Source: Chitinophagales bacterium
Lineage (GTDB): Bacteria > Bacteroidota > Bacteroidia > Chitinophagales > UBA2359
Direction: 5' to 3'
Assembly (NCBI GenBank): GCA_016787295.1
Contig: JAEUUX010000164.1
Location: forward strand, 1-64,000
DNA length: 64,000 nucleotides
The position numbers were made by a program, and so were the translations under genes. Numbering within the stretch: the first letter of the stretch is position 1; the number at the start of each line of letters is the position of its first letter. A model generated the notes under the pieces. That model was not told the origin of the DNA. It saw only the letters and a program-made list of their open reading frames with translations, and searched no databases. Below are positions 1 through 64,000 of this stretch, piece after piece.

Positions 1-1
1 A

Positions 2-346
2 ACCCGTTTATTAAACAAAATAACACAGCGCTTGACACGCGCCATAGCCGACGAAAAATTGCGCAAACAAATGGACATAGAAGATGAAATAGAGTTGGAA
101 TTTCAAAGTTTAGATACTCAAATCCAAAAGTATAAAGAAGCCTTGCAAAACAAAGACGAAGAGCTGCAAAATAAAGACCAAGTAATACAGAGCCAAGACC
201 AAGAACTACAAAATAAAGACCAAGTAATACAGAGCCAAGACCAAGAACTACAAAACAAAGACCAAGTAATACAGAGCCAAGACCAAGAACTACAAAATAA
301 AGACCAAGTAATAGCAGAACTCAAAAAACTACTTTCAAAAAAATAA
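2..346 (+). CDS. C-terminal fragment of a coiled-coil repeat protein
   Basis: The reading frame is open to the left edge of the window, so the gene is cut at its 5' end and only about 114 residues are seen. The visible part begins with a charged segment (DEKLRKQMDIEDEIELEF) followed by a Gln/Lys/Asp-rich coiled coil made of a 14-residue unit, NKDQVIQSQDQELQ, present three times plus a part copy. Tails of this kind are common at the C-terminus of Bacteroidota PD-(D/E)XK (Rpn/transposase-like) nucleases; that assignment is from memory of the family and cannot be checked because the catalytic part lies outside the window. The protein ends in a basic LKKLLSKK. Function unknown. Confidence 0.6.
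   Translation, partial: TRLLNKITQRLTRAIADEKLRKQMDIEDEIELEFQSLDTQIQKYKEALQNKDEELQNKDQVIQSQDQELQNKDQVIQSQDQELQNKDQVIQSQDQELQNKDQVIAELKKLLSKK
170..313 (+). repeat. 42-bp in-frame tandem repeat, three copies plus partial
   Basis: Copies lie at 170-211, 212-253 and 254-295, with a partial fourth copy at 296-313. They differ from one another by about one base (aat/aac in the first codon), so the array is a recent expansion. Each unit encodes 14 residues (two coiled-coil heptads), so copy-number change keeps both the frame and the coil register. Confidence 0.9.
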
Positions 347-382
347 TCTAAAATACCTCGTTTTTTAATACACCCAAAACAA

Positions 383-422
383 AAAACCGTCCATCTTATT
401 CAATAATAAGACGGACGGTTTT
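383..422. terminator. Bidirectional terminator hairpin
   Basis: An 18-bp stem with a 4-nt loop (383-400 against 405-422) with A-rich and T-rich edges lies between two convergent genes. The single mismatch becomes a G-U pair when read on the minus strand, so it may work best for the minus-strand gene that ends at 446. Confidence 0.8.
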
Positions 423-445
423 GTTAGTTTATAGTAGAAAAACGA

Positions 446-2236
446 TTATTCAATAACCAATTTTTGGATACCACGTTCCCCTTTACTATTAGTCAAAATG
501 GCATAATACATACCACTTGCCAATGTACCACGATTTATCACAACAGAAGTGCCATTTAATTGATTATAGCGACGCACTTCTTGTCCAAATACGTTGACGA
601 TACTAAGGCTGTGTTGCGTATTAGTAGTATTATCAAAACGGATAATGGTTTGATTGGTGAATGGATTAGGGCTAACACTAAAGCCCAATTGATTGATAGG
701 CGTAATACCTACGTATTCACCACCTGCCAACTCGTTGCAAGAGTTGTAGCGATAAACAGGTAATTTGTAATCACTCGTTACATCACTAATATCCATTAAA
801 CGGTTATAACCTCCTAAGCCGTTGCCAACACCACAACCACCTGTTTCGAAGTCATGTGTTTCACCTTCGGCATCACCACCATCACCATTAAAGAATTTAT
901 AGGTATAGACACCAGGGAACAACAAATAGGTATATTCATAAACGCCACTGCCAGCTTCTGTTTCGGTCATTTCCAAAGTATCTTTCACCCATTGGGTAGG
1001 GCGTTGGAAACCACCAGCTACATATACACCATCAGCATTTACGATTTCGTCGTTCATATCCACCCGGAAAGTTATATTCACAGGAGGCAAAGCAGGAGGA
1101 CATTCGTCTTCGCAATAGCCAAAGCACACAGCGGGTAATACGACAGGGGCGCTACCATTAACCACTAACTCGCGGTTACCGCCATTATTACAAGCACTAG
1201 GGACACTCTCTTCTTTACCCCAAGCATCACCATTCAAGAATTTGTATTGATAAGTTCCTTCGGGCAATTCTACGGTAAGGGTATAGATTTTGTCGCCATC
1301 GGGGTCGGTCAAGACTGCTGCACCAGGAGTCCAGTTGTTACCAACACCAGCCGCACCCTGAAAACTACCTGCCACAGAAATAATAGAACTAAGGCTATAA
1401 CCATCAATACCGTATTGCGTTGCCAAAGTGGCTAAGTTAGCCACACGGCTCATATCGACTTGGAATGTTACTGTAGCTGTATCCACAGTGGTAGGGCAAG
1501 CCGCACATTGTTTGTAACAAACTGCCGCCGCATCAAGGCCATTATAGTTGGCAATAAATTGACGGTTGCCTCCCACATTACATTCAGCAGGAATAGCACC
1601 TTCATCTTCGCCCCATTCGTCACCATTCAAGAATTTATATTGGTAACAACCAGGAGCCAAGTTCATAGCAATTTCATACACTTTATCGCCATCGGGGTCG
1701 GTCATTACGGCAGCACCGGGAGTCCAGTCACCACCAACACCAGCAGCAGCTTGGAAACTACCTGCCACACTTACAACACCAGTCACCGTTTCGAGGCTCA
1801 TGTCCACACGCAAGGTAACAGGAACAGTAGTAGGCATAGTGGAAAGGCAAGGACCACAATCGTTCCAACAAACAGGACCATACACCGTATCCCCATTCAC
1901 TGTAACAGTACGGTTGCCATTGGAATTACAAGTAGCAGGAATACCCGTCTCATCGCTACCCCACGCATTGCCATTGACGAATTTAAATTCATACGTACCG
2001 TCAGGAACAGTAACGCTTAGTTCATAAATAAAATCGCAATTGTCATCGGTTAACAATGCGGTAGCAGGATTCCAATCACCGGGAAAACCCGCCTCGTCTT
2101 GAAAACCACCTGCTACGTGTATGCCCGCAGGCGAGATGCCATCTAGTGTAGAGGCATCGAAACGAAATGTTAATTGGGAAGCAAAAGAACTAATGCTCAA
2201 CCCACATAACACTAAGAAGAAGTAAAGTTTTTTCAT
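446..2236 (-). CDS. Secreted T9SS protein with four glycogen-binding-like modules
   Basis: The start is placed at ATG 2236 because it gives a clean signal peptide (MKKLYFFLVLCGLSISSFAS); the upstream extension is not signal-like. The 596-residue product has four repeats of about 100-130 residues (roughly 20-130, 132-245, 247-378, 380-505). Each has the pattern VxFxVDMS..VxVAGSFQ..W.PG...TD.DGDKIY...GTYxYKFLNG, resembling the E-set/AMPK-type glycogen-binding fold (CBM20/48-like). Repeats 1-3 close with clustered cysteines (VCWNDCGPC and similar), suggesting disulfides. Residues about 518-596 form a T9SS type A sorting domain (SVSPNPF...GMYYAIL). Expected on the cell surface or secreted. It is divergent from the SusC/SusD operon, so a role in glucan binding is plausible but inferred; no catalytic domain is visible. 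Confidence 0.85.
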   Translation of the reverse strand: MKKLYFFLVLCGLSISSFASQLTFRFDASTLDGISPAGIHVAGGFQDEAGFPGDWNPATALLTDDNCDFIYELSVTVPDGTYEFKFVNGNAWGSDETGIPATCNSNGNRTVTVNGDTVYGPVCWNDCGPCLSTMPTTVPVTLRVDMSLETVTGVVSVAGSFQAAAGVGGDWTPGAAVMTDPDGDKVYEIAMNLAPGCYQYKFLNGDEWGEDEGAIPAECNVGGNRQFIANYNGLDAAAVCYKQCAACPTTVDTATVTFQVDMSRVANLATLATQYGIDGYSLSSIISVAGSFQGAAGVGNNWTPGAAVLTDPDGDKIYTLTVELPEGTYQYKFLNGDAWGKEESVPSACNNGGNRELVVNGSAPVVLPAVCFGYCEDECPPALPPVNITFRVDMNDEIVNADGVYVAGGFQRPTQWVKDTLEMTETEAGSGVYEYTYLLFPGVYTYKFFNGDGGDAEGETHDFETGGCGVGNGLGGYNRLMDISDVTSDYKLPVYRYNSCNELAGGEYVGITPINQLGFSVSPNPFTNQTIIRFDNTTNTQHSLSIVNVFGQEVRRYNQLNGTSVVINRGTLASGMYYAILTNSKGERGIQKLVIE

Positions 2237-2572
2237 TGCGTTAAAATATGTTTTAAAATTTTTGAGGTATGTTTTAAAAGAACAGAGATAACACAGTTTG
2301 AGCGGGCAAATGTAGCGCCAAATTTGGTAATTGACAAACAAAAAAATAATTTTTTTAGAAATGTGCAAGGTTGTTTAGTTTTTAAGATAGTTTTGTTATA
2401 TGGTTTTTATAATAAAATTAACAAACCTTAAAATATGGACAACCAATTTCAGTGTATATGGCACACAAATTCTTGTTTTTGCCAGATAGTAGTGCAAAAG
2501 TAACAATAAAATCCTGTTTTTTTCGCGATATTTTGTAAAATTTCGGTAAAAAAATCGTGAAATGACAAAAGA
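2237..2572. other. Divergent intergenic region, AT-rich
   Basis: AT-rich spacer between the T9SS protein and the SusC-like gene. It must hold the promoter of the minus-strand gene, but no clear TAnnTTTG motif was found for it. No RNA gene or ORF is supported here. Confidence 0.5.
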
Positions 2573-2604
2573 TTTGCAGTTTTTTGACAAAGTGCGTACC
2601 TTAG
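2573..2604 (+). promoter_or_regulatory. Candidate promoter of the SusC-like operon
   Basis: TTTG at 2573-2576, a 20-bp spacer, then TACCTTAG at 2597-2604, one base away from the Bacteroidota -7 consensus TAnnTTTG. The coding start at 2659 is about 50 bp downstream. Confidence 0.5.
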
Positions 2605-2658
2605 CAGCCATTTTTACACCTTTTTTAATTTTTAGTGTACTCTGAAAAAACAGTTTTT

Positions 2659-5600
2659 ATGAAACACATTTACTTTCATTGCTGTAGTTTAGTGTTCTTG
2701 CTGCTGTTCAGTAGTCAGGTATGGGCGCAAAAAGCAGTCCTACGGGGTACGGTCACAGACAACAAGAATGAACCGATACCGAGTGTGTCGGTTAAGGCTA
2801 CTAATACTGCCACCAACACCACAAGTAGTGTACTGACCGATTTGGACGGTGTATACGAAATCGGTAATCTGGAGAGTGGTAGTTATTCGGTAGTATTTTC
2901 TTTTGTGGGCTATCAAAATACCACCAAAAACATTAGCCTCAGCAAAGGGCAAAATTTGGAATTGAGTATCCAACTTTTGGAAGACAACCAAGTGCTGGGC
3001 GAAGTCGTTGTGGTGGGTTATGGCACTCAGCGCAAGCGCGAAATTGTGGGTGCGGTCACCAAAGTGGATTTCAAAGAAGTGACTCCTGTGGTGGGGTCAA
3101 GCTTCGAAACAGGACTACAAGGACAAGCGGCTGGTGTTAATATCACCCAAAATAGTGGTGCTGCGGGAGCTGGTTCGGTGGTGCGCATTCGCGGTTTGAG
3201 TTCTATTGGCTCGGGCGGTGACCCGTTGTATGTCATAGATGGCATTTTGGTGTCACCCGACTATTTTCGTAGTGGCGAAAGTTTTGGTGCCAACAACAAC
3301 CCACTAAGTTTTATTAATCCCAACGACATTGAGTCTATTTCGGTCTTGAAAGATGCCTCTGCTACGGCTATCTATGGCGCGCGCGCTGCCAATGGTGTTA
3401 TCATCATCACCACCAAACGCGGCAAATCGGGCAAACCTAAATTCAACTTTAGTACCACTGTTGGTCTTGCAAAACCGACCAATATTGTACAATTTTTAGA
3501 TACCAAAGACTGGATTGCTTTGCGACAAGAAGCATGGGAAAATGATGGTGGCGTGGGACGCGTACCTTTGCCCGGTGGCTTCACCCACGAACAAGCCTTA
3601 GCCACCAATACCGACTGGATTGGACTGGTATTACAAGATGGTATCAAATCAGACTACAACCTTAGCATGTCGCAAGGGGGTAAGTTTTTGAGTAGCTATG
3701 TGGGTTTGAGTTACTCAAATGGCGAAAGTTTTTTGCGCAACAATAGCTTCCAACGTATTTCGGGACGTGCTAATTTGGACTTTAAGTTCAGCGAAAATTT
3801 TAGCATTGGTGTAAGCACAAGTTTGGCGCGGGGATTAAACCGACGCGTTGCCGAAGCTTGGGCAGGTGGCTTGGGTACAGCCCAAAGTACTGCCTTGCCT
3901 TTTTATCCTATTTATATTCCCAATGCCGCAGGACAAGACAGTATTTTTGAAGATGGCAACAAACGCTATTACAATTTGTATGGCAACCCTGTGGCGCAAG
4001 CCGAATACCAACGCCCGCGCGACATCGAATGGCGAACCATCAACAACCTAAAATTGACCTACAAATTCCTCAAAGGATTTGAGTTTATAGCTTCTGGTAC
4101 GTATGACCAAGCTACCTATAACAACTCGACCCACGAAGCGGCAATTTGGACAGGCAACCGCGACATTGCCAAAAATTATCGTACCATGAGCAGAAATATC
4201 AATACCTATACCACTTTATCTTATGATTGGCAACTTAATAAACGCAACCACTTTAAGTTTTTAATCGGACAAGAATATGCTCAAAAAGGCGATGAAACGA
4301 CAGGTTATGAATATGCGGGTCTCACCGATTTTATTTACCTAGATCCTGATGCCGACGACGACCCCGCAGGTATAGATACATTAGTATACAACGATACGCC
4401 GCAGTTGATAAACCGTTGGCGCTATCATAGTTTCCCTTTTGCTCGAGTCAACTATGATTTTGACCAAAAATGGTATATACAGGCTACTTATCGACGTGAT
4501 GCCTCGTCCAACTTTGGAGCTAACAAACGTTTTGCCTATTTCCCTGCTGTTGGGGTAGGTTATTTGATGAGCGAAGAGCCATTTTTACGTGACAACAAAG
4601 TAATCAATTTCTTGAAATTGAAAGCCAGCGTGGGTAGAACAGGTAACTCCGAAATCAATACCAATGCACAATGGTCTACTTATTTCACCCAACAATCGGG
4701 CGACCAAAACTCATATAATGGACAACCTATTCAATATCCTATACAATTGGGTAATCCCGATATTCAGTGGGAACTTGTGACAACTTATGATGGTGGTGTC
4801 GAAATTGGTTTGTTAAACGATAGAATTACCGCCGATGTGAGTTTCTATCAAAAAAGAACAACGGCTGCTATTATCAAAACCAGTGTTTCAGCTTCATCGG
4901 GTCTCAATACTTTAGATTTTTGGCAAAATGTGGGTGTGATAGACAACAAAGGTATCGAAGCCTCTTTGACAACCCATAATATTGTAGGTAAATTTAATTG
5001 GAAAACGCGCATCAATGTAGCACATAACAAAAACAAAGTGGTGAGTGTGGGAACAGCTACGCCTGATGCCTTAGATGGTGGTTTTGGCGATACGCGCGCT
5101 GTGCCGGGCTATGCCATTAACACCAACTATTTGGTAACTTTTGTGCGTGTTGACCCAGCAACAGGTCGTCCTGTTTATTTGGATAAAGATGGCAACGAAA
5201 CTTTTGAATATGATGTAGCGAATGCACGTCGCGCCCAAAAAGACCCTAATCCATGGTTAACTGGTAGTATCAACAACAGTTTTGAGTACAAAGGTTTTTC
5301 GCTTGATGCGATGTTCTACTTCAGCTTAGGTGGTCTAATCTATGATGATGCAGCCAAACGCCAACGCGCCATTTTGAGCGATTGGAACACTCGTTGTGAT
5401 ATAGTTGACCATTGGGACCAGCCGGGCGACGAAGCTATGTATCCTAGGCTGACCGCCAACACCCTTAACTGGGGTTTGAACGGCAATATCTGGCAAAATA
5501 ACCACACGCTTTGGTTAGAAGACGCTTCTTTTGTGCGTTTGCGCACCTTGACTTTAGCCTATAATTTCAAAAACAAAAGCAAATTTTTCTCTAATTTGCG

Positions 5601-5778
5601 CTTGGCTTTTGTAGGCAACAACCTCTTGACTTTTACCGAATATAGCGGTTGGGATCCAGAGGTAGCACGTGGGCGCTCCAATGCTCAAGAACGCAACGTG
5701 GGTGGGTCTAACGTGACTTATCTTGTTGGACCACAAGAAAAATCGTATAACCTTCGTTTGTCTTTCGACTTTAACTAA
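2659..5778 (+). CDS. SusC/RagA-type TonB-dependent outer-membrane transporter
   Basis: The start at ATG 2659 gives a signal peptide ending near VWAQ; the frame extends to 2635 but that part is not needed. The order is: signal, carboxypeptidase-regulatory-like domain (about residues 24-100, GTVTDNKNEPIPSVSV..DGVYEI), the SusC linker VVVVGYGTQRK, the TonB plug (VRIRGLSSIGSG..PLYVIDG), then a long beta-barrel ending in YNLRLSFDFN. Length (1039 residues) is normal for the family. SusC proteins import oligosaccharides or peptides through the outer membrane with a SusD lid. It is first in an operon with a SusD gene 18 bp downstream and two further surface proteins. The substrate cannot be read from the sequence; the divergent glucan-binding-like gene hints at a glucan. 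Confidence 0.95.
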   Translation: MKHIYFHCCSLVFLLLFSSQVWAQKAVLRGTVTDNKNEPIPSVSVKATNTATNTTSSVLTDLDGVYEIGNLESGSYSVVFSFVGYQNTTKNISLSKGQNLELSIQLLEDNQVLGEVVVVGYGTQRKREIVGAVTKVDFKEVTPVVGSSFETGLQGQAAGVNITQNSGAAGAGSVVRIRGLSSIGSGGDPLYVIDGILVSPDYFRSGESFGANNNPLSFINPNDIESISVLKDASATAIYGARAANGVIIITTKRGKSGKPKFNFSTTVGLAKPTNIVQFLDTKDWIALRQEAWENDGGVGRVPLPGGFTHEQALATNTDWIGLVLQDGIKSDYNLSMSQGGKFLSSYVGLSYSNGESFLRNNSFQRISGRANLDFKFSENFSIGVSTSLARGLNRRVAEAWAGGLGTAQSTALPFYPIYIPNAAGQDSIFEDGNKRYYNLYGNPVAQAEYQRPRDIEWRTINNLKLTYKFLKGFEFIASGTYDQATYNNSTHEAAIWTGNRDIAKNYRTMSRNINTYTTLSYDWQLNKRNHFKFLIGQEYAQKGDETTGYEYAGLTDFIYLDPDADDDPAGIDTLVYNDTPQLINRWRYHSFPFARVNYDFDQKWYIQATYRRDASSNFGANKRFAYFPAVGVGYLMSEEPFLRDNKVINFLKLKASVGRTGNSEINTNAQWSTYFTQQSGDQNSYNGQPIQYPIQLGNPDIQWELVTTYDGGVEIGLLNDRITADVSFYQKRTTAAIIKTSVSASSGLNTLDFWQNVGVIDNKGIEASLTTHNIVGKFNWKTRINVAHNKNKVVSVGTATPDALDGGFGDTRAVPGYAINTNYLVTFVRVDPATGRPVYLDKDGNETFEYDVANARRAQKDPNPWLTGSINNSFEYKGFSLDAMFYFSLGGLIYDDAAKRQRAILSDWNTRCDIVDHWDQPGDEAMYPRLTANTLNWGLNGNIWQNNHTLWLEDASFVRLRTLTLAYNFKNKSKFFSNLRLAFVGNNLLTFTEYSGWDPEVARGRSNAQERNVGGSNVTYLVGPQEKSYNLRLSFDFN

Positions 5779-5796
5779 AAAAACACCACTAAAAAA

Positions 5797-7185
5797 ATGA
5801 AAAAAAATCTTTTCTATAGCATATTGGTAGGTTTTGTAGGATTATTTTCGGTAGGTTGTGGAGACGAATACTTAGCATATCCACCATCTAATAGCATCAC
5901 GCTCGAAGAGTTTATTAGCACGCCCGAAGACGCACAAGCAGTCTTGAATAGTGCCTACAAAGCCCTTAGCCACAAAGATGCCTTGGGAGGAAATACCCAA
6001 TTTTTGGGCGAACTCATGGCAGACAACATTAGTGCAGCCCGCATTCAGGGCGACTGGCTGGCTCATTATACCTGGACTACTGACATCTTTTTAGGCACAA
6101 CCCGCAACCTTATGGCACAGTCTTTTCGTGTGGCAGGACGCGCCAATTTCTTGCTCGACAACATGAACTTGGTGACTGGTTTGAGCGAAGCTGAAAAAAC
6201 GCGAATGCGTGGCGAGGCTTTGTTTTTGCGTGCCATTCCACACTTCGAGTGTGTGCGTTTCTTTGGACAGCCGTATGGTTATACTTCGGGCAACACACAG
6301 TCCGGCATTGCTATCAGAACAGCATGGAGTAAAGATTTGGTCAATCGTTCATCAGTAGGCGAAGTCTATAACCAAATCATAGCCGACCTCAATGAAGCCA
6401 TCACCCTTTTGCCCGAATCACAAGACATATATGCCGACAAATGGGCAGCAAAAGGCTATTTGGCAAAAGTATATTTTCAGATGAACGACTTCCAAAAAGC
6501 CTACGACCTTGCCAACGATGTGATAAACAATGGCGGGTTTAGTATGGAAGCCGATTTGATGAAACGCTTTAATACCAGCGCAAGTTCCGAAACAATTTTT
6601 GAGACCGTGAGTGTGAGTTTGGGTGATGAATCCAACAATGGATTTAGAGACAACTTCCGTCCTGACCCAAGTACAGGTTTGGCAGCAGCCTATATGTCCA
6701 ACGATATGTTTGTGGCAGCCACTGCCAACCCCGATGATTTGCGAACACAACAATGGTATGTTGCCAACACAATGGGCAATATTGAATGCACCAAATTTCC
6801 TATCACCACCTATACACACGTCCCCATTGTGCATTTGACGGAAATGAAACTTATCAGAGCCGAAGCCGCCGCCGAATTGGGCAATACTACCACAGCTTTC
6901 CAAGACATTAACGATATTCGCACTCGTGCAGGTCTGGGTGAAGTGCCAGCAGGTACTACTACCAGCGACCTCATTACCATTATCCGCAACGAACGCCGCT
7001 TAGAATTGGTGGGCGAAGGCAACCGTTTGCACGAACTCAAACGACAAGCTGTACGCAACCGTCCCGACCTAAAAATTCGCGGTATAGCGCCTTGGGACTG
7101 TAATGGAATGGTGTGCCAAATTCCTGATAATGAACTAAGAGGCAATCCCGATATGGAACCCAACCCAACAGGTGGTTGTCAATAA
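5797..7185 (+). CDS. SusD/RagB-family substrate-binding lipoprotein
   Basis: A 462-residue protein with a lipoprotein signal (lipobox VGC near residue 22) and the family's typical features: an N-terminal helical half (STPEDAQAVLNSAYKAL), tetratricopeptide-like helices, and a C-terminal segment with LIRAEAAAELG and RRLELVGEGNRLHELKR. SusD proteins sit on the SusC barrel and bind the substrate. The gene follows the SusC-like gene by 18 bp and its stop lies 29 bp before the start of the next lipoprotein gene, so these genes form one operon. Confidence 0.95.
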   Translation: MKKNLFYSILVGFVGLFSVGCGDEYLAYPPSNSITLEEFISTPEDAQAVLNSAYKALSHKDALGGNTQFLGELMADNISAARIQGDWLAHYTWTTDIFLGTTRNLMAQSFRVAGRANFLLDNMNLVTGLSEAEKTRMRGEALFLRAIPHFECVRFFGQPYGYTSGNTQSGIAIRTAWSKDLVNRSSVGEVYNQIIADLNEAITLLPESQDIYADKWAAKGYLAKVYFQMNDFQKAYDLANDVINNGGFSMEADLMKRFNTSASSETIFETVSVSLGDESNNGFRDNFRPDPSTGLAAAYMSNDMFVAATANPDDLRTQQWYVANTMGNIECTKFPITTYTHVPIVHLTEMKLIRAEAAAELGNTTTAFQDINDIRTRAGLGEVPAGTTTSDLITIIRNERRLELVGEGNRLHELKRQAVRNRPDLKIRGIAPWDCNGMVCQIPDNELRGNPDMEPNPTGGCQ

Positions 7186-7214
7186 TGTATTCATTTACTC
7201 AAAATTCAAAAAAC

Positions 7215-7724
7215 ATGAAAACTATCATAAGAATTTCTTTTTTTCTAAGCTTATTGCCAGCGTTGTGGCTCGCCTCCTGCAAAGAGCAAGAATGCGTATT
7301 GACCGAAGAAGCAGCCAGCAAAGTAGAGGGTTTGAGCGATAAATGGCAGGTTAGTCAAGTGGTGCAATACGATGGTGTTCAGCCCATACCCGAAAAACAA
7401 TGGCGCGATATTTCTACTTTTGGCATTGGCACTACACCCATGACCATCACTTTTAGTAGCAGTAGCACACCGTATACGTATACTATAGATGCAGGTTCTA
7501 CCATCAACTATTTGGGTAGCAACAGCGGTACATGGAGTTTTGATGACGAAACGTATCCCACCACGTTAATCCTCAATGATGGCAACCAAACAATGGAATT
7601 GGGACTTGGAGGTCCCACGCGTCCCGTTGACAATAAACTAAAAATCCAGGCTAGCCGTTATTGTACCGTTGATGGTGCGCCCGATGTAACATCAGGCTAC
7701 CTCTATATCCTTGACCGTCAATAA
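7215..7724 (+). CDS. Sus-locus lipoprotein of unknown function
   Basis: The start at ATG 7215 gives MKTIIRISFFLSLLPALWLASC, a lipoprotein signal with lipobox LASC; the frame opens upstream at 7176, overlapping the SusD stop, but that extension is not signal-like. The mature part (about 148 residues) is beta-rich, with paired strands (GTWSFDDE.., TTLILNDGNQTMEL) reminiscent of small lipocalin-like DUF5004-type lipoproteins, though I do not firmly recognise a family. Position between SusD and a SusE/F-like gene suggests an accessory surface protein of the uptake complex. Confidence 0.75.
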   Translation: MKTIIRISFFLSLLPALWLASCKEQECVLTEEAASKVEGLSDKWQVSQVVQYDGVQPIPEKQWRDISTFGIGTTPMTITFSSSSTPYTYTIDAGSTINYLGSNSGTWSFDDETYPTTLILNDGNQTMELGLGGPTRPVDNKLKIQASRYCTVDGAPDVTSGYLYILDRQ

Positions 7725-7745
7725 AACACCTCAAAAACAAACATC

Positions 7746-8624
7746 ATGTATAAACAACTATTTATTTATTGTTATATAGTCATGGCAATAGCGTTTTTGT
7801 CGCAAACAGCCTTGGCACAAAAAGCCTATTTCGAACCCGATCCGATGGATCCCGAAGAAATGGTAACACTTTATATCGACATAGCTCAATGCGAATGTCA
7901 AAAATTGGTAGGCACCGACCAACAGCTATACCTCTGGACATGGATGCCTGCCGACCCTGTTGGTGCGGGCGGCAACGGCTCGTGGAGCAGTTCCAGCGAA
8001 GCTATGGCGCTCACCAAAGTGGAAGGCGACAAATGGAAGTTTGAGTTCATTCCTACCGAACTATATGGTAAATCGGCAGATGAAATTTTTGCAAGTGGCA
8101 AGTTGGCTTTTTTAGCAAAAATGAAAGACGGCGGATCGGGCGGAGCATGTGAGTTGGAGAACAAAACAGAAGATATTATGCTTGATATCAAACGTCCTGC
8201 AAGCCCAAACCGAAAAATCTATTCTTTTCCTATTGCATATATAACTGATTATTCGACCAACGACACCATGAAATTACGTGGCGAAGATGTTATAACTATC
8301 ATCTATGACAACAATTTTGAGCAAAAATCCACCATGCTATCTCCCGACGAATTGTTTTTGTTCATCAGAGCAACAGATAACAATGGTGTGGCATACAAAT
8401 CGGCGCAAAATGTAGGCTCGGCAGACAATGACGGTTCTTTAACCAAAATGACCAACGAAGCCAACCGCATCTATTCCTTTACCTTTATTCCAGACCGATT
8501 TTTCGAGCTACCCGAAGGCAGTACGATTACTAATTTTAGTGTTAATATCATCAAAAAAGGCTATGTGAATAGCAACGATGCCGTCGATGGTACGTTTAAT
8601 TATGTATATCGGTGCGATGAATAG
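7746..8624 (+). CDS. SusE/SusF-like surface protein with two immunoglobulin-like repeats
   Basis: A 292-residue protein with a signal peptide ending near ALAQ. The mature part shows two related modules (about 25-150 and 160-290). Each has a cluster of residues (LYLWTWMPADP / LFLFIRATDNNG), a segment naming net changes (MALTKVEGDKWKFEFIP / LTKMTNEANRIYSFTFIP) and a short helix (TELYG / DRFFE). This spacing resembles the extended surface-binding modules found last in many Sus-like operons. The gene follows the preceding one by 21 bp and a strong terminator comes 25 bp after its stop. Binding function is inferred from position; no enzyme motif is visible. Confidence 0.7.
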   Translation: MYKQLFIYCYIVMAIAFLSQTALAQKAYFEPDPMDPEEMVTLYIDIAQCECQKLVGTDQQLYLWTWMPADPVGAGGNGSWSSSSEAMALTKVEGDKWKFEFIPTELYGKSADEIFASGKLAFLAKMKDGGSGGACELENKTEDIMLDIKRPASPNRKIYSFPIAYITDYSTNDTMKLRGEDVITIIYDNNFEQKSTMLSPDELFLFIRATDNNGVAYKSAQNVGSADNDGSLTKMTNEANRIYSFTFIPDRFFELPEGSTITNFSVNIIKKGYVNSNDAVDGTFNYVYRCDE

Positions 8625-8648
8625 TTAAATAATGTTGCTGCATAACAC

Positions 8649-8691
8649 AAAAAAGCGGACAATACTCTTCGAGGAGTGTGTCCGCTTTTTT
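8649..8691. terminator. Terminator of the Sus-like operon
   Basis: GCGGACA stem with TTCG loop and a closing GTCCGC, flanked by six A and six T. It can serve both the operon and the minus-strand small gene at 8719-8865. Confidence 0.85.
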
Positions 8692-8718
8692 CATGGCTAA
8701 TAATTGGCAAGAGTTTTT

Positions 8719-8865
8719 CTACACAATTCTGCAACACTCACTTGTCACCGTGATGTAGGAAAATTTGGGGCAATCGCCACAACGTTTTTTCTTGCCGCAA
8801 CCTGTTACAAAACTCATAACGGTCACCATTAGCACCACAACAGCTATACTTTTTTGGATAGACAT
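8719..8865 (-). CDS. 48-residue cysteine-rich lipoprotein
   Basis: A short gene read on the minus strand from ATG 8865 to TAG 8719. The product starts MSIQKSIAVVVLMVTVMSF and continues with VTGC, a good lipobox with Cys23 as the lipidated residue, then GKKKRCGDCPK and a tail with a CC pair. The mature peptide would be about 26 residues with five cysteines in total, so it could bind metal or form disulfides. It lies between the recJ end and a bidirectional terminator and is not long enough to be found by length filters. Function unknown. Confidence 0.6.
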   Translation of the reverse strand: MSIQKSIAVVVLMVTVMSFVTGCGKKKRCGDCPKFSYITVTSECCRIV

Positions 8866-8895
8866 ATACAATACAATTAGTTAATAATAATTTTT

Positions 8896-8937
8896 TGCCA
8901 TAACGCACAAACATAAAAATTATTGTGCGTTATGGCA
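8896..8937. repeat. Perfect 15-bp inverted repeat downstream of recJ
   Basis: TGCCATAACGCACAA at 8896-8910 and its exact complement at 8923-8937 around a 12-nt AT-rich loop. It sits 32 bp after the recJ stop on the minus strand. It lacks a run of T in either direction, so it is either an atypical terminator or an mRNA-end stabilising hairpin. Confidence 0.7.
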
Positions 8938-8969
8938 GCAGGAAAGAATATTTTTACTTTCGCAGGTAT

Positions 8970-10724
8970 TTATTCCATGTCATACTCCAATGCCTCAATA
9001 ATTTCGACTTGTTCTATGACTGCGCCTGTGGGTTTGATGTCGCGGATATTCATTTGTAGACTTGTTACGCCATTATATATGTTTTCTTCGAGCGTAAAGC
9101 AAACATCAAAGGCTTGTCCGTTGGCGACATATTGGTATTTGTCGCCCATATTATAGCCAATACCTTTGAGCGAATGACCACTTTTTTGGCGAGCAATGAG
9201 GCGCAAATGGTTGTTGCCCACCACCGACGACCAACCCACGTCGGTGAGGTTGCGCGCCACAAAAATGGGCTTCATATTGCCAGGTCCAAAAGGAGCAAAT
9301 TGGCGCAACAGATTGTAGAACTTGGGCGTAACTTCGGCTAAGTCAATTTCGGAATCTAAATGGATTTCGGGTATCAGCAGTTGTTCGTCTATACTTTCTG
9401 CCACCACTTGGTCGAAGCGTTGCATAAAAGTAGCAACAAATTCTTCTTTCATTGTCAAACCTGCGGCGTATTTGTGTCCGCCAAATTGGTCTAACAAATC
9501 GCTACACGATTGAATGGCGTTATAAATATCAAAACCGGGTACGGAACGCGCCGAACCAGCTACCATACCATTAGACAAGGTAAGGACGATGGTTGGGCGA
9601 TGATAGCGTTCTATGAGGCGCGAAGCCACAATGCCAATAACACCTTTGTGCCAATGTGGTTGATAAATAACGGTGGTTTTGCGGTTCACAAAATCGGCAT
9701 CACTTTCCAAAATTTGGATAGCTTCTTTGGTAATACCCGAATCGATTTCTTTGCGTTGTTGGTTGTGTTCTTGCAATTCGCCTGCCTTCTTTCGTGCCGA
9801 GGTTGGTTCTTGCGACAGCAACAACTTGACAGCTTGTTTGGCATCATCCATACGTCCTGCGGCATTGATGCGCGGCGCGATGGTAAACACAATGTCTGAA
9901 ACGGTCAAATGTCGCTGCAAACCATTGAGTTCGATAAGCGACTGTAAGCCATGGCGCGGGCTGTGGTTGAGTTTGCGCAAACCATAATGCGCCAAAACGC
10001 GATTTTCATCGATAATTGGCACGATGTCGGCAGCAATGCTCACCGCTACCAAATCTAATTGCTTGGCTATACGCTTAAAAGGCAAATCTTTGGTTTGTGC
10101 CAAAGCGCAGAGCAGTTTGAACCCAATGCCACAACCGCTCAACTCCTTGAATGGATAGTTGCAATCTTCCCTTTTGGGGTCGAGGACAGCATATGCTTTG
10201 GGCAGTTGCTCGTCGGGGCGATGGTGGTCACAAATAATAAAATCTATGCCCAACTCGCTGGCGTATGCTACATTTGCAGTGGCTTTGATACCACAATCTA
10301 AGGCGATGATGAGCGAAAAACCATGTTCTTTTGCCCACTCTATGCCTTGTTGCGAGACTCCATAACCTTCTTTATAGCGGTCGGGGAGGTAGTAATCGAC
10401 ATGATAGTAAAAATCCTTAAAAAATTCATAGACCAAAGCCACAGCCGTTGTTCCGTCTACGTCATAGTCTCCATAAATAAGGATTTTTTCCTTACTGTTA
10501 ATGGCGCGGTCAATCCTTTCAACAGCCTTGTCCATATCCTTCATCAAAAAAGGATCGTATAGGTGTTCTTCCAATTGTGGGCGAAAAAACTTTTTAGATT
10601 CCTCAAAAGTATTAATGCCGCGTTGCACCAATAATCTGCAAATAGTACGATTCACCCTAAGTGCCTCGTACAGATGTTCAACCTGCCATTCGTTTACTTG
10701 TTTTAAAACCCATTTTTTGTCCAT
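8970..10724 (-). CDS. recJ: Single-stranded-DNA-specific exonuclease RecJ
   Basis: A 584-residue protein with all DHH-phosphoesterase motifs: DYDVDG (Asp86/88/90), DCG (Asp143), DHH (166-168), and the DHHA1 domain with SGIT..GVIGIVASRLIERY and GGH. The C-terminal OB-like region (FGPGNMKPIF) is also present. RecJ degrades single-stranded DNA 5' to 3' in RecFOR recombination, mismatch and base-excision repair. A candidate promoter lies at 10919-10949. The gene has no tightly linked partner. Confidence 0.97.
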   Translation of the reverse strand: MDKKWVLKQVNEWQVEHLYEALRVNRTICRLLVQRGINTFEESKKFFRPQLEEHLYDPFLMKDMDKAVERIDRAINSKEKILIYGDYDVDGTTAVALVYEFFKDFYYHVDYYLPDRYKEGYGVSQQGIEWAKEHGFSLIIALDCGIKATANVAYASELGIDFIICDHHRPDEQLPKAYAVLDPKREDCNYPFKELSGCGIGFKLLCALAQTKDLPFKRIAKQLDLVAVSIAADIVPIIDENRVLAHYGLRKLNHSPRHGLQSLIELNGLQRHLTVSDIVFTIAPRINAAGRMDDAKQAVKLLLSQEPTSARKKAGELQEHNQQRKEIDSGITKEAIQILESDADFVNRKTTVIYQPHWHKGVIGIVASRLIERYHRPTIVLTLSNGMVAGSARSVPGFDIYNAIQSCSDLLDQFGGHKYAAGLTMKEEFVATFMQRFDQVVAESIDEQLLIPEIHLDSEIDLAEVTPKFYNLLRQFAPFGPGNMKPIFVARNLTDVGWSSVVGNNHLRLIARQKSGHSLKGIGYNMGDKYQYVANGQAFDVCFTLEENIYNGVTSLQMNIRDIKPTGAVIEQVEIIEALEYDME

Positions 10725-10726
10725 TT

Positions 10727-10918
10727 ATGTTAAATTATTTTGTTTCGGCTATAGCCTTCCTCCGCCTGTTTGCGTCTACACAAAAAACGCCAAACTTCCA
10801 TCGAGGCATTGCATTTTGTAGCTATAAAAAAGCATATTATAGCAACGCCCAACAGTATTTTTTGCCCATAAAAACCAATTATATTGTCTTTGTTTTGAAC
10901 AAGGGGGCTTTTAACCTA
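10727..10918. other. recJ upstream leader, no gene seen
   Basis: About 190 bp between the recJ start and its candidate promoter. ORFs read here on the plus strand overlap recJ in other frames and are not convincing. No hairpin or RNA motif recognised. Confidence 0.4.
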
Positions 10919-10949
10919 CAAAGTTACCAAATTAATACCAAGTTACAAA
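10919..10949 (-). promoter_or_regulatory. Candidate recJ promoter
   Basis: Read on the minus strand: TTTG (10946-10949), 19-bp spacer, TAACTTTG (10919-10926). This matches the Bacteroidota TTTG / TAnnTTTG promoter and implies a leader of about 190 nt before recJ. Confidence 0.6.
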
Positions 10950-11080
10950 GCAAATGATTATTTTTTTTTATTTCTGCAAAAAAAAATGAGATTTTGTGCC
11001 TCATAGAGCAAATTATGGCAAAATATAGACAAAATTTGAGCAATATTCTGTTCAATTATCCAAAATTGCTCAAATTGTCG

Positions 11081-11088
11081 TAACTTTG
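11081..11088 (+). promoter_or_regulatory. Candidate secA -7 box
   Basis: TAACTTTG, matching TAnnTTTG, about 200 bp before secA. A well-spaced TTTG box was not found. The leader that would follow carries two short ORFs (11101-11184 and 11213-11254). Confidence 0.45.
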
Positions 11089-11100
11089 TGGTTCGATTAG

Positions 11101-11184
11101 ATGTCTGTCATAATGGCACTACGTTTTTGTGTCAATAACAGACAAAATGTCTTGTTTTTTGCCCAAAATAATATTGGTGCATAA
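11101..11184 (+). CDS. Possible 27-codon upstream ORF in the secA leader
   Basis: ATG at 11101, TAA at 11182-11184, about 6 bp after the expected transcription start. The peptide begins MSVIMALRFCVNNRQN. No signal peptide or known arrest motif is seen. A second, 13-codon ORF is at 11213-11254. Translation is unproven; listed because long leaders with ORFs precede secA in some bacteria as secretion sensors. Confidence 0.2.
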   Translation: MSVIMALRFCVNNRQNVLFFAQNNIGA

Positions 11185-11289
11185 TTTGATATATCCCATA
11201 GAATAGGTGCCCATGTTACTGGCTGTAGCAGGTGTGGCGCATTTTGCTGAATAATTATACTATCTTTTACATAAAGCGACCCATATATC

Positions 11290-14200
11290 ATGGCAGGTTT
11301 TTTTACCAAAATCATGCAAGCCATTTTTGGCAATAAAGCGGAAAAAGACATTAAGGCAACCATGCCGCGTGTCGAACAAATTAATGCCGAATATGCTAAA
11401 TTAGCACATTTGTCTAACGATGAATTGCGCCAAAAAACGGACTATTTTAAGCAACGTATTGCCGACTATTTGCAAGAAATTGACCAACAAATAGGCGATA
11501 TGCAACAGTATATCAAAGACAACCCCGATTTGGATCCCGACGATAAAGAAACTTATTACAAGCAAATAGACGAGTGGCAAAAAGAACGCGATGTGCGTCT
11601 CGAAGAAATTTTGAACGAACTACTGCCCGAAGCTTTTGCTGTTGTTAAAGAAACAGCGCGAAGGTTCAAAGAAAATACTGAATTGGTGGCTACTGCAACC
11701 GATTTAGACCGCGAATTGGCAGTGCGTTTGCCCAGTATCGTCATTAATGACAATGGTTCTGTTAGCTATAGAAATTCGTGGGTGGCAGCAGGCAATACCG
11801 TAACGTGGGATATGTTGCACTACGATGTGCAGTTGATTGGGGGTATTGCTTTGCATAGTGGCAAAATTGCAGAAATGGCAACCGGTGAGGGAAAAACCTT
11901 GGTGGCAACACTGCCTGCTTATCTGAATGCTTTGGCTGGTCAGGGCGTACATATCGTGACGGTGAACGACTATTTGGCTCGTCGCGACTCGGAGTGGAAA
12001 GCTCCGCTGTTTAACTTTTTGGGGTTGCGCGTCGATTGTATCGACAAACATCGCCCAAATACACCCGAACGTCGCAATGCCTATAATGCGGATATTACCT
12101 ACGGAACAAACAATGAATTCGGCTTTGACTATTTGCGCGATAATATGGTGTTTTCGCCCGCCGAATTGGTACAACGCAAACATCATTACGCAATGGTCGA
12201 TGAAGTTGACTCGGTATTGATTGATGATGCCCGAACGCCGCTTATCATATCGGGTCCTGTTGATAAAGGCGAACAACAAGAATTTGAAGCGCTTAAACCA
12301 CGTATTGAGCGTGTTGTGCAGGCACAAAGCGAACTAAGCCGTAAATTTTTGAACGAAGCCAAAAAGTTGATTAGCGAAGGCAAAACAAATCAATTTGAAG
12401 GCGGTTTGGCATTGTTGCGCGCCCACCGTGGTATGCCCAAACACAAACAATTGATTAAGTTTTTGAGCGAAACGGGCATGAAAAAAATCTTGACCGAAGC
12501 CGAAAATTATTATATGCAAGAAAACAACAAACGTATGCCCGAAGTGGACAAAGAGTTGTTGTTTGTGATAGAAGAAAAAAATAATTCAGTTGACTTGACC
12601 GACAAAGGAATCGAATTTATTACGGGTTCGAGCGAAGACCCCAACTTCTTTGTCATTCCTGATATTGGTAGTTCTATTGTCGAAATTCAAAAAATCGATG
12701 CAGGTCAAGACGAAAAAATTGCACTCAAAGACGCTTTGATGCAAGATTATGCCGTTAAATCGGAGCGCATTCACACCATTCAACAATTGTTAAAAGCCTA
12801 TACTTTGTTTGAGTTAGATGTGGAATATATCATCGACGAGGGCAAAATAAAAATTGTAGACGAACAAACAGGTCGTGTTCTTGATGGTCGCCGTTATTCA
12901 GATGGTTTGCACCAAGCCATCGAAGCCAAAGAAAATGTAAAAATCGAGGCAGCTACGCAAACCTTTGCTACCATTACATTGCAAAATTACTTCCGTATGT
13001 ACCACAAATTGGCTGGTATGACCGGTACTGCCGAGACCGAGGCTGGTGAGTTGTGGGAAATCTACAAATTGGAAGTAATGGTCATTCCTACGAATCGCGA
13101 TATTGTTCGAAACGACATGGAAGATGTTGTTTACAAAACAGCACGCGAAAAATACAATGCTGTGGCAGACGAAGTACAACGTTTGCGTGAGGCAGGTCGT
13201 CCTACTTTGGTGGGTACAACATCGGTCGAAAACTCGGAGATTTTGAGTCGTTTGTTGCGTATGCGTGGCATTCCACACAACGTCCTGAACGCCAAACAGC
13301 ATCAGCGCGAAGCCGAAATTGTGGCACAAGCCGGACAGTCGGGCGCGGTGACTATTGCGACAAATATGGCAGGTCGCGGAACGGACATCAAATTGAGTCC
13401 CGAAGTGAAGGCATCGGGTGGATTGGCTATCATTGGTACAGAACGCCACGAGTCGCGCCGTGTTGACCGTCAGTTGCGTGGTCGTGCGGGTCGTCAAGGA
13501 GATCCTGGTTCGTCGCAGTTTTTTGTTTCGCTGGAAGACAACCTCATGCGTTTGTTTGGCTCTGACCGAACTGCTGCTGTTATGGATAGAATGGGTTTGA
13601 AAGATGGTGAAATGATTCAACATTCTATGATTACTAAATCCATCGAACGCGCCCAGAAAAAAGTAGAAGAAAACCACTTTGGTACGCGTAAACGTTTGTT
13701 AGACTATGACGAAGTGATGAACGCACAACGCAAGGTGATTTATGGCAAACGCCGTCATGCTCTTTTGGGACAACGCTTGTCGGTTGACCTCAACCACACT
13801 TTCCACGAATTGTGCGAAGCCCTTGCGAGCTACTACAAAGAAATAGGTGACTATAAAGGCTTTGAATTGGACGTAATTCGCCATTTTGCCACCGAATCGG
13901 GCATTAGCGAAAGCACTTTTGCCAACGAAAAACCCAATCAATTGAGCAAGCATTTGTTTGAACAAGTGATGGAGTTTTACAAACGCAAAACCGAACACAT
14001 TGCCTCGCAAGCCTATCCAATTATCAAAGAGGTATATGAACAACAAGAATACGAACGAATTATCGTGCCATTTTCGGACGGCAGACGCAATTTGACCATT
14101 GCAGTAGATTTGAAAGATGCATACGAGCAAAATTGTCGCCCGTTGGTGCGCGAATTGGAACGCACCGTATCGCTGATGTATATAGACGAAGCGTGGAAAG

Positions 14201-14655
14201 AACATTTGCGCCATATGGACGAATTGAAACAATCGGTGCAAACCGCTATCTATGAACAAAAAGATCCATTGCTTATCTATAAAAAAGAAGCTTTTGACAT
14301 CTTTGGCAATATGATTAGCGACCTCAACAGCGATATTACGAGTTATTTGTTCAGAGCTTCGCTGCCAATGGCTAATCCGCAACAGGTAAACGAAGAAAAG
14401 CAACAACGTCCTAAAAATCCGATGCGCCATACTCATACAAATCGTGAAGAACACCACGAACGTCCGCCTGTTCGCCAAAACCCAATGCGTGTGTCGGTGA
14501 ATAATCAACCACCGCCACCGCCGCCAGTAGAAGAGGAAAACGTTGTGCGCGAGTCAGTAACGGTCAAAAGAACCATGCCCAAAGTAGGGCGCAACGATAT
14601 GTGTCCTTGTGGTAGTGGCAAAAAGTATAAAAACTGTCATGGTCGCGAAGAGTAA
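11290..14655 (+). CDS. secA: Preprotein translocase ATPase SecA
   Basis: A 1121-residue SecA that drives protein export through SecYEG. The Walker A motif MATGEGKT ends at about residue 203, roughly 95 residues later than in Escherichia coli SecA; the extra length is a charged N-terminal insert (about 55-125), as in other Bacteroidota. Also visible are [16 protein letters not shown] (DEAD-like box and first preprotein crosslinking region), [14 protein letters not shown], and [14 protein letters not shown]. The C-terminus has a Pro-rich linker (PPPPPP) and the zinc-binding tail [14 protein letters not shown] that contacts SecB or ribosomes. A MITE-like element starts 19 bp after the stop and lies before the terminator, so it is likely carried in the secA mRNA. 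Confidence 0.97.
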
Positions 14656-14674
14656 AAGCCGTGTTGTTTGGTAG

Positions 14675-14898
14675 TGTTCTATTTTATCTATTTTGTCGGA
14701 AGAAAGTTGTTTTTGCTGTAAAAAATAAGGATATTTTTGTTCGAATGGCGAAGCGCGTTAGGGATGCGGAGGGTGGCGTTAGCCAGTGCGGAGAGCAACG
14801 CAGCACCAAGCGTAGCGAAGCCCGCAGCAGCCCGACCCGCAGGGAAACGCCCAAAAAAATCAATGAGTTATTATCGACTATTTAAGCAAAATGGAACA
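14675..14898 (+). mobile_element. MITE-like element, copy A (224 bp)
   Basis: Left end TGTTCTATTTT and right end AAAATGGAACA are imperfect inverted repeats of about 26 bp. Flanks are GTAG (14671-14674) and GTAA (14899-14902), a 4-bp target duplication with one change. Inside lies the GC-rich core at 14742-14852, shared with four other loci in the window. The element starts 19 bp after the secA stop, in the same orientation, and before the terminator. It encodes no transposase, so any movement would need an enzyme supplied in trans. Confidence 0.85.
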
Positions 14899-14908
14899 GT
14901 AATATATG

Positions 14909-14950
14909 AAAAAGCGCCTATTCGCTCATAGAACGAATAGGCGCTTTTTT
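14909..14950. terminator. Terminator between secA/repeat A and the EGF-like gene
   Basis: AAAAAGCGCCTATTCG (14909-14924) pairs with 14934-14950 through a 9-nt loop, flanked by A and T runs. Convergent genes on both sides can use it. Confidence 0.9.
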
Positions 14951-14975
14951 TATGGGTTTGAGTAAATAACTGCTA

Positions 14976-15629
14976 TCATATACGCGTCATGGTCATGGTG
15001 CAACTTTCGGTAATGCCATCTGCAAAAGTAATGGTATAGGTACAAACAATAGTGCTACCATCAGCGCTAAATGTGCCTGTTGCTCCATTGATGGTTAAAC
15101 CCCAATTAGGATTTGTTTGTTCGGATATGACAAAGTGTGTTGAATCGATAACATTGGCAAGTGCTACGACAATGGGGGCATCGAAACCACCCCAGCCTTC
15201 GATATAGAAAGATGTTACGCCGCTGGGTGCTTCATATAGATGGGCTGAATAGAAAAAAATACTTAAATTACATGAGTCTACAACAGTGTAGAAAGTGCCA
15301 TTAGCATTGTTACCGCCCGTCAAAATGGTGCTAATATCTATGCTACATTCGCCGGTGGCATCGCTTGCCCAACCGAGTAGGCATTCGCAGTTAGCTGTAT
15401 TGGTGGTGCTGTCTACCACACAGGTCTGGTTGACTCCGCAAGTCACAACACTACAGGAAATGGCTGTTTGGCAATTATCGCCACCCCAACCTTCGGTACA
15501 ATCGCATATACCTCCGTTACAAACCCCTCCGTTTTGGCATTCTATATGATCGCAGTCACTACAGCAACTGCTAAAAAAAGCTATGGACAATAAGCAAATG
15601 CTTAGAAAAGTAAACAATAATTGTTTCAT
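14976..15629 (-). CDS. Lipoprotein with EGF-like cysteine modules
   Basis: A 217-residue protein with signal peptide and lipobox-like FSSC near residue 22. Two EGF-like modules follow: CDHIECQNGGVCNGG with CDCTEGWGGDNC (about 26-54) and CGVNQTCVVDS with CECLLGW (about 64-92). The remaining 120 residues are beta-rich (FYTVVDSCNLSIFFYSA, GATGTFSADGSTIVCTYTITF) without a family I recognise. EGF modules in Bacteroidota surface lipoproteins usually serve binding or spacing. Stand-alone gene, with a terminator behind it. Function unknown. Confidence 0.75.
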   Translation of the reverse strand: MKQLLFTFLSICLLSIAFFSSCCSDCDHIECQNGGVCNGGICDCTEGWGGDNCQTAISCSVVTCGVNQTCVVDSTTNTANCECLLGWASDATGECSIDISTILTGGNNANGTFYTVVDSCNLSIFFYSAHLYEAPSGVTSFYIEGWGGFDAPIVVALANVIDSTHFVISEQTNPNWGLTINGATGTFSADGSTIVCTYTITFADGITESCTMTMTRI

Positions 15630-15901
15630 GTTTCAATGTGTTTTAGAACGTTAAAAAATGTAGATTATTTTTTAATAAAAAGAACTTTGTGTTTTGCAAA
15701 ACGAGTTTTATTTTACTAAACGTATGTTTGTCTAATATGGTTGCTTACCTATTAATTTTTTGTTGAGTAATAGTAAAGCTATCTTCCCCAAAACACTCCC
15801 AACTACTTGACCGTTTTCGCCATTTACCACTTCATTTTACCGTTTATCAAGCAAAACATACCATTCGTCAAGAAGTATTTTACAGATTGAGGAAAAGCCC
15901 C

Positions 15902-15909
15902 TATCTTTG
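15902..15909 (+). promoter_or_regulatory. Candidate promoter of a small RNA
   Basis: TATCTTTG matches TAnnTTTG; TTTA 20 bp upstream (15878-15881) is one base from the -33 box. No ORF follows before the terminator at 16071-16104. Confidence 0.5.
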
Positions 15910-15915
15910 CATCAT

Positions 15916-16104
15916 AAAACAATCATAGTAACACAACTCAATCAAAAAGCAGTTAAATTAGCGTTGTAGTAGGTTCTGACGCGAAGTCACGACACTTTAC
16001 AATACAAATGTTTCTTTTTCATAAATCATAGTGAACGTTTTGACCATAGTGACTTATTAGTGTGTGAAAGAAGGCAAGATTAAGCATCTTGCCTTTCTTT
16101 TTTT
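15916..16104 (+). ncRNA. Candidate small RNA (about 185 nt), 6S-like rod possible
   Basis: A promoter-like box at 15902-15909 and a strong terminator at 16071-16104 bound a stretch without a plausible ORF. The transcript can fold into a long, bulged hairpin: CACA-CT-AAT near 15932-15942 with ATTAGTGTG (16057-16065), AAGCA (15947-15951) with TGACTT (16050-16055), GTTAAA (15952-15957) with TTTGAC, and CGTT (15962-15965) with AACG. A small TGAC-GCGAA-GTCA hairpin sits in the apical part. A long interrupted rod next to a housekeeping gene is what 6S RNA looks like, but I cannot confirm the family. An attenuated leader of ybaB is the alternative, less likely because ybaB has its own promoter box. 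Confidence 0.45.
16071..16104 (+). terminator. Terminator of the candidate small RNA
   Basis: AAGGCAAGAT (16071-16080), 5-nt loop, ATCTTGCCTT (16086-16095), then a T-rich run. It lies upstream of the ybaB promoter box, so it ends an independent transcript. Confidence 0.85.
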
Positions 16105-16117
16105 GCCCAAATTGCCG

Positions 16118-16125
16118 TATCTTTG
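16118..16125 (+). promoter_or_regulatory. Candidate ybaB -7 box
   Basis: TATCTTTG, 43 bp before the ybaB start and just after the terminator of the candidate RNA. Confidence 0.5.
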
Positions 16126-16167
16126 CGCTGTTATTTTTCTATTCTTTCTAATTAAATCTTTCAAGAT

Positions 16168-16470
16168 ATGTTTGACGTTTTGATGAAAGCCCAACAAGCG
16201 ATGTTGGATACCCAAAAAAAATTGGACGGCATGACCGTTCAACACCAAGCCAATGGTGTGAGTGTGACGGTGACTGGTAATCGAAAAATCACTAGCATCA
16301 CCATAGACCCTGCTACTATCGAAGACGGTGATACCGAGCAGTTGGAAGAGGTGTTGTTGAGTGTGTTGAACCGTGCTTTAGAAAAAGCCGAAACCCTCAA
16401 TAATACCGAAACGCAAAAAGTGACAAGTAATATGTTGCCACCGGGTTTCAATATTCCGGGTTTGTTCTAA
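16168..16470 (+). CDS. ybaB: YbaB/EbfC-family nucleoid-associated protein
   Basis: A 100-residue protein of normal length for the family. It has an N-terminal helix (MFDVLMKAQQAMLDTQKKLDG), a central sheet (VSVTVTGNRKITSITIDP) and a C-terminal helix (LEEVLLSVLNRALEKAETL), as in the dimeric DNA-binding EbfC fold. It is often found by recR or dnaX; here recR lies elsewhere in the window. A short Pro/Gly/Phe tail (PPGFNIPGLF) ends the protein. Role: nucleoid organisation. Confidence 0.85.
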   Translation: MFDVLMKAQQAMLDTQKKLDGMTVQHQANGVSVTVTGNRKITSITIDPATIEDGDTEQLEEVLLSVLNRALEKAETLNNTETQKVTSNMLPPGFNIPGLF

Positions 16471-16589
16471 AAAAACTTTTTTATACCGCCATATAACCAA
16501 TACCGCCCATTTCCCTCTTGCATTTTCCTGCCATTTTTCTGCGGGAGAGCAAGGGGGAAATAGTATAAATAATACCCATACAAAAAAAC

Positions 16590-17651
16590 ATGTCGCCATT
16601 CACAACCTTATTACTGCAATGGTGGGCAATTCACCAACGCCAATTGCCTTGGAAAAATACCCAAGATCCCTACTTAATATGGCTATCTGAAATCATGCTT
16701 CAGCAAACGCGCGTGGAGCAGGCTTTGCCTTATTACGAACGTCTTTCTGCTGCTTTTCCTACTGTTAAACATCTTGCCGATGCTTCTACCGACGACCTTA
16801 TGCGGCTTTGGGAAGGACTCGGCTACTATTCGCGCGCAAGAAACCTCCACGCCACTGCCAAACATATTGCCTACCAACTCGACGGACATTTTCCAAACAC
16901 TTACCAACAAATCCTACAACTCAAGGGCGTAGGACACTATACCGCCGCTGCTATAGCCTCTTTTGCCTACAACCTGCCCCATGCTGTAGTAGATGGCAAT
17001 GTTTTTCGCGTTTTGTCGCGCGTGTTTGGCATAGAAACCCCGATAGACTCCACCAAAGGCAAACAGCAATTCACCCAATTAGCCAATCAATTCCTGCCAC
17101 CCAACCGTCCCGCCGATTTCAACCAAGCTATTATGGATTTTGGAGCTATACAATGCACCCCAAAACCCAACTGCGACACTTGTTCCTTGCAAAACATTTG
17201 CATTGCTTTCGAACAAAAAAAGACCACCACATTACCCATCAAGGAAAAAAAGATCGTCAAAAAAGAACGATTTTTCCACTACCTTCTCATCACCGACCCA
17301 CAACAACAAATCTATATCAACCGCCGAACAGCCCGCGATATATGGCAGCATCTATACGAATTTCCTTGCATAGAGACCAACAAACTACTCACCAATGTCG
17401 AACTCTTCCCACATATCAACCAACTCTTACAAACCAACATTGCCATCGAAAACACCTCAAAACCATACACTCAACAACTCACCCACCGAACAGTACACGC
17501 CATTTTTCACCACATCACCTGCCGCACTACGCCCACTACGCCCGCCGAATGGCAACACATTCCTGCCGCTGACCTAAGCCAATATCCTTTTCCCAAAATA
17601 ATCACCCAATTTCTCGCCGACCAATCCCAGCAACAACAAATACTATTTTGA
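16590..17651 (+). CDS. mutY: A/G-specific adenine DNA glycosylase MutY
   Basis: A 353-residue MutY, which removes adenine mispaired with 8-oxoguanine. Visible are the catalytic Glu34 (WLSEIMLQQT), the helix-hairpin-helix LKGVGHYTAAAIASFA, the catalytic Asp135 in VVDGNVFR, and the 4Fe-4S cysteines Cys189, Cys195, Cys198 and Cys204. The first spacing is C-X5-C rather than the X6 of E. coli MutY. The C-terminal NUDIX-like 8-oxoG recognition domain runs from about residue 225 (FHYLLITDPQQQIYINRR). It ends in a hairpin at 17696-17729 shared with the convergent gene. Confidence 0.95.
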   Translation: MSPFTTLLLQWWAIHQRQLPWKNTQDPYLIWLSEIMLQQTRVEQALPYYERLSAAFPTVKHLADASTDDLMRLWEGLGYYSRARNLHATAKHIAYQLDGHFPNTYQQILQLKGVGHYTAAAIASFAYNLPHAVVDGNVFRVLSRVFGIETPIDSTKGKQQFTQLANQFLPPNRPADFNQAIMDFGAIQCTPKPNCDTCSLQNICIAFEQKKTTTLPIKEKKIVKKERFFHYLLITDPQQQIYINRRTARDIWQHLYEFPCIETNKLLTNVELFPHINQLLQTNIAIENTSKPYTQQLTHRTVHAIFHHITCRTTPTTPAEWQHIPAADLSQYPFPKIITQFLADQSQQQQILF

Positions 17652-17695
17652 CCCACAAATTATTCTATGCAAAACACCAAAGTTAACAAAAAAAA

Positions 17696-17729
17696 CTGCC
17701 TATCCATAGTTTTTTCTATGAATAGGCAG
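17696..17729. terminator. Bidirectional terminator between mutY and the dehydrogenase gene
   Basis: CTGCCTATcCATAG pairs with CTATGaATAGGCAG around a T-rich loop, with one mismatch. It lies between convergent genes. Confidence 0.8.
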
Positions 17730-17775
17730 CTAAAACATATACAAAAAGTTGCGTCAAAACCCGATAAACCCTATG

Positions 17776-18981
17776 TTAATAGGTATGCGGAAGTTCGATA
17801 TCAATTTGTTCGTGCCAAGGCAAGCCATGCTTGTTGAGCAATGCCATGAAAGGGTCAGGATTTTGCTCTTCGGTATTATAGACACCCGGCTTCATCCAAT
17901 CTGCATGAGTAAGCATCAATGCCGCGCCAATTGCCGCAGGTACGCCGGTTGTATACGACACCGCTTGGGCTTGTACTTCCGTGTATGTTTCGGCATGGTC
18001 ACAATTATTATACACATAATAAGTTCGTTCTTTGCCAGCCTTAACACCCTTGATTTGGCAACCGATAGAAGTTTGACCTGTATAATTTTCGCCCAACGAA
18101 GCAGGTTCGGGTAACACCGCCTTTAAAAACTCCAAAGGAATAACCTCCACACCCTTATACATCACAGGGTCGATACGCGTCATACCCACATTTTGCAAAA
18201 CCATAAGGTGCGTAATATATTGCTGTCCAAACGTCATCCAAAAACGCGCCCGACGCAAAGTAGGAAAATTCTTCACCAACGACTCCAACTCCTCATGGAA
18301 CAACAAATAAGACTCGCGCTCCCCGATTTCGGGATAATGAATCGCCTTATGAATTTCCAACGGATCTGTCTCTACCCACTGCCCATTTTCGTAGTACTTA
18401 CCACGTTGAGTAATTTCGCGGATATTGATTTCGGGATTAAAATTAGTAGCAAAAGCTTTGCCATGATTACCCGCATTACAATCGATGATATCTAAATAAT
18501 GAAGTTCATCAAAATAATGTTTAGCGGCGTATGCCGTAAAAACACCTGTCACACCTGGGTCAAAACCACAGCCCAACAACGCCATAATGCCGCGCTCCTT
18601 AAAACGCTCATGATATGCCCATTGCCAGCTATACTCAAATTTTGCCACATCTTTAGGCTCATAATTAGCCGTGTCTAAATAATGCACACCTGTTGCCAAA
18701 CATGCGTCCATAATCGGCAAATCCTGATAAGGCAAAGCCACATTAATAACAATATCAGGCTGAAAACGTTCTATCAAAGCCACAACATTTTGCGGATCAT
18801 CTGCATCGACCTGCGCGGTTTGTATGCGCGTTGTGGTCACTTCCGAAGCAATTTTTTCACACTTCGACAAAGTACGGCTCGCCAACATAATGTCGCCAAA
18901 AACTTCGGGCATCATCGCGCACTTTTTAACAACTACGTTGCCAACGCCGCCCGCACCAATAATCAATACTTTTTTTGCCAT
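17776..18981 (-). CDS. Saccharopine dehydrogenase-family protein, likely carboxynorspermidine dehydrogenase
   Basis: The start at ATG 18981 gives MAKKVLIIGAGGVGN, the Rossmann dinucleotide motif; the in-frame extension to 19119 runs past the promoter and is not used. The 401-residue protein has the LYS1-like layout: an NAD(P)-binding N-terminus (SRTLSKCEKIASEV, INVALPYQDLPIMDACLATGVHYLDTA), GCGFDPGVTGVFTAYA, and a C-terminal substrate domain. This form and length are typical of bacterial carboxy(nor)spermidine dehydrogenase, which condenses aspartate semialdehyde with a diamine in polyamine synthesis. The decarboxylase partner (NspC) is not in the window. A true saccharopine dehydrogenase is the alternative. 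Confidence 0.75.
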   Translation of the reverse strand: MAKKVLIIGAGGVGNVVVKKCAMMPEVFGDIMLASRTLSKCEKIASEVTTTRIQTAQVDADDPQNVVALIERFQPDIVINVALPYQDLPIMDACLATGVHYLDTANYEPKDVAKFEYSWQWAYHERFKERGIMALLGCGFDPGVTGVFTAYAAKHYFDELHYLDIIDCNAGNHGKAFATNFNPEINIREITQRGKYYENGQWVETDPLEIHKAIHYPEIGERESYLLFHEELESLVKNFPTLRRARFWMTFGQQYITHLMVLQNVGMTRIDPVMYKGVEVIPLEFLKAVLPEPASLGENYTGQTSIGCQIKGVKAGKERTYYVYNNCDHAETYTEVQAQAVSYTTGVPAAIGAALMLTHADWMKPGVYNTEEQNPDPFMALLNKHGLPWHEQIDIELPHTY

Positions 18982-19077
18982 TATTAAAAAATGATAGAAA
19001 TTTAATTTTCGAAACAAAAAAACAATAACGCAACAGTACAAACTGTTATCGTTATTATGGTACAACATTTTTCGGCA

Positions 19078-19085
19078 CAAAGGTA
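19078..19085 (-). promoter_or_regulatory. Candidate -7 box of the dehydrogenase gene
   Basis: TACCTTTG on the minus strand. The resulting transcript would start near 19070, upstream of ATG 18981 but downstream of the longest possible ORF start, supporting the shorter protein. Confidence 0.5.
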
Positions 19086-19173
19086 CGGTTATTTTAGCAT
19101 AATAAACCCAATAATGCACCCCAATTTGTGCAACTCCTATTTTTTTGCTTCATAAATATTATTATTATTATTT

Positions 19174-19284
19174 GGGCGTTTCCCTGCGGGTCGGGCTGCT
19201 GCGGGCTTCGCTACGCTTGGTGCTACGTTGCTCTCCGCACTGGCTAACGCCACCCTCCGCATCCCTAACGCGCTTCGCCACCCG
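19174..19284 (-). repeat. Structured repeat core, copy B (no clear terminal repeats)
   Basis: The core reads on the minus strand and matches copy A at almost every position (one visible change is gcaacg-T-agcac against gcaacg-C-agcac). Outside the core there is weak similarity to copy A on the left (GTTGTTTTTG.. about 45 bp upstream) and an AAGCAAAA..GGA trace on the right, so this may be a decayed full element. No target duplication is visible. Confidence 0.8.
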
Positions 19285-19285
19285 A

Positions 19286-19773
19286 TAAAAATCCCATATT
19301 TTATTGAACCAAAAACAACCAACACCTGATTATTAACATAGATTTTGACAATTACCACATCTATTTGAACAACTACTCAATTCAATTTGCAATCAAAAAT
19401 CAATAACCAACAATAAGATGTTATAATTATCCCAAAGTCACATAAAACCTATCCACGAACCACAATAAATCACTTGAAAAATCAAATCTACCGTTTGGAG
19501 TATAATTATGAGCATAGAAAAAGTATTTAGTCACTAAATTTGCAGTTTTTTTGATGACCATAGTTTTTCTAATAAACCCAAACGACACAATATATGGAAA
19601 TATGATTGCCAAAAATAAAAATATGATAACACTACAAAATCAAGAATATGTTTGATAAAAATGATTTTTTAATAAATCGCTATATGTTGAGCTTATTTTC
19701 TGCCTTGCAACAAAATACAACTATTTTTAGTGACTTCATAGCAACAAAAAGCGGTTTTATAAGATATTTTGTC
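19286..19773. other. AT-rich intergenic stretch, no supported gene
   Basis: Between the repeat and the glycogen gene promoter. A 61-codon minus-strand frame (19427-19612) has no recognisable family, no signal peptide and AT-driven composition. No RNA motif recognised. Confidence 0.4.
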
Positions 19774-19781
19774 TACCTTTG
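19774..19781 (+). promoter_or_regulatory. Candidate -7 box of the glycogen synthase-phosphorylase gene
   Basis: TACCTTTG, 73 bp before the start codon. No convincing TTTG box at the usual distance. Confidence 0.5.
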
Positions 19782-19854
19782 CAGCCCTATATGCTATTTA
19801 ACACCCCTTTTTTACGCTGATAATAAAGTATTTTAACACCTCAAAAAAAGAAAA

Positions 19855-22800
19855 ATGCAGCAACATTCCTTACCTGACTACTTGTTCGAGACAAGTTGGG
19901 AAGTCTGTAACAAAGTAGGCGGTATCTATACCGTCATAGCCTCAAAAACACCTGTATTACGTCCTAAATTGGACGAAAGATTACTGTTCATTGGTCCCGA
20001 TGTATGGAAAGGCGAGGGCGAAAATCCCGATTTTACAGAGGATAAACAACTCTATAAGGCATGGCGCGAACAGGCTTTAAGCGAAGGTTTGAAGATTCGG
20101 ATAGGCTATTGGAACATTCCCGACCGTCCTATTGCTATTCTTATTGACTTCACACCTTTGTTTTCACAAAAAAACGACATTTTTACTGACCTCTGGCTTA
20201 ATTTTCAGTTAGACTCCATCGATGGTGGTTGGGATTACATAGAGCCGGCTTTGTTTGGCTATGCAGCGGGCAAGGTCATCGAAAGTTTTGCCCATTTTCA
20301 TGCCACCATTACACCGAGCATTGTGGCACAATTCCACGAATGGATGACCGGCACTGGCATTCTCTATCTTCGTCAAAATCTACCTCATGTAGCTACTGTT
20401 TTCACAACCCACGCCACTGTTTTAGGGCGTTGTATTGCGGGCAATGGTATGCCATTGTATGAATCCTTATCAACCTATAAAGCCGAACAGTTGGCGCGAC
20501 AATTTGGGGTGACCGCCAAGCAGTCGCTCGAAAAAACGAGCGCCCATCATGCCGATTGTTTTACGACCGTGAGCCAGTTGACCGCCAAAGAGTGCGCACA
20601 GTTTTTGCAAAAAACAGTCGATTTGGTGACTCCCAATGGTTTTGACGATGCGTTTGTGCCTGCCAATGCCGAAGCCCTGCAACAAGCACGCAACAAAGCC
20701 CGACAAAAATTGTTATCTGTTGCCGAAGCCGTGTGCCATTCTCCCATCGATTCCGATGCTTATTTGGTAGTGACAAGCGGACGCTATGAATTTCACAACA
20801 AAGGGATAGATATTTTTATTGATGCTCTCCATACCTTGCACCAACAAAACCTTGAACGTTGTCTTGTTGCCTACATTATGGTGCCAGCTCATCATGCAGG
20901 GGTACGTCGTTCTTTGTTAGACCATTTACAGCATGGCAACGCAGCAACTACCACTGATGACAACCGCATTTTGACCCATCATTTGCACAATCCCGAACAA
21001 GACCCCGTGTTGCAACGTTTAGCAAAATATGGCTTATACAATGCACCTGATAGCCGCATCAAAGTTATTTTTGTGCCAAGCTATCTCAATGGACACGATG
21101 AATTGTTTAATGTTTCTTACTATGATTTACTCGTTGGGTGCGATCTTTCTGTTTTCCCATCCTATTATGAACCTTGGGGTTACACACCTTTGGAGAGTTT
21201 GGCGTTTGGTGTGCCAACCATTACAACCACTTTGGCAGGTTTTGGTTTGTGGGCAAAAGAAAAATTAGCAGGTTTGCATTCGGGTTTAAGTGTCATTGAA
21301 CGCACCGACAGCAACGACGCAACCGTTGTGGAACAAGTTGCTCAACAAATATTGAAAGCCACTTTGCAGTCACCACAAGCCGAACACTATGCTCGCCAAG
21401 CCGCGCGCGAAATTTCTTTTATTGCTCGTTGGGATAATCTTATACAATATTATTATTCAGCCTATCATATAGCCCTTCAACAAGCCGCCGAACGACAACC
21501 TACTATGGGAATAAGTATGCCAATGTTACAAACTATTAATACTTATGCCGAGCCGTTGGCAGATGAACCCAAATGGAAGCGCGTTTTGATTACAGCAAGT
21601 TTACCACCTCAATTGATACCTCTACAAGAGATGGTACAAAATCTGTGGTGGTGCTGGCAACCCGACGCACAACGTTTGTTGGCAGCTATTAAACCTGAAT
21701 GGTGGCAAAAAAATGACCAAAATCCCATTGCCCTTCTTGATGCTTTGACGGTGGAAGACTATCAACGTTTGCAACATGATAATGATTTTATGACTTTGTT
21801 GCAAAACGTGTATGCTCGTTTCCAACAATATATGGAAAGTCCATACGCCCCAAATTCGCCACAAATAGCCTATTTTTGTATGGAATATGGCTTACACCAC
21901 ACCCTAAAATTGTATTCAGGCGGTTTGGGAATTCTGGCAGGAGACTACCTAAAAGAAGCCTCCGACTCGCGCTGCAATATGGTAGCAATAGGTTTATTGT
22001 ATCGTTATGGCTATTTTACGCAGCAAATTTCGGCAAAAGGCGAGCAGATAGACCACTACGAACCGCAGCGTTTTTCGCATTTGCCTTTGCACCCTGTCAA
22101 AGACGAACAAGGTAATTGGGTGCGCATTAGCTTGCCGTTACCGGGACGTTTGTTATATGCCAAAATCTGGCAAGTCCCTGTGGGGCGCATTAATTTGTAT
22201 TTGTTGGATACCGATATTTCTGAAAATAGCGAAGAAGACCGAACTATTACACACCGCTTGTATGGTGGCGATTGGGAAATGCGCCTTAAGCAAGAGATAT
22301 TGTTGGGTATTGGCGGTGTGCGGTTGCTCAAAATTTTGCAGTACAAACCCGACCTTTTCCACCTCAACGAAGGTCATGCGGCTTTTTCAGGTTTGGAACG
22401 TTTGCGCCTAATGGTCAACGAACAATCGTTACAATTGGACGAAGCCTTAGAATTGGTGCGTGGCAGTTCGTTGTTTACCACGCATACACCTGTTCCAGCG
22501 GGTCATGATGCGTTTAGCGAAGATCTTTTGCGTGCCTATCTGTCCAATTATTCCGACGAACTGCACTTGTCTTGGCAAGATTTTATGGCAATGGGCAAAA
22601 TCAACCAATATGATGTGTCCGAAAAATTCTCGATGTCGCATTTAGCCATTCGCACTTCACAAGGTATTAATGGTGTTTCACGCATACATGGTGCCGTTTC
22701 GCGCGATATGTTTTTACCTTTATGGAAAGGCTATACAGCCCAAGAGTTACATGTAGGTTATGTCACCAATGGAGTGCATTATCCGACTTGGGTGGCACCC

Positions 22801-24108
22801 GAATGGGACGCACTATATAGACAAACCTTTGGCGAGGCTTTTTTAGAAGACCAATCCAATACCGCTTTTTGGCAACACATAGAAACAGTAGAAGACGAAA
22901 CGCTTTGGCAAATTCGCCTACAACGCAAACGTCTTTTGTTAGACCATGTTCGCCATTTGTTGCAATATGAACTAAAAAAACGCCAACGAAGCCCACGCGA
23001 CATTGTCAACCTTACGAAGAGCCTACAGCCCGAAAGCCTCATTATTGGCTTTGCTCGACGTTTTGCAACCTATAAACGCGCCCAATTATTGTTTAGCGAT
23101 CCCGAACGTTTGCTACAAATCGTAAACGATTCCGACCGTCCTATTTTGTTTCTTTTTGCAGGCAAAGCTCACCCCGCCGACAAGGCAGGACAACAACTGA
23201 TTCAACAAATCGTGAACCTAAGCGAACAACCCGCTTGGCGCGGCAAAGTTTTGTTTTTGGAAAACTATGATATGCAGTTGGCTCGTTTGTTGGTACAAGG
23301 TGTAGATGTGTGGCTCAATACACCAACACGCCCCTTGGAAGCAAGCGGCACAAGTGGCATGAAAGCAGCAATGAATGGAGTGCTTAATTTTTCGGTTTTG
23401 GACGGTTGGTGGGCAGAAGCATATACTCCACAAGCAGGCTGGGCATTGACACAAGAACGCACCTATCCGCCACAATACCAAGATTATCAGAACGAATTGG
23501 ACGCACAAACGATTTATAATATTTTGGAAAATGATTTGGTTCCATTATATTTTCAACGCGATGCCAATCAAATTCCAACAGCTTGGCTCCAAAAAGTGAA
23601 AGCCAATATTGCAACAGTAGCGCCACGATTTACCACCAAACGCATGTTGGACGACTACCGAACGCGCTATTATCAGCCTTTGTTTGAGCGTATACAGTGG
23701 TTGCGTGCCGATAGCCAAGTAGCCGCCTTAGATTTGGCACGTTGGAAAAGAAATGTTAGGCGCAATTGGGAGCAAATAAGCGTTTTGAGTACGCAAATGT
23801 TAGATACTTCTAATCATGCTTTGTCGCTGACCGATACTTTTACGGCTACCATTACGCTACAAATTGGCGAATTACAAAGTAGCGATATTGCGGTCACTTT
23901 GTTAATCATTGAACGTACCTCTGAAACCGATTTCAGAATTGTATTGCGCCAAAGTCTTGGTGTGAAAGAAAGTGGCGATGGCATAGCGGTATATCAATGT
24001 ACTATTTCGCCTGAAGTGGCAGGCGTATTTGACTATGGTTTCCGCATTAGTCCACAGCACCCAGGTTTACCCTATTCCGAAGATTTTGGTCTGGTGCGCT
24101 GGGTATAA
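19855..24108 (+). CDS. Fused glycogen synthase (GT3) - glycogen/alpha-glucan phosphorylase (GT35)
   Basis: A 1417-residue two-enzyme fusion. Residues about 1-560 are a GT3 glycogen synthase: LFETSWEVCNKVGGIYTVI at the start, THATVLGR, and the paired glutamates of EPWGYTPLE (Glu439, Glu447). A linker follows, then residues about 580-1417 form an alpha-glucan phosphorylase of the short type: EYGLHHTLKLYSGGLGILAGDYLK, LNEGHAAF, THTPVPAGHDAF, and the pyridoxal-phosphate site EASGTSGMKAA with Lys1170. One half would add glucose from a nucleotide sugar, the other would release glucose-1-phosphate, so regulation must decide the direction. Related fusions exist in other Bacteroidota. It stands alone, with a hairpin at 24123-24160. 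Confidence 0.92.
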   Translation: MQQHSLPDYLFETSWEVCNKVGGIYTVIASKTPVLRPKLDERLLFIGPDVWKGEGENPDFTEDKQLYKAWREQALSEGLKIRIGYWNIPDRPIAILIDFTPLFSQKNDIFTDLWLNFQLDSIDGGWDYIEPALFGYAAGKVIESFAHFHATITPSIVAQFHEWMTGTGILYLRQNLPHVATVFTTHATVLGRCIAGNGMPLYESLSTYKAEQLARQFGVTAKQSLEKTSAHHADCFTTVSQLTAKECAQFLQKTVDLVTPNGFDDAFVPANAEALQQARNKARQKLLSVAEAVCHSPIDSDAYLVVTSGRYEFHNKGIDIFIDALHTLHQQNLERCLVAYIMVPAHHAGVRRSLLDHLQHGNAATTTDDNRILTHHLHNPEQDPVLQRLAKYGLYNAPDSRIKVIFVPSYLNGHDELFNVSYYDLLVGCDLSVFPSYYEPWGYTPLESLAFGVPTITTTLAGFGLWAKEKLAGLHSGLSVIERTDSNDATVVEQVAQQILKATLQSPQAEHYARQAAREISFIARWDNLIQYYYSAYHIALQQAAERQPTMGISMPMLQTINTYAEPLADEPKWKRVLITASLPPQLIPLQEMVQNLWWCWQPDAQRLLAAIKPEWWQKNDQNPIALLDALTVEDYQRLQHDNDFMTLLQNVYARFQQYMESPYAPNSPQIAYFCMEYGLHHTLKLYSGGLGILAGDYLKEASDSRCNMVAIGLLYRYGYFTQQISAKGEQIDHYEPQRFSHLPLHPVKDEQGNWVRISLPLPGRLLYAKIWQVPVGRINLYLLDTDISENSEEDRTITHRLYGGDWEMRLKQEILLGIGGVRLLKILQYKPDLFHLNEGHAAFSGLERLRLMVNEQSLQLDEALELVRGSSLFTTHTPVPAGHDAFSEDLLRAYLSNYSDELHLSWQDFMAMGKINQYDVSEKFSMSHLAIRTSQGINGVSRIHGAVSRDMFLPLWKGYTAQELHVGYVTNGVHYPTWVAPEWDALYRQTFGEAFLEDQSNTAFWQHIETVEDETLWQIRLQRKRLLLDHVRHLLQYELKKRQRSPRDIVNLTKSLQPESLIIGFARRFATYKRAQLLFSDPERLLQIVNDSDRPILFLFAGKAHPADKAGQQLIQQIVNLSEQPAWRGKVLFLENYDMQLARLLVQGVDVWLNTPTRPLEASGTSGMKAAMNGVLNFSVLDGWWAEAYTPQAGWALTQERTYPPQYQDYQNELDAQTIYNILENDLVPLYFQRDANQIPTAWLQKVKANIATVAPRFTTKRMLDDYRTRYYQPLFERIQWLRADSQVAALDLARWKRNVRRNWEQISVLSTQMLDTSNHALSLTDTFTATITLQIGELQSSDIAVTLLIIERTSETDFRIVLRQSLGVKESGDGIAVYQCTISPEVAGVFDYGFRISPQHPGLPYSEDFGLVRWV

Positions 24109-24122
24109 ATAACTACAAAAAA

Positions 24123-24160
24123 TAGGAGCTATCCATAAGTGACTTATGGGTAGCTCCTAA
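24123..24160 (+). terminator. Terminator of the glycogen gene
   Basis: TAGGAGCTA..CCATAAG pairs with CTTATGG..TAGCTCCTA with one mismatch and a short loop. No long T-run follows. Confidence 0.75.
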
Positions 24161-24397
24161 TTATGACTATGCGAAATTTTAAAATAACTTACAAAATTTT
24201 ATTTTTTTTTGAGAAAATTATAACCCTCAAAAAAAACTACAAACAGCTTGTTATCTCCATTATTTGGTAGCAAAATGCTATATAGCAATGTTTTGCGAGA
24301 TAGTATTGTAGCTCTGATATAAGCACTTTTTTATGTTTTATAAGAGAGATAAAATGGCTAATTATGAGCGTATTAGTCCCATTTTTTTGTATAAATG

Positions 24398-25210
24398 TTA
24401 TTGATTTTGGTGACAATTGCTAAATATATTTGTCACATTATTGTTGGTAATGGCTGAGACTTCTTCTATCGAAATGCCTTTGATGTCAGCTATATACTGT
24501 GCAATAATTTTGATATGTGCCGACTCGTTGCGTTTTTGTTTAGAGTCCTTTGCCGACCGATATGGCTCAGGTGCAAGATAGGGTGAGTCTGTCTCCAATA
24601 CGATATGTTCAAGCGGAATTTCTTTGATAATGGCAGGTAAGATACTTTTTTTGTAGGTAATATATCCTCCAAAACCCATGTAGAAATTGCCCAATTCGAT
24701 GACTTGTCGAGCTGCTTGTAGGTCATCACTAAAACAATGAAAAATACCTTTGAGTTCGGGTGTGTGATGTTGTGCTATCAAATCAAAAGTATCTTGAAAA
24801 GCGTTTCGGGTGTGTAAGATGATAGGTAAATTGTATTTTTTTGCCCAACTGATGTGTTTTTTGAGAGATTCTTTTTGTTGTTCTACAAAAGTTAAATCCC
24901 AATAATAGTCCAAACCCGTTTCGCCAATACCATAAATAGGGATTCGCGTCTGCTCTAACTCTTGGTGAGCCTGTTGAAGTTCGGTTTCAAAGTCGGCTTT
25001 GACGGAGCAAGGATGCACACCAGCCATACCTTTGCATTGTTGTGGGTATTGTTGTACTAATGCCACCAACATCTCCATCGATTCGGCATCTACGTTGGGC
25101 AAGTATATTTGTGTAACTCCGTTGTTTTTTGCTCGTTGCAACATATCGGCTCGGTCTCTATCAAACATTGGATAATAGAGATGAGCATGAGTATCTACCA
25201 GATGGTTCAT
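24398..25210 (-). CDS. TatD-family metal-dependent hydrolase (DNase)
   Basis: A 270-residue TIM-barrel hydrolase. Metal ligands are visible as DTHAH at residues 6-10, GIGETGLDYYW (Glu near 96), LHTRNA (His), FHCFS (His) and ETDSPYLAP (Asp). TatD proteins are 3'-5' exonucleases or general hydrolases in DNA repair. The gene stands alone, with a -7 box TACCTTTG on the minus strand at 25360-25367. Confidence 0.92.
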   Translation of the reverse strand: MNHLVDTHAHLYYPMFDRDRADMLQRAKNNGVTQIYLPNVDAESMEMLVALVQQYPQQCKGMAGVHPCSVKADFETELQQAHQELEQTRIPIYGIGETGLDYYWDLTFVEQQKESLKKHISWAKKYNLPIILHTRNAFQDTFDLIAQHHTPELKGIFHCFSDDLQAARQVIELGNFYMGFGGYITYKKSILPAIIKEIPLEHIVLETDSPYLAPEPYRSAKDSKQKRNESAHIKIIAQYIADIKGISIEEVSAITNNNVTNIFSNCHQNQ

Positions 25211-25588
25211 GCGTCAAGTTTATAAAAAAATGTCATTAAATTGTAACTTTTTTTGTAATTTTGCGTTACCAAACAAGCACTATCTTGTTATAGCTTAATA
25301 AGGAGGTTGTTTGATACAAAAAAAGATTAGTCAAAATTTAAGTTATTGATAAGTGGTGGCAAAGGTACGGATATTCTACCAAAAAATAAGTTTTTTGTTA
25401 TTATTATGCTAATACTCAAAAATGATGATATTTTTTTATATGTGCTTTTTAGGACTAAAAAAAGCAGATAGTTTGTTCATTATGGCATTGCCTAAACAAG
25501 TTGGCTACCAAAACTTTTTTCTTATTTCGTCGTACAACTATTTGGGGAACTATATCAAGTTTATAGTGTAACTCTTAAAACAACAACC
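25211..25588. other. Divergent intergenic region between tatD-like and thioredoxin-like genes
   Basis: Contains the minus-strand box TACCTTTG (25360-25367) for the tatD-like gene and a plus-strand TAATTTTG (25256-25263). Otherwise AT-rich with no ORF of note; an AAGGAGG at about 25300 is not followed by a useful start codon. Confidence 0.45.
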
Positions 25589-26113
25589 ATGAAAACGTAT
25601 ACTATTTTTTTATTAATCCTATTGGTTTCTTTTTTTTGCAATGGTGCGGTGTTGGCTCAAAGTGCCATTTGGTCTTTGAATGAACCTACATTTACAGCAA
25701 CTACTGAGTCGGTTGGTGGTGCAACAGATATTGCTCCAACTGTTTTGATGTCTTTCTATAAAGGCAATTATGAAGAGGCTAAACAACAAGCTGTTAAAAG
25801 TGGAAAATCACTGGTTGTAGAAGTGTATTCGACGGGCAATGGGAGTGCGTCGCACCGTATGGAAACCGAAGTTTATAATAATCCCATTGTACAAACATTG
25901 TATAGCCAAAAATTTGTAGTAGTTCGTATCAACATTGATGCTACTTTAGATGATGCTAATCAAAACTTTTTGGCAGAACATCCTGTGAATTTTGTGCCTT
26001 CCTACTTCTATTTTAATACTGAGGGCGCTTATGCAGGCATGGCAAACGGTTTTCAAAATACCGATAAATTTCTTCAATTAGCTAAAAAATATGCCTCTAA
26101 TGATGACAAATAA
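25589..26113 (+). CDS. Secreted thioredoxin-fold protein lacking the CxxC motif
   Basis: A 174-residue protein with a signal peptide ending near VLAQS. The mature part follows the thioredoxin_7-type pattern (FYKGNYEEAKQQAVKSGKSLVVEVY, then FVVVRINIDA, then FVPSYFYFN). Where the neighbour at 26654 has SCPACRKMELEV, this one has NGSASHRMETEV, so both catalytic cysteines are replaced (Gly and Ser). It therefore cannot act as a dithiol oxidoreductase and may bind or fold a partner. It is followed after 82 bp by repeat copy C. Confidence 0.8.
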   Translation: MKTYTIFLLILLVSFFCNGAVLAQSAIWSLNEPTFTATTESVGGATDIAPTVLMSFYKGNYEEAKQQAVKSGKSLVVEVYSTGNGSASHRMETEVYNNPIVQTLYSQKFVVVRINIDATLDDANQNFLAEHPVNFVPSYFYFNTEGAYAGMANGFQNTDKFLQLAKKYASNDDK

Positions 26114-26195
26114 TTGGGTTTGAGCGACCTTTTCTCTGTGTGTTATTTTTTAATACAACGTCTTTGTCTTACAAATTATGCACTGTGTTGCCTCG

Positions 26196-26420
26196 TGTTC
26201 TATTTTATCTATTTTGTCGGAAAAAACTGTTTTTGCCGTAAAAAAATAACGATATGTTTGTTTGAATGGCGAAGCGCGTTAGGGATGCGGAGGGTGGCGT
26301 TAGCCAGTGCGGAGAGCAACGCAGCACCAAGCGAAGCGAAGCCCGTAGCAGCCCGACCCGCAGGGAAACGCCCAAATAAATCAATGCCTTATTATCGGAC
26401 TATTTAACCAAAATGGAACA
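26196..26420 (+). mobile_element. MITE-like element, copy C (225 bp)
   Basis: Left end TGTTCTATTTT, right end AAAATGGAACA, flanked by the perfect 4-bp duplication CTCG (26192-26195 and 26421-26424). The core lies at 26263-26373. It follows the cysteine-less thioredoxin gene by 82 bp in the same orientation, and separates it from its cysteine-containing relative. No coding capacity of its own is supported. Confidence 0.88.
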
Positions 26421-26653
26421 CTCGTTACTTATTTCATCACACTAAAACAACAATGAATCCATACTCTTCCTGCTTTGTTTGGAAGTAACAAACCACAATA
26501 GCACAGGCTGCAAAAAGCGGTTTTGGGTGTGGTTAGCTTACTAATCGAACATTTTTTTAGAACAAAATTGCTAATCGAACTTTTCCGCTACCTAATTTTC
26601 TTTAACTTACCCTCCCCTTTCGTGCTTCCCCTTGCTCATTTAAATTGTTGTTT

Positions 26654-28216
26654 ATGAAAACCATCGCTGAAAAAATATATACCCTTACACTGCCACTGCT
26701 ATTATTAGTATTGTTGATAGCATTTGCTTTTATTCCTTCCGCACTCAAGGCGCAACCTACACCTATGAGTATTAACTTTGTAGATGGAAATATTGACAAT
26801 GCTCGCCAAATTGCCAAGCAACAAGGAAAGCATATTTTGGTTGAGTTTACGGGATTGAGTTGTCCTGCTTGTCGCAAAATGGAATTAGAAGTCTTAACTA
26901 ACACTGATGTTATATTGTTGGTTAACCAGTATTTTGTACCCATTAAAATTTATGTAGAAGATACTATCGACCAAGCTAACTGGCAACTACAAGAACAACT
27001 GCATCCACAATTTCTACCTACGTTTTATATTTATAATCAAGACAAACTACAAGAAACTATCGTTGGATTTAAACAAAAAGATGATTTTTTGAATCTTTTG
27101 AATGCTTTTATATCAAAAGAAGTACACCACTTTGTTGGTCACGACTCGCCACCGCCAAAACAATCTCATCAAGAAATACCACCCAAAGCTCCAATTGAAC
27201 CAACAACTATTCCTGACCCGCGTAAACACATCGCATTGACCCCCACACCTCTCAATTTTACCATCCAAATATCTGCTACTGAACCCCCAAAACAAGACTC
27301 TAAACTACAAATTATAGAAAAAAAAGATACACCCAAAAATATCGAAGTTACTCGAATAGCACCTGTGTTATCTACATCATCATTTCTTTCTAATGTTGGA
27401 AAAAGTGCGAAGTCACAAAACGTAGAAACTCAGCCTATTTCCAAAGATGTTGTAGAGCCAGAGATGGTGGCAACCTACAAAGGTTCGCCTGCCAATATGG
27501 ATGATCGAACATTGCGAGAGGCTTGCTATCACAATAAAACGAATTATAAAAACTATGAACAATTTGTTGAGGAGTACATCAAACGTCATGGCAAAGATAT
27601 TGTCCAAAAAGATAGAGATTTTGTGTTTGATTTTGCTATTCGCTTAGACGATTCTGCCTCCAAATTACTACTATCCAATATAGATGCTTTTAAAGATATA
27701 TATGGCGCTCAAAAAGTGGAAAATCAGCTTACGCAAGCAATGCGACAGTTACTCATTGCTGCTATAAGTAACAATAAAGGAGCAGGTGATGCTGCTATAT
27801 TCGAGTATTTGACCAAAGCCATAACCAATGCACATATTGTTAAACAAGATTCTCTCTTGTTTGAAATCAAAAGCCAATACTTTCAAGGTACACGAAATTG
27901 GGAAAGTTATCATCAAATCTGTCGCGATTATTTTAGCAAACACAAAGATAATCCTGACTTATTGTTGGGGCAAGCAAAGGCACATTTGTTGCAAATAGAC
28001 CGAAAAGAAATGCTTCAAAAAGCCCTTGAATGGGCAGAAACAGCCCTTGAAATCGAGCCATCTGCCGAGGCATATTTTGTTATTGGAGCATTGTATGACA
28101 AATTACATAAAAACGATGAAGCTATAAAATATCTCTCTCAATCGATAGAGTGGTCAAAAGCTCAAAAAAGCGACGATATTTTAGCTCGAGAATTGCTAGA
28201 AAAAATAACACGTTAA
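26654..28216 (+). CDS. Secreted thioredoxin-TPR protein
   Basis: The start at ATG 26654 gives a signal peptide (MKTIAEKIYTLTLPLLLLV..LKAQ); a TTG start at 26645 is less likely. The 520-residue protein has a thioredoxin domain at about 35-150 with the active site CPAC, then a Pro/Lys/Thr-rich linker (about 155-260), then helical repeats (about 270-520). The last two resemble TPR units (ALEWAETALEIEPSAEAYFVIGALYDKL). Likely a periplasmic redox or chaperone-like protein with a protein-binding tail. The preceding secreted gene carries a related but cysteine-less thioredoxin fold. Confidence 0.8.
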   Translation: MKTIAEKIYTLTLPLLLLVLLIAFAFIPSALKAQPTPMSINFVDGNIDNARQIAKQQGKHILVEFTGLSCPACRKMELEVLTNTDVILLVNQYFVPIKIYVEDTIDQANWQLQEQLHPQFLPTFYIYNQDKLQETIVGFKQKDDFLNLLNAFISKEVHHFVGHDSPPPKQSHQEIPPKAPIEPTTIPDPRKHIALTPTPLNFTIQISATEPPKQDSKLQIIEKKDTPKNIEVTRIAPVLSTSSFLSNVGKSAKSQNVETQPISKDVVEPEMVATYKGSPANMDDRTLREACYHNKTNYKNYEQFVEEYIKRHGKDIVQKDRDFVFDFAIRLDDSASKLLLSNIDAFKDIYGAQKVENQLTQAMRQLLIAAISNNKGAGDAAIFEYLTKAITNAHIVKQDSLLFEIKSQYFQGTRNWESYHQICRDYFSKHKDNPDLLLGQAKAHLLQIDRKEMLQKALEWAETALEIEPSAEAYFVIGALYDKLHKNDEAIKYLSQSIEWSKAQKSDDILARELLEKITR

Positions 28217-28221
28217 ACGAC

Positions 28222-28262
28222 AAAAAAACAACCACCTTTTTGCAAAGATGGTTGTTTTTTTT
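28222..28262. terminator. Bidirectional terminator between convergent genes
   Basis: AAAAAAACAACCA..CTTT pairs with AAAG..TGGTTGTTTTTTT, one internal mismatch, flanked by A and T runs. Confidence 0.85.
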
Positions 28263-28276
28263 GTTTTGTCTGGCTG

Positions 28277-29374
28277 TTATTGGGTTTTCCATGTTTGCCA
28301 AATGGCAGCGATATTATCTTGTCCAAACTGTTGTATGACATCAGGAGCAAAATGGAACAAGGCAACTGTTAGGCTATCTGCGCGATTGTAGGTGGCAATA
28401 TGATAAGCCGTCTGTAATACTTCGCTGGTGGTGCTTTGGTCGAGGCGAATATGGTCGTTTTGGAGCAGGTATACGCCTTTCCATTGCGCATTTTTTTGCA
28501 CCTTGAAACGATTTTTGCCAATGCGATGAAAAATTTCGGTTTGTTGTGTTAGGTCGTTCAGTGTTATCTGACCGATGATTTGCCTAAAACCGCCATTGCG
28601 AAACATCACTGCCCACGAAAAAATAGGTAAAGCTACGTCCAAAGGCAAGGGATATTGCGCGAGTTTGGACGTATAACGCTGTACAGTTTTATACCGCAAA
28701 ATGGCATTTTCGGTTTGTAAATTTTGTACATCGTCGGTATTGTAAACCATCAACATACCACGCTCGACAGGTGGGATACCGGTCTCTTGTACATATTTAA
28801 CTTGATGCAAACGAATGGTGGCAGATAAGCGGAGTGTGGTATCTATCGAGGTAATATTTTGGCGAATGTGTTGCAATAAGGAGAAATAGCGCGTTTGGGT
28901 GCGATTGGTCCAGTCACAGTCAAATTGCCATTGCGCCACTTTCCACGCATTGGTTTGCACCATTGTTTGGATTTTTTGGCTAATTTTTTGTGCCAACAAA
29001 GGAATATCTGCCTCCAATGTTTGTTCAATGGCTTCGTTGGTGATAAAAATGGTGGGTATGACGTGCCATTGTTGTGGAACGGTGTCTTGGACGATAAGCG
29101 GTGCCATCGGAATGGCTTGTTGTTGTTCGGGATTCCATGCCACATCAAACAGTTTGAGATAAAGGTGTTCAACGTTTTGCGATACCAGATAACGTCGGCT
29201 TTCGTCCGACAATTTCCAAACCGACTGCCAGTAATAAAAACTGTTGTTGCGATGTTGTGTTGGTCGGCTAAGTTGTTCGGTAGGAGCATTTGGTGTTTGA
29301 CAACGACTCAACAAGCAACCCAATAGGAAAATACAAAGCCATAAGAGGCTTTTGTGATGAGGGGAATGGGACAT
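28277..29374 (-). CDS. Conserved-type lipoprotein, possible TIM-barrel fold
   Basis: A 365-residue protein with an N-terminal signal and lipobox (LLSRC, Cys about 25). The body starts FYYWQSVWKLSDES and has QFDCDWTNRTQTRYFSLL, LSATIRLHQVKY and RGMLMVYNTDD, an arrangement I associate with a Bacteroidota lipoprotein family of unknown function that may adopt a TIM-barrel (glycoside-hydrolase-like). The two Asp of DCDW and the following strands look like a barrel active-site edge, but catalysis is unproven. Its start lies 3 bp after the stop of an ATPase gene, so the two are probably co-translated. Confidence 0.6.
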   Translation of the reverse strand: MSHSPHHKSLLWLCIFLLGCLLSRCQTPNAPTEQLSRPTQHRNNSFYYWQSVWKLSDESRRYLVSQNVEHLYLKLFDVAWNPEQQQAIPMAPLIVQDTVPQQWHVIPTIFITNEAIEQTLEADIPLLAQKISQKIQTMVQTNAWKVAQWQFDCDWTNRTQTRYFSLLQHIRQNITSIDTTLRLSATIRLHQVKYVQETGIPPVERGMLMVYNTDDVQNLQTENAILRYKTVQRYTSKLAQYPLPLDVALPIFSWAVMFRNGGFRQIIGQITLNDLTQQTEIFHRIGKNRFKVQKNAQWKGVYLLQNDHIRLDQSTTSEVLQTAYHIATYNRADSLTVALFHFAPDVIQQFGQDNIAAIWQTWKTQ

Positions 29375-29377
29375 TTT

Positions 29378-30391
29378 TTAGTGAGGAGAGTTTAGTGATG
29401 CAAGTATTTTTCCATCTATCAAAAAAACAAGTTTATCGGACTCGTTCAACACGACTTCGGAGTGTGTTACAATAATAATTTGGCAACCGTATTCTTGAGC
29501 AACCCTTTTCAAGGCGATAAAAATTTGGTTTTGTCTTAGGATTTCCAAATGTGCATCGGGTTCGTCTATCATCAAAATAGCATTTTTGTTTGCCAATAAA
29601 TAAGCCAATACCAACAACATTTGTTGTTGTCCGCGTCCTGCTAAGGTAATATCCAAATCGTGGTCTGTTTTTTGAGTTTTATTGGCATAATTATACAACA
29701 ATTCTATAGTACCTGTGGCGCGCACAAAAGGTTGTTTAATATCTATAGCGAATAATTTTTGCATTAAATTGGTCAGATACTTCCAATCATCATGGTTGTT
29801 GACAAAAAGATGATAACAGATATTTCGGAGAACGTTGGCTGTTTGTCCAATACCTATTTGCGTTCTTATAGCTTCTTCTTGAAAAACAAATTCGCGGTCG
29901 CTAATGCCCGACATAGGGTATAAAATATTGACTTTGAGTTGGTTGGCATATTCCAACAAACCTTTCTCAAAAGAGTCTTTGGTGGGCTGACAATATATCA
30001 ATTCGGGACTATGATATTTGAATATCATGCCCACTTCTTTGATGGCATTGTTAAAAAAAATCCCCACTTTAATGGTCAAGTCGATATTGTCGTTACTATT
30101 GTAGCGAATTTTGGTTTTGTTCCAAAAGAAGCGCGTTTCTTTGATAGGTACTTGGGCTATCTCCAAACGGTTAAGCGCCACTCCTTTATTTCTTTCTGCT
30201 TGACTTCTGCTATTTTTTTTCTTGTCAAACCATATTTTTACTGCCCAACTCCACAGTGCTAATGCCTGAATAGCGCTTGTTTTGCCCGAATTATTAGCAC
30301 CAATTAAAACAGTTGGGTTGTCTAAATGGATAGTAATTTCTTCGCCAAAAATTTTGAAATTTTGGATTTTTAGGTAATATACTTTTTGCAT
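29378..30391 (-). CDS. AAA family ATPase, OLD/RecF-like, stand-alone
   Basis: A 337-residue ABC-type ATPase. Walker A is GANNSGKT (31-38), the signature is LAGRGQQQMLL, Walker B is AILMIDEPDAHLE, and the H-loop is IIIVTHSEVVL. OLD-family proteins usually add a C-terminal TOPRIM nuclease; here the chain stops soon after the H-loop, so only the ATPase is present. The N-terminal strand YLKIQNFKIFGEE and the central helical part fit an SMC/RecF-type dimer. Candidate minus-strand -7 box TACCTTTG at 30412-30419. The only tightly linked gene is a lipoprotein, an unusual partner. Role unknown; DNA repair or defence are options. Confidence 0.75.
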   Translation of the reverse strand: MQKVYYLKIQNFKIFGEEITIHLDNPTVLIGANNSGKTSAIQALALWSWAVKIWFDKKKNSRSQAERNKGVALNRLEIAQVPIKETRFFWNKTKIRYNSNDNIDLTIKVGIFFNNAIKEVGMIFKYHSPELIYCQPTKDSFEKGLLEYANQLKVNILYPMSGISDREFVFQEEAIRTQIGIGQTANVLRNICYHLFVNNHDDWKYLTNLMQKLFAIDIKQPFVRATGTIELLYNYANKTQKTDHDLDITLAGRGQQQMLLVLAYLLANKNAILMIDEPDAHLEILRQNQIFIALKRVAQEYGCQIIIVTHSEVVLNESDKLVFLIDGKILASLNSPH

Positions 30392-30500
30392 TTGCTGGGT
30401 TTTTGTAGGTACAAAGGTACGTGTTTTGTGGGAATATTTGCCCCAAATAGGTGAATAAGGTGCTATTGTTCAGGGATAATCCTTATTTTTACGTCCCAAA

Positions 30501-31640
30501 TCAAGCATTCAGCAACATATTTGCCAAACTATCGCCCAAATGACTACCAATGGCAACACCCATACCACCCAAACGCACACCCGCCACAATTTGCGCATCG
30601 ACGCGCTGCAAAATAGGCATTTTATCTTTCCCAAACGCCATGATTCCCGCCCAATAACTGTCAATTTCAAAAGCCGTATTTGGCAAAATAATTTGGTGCA
30701 ATTGTTGTATAAGATTGTCTGTGATGTTGGTGGTATTGTGCAGGTCGGTGGTCGTTTCGCCCTCAAAATCTAAGTTGCGTCCTCCGCCCAAAATGACGCG
30801 ATTTTCATAGTTTCGGAAATAATAAAAACCCTCGTCATAATGGAAAATACCTTGAAAAGGCAATGTTTCTATCGGCTTGGTGACCAACACCTGCCCGCGT
30901 CCGGGTCTAATGTCGGCATCGGGCAAAAATTGTTTTGCAAAAGCATTGGTACAAATAGCCACTTGACGGTGAGCGCAATAGGTGATGTTCGTCTGACCAA
31001 CATTTGACTCCACTACAAGTTGCACTGTGTTGTTTTGTGGTATAATTTGTTGTACTTTTGCCCCTGTAGTGACGATGACACCCAAACTATTGGCATATTC
31101 CCACAAACTTCGCATCATTTTTCCCGTATCCAATTGTCCTTCAGCGTGGTTTTTGACAAGTGTTTTCACATATTGGCGGTTAAAACCAAATGGTAACAAC
31201 AATTCGGGGGTTTCCGAAAAAGCTATTTTCCCAATAATAGGATAGATAAGTTGGTTTAGGTATGTTAAATGGTCTAAACAAAAACTTTCTTTGTCCGAAA
31301 TTAGTTCGTAACTTCCCAACGCCAAATAGCCAATTTTTTCGTCCGATAGTCTTTGTCGCAATCGGTGCAAACCACGCCAGCGCAACTCGAGCAATGACAG
31401 GGTATCGGATTCAGACATTTTTTGTAGGTCGGACAACAACTCCGTCGGGCTGCCAATACAGGCAAAACCTGCGTTTTTGGTGCTTGCTCCGCTTGGCAAC
31501 ACACCACGCTCCAACACCAGCACACTTGCAGTAGGTTGTTGTTCTTTCAAACTACAAGCGGTTGACAAACCAACAATACCACTACCTATAATAATATAGT
31601 CGTAGTGCAGGAAACTATTTTTTTCCCAAAAACTCAACAT
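30501..31640 (-). CDS. FAD-dependent oxidoreductase (DAO family)
   Basis: A 379-residue flavoprotein with the dinucleotide motif YIIIGSGIVGLSTACSL near residue 15, then LERG..GASTKNAGFACIGS typical of D-amino-acid-oxidase-like enzymes, and a C-terminal GGMGVAIGSHLG that closes over the flavin. It would oxidise an amine or amino acid with FAD. The gene is single; substrate unknown. Confidence 0.85.
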   Translation of the reverse strand: MLSFWEKNSFLHYDYIIIGSGIVGLSTACSLKEQQPTASVLVLERGVLPSGASTKNAGFACIGSPTELLSDLQKMSESDTLSLLELRWRGLHRLRQRLSDEKIGYLALGSYELISDKESFCLDHLTYLNQLIYPIIGKIAFSETPELLLPFGFNRQYVKTLVKNHAEGQLDTGKMMRSLWEYANSLGVIVTTGAKVQQIIPQNNTVQLVVESNVGQTNITYCAHRQVAICTNAFAKQFLPDADIRPGRGQVLVTKPIETLPFQGIFHYDEGFYYFRNYENRVILGGGRNLDFEGETTTDLHNTTNITDNLIQQLHQIILPNTAFEIDSYWAGIMAFGKDKMPILQRVDAQIVAGVRLGGMGVAIGSHLGDSLANMLLNA

Positions 31641-31851
31641 GTTGTATAGTTTTAACTAATATTAACAGTATTGCGGCTAAGGAATAACAAAAAAGGGGAC
31701 AATTGGGCAATAATTTTTGCTGAATAACGTTATTTGTGCAGCAAAATAAAAAAAATAAAAAAAAATCGAAAAAAAATTTACTTCCATGCAACCTATTGCG
31801 ACATAATTTCGTCTTTAGTAGGTATAAGCCAAAGTAAAGCCCAAACTTCCC

Positions 31852-32670
31852 ATGAGTAATATTAAGATACATGTTTTGCATTGTGGAAAAATGCGTTTAG
31901 ATGTGACTTTTTTGGGAATAGAAAAAAGTCGTAATCCACTTGCTTATGCAGGTCTTTTCCGAAGTGCTAAACACCAAATTTGGCTACCGTTGAGTGCATA
32001 TCTCATCGAACACCATAAAGGATTGGTACTGATAGATACAGGTTGGCACAAAGCTGTTCGCACCCAACGCACACAACATTTGGGCTGGCTATACAGTACT
32101 TTTGCTACTCTCGAACTTCCGCCCAATCATGCCATCGACGAACAACTAAGCGCGCGAGGTTTGCGTCCTGCCGACATTGACCATGTAGTATTGAGCCATT
32201 TGCATCTTGACCACGTAAGCGGTGTGGAGCAAGTTAGGGAAGCAAAAAATATCTGGGTCAGTGATTTGGAACTTCAAGACACCCAAACACACCCTTTCTA
32301 TTATCGTCCGACATTGTGGGCAGATGTGCCACTGAAAACTTTTTCTTTTCATGTCAGTCAATATGGGGCAGAAAAATTAGCTTTTGATTTATTTGAAGAT
32401 GATAGTCTTGTTTTGGTCAATACTCCCGGCCACACACGCGGCTTGGTTACAGCACTTATACAAAATAATGATAAATGTGTGGTGCTTTGTAGTGATGTTG
32501 CTTATTCAAAAGCAGGTATTGAACAGCAAGTTTTGCCCGTTTTACGAGTAGATAATGCCCAAGCAAAACGGTCGTTGGAATGGGTCAAACAGATAAGCGA
32601 ACAAAAAAATTGCATAGCGGTACTGCCCAACCATGATCCTGCTATTCTGCCACATACCATCATATTATAA
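31852..32670 (+). CDS. Metallo-beta-lactamase-fold hydrolase, lactonase-like
   Basis: A 272-residue protein with the metal motif SHLHLDH (His116, His118, Asp120, His121), PGHTRG, LCSDVAY and a final NHDP, as in the N-acyl-homoserine-lactonase-like group. The segment LIEHHKGLVLIDTGWH fits the same group. No signal peptide, so cytoplasmic. Lactonase activity is possible but the substrate cannot be known from sequence. Confidence 0.8.
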   Translation: MSNIKIHVLHCGKMRLDVTFLGIEKSRNPLAYAGLFRSAKHQIWLPLSAYLIEHHKGLVLIDTGWHKAVRTQRTQHLGWLYSTFATLELPPNHAIDEQLSARGLRPADIDHVVLSHLHLDHVSGVEQVREAKNIWVSDLELQDTQTHPFYYRPTLWADVPLKTFSFHVSQYGAEKLAFDLFEDDSLVLVNTPGHTRGLVTALIQNNDKCVVLCSDVAYSKAGIEQQVLPVLRVDNAQAKRSLEWVKQISEQKNCIAVLPNHDPAILPHTIIL

Positions 32671-32832
32671 ACTTCTTCTTTCCTAAAAACCTAAATTTTT
32701 TCTACCCAGAATCGCCATAATCCTACAAATACTGCTCTTAATGAATGCCGATAAATAAAATATGCTAAACCTCACGCGAAACGGCTATTTAACAACACTA
32801 TTTTTTAACACACATTAATAATACAAGTTCAC

Positions 32833-33105
32833 ATGAATAATCATCAAAAAAAAATGCCTATGGACATTGACGTTACACATAATTCCTTGGTTCGTCATTT
32901 GTATGGCGAAAACATGAACAACAGCCATCAACAAGTTAGCCAAATGATTGAGGCTAATTGGCAGTTGCAGGAAGAGTTCTGCGAATTGGAAAAAGCCCAA
33001 AACGCTTTGAACCAAGTAGGTAGTTTGCGTCCGAGTGCTTCCTCTATCCGTTTAATTATGGAATACAACAGTCGCACCAAAGCGACCGAAACTTTGTATG
33101 AATAA
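32833..33105 (+). CDS. Small hypothetical protein
   Basis: A 90-residue soluble protein without a signal peptide. The middle (LVRHLYGENMNNSHQQVSQMIEANWQLQEEFCELEKAQNAL) is helical and acidic, and the tail (SLRPSASSIRLIMEYNSR) is basic. I recall similar small proteins in Bacteroidota with no known function. Ends before a strong terminator at 33158-33200. Confidence 0.65.
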   Translation: MNNHQKKMPMDIDVTHNSLVRHLYGENMNNSHQQVSQMIEANWQLQEEFCELEKAQNALNQVGSLRPSASSIRLIMEYNSRTKATETLYE

Positions 33106-33157
33106 AGCCACATATAAACGCAAAATTCCTGTCCTCCAAGTAGTGGAATAACCACAT

Positions 33158-33200
33158 AAAGGCTAAAAATTGGTGAACGGAAGCCAATTTTTAGCCTTTT
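33158..33200 (+). terminator. Terminator
   Basis: AAAGGCTAAAAATTGG pairs with CCAATTTTTAGCCTTTT around a short loop. Confidence 0.85.
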
Positions 33201-33221
33201 CTATGATATTTTAGAAGTCTT

Positions 33222-33253
33222 TTTGTTAAATTGGTTAAAAAACCCTACCTTTG
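33222..33253 (+). promoter_or_regulatory. Promoter with consensus spacing
   Basis: TTTG (33222-33225), 20-bp spacer, TACCTTTG (33246-33253), 31 bp before the lipoprotein start. One of the clearest promoters of the window. Confidence 0.7.
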
Positions 33254-33284
33254 ACGCATTTTCCACTAAAAGCATTTTATTTGT

Positions 33285-33977
33285 ATGCGTAGACTATTAT
33301 ACACCGCCTTTTTGGCATTAGTACTAACAAGTTTTAGTGCTTGTTTCACCATGACCGAAGAAGTAACCCTCCGCTCCAACGGCTCTGGAAGTTTTGCAAG
33401 AACAGTAGACATGAGTCAATTATTGGGTATGATGAGCATGTTTATGCCCGATTCGCTCAAAGATTCTCTCGATTTCAGCAAAATGGACTTCAATGAAATG
33501 ACTGCTCGCTTTGTTGGACTAAACGGTATTAGTAACGTCAAAAGTGATTATGATAAAAGTGGTATTATTACCCTATCATTCGACTTCAAAAACCTCACCG
33601 CTCTCAATAGTGCCATTACCAAAGGCACACAAAAAGACGATATAACCAAAGAATTGGGACTTGATGCCACTATGGACGACAAATACATCAGTAAAGGACG
33701 CTGCATAGGACGCACCGCCAGCATGAAATCTGATAAAACGACTTCTGAGTTGATGGATATGTTTAAGTCCGACGAATACAAAGATGTTATGAATATGTTC
33801 AGCCCGCCTACCATGCGAATCGTCTACCACCTGCCAAGTCCTGCCAAAAAGATAAAAACCAAAGAGAAAGGCGTTCAAGTAATCAAAGATGGCAATGATG
33901 TTACCTTAGAGTATAATATGTTGGATATGTTTATGGGTAAAAACAAAAAAGTATATAACCATAGCATAAAATATTAA
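33285..33977 (+). CDS. Lipoprotein of unknown function
   Basis: A 230-residue lipoprotein (signal MRRLLYTAFLALVLTSFSAC, Cys20). The body is Met/Asp/Lys-rich with MMSMFMPDSLKDSLDFSKMD and a C-terminal YNMLDMFMGKNKKVYNHSIKY. No domain recognised. It has its own consensus promoter (33222-33253). Confidence 0.7.
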   Translation: MRRLLYTAFLALVLTSFSACFTMTEEVTLRSNGSGSFARTVDMSQLLGMMSMFMPDSLKDSLDFSKMDFNEMTARFVGLNGISNVKSDYDKSGIITLSFDFKNLTALNSAITKGTQKDDITKELGLDATMDDKYISKGRCIGRTASMKSDKTTSELMDMFKSDEYKDVMNMFSPPTMRIVYHLPSPAKKIKTKEKGVQVIKDGNDVTLEYNMLDMFMGKNKKVYNHSIKY

Positions 33978-34008
33978 ACACAAAAATCGCTTATTTTCAA
34001 TAATTGAG

Positions 34009-34935
34009 CTATTTTTTTGGCAGAAAAACCTCTGCCATCATACAACGAGCGCTTCCACCACCATATTTTTCGATGTTATACAAAGGTGTGTGCAAGATGT
34101 GTTCATTATATTGATTGAGCAATAACAATTGTTGTTGCGAAAGTGCTAAATAGGCTTGTTCCGATATAATGAGTACACGTTCTTCGTCTTTGTTTTGTGT
34201 TTGCAGGACATTAGCACCGAAATGAGTCATTTGGTCGTGGTTGATATAGACAATTTCGTGTCCTGTCTCTTCCAAAAAAGTAATAAGTGTTTGGCGTTCG
34301 TGTGGGTCGGCGATGGTGTCAGCAGCCAAGACCGCAAAATCCTCGCCGATGTAGAGCATGACGTTGGTGTGATAAATAGCCTGTCCATTTTTGTCGATAG
34401 CCCGAAACAACACAGGGCGATATTCCATTTGCTCACACCAATGCAACACCAATTGTTCGTTGGTGCGCGGCGATAGACAACAATAGGCAATTTGGTGAAT
34501 ACGGTCTAAACATAAACTGCCTGTGCCTTCCAAAAACAAATTTTGAGACACAAAATTTTCTGCCAAATCGAGGTGTCGTTTGATTTTGTAATGTTGCTGA
34601 AAATAGTCAATAACGTCGTTTCGCAGCTCGGCGCGCCGATTGGGTGCCAACATCGGGTAAGTAATCAGTGTGCCATTGGTATGAAAACTTATCCAATTGT
34701 TAGGAAAAACCGCATCGGGCGTATGTTGCAATGAGTCAAACGTTATAACATTGAGACCGATATTGCGCAATTTTTTTACAAAATGGTTAAATTCATGCAC
34801 CACATTTTGCACTACATTTTGAGCAGCATTGCCTTGTTGATGCTGAAAAGCGTTGGTCATAGCTGTTTGCTCGTTCCAGCCGAAATGTGTGGGGCGAACC
34901 ATAAAAAGCGTATCGGTAAGTTGGACTTCAGACAT
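34009..34935 (-). CDS. ctlX: Arginine deiminase-related hydrolase CtlX
   Basis: The start at ATG 34935 (MSEVQLTDTLFMVRP) is preferred over 35001. The 308-residue protein has the pentein/amidinotransferase pattern: FPNNWISFH, LEGTGSLCLDR, YHTNVMLYIG and the C-terminal GGGSARCM with the catalytic Cys. This matches CtlX-type hydrolases, which act on citrulline or related amidino compounds. Minus-strand -7 box TATCTTTG at 34967-34974 (read on the minus strand). Confidence 0.85.
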   Translation of the reverse strand: MSEVQLTDTLFMVRPTHFGWNEQTAMTNAFQHQQGNAAQNVVQNVVHEFNHFVKKLRNIGLNVITFDSLQHTPDAVFPNNWISFHTNGTLITYPMLAPNRRAELRNDVIDYFQQHYKIKRHLDLAENFVSQNLFLEGTGSLCLDRIHQIAYCCLSPRTNEQLVLHWCEQMEYRPVLFRAIDKNGQAIYHTNVMLYIGEDFAVLAADTIADPHERQTLITFLEETGHEIVYINHDQMTHFGANVLQTQNKDEERVLIISEQAYLALSQQQLLLLNQYNEHILHTPLYNIEKYGGGSARCMMAEVFLPKK

Positions 34936-35027
34936 AAAAAAAACTAATAAAACCACAAATGGGCAGCAAAGATAGCCGTTTTTATTGGATATATGGCGCA
35001 AAATGCCTTTATTTCATTAAAAAGTAC

Positions 35028-35035
35028 TATCTTTG
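35028..35035 (+). promoter_or_regulatory. Candidate -7 box of the CcmC-like gene
   Basis: TATCTTTG, 140 bp before the start codon. No matched TTTG box. Confidence 0.4.
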
Positions 35036-35174
35036 CAGTATAAATGGGCAAATATACCATTGTTTGGGTCTATTGAGTGGCTATTTTTGTCTGCTGCTTA
35101 TGCTCTCAATTGTTGCTTTGGAAAACTATAACCGCTGCCATTTTTTATTCTAAACAACCTATTTATTTTTATTT

Positions 35175-35828
35175 ATGGCTTCTTTGTCACCTTGGAAATA
35201 TATTTGCATATTTTTGTTGCTATACACCGTTATTACAGGCATGTTGTTTCCTGTACCTGCTTTAGCCATCTTGAACGAAACCATTCGGTGTCTTTATTTT
35301 CATGTACCAATGTGGTTTGGCATGATTATTCTTCTGGGAACTTCGGTGGTTTATAGTATGTTGTATTTATCTAATTTTGAATACGAATACGATATTTATG
35401 CCAAACAGTTGGCAGCCGTAGCTACATGGTTCGGCATTTTGGGTTTTTTGACAGGTATGATTTGGGCAAATTATACATGGGGAAAACCTTGGAGCAACGA
35501 TATTAAACAAAACGTAACGGTCATTGGTATGCTAATCTATTTTGCCTATTTTGTGTTGCGTGGTGCTATCGAAGACGAAGACAAACGCGCCAAAATTGCG
35601 GCAGTTTACAACATCTTTGCTTTTTTTACTTTTATTCCTTTGATTTTTATTGTACCGCGTTTGCAAGATTCCCTGCACCCTGGCAATGGTGGAAATCCCG
35701 GTTTTGGTGGCTATGACTTGGACAATACTATGCGTATGGTATTTTATCCCGCAGTAATAGCTTGGACAATGCTTGGTTTTTGGTTGGCAGACATCAAAAT
35801 TCGCCTGCAAAAATTGGAAGAAATGTAA
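35175..35828 (+). CDS. ccmC: Cytochrome c assembly protein, CcmC/CcsA type
   Basis: A 217-residue membrane protein with about six transmembrane helices. The WxWG-type segment WANYTWGKPWSND lies in the loop after the third helix, and histidines at LYFHVPMWFG fit the heme-handling site. Such proteins export or hold heme for c-type cytochrome maturation. No other ccm/ccs genes are beside it. Terminator at 35848-35889. Confidence 0.85.
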   Translation: MASLSPWKYICIFLLLYTVITGMLFPVPALAILNETIRCLYFHVPMWFGMIILLGTSVVYSMLYLSNFEYEYDIYAKQLAAVATWFGILGFLTGMIWANYTWGKPWSNDIKQNVTVIGMLIYFAYFVLRGAIEDEDKRAKIAAVYNIFAFFTFIPLIFIVPRLQDSLHPGNGGNPGFGGYDLDNTMRMVFYPAVIAWTMLGFWLADIKIRLQKLEEM

Positions 35829-35847
35829 TATCCAAACGTTATAATCT

Positions 35848-35889
35848 AAAAAACCCTTCCTTGTCAAAATGATAAGGAAGGGTTTTTTT
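35848..35889. terminator. Terminator
   Basis: AAACCCTTCCTT pairs with AAGGAAGGGTTT, followed by a T-run; used by the CcmC-like gene and possibly the convergent lipoprotein gene. Confidence 0.9.
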
Positions 35890-35916
35890 ATATAGCAATG
35901 AAGATAATAGCTGCTA

Positions 35917-36372
35917 CTACTTCAATTTATACATAACCTTGTTGCTTTTGTCTTCCAAAACTAATTGTCGTGGAATAGGTTCGGATAGGATAAAACGCTC
36001 GTTTTGCCAATTATTTTTGCCTTCGGTTTTATCCATGATAACAGGTTTTTCGGTTGGCATAAACAATTCGACTTTTTTGCGGTCAGCATCAGTCGAAAAA
36101 ACAGCAAAAACAGCCAAAGTTGTGTCTACTTTGTCGGACATAGGCGAAAGTCCTACACCCGCTTCAAAAATGCGAATGCACTCGTTGCGCAATGCCGACC
36201 ATTGATAACCTGCCGACCCTTTACAACCATGTTCATCACTATCGCCACCCAAAGTCTCTTGTTGAGCAGGATTTGAGGGGTTTGTAGAGAGGTGTTGTTC
36301 ATTATTGTTGCAAGAAATAATAAGGAATAGGAATGAAGGCAGCAATAAAACTGTTTTTTTTAGACTTGTCAT
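35917..36372 (-). CDS. Lipoprotein with a conserved cysteine motif
   Basis: A 151-residue lipoprotein (lipobox IISC, Cys21). The mature part begins NNNEQHLSTNPSNP, followed by HGCKGSAGYQWSALRNECIRIFEAGVGLSP, a two-cysteine motif seen in other Bacteroidota secreted proteins of unknown role. The C-terminal half is beta-like. Function unknown. Confidence 0.7.
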   Translation of the reverse strand: MTSLKKTVLLLPSFLFLIISCNNNEQHLSTNPSNPAQQETLGGDSDEHGCKGSAGYQWSALRNECIRIFEAGVGLSPMSDKVDTTLAVFAVFSTDADRKKVELFMPTEKPVIMDKTEGKNNWQNERFILSEPIPRQLVLEDKSNKVMYKLK

Positions 36373-36414
36373 AGTATGAAAATTTAGGTATAGTTGCTAC
36401 AACTGAAAGAACAA

Positions 36415-37167
36415 CTAATGTCGCAATTTGGCATAAAGCCCCCCTTTTTGGTAGAAAGGATTGGCACTTGCAGGAGCTTCGGGAACGCGTGCATCAACAA
36501 TATCATAGAGGTCAACACCGCCTTGTACAAACGTCAAACCCAATATCTTGTCTTTGCCATTACCACTACAGATTAGTGTGTAGGCATTGTCGACAACATC
36601 TTTTTTGCCATTGACATAGAGTTCAAATTTGGTGAAATCTTTTAGTCCCGAAATGTTGCCATCGCAGGTAAATTGCACTTTTTTATCGGTTTTTTGATTT
36701 CGTTCCACCAAACTATAAGTTTTCTTTGCCAAAACACAGTATAGGTGTTTGCTAAAAGCTTCTTGTTGTCGGGTGTCGGGATTGCGCACCAAAGCAGAAT
36801 TGGGGGCTTTCATATACACATCACCGTCAAATTTGATAGTTTGTGTTTTTTCGTCTAACACCAAATACTTAAAAAAATGGTTGACTTTAATGCTATCTTT
36901 GCCCTTGAGTGTATATTTTTCGTAGGTAGGACGGTCGTGATAGTTGCACAATTGCACCGAATCGGCTTTGGTGAAAATAATTTCTGAAAAACCAATATGG
37001 TCGGGTAGTCCTTTGACGGTATCGGCTACCAACGAATCGAAATACTTTTTATTGAGCCAATTGCCATAAAAAGGAGTGATACTGGCGGTTTGTGTATCAG
37101 AGGAGCTGCCACCACAACCATAGAAACAGTAGGCGGCTAAGAAGTAGAAAAATAGTTTGGCTTTCAT
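36415..37167 (-). CDS. Lipoprotein, FYGxWxNxxYFDSL family, copy 1
   Basis: A 250-residue lipoprotein (lipobox FYGC, Cys18). Near the start of the mature part it has FYGNWLNKKYFDSL, matching FYGYWKNATYFDSL in the gene at 40272. The rest is beta-rich with several cysteines (FTCDGNIS, TLICSGNGKDK) and no known domain. The two genes look like diverged paralogs. Minus-strand -7 box TACCTTTG at 37234-37241. Confidence 0.7.
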   Translation of the reverse strand: MKAKLFFYFLAAYCFYGCGGSSSDTQTASITPFYGNWLNKKYFDSLVADTVKGLPDHIGFSEIIFTKADSVQLCNYHDRPTYEKYTLKGKDSIKVNHFFKYLVLDEKTQTIKFDGDVYMKAPNSALVRNPDTRQQEAFSKHLYCVLAKKTYSLVERNQKTDKKVQFTCDGNISGLKDFTKFELYVNGKKDVVDNAYTLICSGNGKDKILGLTFVQGGVDLYDIVDARVPEAPASANPFYQKGGLYAKLRH

Positions 37168-37299
37168 GCAAAATTATAGGTTAGAAAAGGCAGTTTAGGT
37201 ATTGAGTATGACCAGAACATGCTAAAGATGCCGCAAAGGTAGGTTTTTTCTACTAATTAGTGCGTTAATGAGTTGTTAAAATTGCTGAAATTGTAGTAT

Positions 37300-38751
37300 T
37301 TAGTGATATTTCACCAATATGTTTTTAGGTTCGGTGAAGAAACGCAGTGCTTCCCAGCCGCCTTCGCGCCCAACACCTGAATTTTTTACACCGCCAAAAG
37401 GGGTGCGCAAGTCGCGCAACATCCAACAATTGACCCACACAATACCAAACGCCAATTCCTCGGCAACACGATGGGCGCGGGATAGGTTTTGTGTCCAGAC
37501 GTTGGCAGCCAAACCATATTCGGTATCGTTGGCAATGGCAATGGCTTCGGCTTCGGTCTCGAAACTTTGGATAGTGACCACAGGTCCAAAAATTTCCTCT
37601 TGGTTGGTGCGGCAGCTATTAGACAAGTTAGCAATGACTGTAGGCTCAATGAACCAACCTTTTGAGCAACGTCCTTCGGGAAACACACGCTTGCCTCCTG
37701 TGAGCAATACACCACCTTCGGCTTGTGCCAATGATATGTATGACATCACTTTTTCGGCGTGTTCTTTGGATACCACTGCACCAAGATAGCTGCTGGTATC
37801 GAGGGGGTCTCCTACTTTTAGTTCTTGGATTTTGGCAACAAATTCGGCAACGAATCGGTCATAAATACTTTTTTCGACCAAAATGCGTGATCCACACAAG
37901 CAAATTTCGCCTTGATTGGTGAATGCCGACCGAACAGTTGTGGCTAAGGTTTCGTCCCACTCACAATCGGCAAAAATGATGCTTGGATTTTTTCCGCCCA
38001 ATTCCAAAGACAATTTCTTGAACATAGGCGCTGCAATGCTGGCTATTTCTCGCCCTGTGCGTGTGCCACCTGTAAACGAAATAGCTTTGATGTGTGGGTG
38101 TTCTACAATGGCTTTGCCTACTTTGGCACCCAATCCATGTATAATATTCAACACACCTGCGGGCAAATCGGCTTGTTGTGCAATTTGGCTCAAGAGGTAG
38201 GCTGTTTGAGGTGTTATTTCAGATGGTTTGGCAATGACGCAATTACCGGCTGCCAAAGCAGGGGCTATTTTCCATGTAAAAAGATAGAGAGGCAGGTTCC
38301 AAGGCGAAATACAACCTACTATGCCAATCGGACGACGAAGGGTATAGTTGATACCAACAGTTTCCATGTAGTGGGCTTCGGAGGCAAAGTGGGTGAGGGC
38401 TGTGCCAAAGAAGCGGAAATTGGCGGCGGAGCGCGGAATGTCTACTTTGGTAGACAACCAGAGTGGTTTGCCATTGTCTTCCGTTTCGGCGAGGGCTAAG
38501 GTTTCGGCTTGCTGCTCGATGAGGTTTGCCATTTTGTTGAGATAGGCGGCGCGGCGTTCGGCGGGCAAGTTTGACCAAAGGGGAAAGGCTTTTTGTGCTG
38601 CTTCGACGGCTGCGGCAACGTCTTGTGCCTCAGAGTCGGGTGTTTCGGCATAGATTTCGCCCAAAGCAGGATTGAATACGGGCAAATACTGCTGGTTGCT
38701 GGCGGCTTGTAGTTTGCCGTCGATATAGTTTTGGAATTGTTTGATAGACAT
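37300..38751 (-). CDS. Aldehyde dehydrogenase, semialdehyde type
   Basis: The start at ATG 38751 gives MSIKQFQNYIDGKLQ; the extension to 38817 is not part of the domain. The 483-residue protein has SPWNLPLYLFTWK, the Glu motif LELGGKNPSIIF, and the nucleophile in FTNQGEICLCGSR. The C-terminus FGGVKNSGVGREGGWEALRFFTE is closest to 2-aminomuconate/2-hydroxymuconate semialdehyde dehydrogenases (ALDH8-like). It may take part in kynurenine or aromatic breakdown, but no pathway partners are present. Confidence 0.85.
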   Translation of the reverse strand: MSIKQFQNYIDGKLQAASNQQYLPVFNPALGEIYAETPDSEAQDVAAAVEAAQKAFPLWSNLPAERRAAYLNKMANLIEQQAETLALAETEDNGKPLWLSTKVDIPRSAANFRFFGTALTHFASEAHYMETVGINYTLRRPIGIVGCISPWNLPLYLFTWKIAPALAAGNCVIAKPSEITPQTAYLLSQIAQQADLPAGVLNIIHGLGAKVGKAIVEHPHIKAISFTGGTRTGREIASIAAPMFKKLSLELGGKNPSIIFADCEWDETLATTVRSAFTNQGEICLCGSRILVEKSIYDRFVAEFVAKIQELKVGDPLDTSSYLGAVVSKEHAEKVMSYISLAQAEGGVLLTGGKRVFPEGRCSKGWFIEPTVIANLSNSCRTNQEEIFGPVVTIQSFETEAEAIAIANDTEYGLAANVWTQNLSRAHRVAEELAFGIVWVNCWMLRDLRTPFGGVKNSGVGREGGWEALRFFTEPKNILVKYH

Positions 38752-38798
38752 AGCACAAAGGAATTGTTGGTATAAAAAAAATATAGCGCGCCAAAAGA

Positions 38799-38826
38799 CA
38801 TCGGATAGCAGACACACTATCCGATG
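38799..38826 (-). terminator. recA terminator
   Basis: Perfect 10-bp stem CATCGGATAG / CTATCCGATG with an 8-nt loop; on the minus strand it is followed by TCTTTT. Confidence 0.8.
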
Positions 38827-38871
38827 CTGTTTAGCAGGTCAAAGGAAATAAACCTTTTAGATATTGCGACC

Positions 38872-39924
38872 TTAGTCATCTAATGGCTCAATATCGTCGT
38901 CGTCGTGGTCTTCGGGACTTTTTTCTACTTTGGCACTAAAGATAGAGGCTTTGATTCGGCGCTCTAATTCTTCCGCCAATTCAGGGTTATCCAATAAGAA
39001 ACGTTTTACACTGTCACGCCCTTGTCCGATTTTTTGTCCTTCATAGCTATACCAAGAACCGCTTTTGTTGATGATGTTGAGTTCGGTGGCATAGTCTATA
39101 ATTTCGCCAATTTTTGAAATACCTTCGCCATATACAATATCAAATTCGGTGACACGGAAAGGTGGTGCCATTTTGTTTTTGACTACTTTCACTTTGGTGC
39201 GGTTACCGGTGATGTCGTTGCCGTCTTTGATTTGTGATACTTTGCGAATGTCCAAACGGATAGAGCTATAGAATTTCAAGGCATTACCGCCGGTGGTTGT
39301 TTCGGGGCTGCCATACATTACGCCAATTTTGTCGCGCAATTGGTTGATGAAAATACATATACAACCTGTTCGGCTGATAGTACCTGTAAGTTTTCGGAGG
39401 GCTTGTGACATCAAACGGGCTTGGAGACCCATTTTTGATTCGCCCATTTCGCCTTCGATTTCGCTGCGTGGTACTAGGGCTGCTACGGAGTCTATGACTA
39501 CAATGTCGATAGCTCCTGAACGGATAAGTTGTTCGGCGATTTCGAGGGCTTGTTCGCCGTGGTCGGGTTGCGAGATGAGTAGGTTGTCGGTATCAACACC
39601 CAATTTTTCGGCGTAGGATTTGTCGAAGGCGTGTTCTGCATCGATGATAGCTGCGATGCCGCCTTGTTTATTGACCTGCGCAATGGCATGGATAGCTAAG
39701 GTTGTTTTACCTGATGATTCTGGGCCATAGATTTCGACGATACGCCCTTTGGGGTAGCCACCAATGCCCAAGGCAATGTCTAATCCAATAGAACCTGTCG
39801 AAATGACATCTACGTCCAAGGCTTTTTTATCGCCCAATTTCATTACGGTTCCTTTGCCGTAAAGTTTGTCCAACTTGGCTACTGTGGCTTGAAGGACTTT
39901 CTGTTTTTCGGTATCCGACATCAT
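38872..39924 (-). CDS. recA: Recombinase RecA
   Basis: The start is taken at 39924 or 39921 (MMSDTEKQ); the in-frame extension to 40002 starts at the promoter itself. The roughly 350-residue protein has Walker [15 protein letters not shown], Walker [12 protein letters not shown], the L2 region [16 protein letters not shown] and an acidic tail ([12 protein letters not shown]). RecA forms filaments on single-stranded DNA for recombination and DNA-damage signalling. No LexA box was recognised near the promoter. Confidence 0.97.
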
Positions 39925-39999
39925 ATAGAAAAAATTAAGATAGTGGGGAAAATGGTGAATAAATAAGTGCGAAGAGGATATTTTGCCTCTTTTGCCTTG

Positions 40000-40031
40000 C
40001 AAAGTTACAGGGCTTTTGGGAAATATCCAAA
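40000..40031 (-). promoter_or_regulatory. recA promoter with consensus spacing
   Basis: On the minus strand: TTTG (40028-40031), 20-bp spacer, TAACTTTG (40000-40007). Starts about 76 bp before recA. The repeat core copy D lies 95 bp upstream of it, in the opposite orientation. Confidence 0.7.
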
Positions 40032-40125
40032 TTTTTTGGCAAAATTTTTTAAATTTATTTTTTGGTTATGTGTTGAGGGTTTGGAAAGGCCTTAGCCGCC
40101 CCAAAAAGTGTTGTGGAAAGGCGTT

Positions 40126-40229
40126 CGAATGGCGAAGCGCGTTAGGGATTGTAAGGGCAGCCGCAGGCTGGTGCTTGCACCGAAGCGGAGCGTAGCCCTG
40201 TAAAGCCCGACCCCAACGGGGAAACGCCC
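40126..40229 (+). repeat. Structured repeat core, copy D (divergent, no terminal repeats)
   Basis: Shares the first 23 bases (from CGAATGGCG to GGGAT) and the last bases (GGGAAACGCCC) with the other copies but differs strongly in between. Despite this the helices persist: CAGCC-GCA-GGCTG where others have TGGC-GTTA-GCCA, GGTGC-TT-GCACC where others have a longer GTGC..GCAC stem, and CCCC-AAC-GGGG where others have CCC-GCA-GGG. No TGTTC/GGAACA ends or target duplication. It lies between recA and a lipoprotein gene, oriented opposite to both. Confidence 0.8.
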
Positions 40230-40271
40230 AAAAAAATATATTTGAAATTAAAAATGTTTGCAAGGAGGTGT

Positions 40272-41105
40272 TTATTTTTTTCGGGCTACCATTCGGGCAA
40301 CCAAATTGCCACGCACTAAATCGGGTTGTTTTTTGCTGCCTTTGTTGATGGTATGGTAGAGGCTTAGGGTATCTTGGTTTCGCTGCCAAGTGTAGTATTG
40401 CGAAAAGTTGGTTGAATCGATGGGCAGTTTAACATTGGGTTTTTCTAACCAAGTGAGGTTGAGGTTTTTGCTATAAGACAGGCAAATGGAGTCCATGCAC
40501 AGGCGCGAAACGTCGATGGTGTCGCCCAAACCACGCAAACCACCTCCATCATTGAACGATACCAAACGATTGGTTCGTTGTCCTTTTTCGTCCAACAAAT
40601 CATACCAACCATAGAGCAAAGCCGCATTGACTTGGCAGCGTGCGACTAATTGAATTTTAAACGGAGCATCGTCATAAATGCAATTTTTTACAATACGATT
40701 AAACACAACGGAATTCGACGTTCCGCCTTTTTTTTGTAGTATCAAAGTATTTTTGTCTTTAACTTTTAACTCCCAATCATTTTTTGCCAACGAATCGATG
40801 GCTAAAGTCTGATGGTCGACGCGCCGAAATTTCACCACGCCAATAGTGCCATATTGGTTGGTTGCTCCCAATGTTTCGCCATAGAGGGAGTCTAATTGTA
40901 ATATAATAAACGGATTTTGCCCAAAGCGAACACTACCTTGTTGTCGTAAGGAGTCGAAATAGGTGGCATTTTTCCAATAACCATAAAAGGTGGTATCTAT
41001 GCCTTTGGGGTCGGTTTTGTGAGCAGTTGAGGTAGTTGCATCGGGTTTGCAAGCGGCTATGAAAAGCAACAAAGCAATACAAAGAAAATACATTTTTGGG
41101 TACAT
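40272..41105 (-). CDS. Lipoprotein, FYGxWxNxxYFDSL family, copy 2
   Basis: The start is placed at ATG 41105 (MYPKMYFLCIALLLFIAAC): it keeps a lysine in the signal and follows the candidate promoter at 41124-41131 (TACCTTTG, minus strand), whereas the longest ORF would start inside that box. The 277-residue protein carries FYGYWKNATYFDSL after the lipid anchor, shared with the gene at 36415. The rest is beta-rich (LDSLYGETLGATNQYGTIGVVKFRR). Function unknown. Confidence 0.7.
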   Translation of the reverse strand: MYPKMYFLCIALLLFIAACKPDATTSTAHKTDPKGIDTTFYGYWKNATYFDSLRQQGSVRFGQNPFIILQLDSLYGETLGATNQYGTIGVVKFRRVDHQTLAIDSLAKNDWELKVKDKNTLILQKKGGTSNSVVFNRIVKNCIYDDAPFKIQLVARCQVNAALLYGWYDLLDEKGQRTNRLVSFNDGGGLRGLGDTIDVSRLCMDSICLSYSKNLNLTWLEKPNVKLPIDSTNFSQYYTWQRNQDTLSLYHTINKGSKKQPDLVRGNLVARMVARKK

Positions 41106-41284
41106 ATCTGGCAAATTATTGGGCAAAGGTACATAGATTTATTTGAATAGCGGTCAAATGGTGCTGCAACTGACATTTTTTAACACTCAATAGTTATAAC
41201 ATCGGCTATTTTGCATAATTTTGAGCGGTGATAATGCGTTATGTTTATTGTGCTATAGTCTTAATTTATTCCTAAAAACTTATT

Positions 41285-43237
41285 ATGCGTTATTTTTTGC
41301 TATTTGTTTGTTATACCTTAAGTCTTTGCGGTTGTAATACAGCACGCTCTTTGCCGCCGCGCGACCAAATTCATTATCTCAACAACCTGCAAAACGAAGC
41401 CGAATTCCATCTTTTGGCAGGCAGACCTTTGTCGGAAAAATATGGTAATGTGGAGGCAATAAAGTTGGTGTATGTTCTAAAAACACAAACACTTTATTTT
41501 GTCAACGGTTCGAAATATGCTTTTCACAACGATTTTTGCCAAAAGTATTTACACAGTTATAGTGATATTGATTGGTTCAATAAAATAGAATATGGCAGTT
41601 CTCCTTTGCGCCAATTTGTGTTAGCCAATGTGAACCACTATACTGCTTCTGATACCTATACTTTAGAGTTTTTTGCCGACGATGAAGTGCCTAATAACTT
41701 GTTGCTCGAACTCTACTACAAAGTAAGTAGTAATGTGTATTTTGGCAAAGAAATGAAAGTTTTGGCAAACTCTGACCGTATGTTGGAACGACAAAAAAAC
41801 ATGGGTGATTTGTTGCCGTGGCTCAATATAGACCAAATTTATGCCCAACAAAGTTATCAAGCACTCTATACGGCTGGCACGTTTGGTTATTGGCGAAAAG
41901 TACCTGTGACTGAACTAAAAAAGCAACATTTTACGCGCCATGACATTATTTTTACCAATGGTTTGCCCAATGATTTTCCGTTGGTGGCGGGCATTTTGAC
42001 GACTTGTTTCCAAACGCCACTTTGTCATATTAACATTTTGTCTGCCAACAGAAAAACACCAAACGCAGCTTTCAAAACGGCATGGGACAACCCCTATTAT
42101 GCTTCCTTGCAGGATAGTTTGGTGTATTATCGTGTGACGGCGGATAGTATTGTGTTGCGAAAAGCCACACTCGCCGAAGCTACTAATTTTTGGAAAAAAC
42201 AACCGAAAAAGCGCCCACAAATCTTGGCAACTGACCGAAAAACGCTACAATTGTTGTCGTTTGACAAAATTCGCTATCATCAAACCCATTTGGTGGGCGG
42301 AAAAGCTGCTAATTTTGCCGAATTGCACCGCATCAAACTGCCCAACAAAACCCAGCTTCCTTTGCCCGAAGGTGGTTTTGCTATTCCGTTGGCGTTCTAT
42401 TTTCAGCATATTCAGCGCCACCACCTGCAATTTTTAGTGGATTCGTTGTCCAATAGCGAGGTGGTGAACCAACAGCCTGATAAAGCTCGAAAGTGGTTGC
42501 GGGCTTTGCGCGATTCTATCAAAAATAAACCCGTTTCGCCCCAATTGTTAAACGCTATAGAACGTCGGATTGCTCCTCACGCCCAACAAGGTTATCCGCG
42601 TTTTCGGTTTCGTTCGTCGACCAACGCAGAGGATATTCCCGAATTTAATGGAGCAGGTTTGTATAGTTCAAAAACAGGTGTTTATGGTGATTCGAAACAG
42701 TCTATCGAAAAAGCTATTCAACAAGTGTGGGCAAGTTTGTGGTCGGAGAGAGCGTTTTGGGAGCGCGACTATTGGCAGATAGACCAAAAGTCGGTGGGCA
42801 TGGGTATTCTGGCACATCGGGCTTTTGGAACAGAGGCTGCTAATGGAGTTGCTATTACCAAAAATTTGTATCGGCAAGGCTATCCTGCTTTTACTATCAA
42901 CACACAAGTGGGAGAGACAAGTGTGGTGCTACCTTCGGACACTATTCAATGCGAACAAACAACCGTGACACAAGACCGTTATATCACTAACAAAGAAACC
43001 ATCTCGATAGATTATATTGCCTATTCGTCGCTCAACAAGCAACAGCCCATTTTGTCTAAACCAGAAATGGAACAATTGTGCAACTATTTAGAGACGATTA
43101 AAGCCTATTATTACAGCAACACGAATTACCGCTTTCGATATGATAATTACTACGATTTTGGCTTAGATATAGAATTCAAATTGGACTCAACGTCTCGCAA
43201 AGTGTACATTAAACAAACTCGGCTTTATCCGCATTGA
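41285..43237 (+). CDS. Lipoprotein with swivelling-His and PEP/pyruvate-dikinase-like ATP-grasp domains
   Basis: A 650-residue lipoprotein (lipobox CGC, Cys17). After an N-terminal region of unknown fold, residues about 215-265 resemble a PEP-utiliser mobile domain: GLPNDFPLVAGILTTCFQTP followed by LCHINILS with His248. Residues about 330-650 resemble the PPDK N-terminal ATP-grasp domain: VGGKAANFAELHRI, RFRSSTNAEDIPEFNGAGLY, and the tail LDIEFKLDSTSRKVYIKQTR. The order (His domain first) is the reverse of classical PEP synthase, and the protein is outside the cytoplasm, where ATP is scarce. Phosphotransfer is therefore doubtful. It ends 6 bp from a convergent gene. Confidence 0.75.
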   Translation: MRYFLLFVCYTLSLCGCNTARSLPPRDQIHYLNNLQNEAEFHLLAGRPLSEKYGNVEAIKLVYVLKTQTLYFVNGSKYAFHNDFCQKYLHSYSDIDWFNKIEYGSSPLRQFVLANVNHYTASDTYTLEFFADDEVPNNLLLELYYKVSSNVYFGKEMKVLANSDRMLERQKNMGDLLPWLNIDQIYAQQSYQALYTAGTFGYWRKVPVTELKKQHFTRHDIIFTNGLPNDFPLVAGILTTCFQTPLCHINILSANRKTPNAAFKTAWDNPYYASLQDSLVYYRVTADSIVLRKATLAEATNFWKKQPKKRPQILATDRKTLQLLSFDKIRYHQTHLVGGKAANFAELHRIKLPNKTQLPLPEGGFAIPLAFYFQHIQRHHLQFLVDSLSNSEVVNQQPDKARKWLRALRDSIKNKPVSPQLLNAIERRIAPHAQQGYPRFRFRSSTNAEDIPEFNGAGLYSSKTGVYGDSKQSIEKAIQQVWASLWSERAFWERDYWQIDQKSVGMGILAHRAFGTEAANGVAITKNLYRQGYPAFTINTQVGETSVVLPSDTIQCEQTTVTQDRYITNKETISIDYIAYSSLNKQQPILSKPEMEQLCNYLETIKAYYYSNTNYRFRYDNYYDFGLDIEFKLDSTSRKVYIKQTRLYPH

Positions 43238-43243
43238 GTTTTG

Positions 43244-44083
43244 TTATTCATAATGTCCTTTGCAACGAAGAATTTTGATAATAGGTTGATTATTCTCCGT
43301 AATAGGGCGATAAGTCAGCCGATGCTCACGATTCAGGCGCTTCGAGCAAACACCAGCGTCTTGCCTCAACACTTCTGTTTGTCCTAAACCGCCACTAAAT
43401 GGATGATTCGCTATATCGCGCAGCAGGATATGTAATTTTTCATAGAGTTGTGGATTGTGTTTATACCAATAAAACATATCTTCGATAGCCGTTGCCTCGA
43501 AACGATAAGTAGGGTATAGGTAAGAGAGGTTGGCAGCATTAAAATTTTGTGCTGATAGTTTGTTTCGTTGCCACGAAATAAGGTGAGGGTTGCTAAGATG
43601 TTGGATTTTGCTACAATGCAACACGGTTTCGGCACGTTCGCTTGCATCAGTGTCTATTATGCGAATGGCAATTTGAGTAATATCCCAGCAAGGGTCGGTT
43701 GGCATACTGACCGCAACTGTATTGTATATATGTGCCACAGCTAATCCTGTAGCTGTTTTATCTTGAAACCAATACTGCCGTTCTACATATTGATTCAATG
43801 CGGTTTCATCGTTGTCGTCTATAAAAGGATACCAAAAAAGATTCAATAACAAATCTTTATAATCTTTGCGAACACCACGGTCGTTGATGTAATCCTTCAA
43901 AGAATAACCATCACACAAATAGATTATTTCTAACGGCTGCACAAAACGCATTTTTTTGATAGATAGCTTTTTTTGCATTTCTTTACAAAGTTGCAATAAT
44001 TCTGCTACATACTGTTGTGCCTCTTGACGTGTTGTTGGTAATGGAGGTGGTACAGATAGTTCGTTAAATAAAGAGTCGTTCAT
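43244..44083 (-). CDS. Putative effector: unknown N-terminal domain fused to a YoeB-like RNase
   Basis: A 279-residue protein. Residues about 1-190 are a soluble domain of unknown family with a motif FVQPLEIIYLCDGYSLKDYI. Residues about 193-279 match the YoeB toxin fold: IEDMFYWYKHNP, LLRDIANHPFSGG, and the active-site residues Glu237, Arg249, Arg255, His277 and Tyr278 in the expected places (E..SKRLNREHRLTY..CKGHYE). YoeB cleaves mRNA on the ribosome; normally it is a separate about 84-residue toxin with antitoxin YefM. Here no separate antitoxin gene is visible. It follows the DUF3696-type ATPase gene by 12 bp and is probably translated with it. Confidence 0.8.
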   Translation of the reverse strand: MNDSLFNELSVPPPLPTTRQEAQQYVAELLQLCKEMQKKLSIKKMRFVQPLEIIYLCDGYSLKDYINDRGVRKDYKDLLLNLFWYPFIDDNDETALNQYVERQYWFQDKTATGLAVAHIYNTVAVSMPTDPCWDITQIAIRIIDTDASERAETVLHCSKIQHLSNPHLISWQRNKLSAQNFNAANLSYLYPTYRFEATAIEDMFYWYKHNPQLYEKLHILLRDIANHPFSGGLGQTEVLRQDAGVCSKRLNREHRLTYRPITENNQPIIKILRCKGHYE

Positions 44084-44095
44084 AACGTTGAAAAC

Positions 44096-45196
44096 TTAGA
44101 TAAGTTGATAAAGTTGTGTTTGCCATTCGTCTAAAAAATTTGCTGGTTCATAGCTTAATTGTCCATTTATATCCACATGAATGGGTGAGATTTGGGTATT
44201 GGATGATGGAGGGTTATTTTGTTCGTGGAAAAATATCGCTATTTTTTCTGGTTCCACCTCCTGTTGTCTAACAGCTACCCTAATACCATTTATAATATGG
44301 TCGCTATGGGTTTCGATGATTAGTTGCGCTCCGCTTTTCTCAGCCAAAGCCAACAAACGCCCCATAGCTGCTTGTCCTTTGGGGTGGATATGTGACTCAG
44401 GATTTTCTATCAATAATAATTGGTTAGGCTGGGCATTTAGCAACGCAACAATGACAGGTAAGGCGTATGACAACCCAAAACCCACGTTTTTGGGTTTGTA
44501 GCTGTCATCGCCATATTTGAAACGCAACTCGACAGTCTCTCTATTTTCATTGAGACTCGTCACAATTCCAACATTGGGTGATATTTCGTTGAGCCAAGCT
44601 ATGGTTTGATGAATAAGTCGTCGGCTTGCTGCTTGTGGGTGTTGTACAAAAGTATTTCGTACAACAGTATTTCCAAATTGATTAAGGTAATATGGAGTAT
44701 GTTCTCCTGTTATTCCCAACGTCTTTTTGATCAATACATTATAGTTGGAAGCAGGATAACCGTCTTTGGCCCCCACACGTTCGGCTTGCAGGTAGTGCAA
44801 ACGTTGGCTATATATTGTTTGGTTAAGCAATTCGGTGGTATATGTTTCGCGAGCTTGTAAATAATCGTTGCGGTTGTCGTGTTGCGGCTGATAGGCAAAC
44901 TGCCAAGACAAAACCTGTTCAACTTCGGCATAGTGAAGGGTAATGCCAATTCGATTGTTGGTAGCATGGCGATAATACACGTCTTCGGCTATACCAGCAT
45001 TAAATAATTCTTGTGTAGCACCGCGCAACAATAAGCGCCCTTCATTGATTTCGGAGCTTTGATAAAGTAACAATAAGGCTTGCAATAAGGAACTTTTACC
45101 AGAACTATTTAGTCCCATCAAGATATTAAGCGGACGCAACTCGATGTCCACTTCCTGTAAAGATTTAAAATTTTGTAACTGTATTCGTTTAATCAT
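44096..45196 (-). CDS. AAA ATPase with DUF3696-like C-terminus
   Basis: A 366-residue ABC-type ATPase. Walker A is GLNSSGKSS (28-36), Walker B LLLIENPESHIHP, H-loop IIETHSDHIING. The C-terminal part INGQLSYEPANFLDEWQTQLY matches the DUF3696 tail. ATPases of this type are frequent in defence modules, where they sense damage or foreign DNA and control a nuclease partner. The partner here is the YoeB-domain protein 12 bp downstream. The upstream neighbour is pcrA (68 bp gap, same strand); no clear promoter lies between, so co-transcription is possible. Confidence 0.85.
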   Translation of the reverse strand: MIKRIQLQNFKSLQEVDIELRPLNILMGLNSSGKSSLLQALLLLYQSSEINEGRLLLRGATQELFNAGIAEDVYYRHATNNRIGITLHYAEVEQVLSWQFAYQPQHDNRNDYLQARETYTTELLNQTIYSQRLHYLQAERVGAKDGYPASNYNVLIKKTLGITGEHTPYYLNQFGNTVVRNTFVQHPQAASRRLIHQTIAWLNEISPNVGIVTSLNENRETVELRFKYGDDSYKPKNVGFGLSYALPVIVALLNAQPNQLLLIENPESHIHPKGQAAMGRLLALAEKSGAQLIIETHSDHIINGIRVAVRQQEVEPEKIAIFFHEQNNPPSSNTQISPIHVDINGQLSYEPANFLDEWQTQLYQLI

Positions 45197-45263
45197 GTTG
45201 TTGGTTTTGAGATATACAATACTATCGTGGGTGTTACATTAGAAAATCATGCTGATTGTCCAA

Positions 45264-47564
45264 TTACTCCAAAATCATTAACTTAGAAAACTCCAGCATA
45301 ATGCGTTTTTCGCCCAACACATCGAAGATAATAGTCGCAACACGCTTATCGCCGCGCCCATCTATAGCCTCCACCGCGCCGCGCCCAAACCGTTGATGAA
45401 TGACTGTCATACCTTCTGTTAATTTTGACAAGTTGGAGGGTTGAAAATTGGGTGGTGGTGTAATGATGGTGTTGTTATTGTTGTTGCTATGCAGTTTTTG
45501 TGTAGCAGCAATATTTTGCCTAATGCTATTGCCTGTGTCGGTAGCAACGAGGTTTTTGGTGGTAGCAAATTGGTGAACAGTAGTTGGTTTTCCGCCTCTA
45601 ATGTCCAAGTATTGTTGTTTGATTTCGCCCAAAAAACGGCTCGGTACGCTATCCTGTATGCTGCCAAAGCGGTTGCGGGCGCTGGCAAAGGAAAGCGTCA
45701 ACATTTTTTCGGCGCGGGTCACTGCCACATAAAACAACCGTCGCTCTTCTTCTATCTCTTGTTCGCTACGGGCTGCCATTTCGGACGGAAACAACTTTTC
45801 CTCCAAACCCACCACAAAAACACACACAAACTCCAAACCTTTGGCGTTGTGAATGGTGGTCAGGCGAACAGCGGGCGTATCGTTTTCGCTGCGGTCGGCA
45901 TCGGTCAGCAGCGAAACTTCCTGCAAATAAGCTCCCAAGCTATTGTCCAAATCGGCAGTAGCCAATTCTTTTCGGATATCGACAAAATCTTTGATAGAAG
46001 CCAACAACTCCATCACGTTTTCGTAGCGGCTAATTCCTTCCACCGTTTTATCGTTGTGCAACTCCTGCAACAAACCTGTTTGTTTGGCGACATAGCGCGC
46101 CGTTTCGTAGGCATCTATTTGCTGGGCGTGGTCGCTAAACAAGCGCATCATTTTGTAGAAACTATATACTGCCTCTTTGGTGTTGGTGGTGAGGCTTGTT
46201 TGTTTCACATTCGCCACCACTTCCCACAAACTACAGCTCGAAGTGCGGGCGGTAGCCGCTAATTTGTCGGTGGTTGTTTTGCCAATGCCGCGCGTCGGGT
46301 AGTTGATGATTCGGCGCAGGGCTTCCTCGTCGTTGGGGTTCACAATCAGGCGCAAATATGCCATAATGTCTTTCACCTCTTTTCGTTGATAAAAAGACAT
46401 GCCACCATAGACGCGATAAGGGATGTTGCGGCGGCGCAAAGCTTCTTCGAACAAGCGCGACTGCGAATTGGTGCGATACAAAATAGCAAAGTTGTCGTTT
46501 GGGTAGTGGTTGCGCAAGCGTTCCTCAAAAATAAGGTCTGCCACCAACTTAGCTTCTTCTATGTCGGACGAAGTGATGAGCAAGCGCGTTTTGTTGCCTG
46601 TTTCGTTTGATGTCCAAATTTGTTTGGCTATTTGGTTGGAATTAGCAGCAATTACCTCATTAGCTATTTGCACAATGTGTTGCGTAGAACGATAATTTTG
46701 CTCCAATTTAAAGGTTTTCATTTCGGGATAATCACGCTCAAAATTCAAGATATTTTGGATAGTTGCTCCACGAAAAGCGTAGATACTCTGTGCATCGTCG
46801 CCCACAATGCAAATATTGCGGTGTTGTTGTGCCAATAGTTTAACAATAGCATATTGTGCGGGATTGGTGTCTTGAAATTCGTCGATAAGCAGATATTTGA
46901 ATTTTTGTTGATACTTTGCCAAAACATCGGCATTTTTTGCCAAAAGAATATAAGTTTTAAGCAACAAATCATCAAAATCCATGGCTGCTGCCTGCAAACA
47001 ACGTTGAGCATATATGCGATATATATCAGCTATTTTGCCCAAACCTGCCGCCTCGTCGTTGCCTCGTACCTCCAAATGTTGGCTATAGGCTTGTGGGGTG
47101 AGTAAGTTATTTTTGGCTTGCGAAATACGGTTACTCACCACATTGGTTTTGTATTTATCCGTTGGTAGCTGTAGTTCTTTGATAATGGTTTCAATCATAC
47201 TTTTGGCATCTTCGGCATCATAAATCGAAAAGTTGGTCGGAAAACCAATTTTTTCGGCTTCGATACGCAAAATGCGGGCAAAAATGGCATGAAAAGTCCC
47301 CATCCACAACTGAGTTGTCAGTGCTGGGTCTGGAATAATGGTGGCGATACGCTGTTGCATTTCGCGCGCGGCTTTGTTTGTAAAAGTCAGCGCCAGAATT
47401 TGGTAAGGTTTGGCAACTGTATTGATGAGGTGTGCAATGCGGTAGATGAGTACGCGCGTTTTGCCCGACCCTGGTCCTGCTACTATCATCACAGCACCTT
47501 CGGTTTGTTCGACAGCTGCGCGCTGCACAGAATTTAGTTCGTCTAAATAAGTAGTTTGTGACAT
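45264..47564 (-). CDS. pcrA: ATP-dependent helicase PcrA/UvrD
   Basis: The start at ATG 47564 (MSQTTYLDELNSVQ) is the family start; the extension to 47639 is not conserved-looking. The 766-residue superfamily 1 helicase has Walker A AGPGSGKTRVL, DEFQDTNPAQY, QNYRST, VARLTTIHNAKGLEF-type motif V (LTTIHNAKGLEF) and VAVTRAEKML. A tudor-like tail follows (IHQRFGRGAVEAIDGRGD). It unwinds DNA in nucleotide-excision and mismatch repair. Minus-strand -7 box TACTTTTG at 47669-47676. Confidence 0.95.
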   Translation of the reverse strand: MSQTTYLDELNSVQRAAVEQTEGAVMIVAGPGSGKTRVLIYRIAHLINTVAKPYQILALTFTNKAAREMQQRIATIIPDPALTTQLWMGTFHAIFARILRIEAEKIGFPTNFSIYDAEDAKSMIETIIKELQLPTDKYKTNVVSNRISQAKNNLLTPQAYSQHLEVRGNDEAAGLGKIADIYRIYAQRCLQAAAMDFDDLLLKTYILLAKNADVLAKYQQKFKYLLIDEFQDTNPAQYAIVKLLAQQHRNICIVGDDAQSIYAFRGATIQNILNFERDYPEMKTFKLEQNYRSTQHIVQIANEVIAANSNQIAKQIWTSNETGNKTRLLITSSDIEEAKLVADLIFEERLRNHYPNDNFAILYRTNSQSRLFEEALRRRNIPYRVYGGMSFYQRKEVKDIMAYLRLIVNPNDEEALRRIINYPTRGIGKTTTDKLAATARTSSCSLWEVVANVKQTSLTTNTKEAVYSFYKMMRLFSDHAQQIDAYETARYVAKQTGLLQELHNDKTVEGISRYENVMELLASIKDFVDIRKELATADLDNSLGAYLQEVSLLTDADRSENDTPAVRLTTIHNAKGLEFVCVFVVGLEEKLFPSEMAARSEQEIEEERRLFYVAVTRAEKMLTLSFASARNRFGSIQDSVPSRFLGEIKQQYLDIRGGKPTTVHQFATTKNLVATDTGNSIRQNIAATQKLHSNNNNNTIITPPPNFQPSNLSKLTEGMTVIHQRFGRGAVEAIDGRGDKRVATIIFDVLGEKRIMLEFSKLMILE

Positions 47565-47750
47565 ATTGAGGTGTTGGTTCGTTACTGTTTGTTTATTTTT
47601 ATGACTCGAATAAAAAACAGTAGCTTTGCTATTGGTCAAACATTTTTGTTAAGACAGCTTTTGAAGGGCAAAAGTAGACAAAATTTAAAGATATTGGGGC
47701 GTTTGTGGCAAAATATAACTAAAAAAATGCTCATTCCTATATTTTTTGCT

Positions 47751-47758
47751 TACCTTTG
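47751..47758 (+). promoter_or_regulatory. Candidate -7 box of the M42 peptidase gene
   Basis: TACCTTTG, 35 bp before the chosen start at 47794, and inside the longer ORF; this supports the shorter start. Confidence 0.5.
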
Positions 47759-47793
47759 CAGCCGATTTTGTCAACAACTATTCTGTAAAAATA

Positions 47794-48885
47794 ATGGAGG
47801 AAACTTTAAATAATATCCTTACACCCGAAGCAGAGGCGTTTTTAGAAAACTACCTTAATACGCCTTCTCCCACAGGTTTTGAATGGAACGGTCAAAAAGC
47901 ATGGTTAGACTATCTACGACCCTACATCGACGAATATCGGGTAGACAATTATGGCACAACATACGGCATTATTAATCCCTCTGCCCCCTACAAAGTGGTG
48001 ATAGAAGCCCATGCCGACGAAATATCTTGGTTTGTTCACTATATCAGCGAAGATGGCTTTATTTATTTAATCCGTAATGGTTCGTCCGATGCCGCTATTG
48101 CTCCCTCCAAAAGAGTCAATATCCACACCCGCGACGGACGCACCGTGAAAGCTGTTTTTGGTTGGCCCGCCATGCACCTTCGCAAAGAAGAAATTACACC
48201 CAAAGTAGATAATTTGTTCTTAGATTGCGGCTGTAGCAACCGCGAGGAAGTCGAAAAATTGGGCATACATATCGGCTGCGTCGCAACGTATGAGGATAAA
48301 TTTATGATTCTCAACGACCGCTTCTATCTGGGTAGGGCTATTGACAACCGTATCGGAGGTTTTATGATAGCCCAAGTAGCTCGGTTGCTCAAAGAGCAAA
48401 ACATAAACCTTCCATACGGCTTATACATTGTCAATTCGGTACAAGAGGAAGTAGGTTTGCATGGTGCCGAAATGGTAGCACAAACCATCAAACCCAATAT
48501 CGCCTTAGTGACCGATGTGGGGCATGATACCAATACGCCTATGATTAACAAAATAAAAAATGGCGATTTCAAAGTGGGTTCAGGACCTGTTTTGGCGTAT
48601 GCTCCTTCGGTTCACAATAAATTGTTAGACCTTATTGTTGATACAGCTAATCAGCAGGAAATCAGGTTTCAGCGTGAAGCCAACTCCCGCACCACAGGCA
48701 CCGACACTGATGCCTTTGCCTATTCAAGTGGTGGTGTTGTTTCGGCACTTATTTCTTTACCTATGCGCTATATGCACACTACCGTAGAAATGGTACATAA
48801 AAGCGATGTGGAAAATGTTATTAAACTCATATACCATACACTATTGAACATCGAAGCAAACCACGATTTTAGGTATTTTAAATAG
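47794..48885 (+). CDS. M42-family metallo-aminopeptidase
   Basis: The start at ATG 47794 (MEETLNNILTPEA) is preferred because a promoter box lies just upstream of it, within the longer reading frame. The 363-residue protein has the metal and catalytic residues: EAHADE, GRAIDNRIGG, VQEEVG, TDVGHD and YMHTTVE. M42 enzymes form large complexes that trim peptides in the cytoplasm. A single gene with a terminator at 48977-49011. Confidence 0.93.
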   Translation: MEETLNNILTPEAEAFLENYLNTPSPTGFEWNGQKAWLDYLRPYIDEYRVDNYGTTYGIINPSAPYKVVIEAHADEISWFVHYISEDGFIYLIRNGSSDAAIAPSKRVNIHTRDGRTVKAVFGWPAMHLRKEEITPKVDNLFLDCGCSNREEVEKLGIHIGCVATYEDKFMILNDRFYLGRAIDNRIGGFMIAQVARLLKEQNINLPYGLYIVNSVQEEVGLHGAEMVAQTIKPNIALVTDVGHDTNTPMINKIKNGDFKVGSGPVLAYAPSVHNKLLDLIVDTANQQEIRFQREANSRTTGTDTDAFAYSSGGVVSALISLPMRYMHTTVEMVHKSDVENVIKLIYHTLLNIEANHDFRYFK

Positions 48886-48976
48886 TCAACTCAACAATTT
48901 AGCGCTTTCATCTTGGTTTTCTGCGATTTTTCTGATAAGACTCACCTTTCAATAGTTAATCCAAAATGAATACATT

Positions 48977-49011
48977 AAACCCTTCGACAGTTTGAAACCG
49001 TCGAAGGGTTT
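48977..49011 (+). terminator. Terminator of the M42 peptidase gene
   Basis: AAACCCTTCGAC pairs with GTCGAAGGGTTT through an inner stem GTTTGAAAC. Confidence 0.85.
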
Positions 49012-49169
49012 AGAATTACCGTTTTGATAGTACTAAATCATAAAAAGATGACCAAAAGTTTGTTAAAAATTAGGCATATACCTACTTTTGCTAAAAGTTT
49101 TCTATTTCACCAAGCCTGAACACCTTTATCATAATTTTTAGACCAAATCTATTCCAAATTGTACTATAT

Positions 49170-49772
49170 ATGCACCACCATCACCTTTTTGCGACCGACC
49201 CACGCCTACAGCAAGCCATAACACAAGTAAAACCCCTCGAAATCGGCGAAATAGGTACAGATATTTATGGTTCTTTGCTCAGAGCTATTGTTTTTCAACA
49301 ATTATCGGGCAAAGTGGCAGAAGTCATCTATGCTCGTTTTGTTGGTCTGTTTAATGAACAATATCCCGAAGCAACGACATTGGCGCAAATGCCCATAGAA
49401 ATGTTGCGAACAGTGGGTTTGTCGAATCAAAAAGCAAATTATGTCAAGAACATAGCTGCTTTTTCTTTGGAACAAAACCTACATTTCGATTACATTAACA
49501 GTCTATCAGACGAAGAATTGGTGCAATATTTGACCCAAATCAAGGGTGTAGGACGCTGGACTGTTGAAATGTTGTTGATATTTACTTTGCAACGTCCCGA
49601 TGTATTTCCTATATTAGATTTGGGGATACGCAATGCCATGATTCGCCTATATGAGGTGGAAGAGACAGGTAAAGCACAGCTACAGCGTCTGCACGAAATC
49701 GCTGCTGTTTGGCAACCGCACCGTACTTTGGCATGTCGCTATCTTTGGCGGTGGTATGATAGCATGAAATAA
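49170..49772 (+). CDS. DNA-3-methyladenine glycosylase, AlkA-like
   Basis: A 200-residue protein of the HhH-GPD superfamily with the hairpin IKGVGRWTVEMLLIF and the catalytic Asp in VFPILDLGIRN. The N-terminus has an unusual HHHH run. It excises alkylated bases. It lies 44 bp before cysE and could share a transcript. Confidence 0.9.
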   Translation: MHHHHLFATDPRLQQAITQVKPLEIGEIGTDIYGSLLRAIVFQQLSGKVAEVIYARFVGLFNEQYPEATTLAQMPIEMLRTVGLSNQKANYVKNIAAFSLEQNLHFDYINSLSDEELVQYLTQIKGVGRWTVEMLLIFTLQRPDVFPILDLGIRNAMIRLYEVEETGKAQLQRLHEIAAVWQPHRTLACRYLWRWYDSMK

Positions 49773-49816
49773 ACACTATACTTTTTCATCGGATTACCTC
49801 AAAAAAATGTACAAAA

Positions 49817-50665
49817 ATGATAAATAATTACCTCAACAATTGGTTGTTTGATTTGGCAGACCAACAAAAGAGTTTAATTAATTTGCCCTCAAAAGAAAAA
49901 GCACAGCATTTTATCGATCAATTAATTGCTTTTTTGTTTCCCATATCGGCAGACAAAGCCTGCCACCAGCGCCAACTTTCGGTGCAGCTCTACAACCTAC
50001 AAGCACAGCTGGCAGATATTTTGCTTCCCATAGAGCCAATATTACGGCAGCCGACTGCTACCTTTATTGTGGAACAGTATTTCAATACACTGCCATTGGT
50101 ATATAATAAACTACAACTCGATGCCCAAACTATTCTTGCCTTTGACCCTGCTGCCTATTCTTTGGCGGAGGTCATTTTGGCATATCCGGGGTTTTATGCC
50201 ATTGCTGTTTATCGGTTGGCACACGAATTGGTGTTGCTTGATGTGCCTATCATTCCGCGCCTTTTCTCGGAACATGCTCACAGCAAAACAGGTATAGATA
50301 TTCACCCCGGAGCCAGCATTGGCGAGGCTTTTTTTATTGACCATGGTACAGGTGTGGTTATTGGCGAAACAACACACATTGGCAAACAAGTTAAAATCTA
50401 TCAAGGTGTGACTTTGGGAGCTTTGAGTGTGCAAAAAGATTATGCCCAAACCAAACGACACCCAACTATTGAGGACAATGTGATTATTTATTCGGGAAGC
50501 ACCATTTTGGGGGGCAATACGGTGGTGGGGCATAGTAGCATCATCGGCGGCAACGTGTGGCTTACCGAAAGTGTACAGCCTTATTCGATGGTATACCACA
50601 AATCGGAGGTGCGCATCAGAAACAAAAATGTAGAAAATAATGTGCCAATCGATTTTGTGATATAA
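49817..50665 (+). CDS. cysE: Serine O-acetyltransferase
   Basis: A 282-residue CysE/EpsC-type enzyme with an N-terminal helical domain and a left-handed beta-helix (PGASIGEAFFIDHGTGVVIGETTHIG, VTLGALS, NVIIYSGSTILGGNTVVG). The catalytic His-containing motifs IHPGA and DHGTG are visible. It makes O-acetylserine for cysteine synthesis. The neighbours are an AlkA-like gene and tadA. Confidence 0.93.
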   Translation: MINNYLNNWLFDLADQQKSLINLPSKEKAQHFIDQLIAFLFPISADKACHQRQLSVQLYNLQAQLADILLPIEPILRQPTATFIVEQYFNTLPLVYNKLQLDAQTILAFDPAAYSLAEVILAYPGFYAIAVYRLAHELVLLDVPIIPRLFSEHAHSKTGIDIHPGASIGEAFFIDHGTGVVIGETTHIGKQVKIYQGVTLGALSVQKDYAQTKRHPTIEDNVIIYSGSTILGGNTVVGHSSIIGGNVWLTESVQPYSMVYHKSEVRIRNKNVENNVPIDFVI

Positions 50666-50803
50666 AATAAACGAGTGTTGGTTGGTAAAATAATGCTCCG
50701 CTAAATAGTAAAGCCGCATTTTTTCATATTTCTATGCAACATGGGTAGAAATTTACCACATTTTGCCATAATCACAAAAAATACCATTTATCTAATCATA
50801 TCC

Positions 50804-51238
50804 ATGTTTACGCACGAATACTTTATGCGCCAAGCCCTACAGCAAGCGCAAATAGCTTTTCAAAACAACGAAGTGCCAATTGGTGCGGTGGTGGTGTGTG
50901 GCGATACCATTGTTGCAAAAGCCCACAACCAAACCGAACTTTTGCAAGATGTAACGGCTCATGCCGAAATTTTGGCAATTACCGCAGCCACACAACATAT
51001 CGGAGCCAAATACCTACCCAACTGCAAGTTGTATGTCACACTTGAGCCTTGCGTTATGTGTAGCGGTGCCGCTTTTTGGGCGCAGTTAGGTGAACTAATT
51101 TTTGGAGCCAGCGACCCCAAACGTGGCTTTTCAGTTCTTGCACCTGCTGCTTTGCACCCCAAAACGATGGTAACACGCGGCATTTTAGCCGAAGAATGTG
51201 GCGCATTAGTAAAACAATTCTTTTTGAATAAGCGCTAA
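50804..51238 (+). CDS. tadA: tRNA-specific adenosine deaminase TadA
   Basis: The start at ATG 50804 (MFTHEYFMRQALQQAQ) is the family start; the extension to 50741 adds a non-conserved peptide. The 144-residue deaminase has the zinc site His53-Ala-Glu55 (TAHAEILAI) and Pro82-Cys83..Cys86 (EPCVMCSGA). TadA makes inosine at the wobble position of tRNA-Arg. Stand-alone start 62 bp before recR. Confidence 0.9.
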   Translation: MFTHEYFMRQALQQAQIAFQNNEVPIGAVVVCGDTIVAKAHNQTELLQDVTAHAEILAITAATQHIGAKYLPNCKLYVTLEPCVMCSGAAFWAQLGELIFGASDPKRGFSVLAPAALHPKTMVTRGILAEECGALVKQFFLNKR

Positions 51239-51299
51239 ACAAATACCCTCACTGGCTCGCAATACAAAAAATACCTGAAAAAAACCTATCTATCCCAAC

Positions 51300-51926
51300 A
51301 TGAATTTTCCCTCTAAATTAGTAGAAGATGCTGTTAATGAATTTGCTAAGTTGCCCGGTATTGGCAAAAAGACAGCACTTCGTTTGGCGCTCTACCTCCT
51401 CTCCCAACCTGCCGACAATACCCAAAATTTCACTACTGCCGTTAGTCGTATGCGCAGCGATATTCGGTTTTGCGACAATTGTCACAATATTGCTGATGGA
51501 GATTTGTGTGGTATTTGTAGCAATGCTTTGCGTGACCACAGCACAGTTTGTGTTGTCGAAAACCTGCGCGATGTTATTGCCATAGAAAATACAGAACAGT
51601 ATCGCGGTGTGTTTCATGTCTTGGGTGGTGTTATTTCGCCCATAGATGGCATTGGTCCCGAACAATTGCGCATAGATAGTTTGTTAGAAAAAGTGAAGCA
51701 AGGCACGGTCAAAGAAATTATTATGGCAATTAGTCCCACAATGGAGGGCGACACGACCATTTTCTATATTTCTCGCAAATTACAAGAGTTTAATCAATCC
51801 ATAAAAATTACAAGTATCGCGCGCGGCGTGGCTTTCGGCAACGAATTGGAATATGTTGACGAACTCACTTTGGCTCGGTCTATTGCCTCGCGCCTGCCCT
51901 ACGAAAGTTATATGACTGCCAAATAA
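51300..51926 (+). CDS. recR: Recombination mediator RecR
   Basis: A 208-residue RecR with helix-hairpin-helix KLPGIGKKTALRLALYLL, zinc finger CDNCHNIADGDLCGIC, and the Toprim domain (VCVVENLRDVIAIE..GVFHVLGG). RecR works with RecO to load RecA on gaps. The stop is 10 bp before repeat element E, which is in the same orientation. Confidence 0.95.
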   Translation: MNFPSKLVEDAVNEFAKLPGIGKKTALRLALYLLSQPADNTQNFTTAVSRMRSDIRFCDNCHNIADGDLCGICSNALRDHSTVCVVENLRDVIAIENTEQYRGVFHVLGGVISPIDGIGPEQLRIDSLLEKVKQGTVKEIIMAISPTMEGDTTIFYISRKLQEFNQSIKITSIARGVAFGNELEYVDELTLARSIASRLPYESYMTAK

Positions 51927-51936
51927 ATCCTACTAT

Positions 51937-52161
51937 TGTTTCATTTTAACTATTTTGTCGGAAAAAAGCTGTTTTTGCTATAAAAAATAAGGATATATTT
52001 GTTCGAATGGCGAAGCGCGTTAGGGATACGGAGGGTGGCGTTAGCCAGTGCGTAGCTTGCGAAGCACCGTAGCGGCAGCGAAGCCCGTAGCAGCCCGACC
52101 CGCAGGGAAACGCCCAAAAAATCAATGTATTATTATCGGACTATTTAGTCAAAATGGAACA
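51937..52161 (+). mobile_element. MITE-like element, copy E (225 bp)
   Basis: Left end TGTTTCATTTT, right end AAAATGGAACA; the 26-bp ends match in about 20 positions. Flanking duplication CTAT is perfect (51933-51936 and 52162-52165). The core at 52004-52115 differs from copies A and C in the middle (TACGG against TGCGG, and a rearranged stem with GCTTGC). The element starts 10 bp after the recR stop and ends 6 bp before the protease stop codon. Confidence 0.88.
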
Positions 52162-52167
52162 CTATAG

Positions 52168-53412
52168 CTATTCTGCCAAAAAGACAGGACATTCGCCACT
52201 TTTTTTGGTGGCAAGTGTAAAAGTTTTGTCTGGTTGTGCATATATACGTCCGCTACCATTGCAATTGACCACATAGTTCCAATCACCAAACCATGTTTCC
52301 CAGCCGCGATAGGTGCTTCGGCAATAGTGAATTTCGTAGTTATACCAGCCTTCTGTGGGTAGATTCCACACGGCGGTTATGCGTTGTTGGTTTTGGTTGA
52401 GGTTGAATCGTTTTTGTTCGCCATTGATTTCTATCAAAACAGTCTCGTTAATTTGTTCATCGCCCAAAATATCCATGACTTTTATCTGCACATTACTTGC
52501 CACAGGTGTTGGCTTGGGTGCGGGTGGTTGCGAGTTAGGTGGTTTGGGAGACGCGCCACTTACTTTGGCATCGACCCACATTGCACTCATGCCAATCTGA
52601 CAGCTTTTGTATTCTATGTATGCATAACCATTGTCGCCCCACCACGTTCCCCATGAGTTTTTGACTAACCATGCTTGTTTGCTATCGTCCCAGCCAATAA
52701 TGACAACTGCATGATTGGGCATAACATTGTTTCGTTCCAAAAACACCCTGCCTCCGCGAAAAGCATAGAAATCGCGGCTTGCATACATCGATGAAACGAC
52801 CGCTCCGTGTGTGGTGATGGCTTTTTTAATGGCGGCAGTACTCGGAATAATGTTCCAGCGGCGTTCGGTAGCCACATAATCCCACTGTAGCATTTGATAA
52901 GAGGCAGCAGGATTGTCGCAACGCGCTTCATTGCCCGAATAAGGCAAAGCTGTTTCGCTTGGGATACCATTTTTGTTGTTCAACCAACGAAAAACAGCTT
53001 GTGGCGAACCACCTTCGCACGAACCTGCATCGGAACAATCAATGAAATACTGTTCCGATACATTAATATTGTTGTTGCCACCTTGCATAAGATAACTGCT
53101 CTCAAAAGCCGCCATAGCAGCAAATGCCCAACAAGCCCCACAATTGCCCTGCATCTTAACCGGTGTCACCTTGGCATAGTCGCGCAAATCAAAACGGCTA
53201 CTCGACGCATTACCCACTCCCAACAATGGTTCGTCTGTCGGTTCGGGTTGGTCATGGAAATAGCTTTTTAGCCAATTGCCCATTACTTGGTCTTGTTCCT
53301 CTGTTGGCGGAATAAAACCTGTCGGAATTTTGTCTTGAGCTATTATAATGGTATGAGAAAAAAATAAAAGTAGGAAGCAAAGCCATTGCTGCCCCATCAG
53401 TTTAGAAGTCAT
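52168..53412 (-). CDS. Secreted papain-like (C1A) cysteine protease
   Basis: A 414-residue protein with a signal peptide ending near IIIAQ and a pro-region. The active site is QGNCGACWAF with Gln88 and Cys94; NHAVVIIGWDD gives His and VKNSWGTWWG gives Asn. The mature enzyme begins near FDLRDYAKVTPVK. A C-terminal domain of about 110 residues (after a PKPPNSQPPAPKP linker) has paired Cys and beta strands and may bind substrate or surface; it is not a recognised T9SS sorting domain. Sits back to back with repeat copy E. Confidence 0.92.
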   Translation of the reverse strand: MTSKLMGQQWLCFLLLFFSHTIIIAQDKIPTGFIPPTEEQDQVMGNWLKSYFHDQPEPTDEPLLGVGNASSSRFDLRDYAKVTPVKMQGNCGACWAFAAMAAFESSYLMQGGNNNINVSEQYFIDCSDAGSCEGGSPQAVFRWLNNKNGIPSETALPYSGNEARCDNPAASYQMLQWDYVATERRWNIIPSTAAIKKAITTHGAVVSSMYASRDFYAFRGGRVFLERNNVMPNHAVVIIGWDDSKQAWLVKNSWGTWWGDNGYAYIEYKSCQIGMSAMWVDAKVSGASPKPPNSQPPAPKPTPVASNVQIKVMDILGDEQINETVLIEINGEQKRFNLNQNQQRITAVWNLPTEGWYNYEIHYCRSTYRGWETWFGDWNYVVNCNGSGRIYAQPDKTFTLATKKSGECPVFLAE

Positions 53413-53556
53413 TGGTGATAGTTTTTAAGTGGGTGATACAATAAAGTACTGTAAAAAAGCGGATAAAGAATTTACAAAAATAAAAATAATGACTGCATAA
53501 CGTTAGGTAGGTAAAAATTATTTTGTAACTACTCATTTTTTGTCAATAAGAATCAC

Positions 53557-53593
53557 AAAAACAGCAAATCAAACACTTGAATTCGCTGTTTTT
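53557..53593 (-). terminator. aat terminator
   Basis: AAAAACAGC pairs with GCTGTTTTT (9-bp stem) with a loop of 19 nt; A/T runs on both sides. It follows the aat stop on the minus strand. Confidence 0.65.
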
Positions 53594-53621
53594 CGTTTTT
53601 TTGCGAATAGACAAAAATACT

Positions 53622-54308
53622 TTATACTATTGTCCATTTGTCCGTTTCGGTTGTTTCTTGTTGGTTTTTGTATAATAGGCGCAAATACAATTCGCGGTCT
53701 ATATTCACTGCTCCCATCGATTCCAAATGGTCTGTTGTCACTTGGCAGTCGATGAGCCAATAATTTTTTTGTGTTAAATACTGCACTAAGCTAATGAATC
53801 CAAATTTGGAAGCATTGCTCACACGTGCAAACATACTTTCGCCAAAAAAACATTTTCCCAATGCCACACCATACAAACCACCGACCAAGGTTGCGTCTTG
53901 CCACACCTCAACGGAATGTGCGTAGCCTTCATGGTGTAGTTGTAGGTAAGCTTTTTGAAAAGTTTTGTTGAGCCACGTGCCTTGTTGTTCGGGACGTTTT
54001 TGGGTGGCGCAGGCTGCTATAACCGCTGCGAAATCGGTGTCGAAAGTGACCCGAAATTTTTGCTGATTGAAATAAGGGCGCATGCTTTTGCTAATTTTCA
54101 GGTCGTTGGGAAACAACACCATGCGCGGGTCGGGCGAAAACCAATGTATGTAGTGATAACGTGTAAACCAAGGAAAGACACCTTGTTGGTAAGCAGCAAT
54201 AATGGTAGTGGGGGATAGGTTGCCGCCTACTGCAAGTAAACCATCGGAGTTGGCAAAAGAAGGGTCAGGAAATTGTGTAATATCGGTTCGGTCGAGCCAA
54301 TAGACCAT
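53622..54308 (-). CDS. aat: Leucyl/phenylalanyl-tRNA--protein transferase
   Basis: The start at ATG 54308 (MVYWLDRTDITQFPDPS) is preferred over 54320. The 228-residue protein has FPWF, SPDPRMVLFPNDLKISKS, EGYAHSVEVW and GESMFARVSNASKFG, the family motifs. It adds Leu or Phe to N-terminal basic residues for the N-end rule (ClpS/ClpAP) pathway. Minus-strand -7 box TACCTTTG at 54393-54400. Confidence 0.95.
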   Translation of the reverse strand: MVYWLDRTDITQFPDPSFANSDGLLAVGGNLSPTTIIAAYQQGVFPWFTRYHYIHWFSPDPRMVLFPNDLKISKSMRPYFNQQKFRVTFDTDFAAVIAACATQKRPEQQGTWLNKTFQKAYLQLHHEGYAHSVEVWQDATLVGGLYGVALGKCFFGESMFARVSNASKFGFISLVQYLTQKNYWLIDCQVTTDHLESMGAVNIDRELYLRLLYKNQQETTETDKWTIV

Positions 54309-54516
54309 AACAAAGCACAAAAGGGTTTATGGAGAATTATTTGTATTGATAATGGAAATAACAAGAAAACAAAAAATTCTAAAGAATTTGCACAAAGGTA
54401 CGACTTTTTAGTATTTAACATAACACAATGACCCAAAATTATCCGTATTTGGTGTTATTTAAAGCCAATAAACTGCTCATTTTCAAGAATTATAAACATT
54501 TTTAACATAATTAACT

Positions 54517-54545
54517 TTTGGAGTGAAAAAACTTTTGTACCTTTG
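54517..54545 (+). promoter_or_regulatory. Promoter of the 54595 gene
   Basis: TTTG (54517-54520), 17-bp spacer, TACCTTTG (54538-54545), 49 bp before the start. Confidence 0.6.
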
Positions 54546-54594
54546 CAGTCGTTTTTTAACCATATTCTACAATCTAAAAAAATAAGCATTTATC

Positions 54595-55203
54595 ATGCAA
54601 TTCAAAAGTTTTTTGATAGCTTTGTTTGTTGTGGCAAGTTCCCTCGGTACCCAACAACTTAATGCCCAAACGGGTGACAAAAAAGCTCCAACAACCCTGC
54701 CAAACCCTTCTGCCAAACCTGCCGTATCAGACAAAACAAGAGAGGCATTGAACGAAAAATTGAAACAATCAGGTATGCCCTCCAGCAAAGCCGATGCAGC
54801 TACAGCCAAAATGAACGATGTTCGTGCGTCGCGTGCGGCAGCAGTAAACGGTGTAAGTGATGTGCAATTGGTAAAAGATGAACAAAAAATAACTGTTACA
54901 GGTTTCAAAACCGACTTTTTAGCACCTGCCACCGATGCAGAAGCACCTCGATTGTCTATTGTTTTGTATACAGACAAAGCCGAAAAATTGGGTAAAATCA
55001 ATTTTTACGACAGCAATGCCAAAGCTTTGAAAGACAAAAAAACACTTGACGACAAAGGCTCCGTAAACATGTCCTACAGCTTAGATATGTTCGATACTAT
55101 TCAACAATTTTTGAATACCTCTATGCGTGTATATGTGGTGGTGAGCAAAGAAGCTAAAACCGCTTATTTAACTTCTGATGTAGTGCCTACGCGTTCGCGT
55201 TAA
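54595..55203 (+). CDS. Secreted protein of unknown function
   Basis: A 202-residue protein with signal peptide ending near LNAQ. A Lys/Ala/Pro-rich linker (about 25-75) leads to a beta-rich domain (VQLVKDEQKITVTGF, LSIVLYTDKAEKLGKINFYD, MRVYVVVSKEAKTAYLTSDVV). No family recognised. Strong promoter and terminator mark it as a single gene. Confidence 0.7.
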   Translation: MQFKSFLIALFVVASSLGTQQLNAQTGDKKAPTTLPNPSAKPAVSDKTREALNEKLKQSGMPSSKADAATAKMNDVRASRAAAVNGVSDVQLVKDEQKITVTGFKTDFLAPATDAEAPRLSIVLYTDKAEKLGKINFYDSNAKALKDKKTLDDKGSVNMSYSLDMFDTIQQFLNTSMRVYVVVSKEAKTAYLTSDVVPTRSR

Positions 55204-55230
55204 GCAATTATCATTTGCTATATGTTGAGT

Positions 55231-55279
55231 CCCCCAACTCCTTAACTTTTTTCTGAAAGTAAGGAATTGGGGGTTTTTT
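55231..55279 (+). terminator. Terminator
   Basis: CCCCCAACTCCTTAACTTT pairs with AAAGTAAGGAATTGGGGG and is followed by six T. Confidence 0.9.
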
Positions 55280-55335
55280 ATGTGATTTTTAAATCTAAAT
55301 TCCGGCATACTCCCTAAAAAAAGAAGAATAGAGGG

Positions 55336-56955
55336 TTATTTAGCTGCGGAATCCAAGGTTTTTGCTTGACCAATCAAGTCGATAAACTCTTTGCGGTATC
55401 CCTCTGCATCATTGCCTTTGGCTTGGGTTGCTAACTGTTGTGCCATGTCATAACTACCTTTGCCTTTGAAATTGGAATGACGCAACAACATGCCTGTTAG
55501 CGCAACAGCACTTGCAAAACGTGTGTTTTCGGAGGCTTGTTCGAGCGCTACTACTTGAGGTGCTTGTGTCTGAACAATTTCTACACTTTGCTCACTTGCG
55601 GGACGTTTGTAGCGGAACTTGATAGTACACAATTCGTCGGAATTGTTGACGTTGGTCGACGAACTTTGATATTTTAGTGTGGGGCTTTTGCGCACCAAGT
55701 TGGTAGAAACGCCCGTCGGAATGATTTCGTAAAGTGCCGTAACAGTGTGTCCTGCACCGAGTTCGCCTGCGTCTTTGGTGTCATCTTCAAAATCTTCGGC
55801 GGCTAATAAACGATTTTCGTAGCCAATCAAACGATAAGCTTGCACCAAATTTGGATTAAATTCGACTTGTATTTTCACATCTTTGGCAATGGTCAACAAA
55901 GTGCTACCCATTTCTTGCAACAATACTTTTTTAGCCTCTATTTCACTGTCAATATAAGAATAATTACCATTGCCTTTGTCGGCTAAAGTTTCCATTTTGG
56001 AGTCTTTATAGTTGCCATCTCCAAATCCCAAACAACTCAAATAGACACCCGATTTTCTTTTGCTGCTAATTAGGTTTTCCATTGCAGCGTCGGACGAAAC
56101 ACCCACGTTGAAATCGCCATCGGTTGCCAAAATGATTCGGTTGTTGCCATTTTTTTGAAAATTTTGCTCCGCTATTTGGTAGGCTAATTCCAGACCCTCA
56201 CCACCAGCTGTCGAACCACCTGCATACAAATTGCTAATGGCTTCCATAATGGCAGATTTATTGCTGCCTGATGTGGGGGGCAATGCCAAACCTGCTGCTC
56301 CTGCATACACCACAATAGCAATGTGGTCTTGAGGGCGCATTTGGTCAACCAGCAAACGCAAGGCTTGTTTCACCAATGGCAATTTATTAGGTTCGTCCAT
56401 CGAGCCAGATACATCGATAAGAAATACCAAATTATTGGGTGGTAATTGAGAATTAGCTATCTTTTTGCCCTGAATCCCGATGCGCAATAATTGGTGGTCG
56501 GTTGTCCAAGGGCATTTGGTCAGTTCTGTATAAATGCCAAAAGGGTGTTCTGTGGTAGGAGTGGGATAGTCATAATTAAAATAATTGACCATTTCCTCTA
56601 TGCGCACACTGCCTTCGGGTGGCATTTGTTTGTCGTTGATAAAACGGCGGATATTGGCATAACTTGCACGGTCTACATCGATAGAAAAAGTAGAAAGTGC
56701 TTGGCTTTGTGGCGAAACAAAGGGGTTTTCCTGAATGCTGTTGTATGCCTCCGTATTCATTTCCTCGTCCGCCGGTGGAGATGGATTTTCTCCATTAGGA
56801 ACAGGTTCGGACATAGCAGCCTCAACACTAACCGCCACCTCTTTGAAGAGATGTGTGTTAGAACTTTGCATGTCCTGTCTGCCCGTGTGATGACAAGACC
56901 CGGTGAACAACACTATAAATAGTGCATAAAACAGTGAAAAAATAGTAGATTTCAT
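55336..56955 (-). CDS. VWA-domain lipoprotein (YfbK-like)
   Basis: The start at ATG 56955 gives a lipoprotein signal (lipobox FTGSC). The about 539-residue protein has an N-terminal extracellular linker, then STFSIDVDRASYANIRRFI (YfbK-type N-domain), a von Willebrand A domain with the metal-site motif DVSGSMDEPNK, and a C-terminal DUF3520-like part (FRYKRPASEQSVEI). Such proteins are surface or periplasmic adhesion/assembly factors. Minus-strand -7 box TATCTTTG at 57019-57026. Confidence 0.88.
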   Translation of the reverse strand: MKSTIFSLFYALFIVLFTGSCHHTGRQDMQSSNTHLFKEVAVSVEAAMSEPVPNGENPSPPADEEMNTEAYNSIQENPFVSPQSQALSTFSIDVDRASYANIRRFINDKQMPPEGSVRIEEMVNYFNYDYPTPTTEHPFGIYTELTKCPWTTDHQLLRIGIQGKKIANSQLPPNNLVFLIDVSGSMDEPNKLPLVKQALRLLVDQMRPQDHIAIVVYAGAAGLALPPTSGSNKSAIMEAISNLYAGGSTAGGEGLELAYQIAEQNFQKNGNNRIILATDGDFNVGVSSDAAMENLISSKRKSGVYLSCLGFGDGNYKDSKMETLADKGNGNYSYIDSEIEAKKVLLQEMGSTLLTIAKDVKIQVEFNPNLVQAYRLIGYENRLLAAEDFEDDTKDAGELGAGHTVTALYEIIPTGVSTNLVRKSPTLKYQSSSTNVNNSDELCTIKFRYKRPASEQSVEIVQTQAPQVVALEQASENTRFASAVALTGMLLRHSNFKGKGSYDMAQQLATQAKGNDAEGYRKEFIDLIGQAKTLDSAAK

Positions 56956-57140
56956 AGATTGGAGCAAAATTATTGGTGAAAAAATAAGGCGTATTCATTC
57001 GCCGATTTGTGTATAGGGCAAAGATACAACAAAACACTTGCAAAGTGCTGTTAATGAAGTGTTAAAATCATCGAAGAAAATGTTAATGGTGCTTTGGAGG
57101 GCTGCTCAAAGGGCTTTTTGGTAGTTTTAAGCCTTTAGTT

Positions 57141-57171
57141 TTTGTTTTTAGCTCAATTTTAACTACCTTTG
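57141..57171 (+). promoter_or_regulatory. Promoter of the 57208 gene
   Basis: TTTG (57141-57144), 19-bp spacer, TACCTTTG (57164-57171), 36 bp before ATG 57208. It also shows that the longer start at 57169 is not used. Confidence 0.7.
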
Positions 57172-57207
57172 CCACGCATAAAACGTTACTTAACAAAAAT
57201 CGATACC

Positions 57208-59772
57208 ATGAACAAAAAAATTACTTTTTTGCTGGCGAACATAGCTTTTGCATGTATCTGGCTGGCTAACCACCCACTTGTCGCGCAACCAACCCTTACG
57301 CGCGATGTCAATTTTCCACAAGTTGATGACCTTTTTAATAGGATGAGTTGCGACACCGCTAACGTACAACCCGGAGTAGCAGGTGCCGATGTCAGTTGGG
57401 ATTTCAGCAACCTTGATGTGGCTACGGGTTTTACTTCAGGAACATATGTCTTGCCTTCTGCCACACTTTTTGCAGGCAATTTTCCGGGTGCCAATTTGGC
57501 AGAGGAATTTGGTGATGGCTCTGCTACCTTCTACAATGTCAGTAATGCACAATCTGATTTAATGGGTTTTGTGCAGGTTTCCACAGGAGGCAATGTAGTA
57601 GTAAACTATACCAATCCACAAACTATTATGCAGTTTCCTTTTACGTATGGCGATAATTTTACGGACGATGCCACACGCCAATATGCCACTATCACAGGGG
57701 ATATTACTACCGAAGTAACCGCAGATGCGTATGGTTTATTGACACTACCCAATGGCAACTTCCAAAACGTGTTGCGTATTCACAGTACTATCCATGTTAA
57801 CGACGGTGGTGGTACTTTTATTTTGCATGACGAATTATATGAATGGTGGAGCGCCTCAGAAGCTCAACCCATCTTGTCTATCCGTATGCGAACTACGACC
57901 GATGGTGGAACTGAAACAAAACAAAAATTTGTTAGTTATGCCAATATACAAGGCACAGGTGGTGGTCCCGACGACTATGGTTATACATGGGAAAGTTCTG
58001 ATGGCTTGCTTACTTGCGACTGGGTAGATATTACTAAAATGGGAACACTTGTTACAGGTTTAGCCGACGACAACGTGGTAGGACCTATCAATATGGGCAT
58101 GGATTTTCAGTACTATTGGACAACCATCGACAAAATTTGGATAGGCTCAAATGGCTACATTGCTTTTGAACCCAATGTGAGTATTGCTTCGGTGCAAACA
58201 GGTTTTCCACTCATTCCGCTCATCGATGGCAACGAAAACTTTATTGCTCCATTGCTCTCCGACCTCAATTTTTCAGGTATAGGTAATCCAGGACAAGTCT
58301 ATACCTACCACGACCAATTGAATGACCGTTTTATTGTCTCGTTTATCAATGCACCTTTCTGGACCAACAATACCACAGGTTTAGATATTATAGGTAGTAA
58401 TAATTTCCAAATCATCTTATCGGCAGCCGACTCTACTATTACATTTAATTATGCTAATATGGCAACCGAAGTAGCTACAGAATACCAAACTCAAGCCAAT
58501 CCCGTAGTGGTAGGTATCGAAAATCCAACAGGTGGTATTGGTACCATGATTAGCTCGGCAGCTATTCCTACTTCTAATAGTTGTGTACGTTTCTTTGCAC
58601 CCAGCGTACCTTTGATAGATGTAATTGATGTGCGCCCCGCTTACAACCAAAATGCCGACAATGGAGGTTTCTTTGCCATGCAAGGCTTAGTGACCAATTT
58701 AACCACAATGGTCAACAATTCAGGTAGCGTAGATATTACTACTCCTATCAATATAACAACCACTATCATCAACGAAAATGGTGATATTTTTGGTACTCCA
58801 CAAACAGCCAATTTACCCAATTTGGCACAAGGACAAAGCCAATCGGTGACTGTTTGGAGCGATTTTCCGGCTTTGGAAGGCAACTATACTTTCCAAGTAG
58901 AAACAAGTAATAACTCCGACATTAATCCCGGTAACAATGTCAATATCACCGAAATTGTAGTAGTAGATTCGTTGAACAATGGCGAAATTTATTTGGATTA
59001 CACGCCTATCGACCCAATTCCCGGTGGAGTGAATGTAGTGTCTTGGCAAGGAGCAGAAAACTATAGCGATGGCGCAGCCGTTTATTTCCGACCGCCTTTC
59101 TATCCTGTGCAACTTATTGCAGCCGAATTTGCTTGTCAACCCGGTGCTGGAGCTACAAGCATCACAGCGGGTTTCAAAACTCAAGTAGTGAAAGCCGACG
59201 AAGATAAAATGCCTGACGAAATATTGAGCGAAAAAAATATAAATGCCAATGAAATTCCCAGCGGCGTGTGGAATCGCATCACTTTTGATTCGCCTATTAC
59301 CATTACAGATGGTGGCGTGTTCGTATCTTGGTTGATGGAAAACACAGGTATTTCTTTGATGACCGATGTAAATCCACCTTTTTCGCGCCAAACCTACGAA
59401 ATTCTATCTAGTACGTATGCTCAATACCGCGAAAGCGAAGTAGCCGATTTCTATATTCGGGCTATTGTTAAGTCGGCTATAGCAGATGGCATTATGCCCA
59501 ATACAACGCCCACTTTCAGTTTATTGAACCTCTATCCTAATCCTGCTAACAATGGTGCTATGTTGCAATTCAACTTACCCCAAACAGCTACCGTACAATT
59601 CACTTTGACCGATATGGCAGGAAGAGTTGTACATGCCAAAAATTTGGGTCAATTGAATCAAGGCGGTCACCAATTGCAAATCAATACCGAAAACTTGCCC
59701 GCAGGCAACTACCTCTACAGCCTCACCGTAGATGGTTATAGTCTTAGCAAACCTTTGGTGGTCGTGAAGTAA
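57208..59772 (+). CDS. Large secreted T9SS type A protein
   Basis: The start at ATG 57208 (MNKKITFLLANIAFACIWLA) gives a signal peptide ending near VAQP. The 854-residue product has an N-terminal beta-rich domain (about 20-260) and a middle domain with WIGSNGYIAFEPN and FIVSFINAPFWTN that resembles beta-sandwich surface modules. A CARDB-like segment follows (VWSDFPALEGNYTFQVETSNN), and a T9SS sorting domain closes the chain (LYPNPANNGAMLQFNLPQT...LSKPLVVVK). No catalytic motif seen. Likely an adhesive or structural surface protein. Confidence 0.8.
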   Translation: MNKKITFLLANIAFACIWLANHPLVAQPTLTRDVNFPQVDDLFNRMSCDTANVQPGVAGADVSWDFSNLDVATGFTSGTYVLPSATLFAGNFPGANLAEEFGDGSATFYNVSNAQSDLMGFVQVSTGGNVVVNYTNPQTIMQFPFTYGDNFTDDATRQYATITGDITTEVTADAYGLLTLPNGNFQNVLRIHSTIHVNDGGGTFILHDELYEWWSASEAQPILSIRMRTTTDGGTETKQKFVSYANIQGTGGGPDDYGYTWESSDGLLTCDWVDITKMGTLVTGLADDNVVGPINMGMDFQYYWTTIDKIWIGSNGYIAFEPNVSIASVQTGFPLIPLIDGNENFIAPLLSDLNFSGIGNPGQVYTYHDQLNDRFIVSFINAPFWTNNTTGLDIIGSNNFQIILSAADSTITFNYANMATEVATEYQTQANPVVVGIENPTGGIGTMISSAAIPTSNSCVRFFAPSVPLIDVIDVRPAYNQNADNGGFFAMQGLVTNLTTMVNNSGSVDITTPINITTTIINENGDIFGTPQTANLPNLAQGQSQSVTVWSDFPALEGNYTFQVETSNNSDINPGNNVNITEIVVVDSLNNGEIYLDYTPIDPIPGGVNVVSWQGAENYSDGAAVYFRPPFYPVQLIAAEFACQPGAGATSITAGFKTQVVKADEDKMPDEILSEKNINANEIPSGVWNRITFDSPITITDGGVFVSWLMENTGISLMTDVNPPFSRQTYEILSSTYAQYRESEVADFYIRAIVKSAIADGIMPNTTPTFSLLNLYPNPANNGAMLQFNLPQTATVQFTLTDMAGRVVHAKNLGQLNQGGHQLQINTENLPAGNYLYSLTVDGYSLSKPLVVVK

Positions 59773-59797
59773 GGATAAATCTATTGAGATTTAGGCA

Positions 59798-59834
59798 ATA
59801 CGGAACAGATGTCGGAATGACATTTGTTCCGTAT
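59798..59834 (+). terminator. Terminator of the 57208 gene
   Basis: ATACGGAACAgATGTC pairs with GACATtTGTTCCGTAT around a 5-nt loop, one mismatch. The right arm overlaps the -33 box of the next promoter. Confidence 0.8.
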
Positions 59835-59854
59835 TCTATTTTTTCGTATCTTTG
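59823..59854 (+). promoter_or_regulatory. Promoter of the 59973 gene
   Basis: TTTG (59823-59826), 20-bp spacer, TATCTTTG (59847-59854). The -33 box is part of the preceding terminator hairpin. Confidence 0.65.
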
Positions 59855-59972
59855 CAAGATTTCTGCGCATAAATTTGCTCACCATAATAACAATAAAGCA
59901 ACCATACCACACGTTTTTACGTCTATATACAAAAAATAACCTATTTTCACCCAAAAAACACCTTCCGTAGCC

Positions 59973-62900
59973 ATGAAAAGTATTTTTTGCTGCTTATTAA
60001 TAAGTATTGTTGGCATGCAGTTGTTGGCAGATGATAACACCGCTGCCTATCTCAATCGCACTAACACCCTTTATTTTGAAGAAAATAAAGGACAATGGCA
60101 CGACAATGTGCAGTATCGCCTCACTTTGCCTGCTGCTCGTTTGTTTCTCGAAAAAAATCGTTTTACCTATCTTTTAGTGGATAGCGAGGCATTGGAAGAA
60201 GCACGTCATTGTCATACTGAATCCAACTGCATAGACCGTCGTTTTGGTGTTCATGCCTTTCGCATGAATTTTTTGGGAGCCTTACCCACCACTCGCCTAA
60301 CCTCATCTTGTCCTTCTGCCACCTATAACAACTATTTCATTGGTAATAACCCTCAACATTGGGCAGGCAACGTCCAACTGTTTGCCGAAGTGCGCTACCA
60401 TAATTTATATCAGGGCATAGATATGCGGGTATCGGGCAGCGATTTGTCACCCAAATATGACCTTATTGTCAAACCGCAAGCCTCACCACAACTTATCCAA
60501 TTGCAGTATGAAGGTGCGCAGGTAAGTTTGCAAGCCAATGGCGATTTGATGATTACTACTTCTATACAAAAAATTATTGAAAAAGCTCCTATTGCTTACC
60601 AATATATCGACCAACAAATGGTGCAGGTTCCTTGTCGTTTTGTTGTCCAAAATAATACTGTTTCGTTTCAATTTCCGAAAGCTTATAACCCAAAGTATGA
60701 ACTTATCATAGACCCTACACTTATTTTTGCTTCTTTCACCGGTTCTTTTGCTGACAATTGGGGCTTTACTGCCACCTACGACAGTGCAGGCAACCTCTAT
60801 GCAGGAGGCATTGTGTTTGACATTGGCTATCCCACCACCACTGGAGCTTTTGATGCGTCTTTCAATGGCCCGTCGGGAATTTTTGAGATAGGTATGGATA
60901 TTAGTATTGCCAAATTTAGTAGCAACGGCTCTAATTTGTTGTATTCCACCTATTTGGGTGGTAGTAATAGCTCCGAATTCCCGCATAGTCTTATTGTTGA
61001 CCCCGTGAATAGTGAATTAATTATGCTCGGCACAACAGGGTCTAGCAATTATCCTATCAAAACAGGTTGTTTCGATACGTCCTTCAATGGCGGCACCAGT
61101 ACCGATGTCGACGGTTACGTAAATTTAGAAGATGGTTGTGATATTGTTTTGACCCGTTTTAGTGCTAATGGTTCTACTTTGGTTGGTTCTACTTTTTTGG
61201 GTGGCACTAAAAATGATGGACTCAACCAATCCAATTTGCGGATAAATTATGCCGATGATTCGCGTGGTGAAGTGTTTTTAGATAGTTCGGGCAATATCTA
61301 TGTTGCTACCTGCACACGTTCCAACAATATGCCTATTACACCAAGCGCAGCGCAAAGCACCCTAAGCGGCGACCAAGAGGCTTATGTAGCCAAATTCAAT
61401 TCTGATTTGACAACCTTATTAGCTGCAACCTATTTGGGAGGCAGTGAAGACGATGCAGCCTATTCTATCAAAATTGATGGTTCGGGTAAGGTATTTGTAT
61501 GTGGCGGAACGCACAGTAGCAACTTCCCCACCACCGCAGGAACGTATGACAATAGTTATAATGGAGGTATTTCGGATGGTTTTATTGCTCGCTACAATAA
61601 CACTCTCACAAGCATGGAACGAGCCACTTTATTAGGTACTAATGAGTATGACCAATCATATTTTTTGGATTTAGATGATGAAGATTTTGTATTAACAGTT
61701 GGTCAAACAGAAGGCGATTACCCTATTTCGCCCAATGTCTATAGTAATGCCAATAGTGGATTATATATACAAAAATTTAATAATGACCTCACTAATAGCA
61801 TTTGGTCAACCACAATAGGCAATGGCAATGGTCACCCAAATATCACACCCAGCGCTTTTTTGGTAGATATTTGCAACCGTATTTATGTGAGTGGTTGGGG
61901 TGGAGCGGTCAATTCGACCGTACAAGGTTCTACAACTTTGGGAATGCCCACTACCTCTGATGCGTTTCAGGCTAGCACCGATGGCAGCGATTTCTATCTC
62001 ATGGCGTTGGATGAAAATGCTGATGAATTAGTATATGCCACTTTTTTTGGCGGAAGCGGAATAGACGAACACGTGGACGGTGGTACGAGCCGTTTCGATA
62101 AACAAGGTATTGTATACCAAGCTATTTGCGGTGGTTGTGGTGGTCAAAGCCAAATGCCTACCACCAGCAGCGCATGGTCACAAACCAACAATTCTAACAA
62201 CTGCAATTTGGCAGCCGTAAAATTTGACTTTGACATTGCTCCCACTTTCGCTGCCCTCTATGCCAATCCTGCCACTACTGGCTGCGCACCATTCACAGTA
62301 CAATTCAACAATGCCAGCAGCAACGCTGTCGAGTATTTTTGGGATTTGGGCAACGGCACCACCACCACCGAAACATCTCCTACTGTCACATACACCGAAA
62401 CAGGTAACTACGAAGTTATGTTGATTGCCCGCAATTTGGAAACTTGCAACATCGCCGACACCACCTATACCACCATTAGTGTCGTAGACCCACTATCCTT
62501 TAGCGCCGATTTTACGCTTAACATAGATTGTTTTAACCTCAATGTTTCTGCCAATCCTGTTGAGCCAACTAACGCACATATTTGGATATACAGTGATGGT
62601 TTTACTACCAACGATGTAGCAGGTTTTCACACCCTGCCCAGCGTTGGGGACTATACCATTACACACATCATTAATAGTACCGTTGTCGGCTGTCCCGCTA
62701 CCGATACCGTCACCCAAAGTTTTACGATTCTACCCAGCGTCAATGCAGGTTTTGTTGTCGATACAACACGCGGTTGCATTCCCTATACTGTCACTTTGAA
62801 CAACCAAAGTGTTAATACAACTGATTATATATGGAATTTTGGCAATGGACAAACAAGTACCGAACCTAATCCCACTGTCACTTATCCCACACCAGGCTCC

Positions 62901-63998
62901 TATACTATTAGTTTAATTGCCAATAATCCCAATAGTTGCAACCTGACAGATACTGCTACTTTGTTGGTCATTGCCTTAGATACTATTGTGACCGCCCAAT
63001 TCACCGAAACACTTCCCAATATCTGTGACCCACCTTTGGTAGCTTTTAGTAGCACATCAGGTGATGGACTCGATTACAGTTGGTTTTTTGGTGACGGAAC
63101 AAGCGATATTGGCACAAATGCCACACCAACACATCTATATCCTGCTCCTGGCACCTACAACGTGACTTTGATTGTTGACTCGCCCTGTGCCGACCCCGAT
63201 ACCATGCAACGTAGCCTCACTATCCTACCACCGCCCTTGGTAGATGCCACTTTGAGCGTCACGCCCGATAGTGGTTGTCCGCCTTTGGACGTGAGTATGA
63301 CCGCCACCGGCAATGCTACCATTTATCTTTGGGATTTGGGCGATGGCACTACCGCCACAGGCACCAATGTAAGCCATCAATACACCAATTCAGGCAGTTA
63401 TACTATCACCCTCAACGCCATAGATTCTACTACTTGCAATATTGTCGATATTTCCACAGCAACTATAGAAGTTTATGTATTTGCTCATGCCGACTTTTCG
63501 ATGAACACCGACACCATCGAAGCCACCGACCCTGTCGATTTCACCAACTTAAGCACCAATGCCACAAGTTATCTCTGGAACTTTGGTGATGGCACCACCT
63601 CCACTGACACCAATCCACAACACACCTATACCATAGCAGGCACTTATACTGTTTGTCTAACGGCTATGAACGAGCAACATTGTGATGATGACACTTGTCA
63701 AATTGTGACCGTTATACCACGAATCTATACAGGTATTCCCAATGTTTTTTCACCCAATAATGACCAATTGAACGATATATTATATGTCGAAGGCAGAGCA
63801 GGCATATCGGTCATGGATTTACGGATATATAACCGTTGGGGAGAATTGGTATTCGAAACCACCGACCCACAAGCTGGATGGGACGGCACCTATAAAGGTG
63901 TGCAACAAGAAATAGACAGTTATGCCTATATTTTTTCAGCCACACTCGTCAGCGGACGCACTATTAAAGGACAAGGAAACGTGACAATTATGCGTTAA
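59973..63998 (+). CDS. Giant secreted PKD protein with T9SS type B sorting domain
   Basis: A 1341-residue protein that ends 2 bp before the window edge. After the signal peptide, residues about 25-240 have the FEENKGQWHDNVQYRL opening of the DUF7948-type domain that precedes SBBP beta-propeller repeats (FLGGSEDDAAYSIKIDGSGKVFVCGGT and similar, about 245-740). Five PKD domains follow (YFWDLGNGTT, YIWNFGNGQT, YSWFFGDGTS, YLWDLGDGTT, YLWNFGDGTT), with one degenerate unit between the first and second. The C-terminus is the type B T9SS domain (PNVFSPNNDQLND..YNRWGELVFE). Similar giant proteins are surface adhesins or gliding-related. Confidence 0.88.
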   Translation: MKSIFCCLLISIVGMQLLADDNTAAYLNRTNTLYFEENKGQWHDNVQYRLTLPAARLFLEKNRFTYLLVDSEALEEARHCHTESNCIDRRFGVHAFRMNFLGALPTTRLTSSCPSATYNNYFIGNNPQHWAGNVQLFAEVRYHNLYQGIDMRVSGSDLSPKYDLIVKPQASPQLIQLQYEGAQVSLQANGDLMITTSIQKIIEKAPIAYQYIDQQMVQVPCRFVVQNNTVSFQFPKAYNPKYELIIDPTLIFASFTGSFADNWGFTATYDSAGNLYAGGIVFDIGYPTTTGAFDASFNGPSGIFEIGMDISIAKFSSNGSNLLYSTYLGGSNSSEFPHSLIVDPVNSELIMLGTTGSSNYPIKTGCFDTSFNGGTSTDVDGYVNLEDGCDIVLTRFSANGSTLVGSTFLGGTKNDGLNQSNLRINYADDSRGEVFLDSSGNIYVATCTRSNNMPITPSAAQSTLSGDQEAYVAKFNSDLTTLLAATYLGGSEDDAAYSIKIDGSGKVFVCGGTHSSNFPTTAGTYDNSYNGGISDGFIARYNNTLTSMERATLLGTNEYDQSYFLDLDDEDFVLTVGQTEGDYPISPNVYSNANSGLYIQKFNNDLTNSIWSTTIGNGNGHPNITPSAFLVDICNRIYVSGWGGAVNSTVQGSTTLGMPTTSDAFQASTDGSDFYLMALDENADELVYATFFGGSGIDEHVDGGTSRFDKQGIVYQAICGGCGGQSQMPTTSSAWSQTNNSNNCNLAAVKFDFDIAPTFAALYANPATTGCAPFTVQFNNASSNAVEYFWDLGNGTTTTETSPTVTYTETGNYEVMLIARNLETCNIADTTYTTISVVDPLSFSADFTLNIDCFNLNVSANPVEPTNAHIWIYSDGFTTNDVAGFHTLPSVGDYTITHIINSTVVGCPATDTVTQSFTILPSVNAGFVVDTTRGCIPYTVTLNNQSVNTTDYIWNFGNGQTSTEPNPTVTYPTPGSYTISLIANNPNSCNLTDTATLLVIALDTIVTAQFTETLPNICDPPLVAFSSTSGDGLDYSWFFGDGTSDIGTNATPTHLYPAPGTYNVTLIVDSPCADPDTMQRSLTILPPPLVDATLSVTPDSGCPPLDVSMTATGNATIYLWDLGDGTTATGTNVSHQYTNSGSYTITLNAIDSTTCNIVDISTATIEVYVFAHADFSMNTDTIEATDPVDFTNLSTNATSYLWNFGDGTTSTDTNPQHTYTIAGTYTVCLTAMNEQHCDDDTCQIVTVIPRIYTGIPNVFSPNNDQLNDILYVEGRAGISVMDLRIYNRWGELVFETTDPQAGWDGTYKGVQQEIDSYAYIFSATLVSGRTIKGQGNVTIMR

Positions 63999-64000
63999 TA

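Follow-up and report, generated by a model that had tools for sequence, protein, structure and literature searches.

A dispersed structured repeat of a Chitinophagales genome, a diverged branch of the Flavo-1 superfamily, and its carriage by a MITE

The Flavo-1 RNA (RF01705) was described by Weinberg et al. in 2010 (PMC2864571). It is classed as an sRNA by Rfam. In the transcriptome of F. psychrophilum, Flavo-1 matches lie sense or antisense alike and many fall outside transcribed regions, and some 5' transcribed regions coincide with Flavo-1 (PMC9723704). Other described systems resemble the repeat reported here in part. The REP/BIME elements served by RAYT transposases are short, palindromic, dispersed intergenic repeats that form DNA hairpins and are probably moved as ssDNA; the present family is much larger and multi-branched, is accompanied by no Y1/RAYT gene, and occurs in several phyla and on plasmids. 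Integron attC sites share the principle of a folded single strand that serves as recombination substrate, but the present family has neither the RYYYAAC/GTTRRRY pair nor cassette arrays, and an attC reading was rejected because position 5 of the closing stem P1 varies (T/G/A). The MITEs of DDE transposons share the unit with terminal inverted repeats (TIRs) and NTAN duplications, but here a structured core rides as cargo.

The window, a stretch of 64,000 nucleotides from contig JAEUUX010000164.1 of a Chitinophagales bacterium, contains five copies of the repeat, termed A to E. An earlier note made from the letters of the window had placed them at 14742-14852, 19174-19284, 26263-26373, 40126-40229 and 52004-52115, and all were present there; it gave no strand for copy B, the one copy on the - strand; the other four are on the + strand. 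Copies A, C and E continue past the core as TIR elements of about 225 bp. The features, with core borders as used here, are as follows.

14675 to 14898, + strand: MITE carrying copy A, left TIR TGTTCTATTTTATCTATTTTGTCGGAA, right end AAAATGGAACA
14747 to 14852, + strand: structured core of copy A, A-type, P1 formed by GCGTT (14755-14759) with AACGC (14846-14850)
19174 to 19279, - strand: structured core of copy B, A-type, bare, no TIRs recognised
26196 to 26420, + strand: MITE carrying copy C, 4-bp duplication CTCG at 26192-26195 and 26421-26424
26268 to 26373, + strand: structured core of copy C, A-type
40131 to 40229, + strand: structured core of copy D, D-type, bare, imperfect hairpin GGCCTTAGCC about 35 nt 5' of the core
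51937 to 52161, + strand: MITE carrying copy E, 4-bp duplication CTAT at 51933-51936 and 52162-52165
52009 to 52115, + strand: structured core of copy E, A-type, the most divergent A-type of the window

The 4-mers flanking the MITE of copy A (GTAG/GTAA) form an imperfect duplication. Copy A is flanked by secA and a convergent gene, copy B by genes for a saccharopine dehydrogenase and for a glycogen synthase-phosphorylase fusion, and copy C by two thioredoxin-fold genes. Copy D is located upstream of recA; copy E has recR and a papain-like protease as neighbours. The fusion next to copy B is a single long ORF (19855-24108) that joins glycogen synthase, DUF3417 and glycogen phosphorylase domains. 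A perfect 16-bp hairpin with A and T runs, resembling a bidirectional terminator, occupies about 14908-14950 next to copy A, in the interval that separates secA from the convergent gene.

The base changes named earlier for the helices of A to E were all confirmed: A and B have TGCGG/CCGCA, C has TGCGG/CCGTA and E has TACGG/CCGTA, and the letters also show the swaps of TGGC-GTTA-GCCA with CAGCC-GCA-GGCTG, of CCC-GCA-GGG with CCCC-AAC-GGGG and of the GTGC..GCAC hairpin with GGTGC-TT-GCACC. The register of the middle helix (TGCGG/CCGCA) did not stand and was replaced with the help of distant copies. The consensus fold now has a mini-hairpin GGC-GAA-GC at the 5' edge and the closing stem P1 (GCGTT/AACGC), followed by a long arm in which GGG/CCC is succeeded by an A.G pair, a U-A pair and one Watson-Crick pair free to vary, then by a GNA/GNA internal loop and by GGG(C)/(G)CCC. 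The inner hairpins Pa, Pb and Pc and a 3' hairpin P6 (CCC-GCA-GGG) complete the fold.

Rfam searches of the whole window, at the gathering threshold and at E<=1, returned nothing, and HEARO was likewise unmatched; the window copies had no match to RF01705 at E<=1 and lie below its gathering score of 42 bits. A covariance model built from the window family (R1) found copies in 16 of 296 Bacteroidota genomes, the own genome counted. At the flavobacterial loci L087, L089, L102, L103 and L109, R1 and RF01705 match the same place on the same strand, with 57-67 bits for RF01705; flavobacterial and plasmid relatives reach 45-67 bits against that model. Since the flavobacterial versions pass the RF01705 threshold and the window copies do not, the latter are a branch of the Flavo-1 superfamily that is strongly diverged, carries extensions and has been amplified. 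Both share the arms GATTGNAGYGG ... GATTGNARCGGAAAGC and symmetric GNA/GNA internal loops, on the same strand. The window copies differ by P1, the 3' hairpin P6 and a three-hairpin centre, all without counterpart in the Rfam model, by amplification to at least 161 copies, by carriage in a MITE and by a strand that may act as DNA. The central cargo of the long arm consists of three small hairpins in the own genome and of one long hairpin in Flavobacterium. The earlier note had recognised no family, and missed the link to Flavo-1 (RF01705) together with the mobility and the MITE carrier with its TIRs and 4-bp duplications. Literature searches by sequence strings gave chance matches only. A GTDB pattern scan for GCGTNAGGGAT...AGCCCGACC listed matches in Flavobacteria, Chitinophagaceae, Saprospiraceae, Bacteroidales, Treponema and Fibrobacter, with isolated ones, among those listed, in Demequina, a Myxococcales MAG and others. 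The family of short mobile elements occurs mainly in Bacteroidota.

The genome (5.42 Mb in 296 contigs, 98% complete) contains at least 150 copies according to DNA and covariance searches. A total of 161 distinct copies was extracted, a lower bound for the genome, comprising 71 A-type copies (like A, B, C and E) and 90 D-type copies (like D). Several contigs terminate within a copy, as is expected when a repeat interrupts assembly. In the Bacteroidia MAG SKYG108 the copies are very dense, frequently with several in 8 kb, and lie in composite repeats (L112, L117, L121, L139, L145, L149, L161, L169, L171, L213, L215). Two copy pairs on G095:C1 (14-111 with 6125-6208, and 3142859-3142956 with 3148969-3149052), about 3.14 Mb apart, have the same scores and spacing and thus probably mark a duplicated segment of about 6 kb.

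The structure of the repeat is conserved well beyond chance. In 70 distinct D-type copies 99.1% of the cells hold standard pairs, a share that drops to 30-52% if the partner is displaced by 1-3 columns. Eight pairs are changed on both sides, with 64 cells carrying such changes, a result reached by none of 500 shuffles. The changes include CAGCC/GGCTG to CTGCC/GGCAG in 11 copies and to CAACCT/AGGTTG in two, AGGGC/GCCCT to the GGGGC/GCCCC type in 33, GGGC/GCCC to the GAGGC/GCCTC type in 11, and GGGAT..AGCCC to GAGAT..AGCTC in two. The stem cells counted comprised 1874 Watson-Crick pairs, five G.T and no A.C, which identifies the + strand as the one that folds; in a folding comparison with the complement, 67/70 and 35/40 copies had the more stable fold on the + strand. 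The pair inside GGGAU/AGCCC that the search pattern had left free is Watson-Crick in 108 of 117 distinct public-genome copies among the matches listed (AT 50, TA 38, GC 15, CG 5, others 9), compared with a mean of 41.6 and a maximum of 58 in 10000 shuffles. The fifth P1 pair across public-genome copies is GC in 48 and TA in 44, with three mismatches among the readable ones, and the GNA/GNA internal loop recurs in 42 diverse copies (G.A in 35/42, A.G in 25/42). The earlier claim that structure and not protein is kept is borne out by many compensatory changes within the genome and across phyla.

Most A-type copies have spread as cargo of a MITE with TIRs and 4-bp duplications. The common flanks of A-type copies, about 70 nt on the left and about 45 nt on the right, are the ends of the unit of about 225 bp with TIRs TGTTCNRTTTTANCTATTTTGTCGGAA. 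These ends were found at 63 genome sites, and the reversed pattern at none. Both ends are present in 53 units, 16 of which are bordered by an exact 4-bp duplication (CTAT, GTAG, CTAC, ATAG, TTAG or CTCG), whereas shuffling gave a mean of 5.1 and a maximum of 14 in 2000 runs. About 46 of 69 A-type copies, including A, C and E, lie inside such a unit with NTAN duplications; conversely, 71 of 89 D-type cores lack the MITE TIRs. At L263 (2105-2210) and L266 (about 2600-2745) of the G000 genome, TIR units of this MITE class lack the structured core, which means that the MITE exists independently of the core. Together with the D-type cores that lack TIRs, such units indicate that the MITE carries the core as cargo and that the core also occurs alone. 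The carrier is presumably akin to the MITEs of IS5/IS427-like DDE transposons with a 4-bp NTAN duplication. As to an autonomous partner, the genome gave one partial match to a DDE_3 transposase, which was uninformative.

Bare copies, too, disperse as units. Full copies are carried on plasmids of Bacteroides, Phocaeicola, Chryseobacterium, Moraxella and Paraclostridium, and the family is dispersed in many copies and borne on plasmids across phyla. A single M. ovis plasmid bears two copies that, together with a third from an M. bovoculi plasmid, are near-identical over about 155 nt and differ in their flanks. The identity begins at GCGTTAGGG and stops at AACGCCCA, so the mobile unit ends at its own P1 stem. 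Bare D-type copies showed no convincing target duplication at any register, and no empty sites were found for bare copies, the Bacteroides plasmid relatives that were compared all having the element. An extra hairpin GGC-GNNA-GCC is located about 35 nt upstream of 22 of the 71 bare D-type copies and downstream of none, which gives a two-module element. Orthologous intergenic places are kept across species and genera (L093/L094/L097/L134/L190; L140/L168/L207/L217; L113/L124/L172; L102/L175/L198), next to aldehyde dehydrogenase, M20 peptidase, trpB and nifU-like genes, and the type of inner hairpin differs between species at one and the same place. Kept places with differing inner cargo suggest turnover or replacement at fixed sites; such places could also mean a local function, which counts against a mobile ssDNA.

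The explanation that we consider somewhat the more probable is a short mobile element, a branch of the Flavo-1 superfamily, whose + strand folds as ssDNA and is handled by some enzyme. The unit measures about 100-160 nt and is delimited at both ends by P1 (GCGTN/N'ACGC), inside which a long arm on GGGAU...AGCCC with GNA/GNA internal loops bears the variable hairpin cargo, next to the small 3' hairpin CCC-GNA-GGG. The active species would be the + strand, exposed in replication, repair or conjugation, and an enzyme that recognises this fold may copy or move the unit. The compensatory changes between copies would then reflect selection on recognition of the fold. Against this reading, the search for a mobilising enzyme found none, with no Y1 transposase in the own genome and none near copies elsewhere, and nine complete genomes showed no lagging-strand bias of the copies (52 versus 37, p=0.14). 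A bias of 34/49 that had looked significant in the first four genomes was dropped on the count of 52/89 over all nine.

An alternative is a structured RNA, acting in trans as an sRNA or in cis within the leaders or 3' ends of mRNAs, and selected for RNA folding. It is fitted equally well by the covariation, agrees with the sRNA type given to RF01705 by Rfam and with the F. psychrophilum 5' transcribed regions that coincide with Flavo-1, and could account for the copies at conserved intergenic places. A promoter-like box TAnnTTTG stands at a fixed place just upstream of the core in 39 of 69 A-type copies. This box is the main hint of transcription and is compatible with it, but it precedes only 3 of 90 D-type copies. 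The orientation of the copies is mixed: relative to genes of the own genome, 18 are tandem-sense, 13 antisense, 14 convergent and 7 divergent, and GTDB copies are biased to antisense (15 sense versus 34 antisense, p=0.009; 20 convergent, 20 divergent). The published transcriptome likewise places Flavo-1 hits in both senses and often in untranscribed regions, which speaks against an RNA. The loops point the same way. Those of Pa are GNA or GNNA in 89 of 89 copies, and the tetraloops over Pa, Pc and P6 comprise about 84 GNYA versus 9 GNRA. GNA minihairpins, e.g. GCGAAGC, are exceptionally stable as DNA, and to our knowledge GNYA is not a favoured RNA tetraloop. A loop argument of this kind, in the opposite direction, was applied to the STAXI motif by the authors who discovered Flavo-1 (PMC2864571). 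Folding with DNA rather than RNA parameters recovered more of the covarying pairs (60% vs 22.5% in own D-type copies, about 78-79% vs 59% in diverse copies); tRNA controls also move slightly towards DNA (0.73 vs 0.65) and the 70 D-type copies are related sequences, so that this comparison is weak and serves as support only. Overall, a structured RNA is rather unlikely; the earlier wording 'folded RNA or ssDNA' was a fair description of evidence that leans to DNA, and a folded DNA is favoured over an RNA, although not proven.

A second alternative places the origin of the fold in conjugative elements, as an ssDNA signal (a Frpo-like folded promoter or a single-strand initiation site) by which incoming ssDNA would be transcribed or primed, later scattered over chromosomes. 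Many conjugative Bacteroides plasmids carry the element beside a recombinase gene, mostly with an ArdC-like gene too, a Moraxella plasmid copy lies about 1.4 kb from an antirestriction gene, and the tendency of GTDB genes to run antisense to the + strand is as expected were that strand the template. The great number of chromosomal copies in one genome (at least 161) and the want of any known promoter activity make this origin improbable. At L398 (3459-3535) and in about 30 near-identical Bacteroides plasmids the stop codon of the recombinase gene borders directly on the element, and a gene near the element in most of these plasmids encodes an ArdC-like ssDNA-binding protein, a possible link to conjugative ssDNA.

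A transcription terminator or mRNA 3'-end stabiliser, to which stable intergenic hairpins downstream of genes (A after secA, E after recR) might point, is very improbable: no T run follows the structure in either direction, copies also occur in divergent and antisense settings, and copy A is followed by the separate perfect hairpin with its own T run. The role at the secA and recR mRNA 3' ends implied by the earlier note is not supported, copies being found in every gene orientation and copy A being followed by that separate hairpin. A REP/BIME-type element moved by a RAYT (Y1/HUH) transposase would likewise be multi-copy, intergenic, palindromic, present in both orientations and conserved in the fold of one strand, but is scarcely credible and largely refuted, as Y1_Tnp is absent from the copy-richest genome (the own genome) and from G068, and the distance between Y1 genes elsewhere and the copy closest to them is 48-640 kb, with none within copy flanks.

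Returning to the mobile element with a folded + strand, a wider and more tentative proposal is that 'Flavo-1 RNA' and its relatives might form a class of mobile folded ssDNA that ends at its own P1, holds swappable hairpin cargo, and is moved by a non-Y1 enzyme without target duplication. Its spread would then span Bacteroidota, Spirochaetes and Fibrobacterota, with plasmids having taken it into Gammaproteobacteria and Bacillota. Flavo-1 has been filed as an sRNA since 2010. Its place in a larger family of mobile, plasmid-borne structured elements shifts the question from the gene regulated by Flavo-1 to the mover and reader of the fold. If the family acts as DNA, it would be a large natural case of selected ssDNA folding beyond integrons, REPs and transfer origins, and its annotation as an RNA gene by pipelines would be an error. 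For other orphan 'RNA' families, the type of loop and the statistics of orientation offer a simple test.

Apart from the repeat family, the window contains 21-nt tandem repeats at 120-329, about seven units inside an ORF, which encode a Lys/Gln/Asp-rich stretch.
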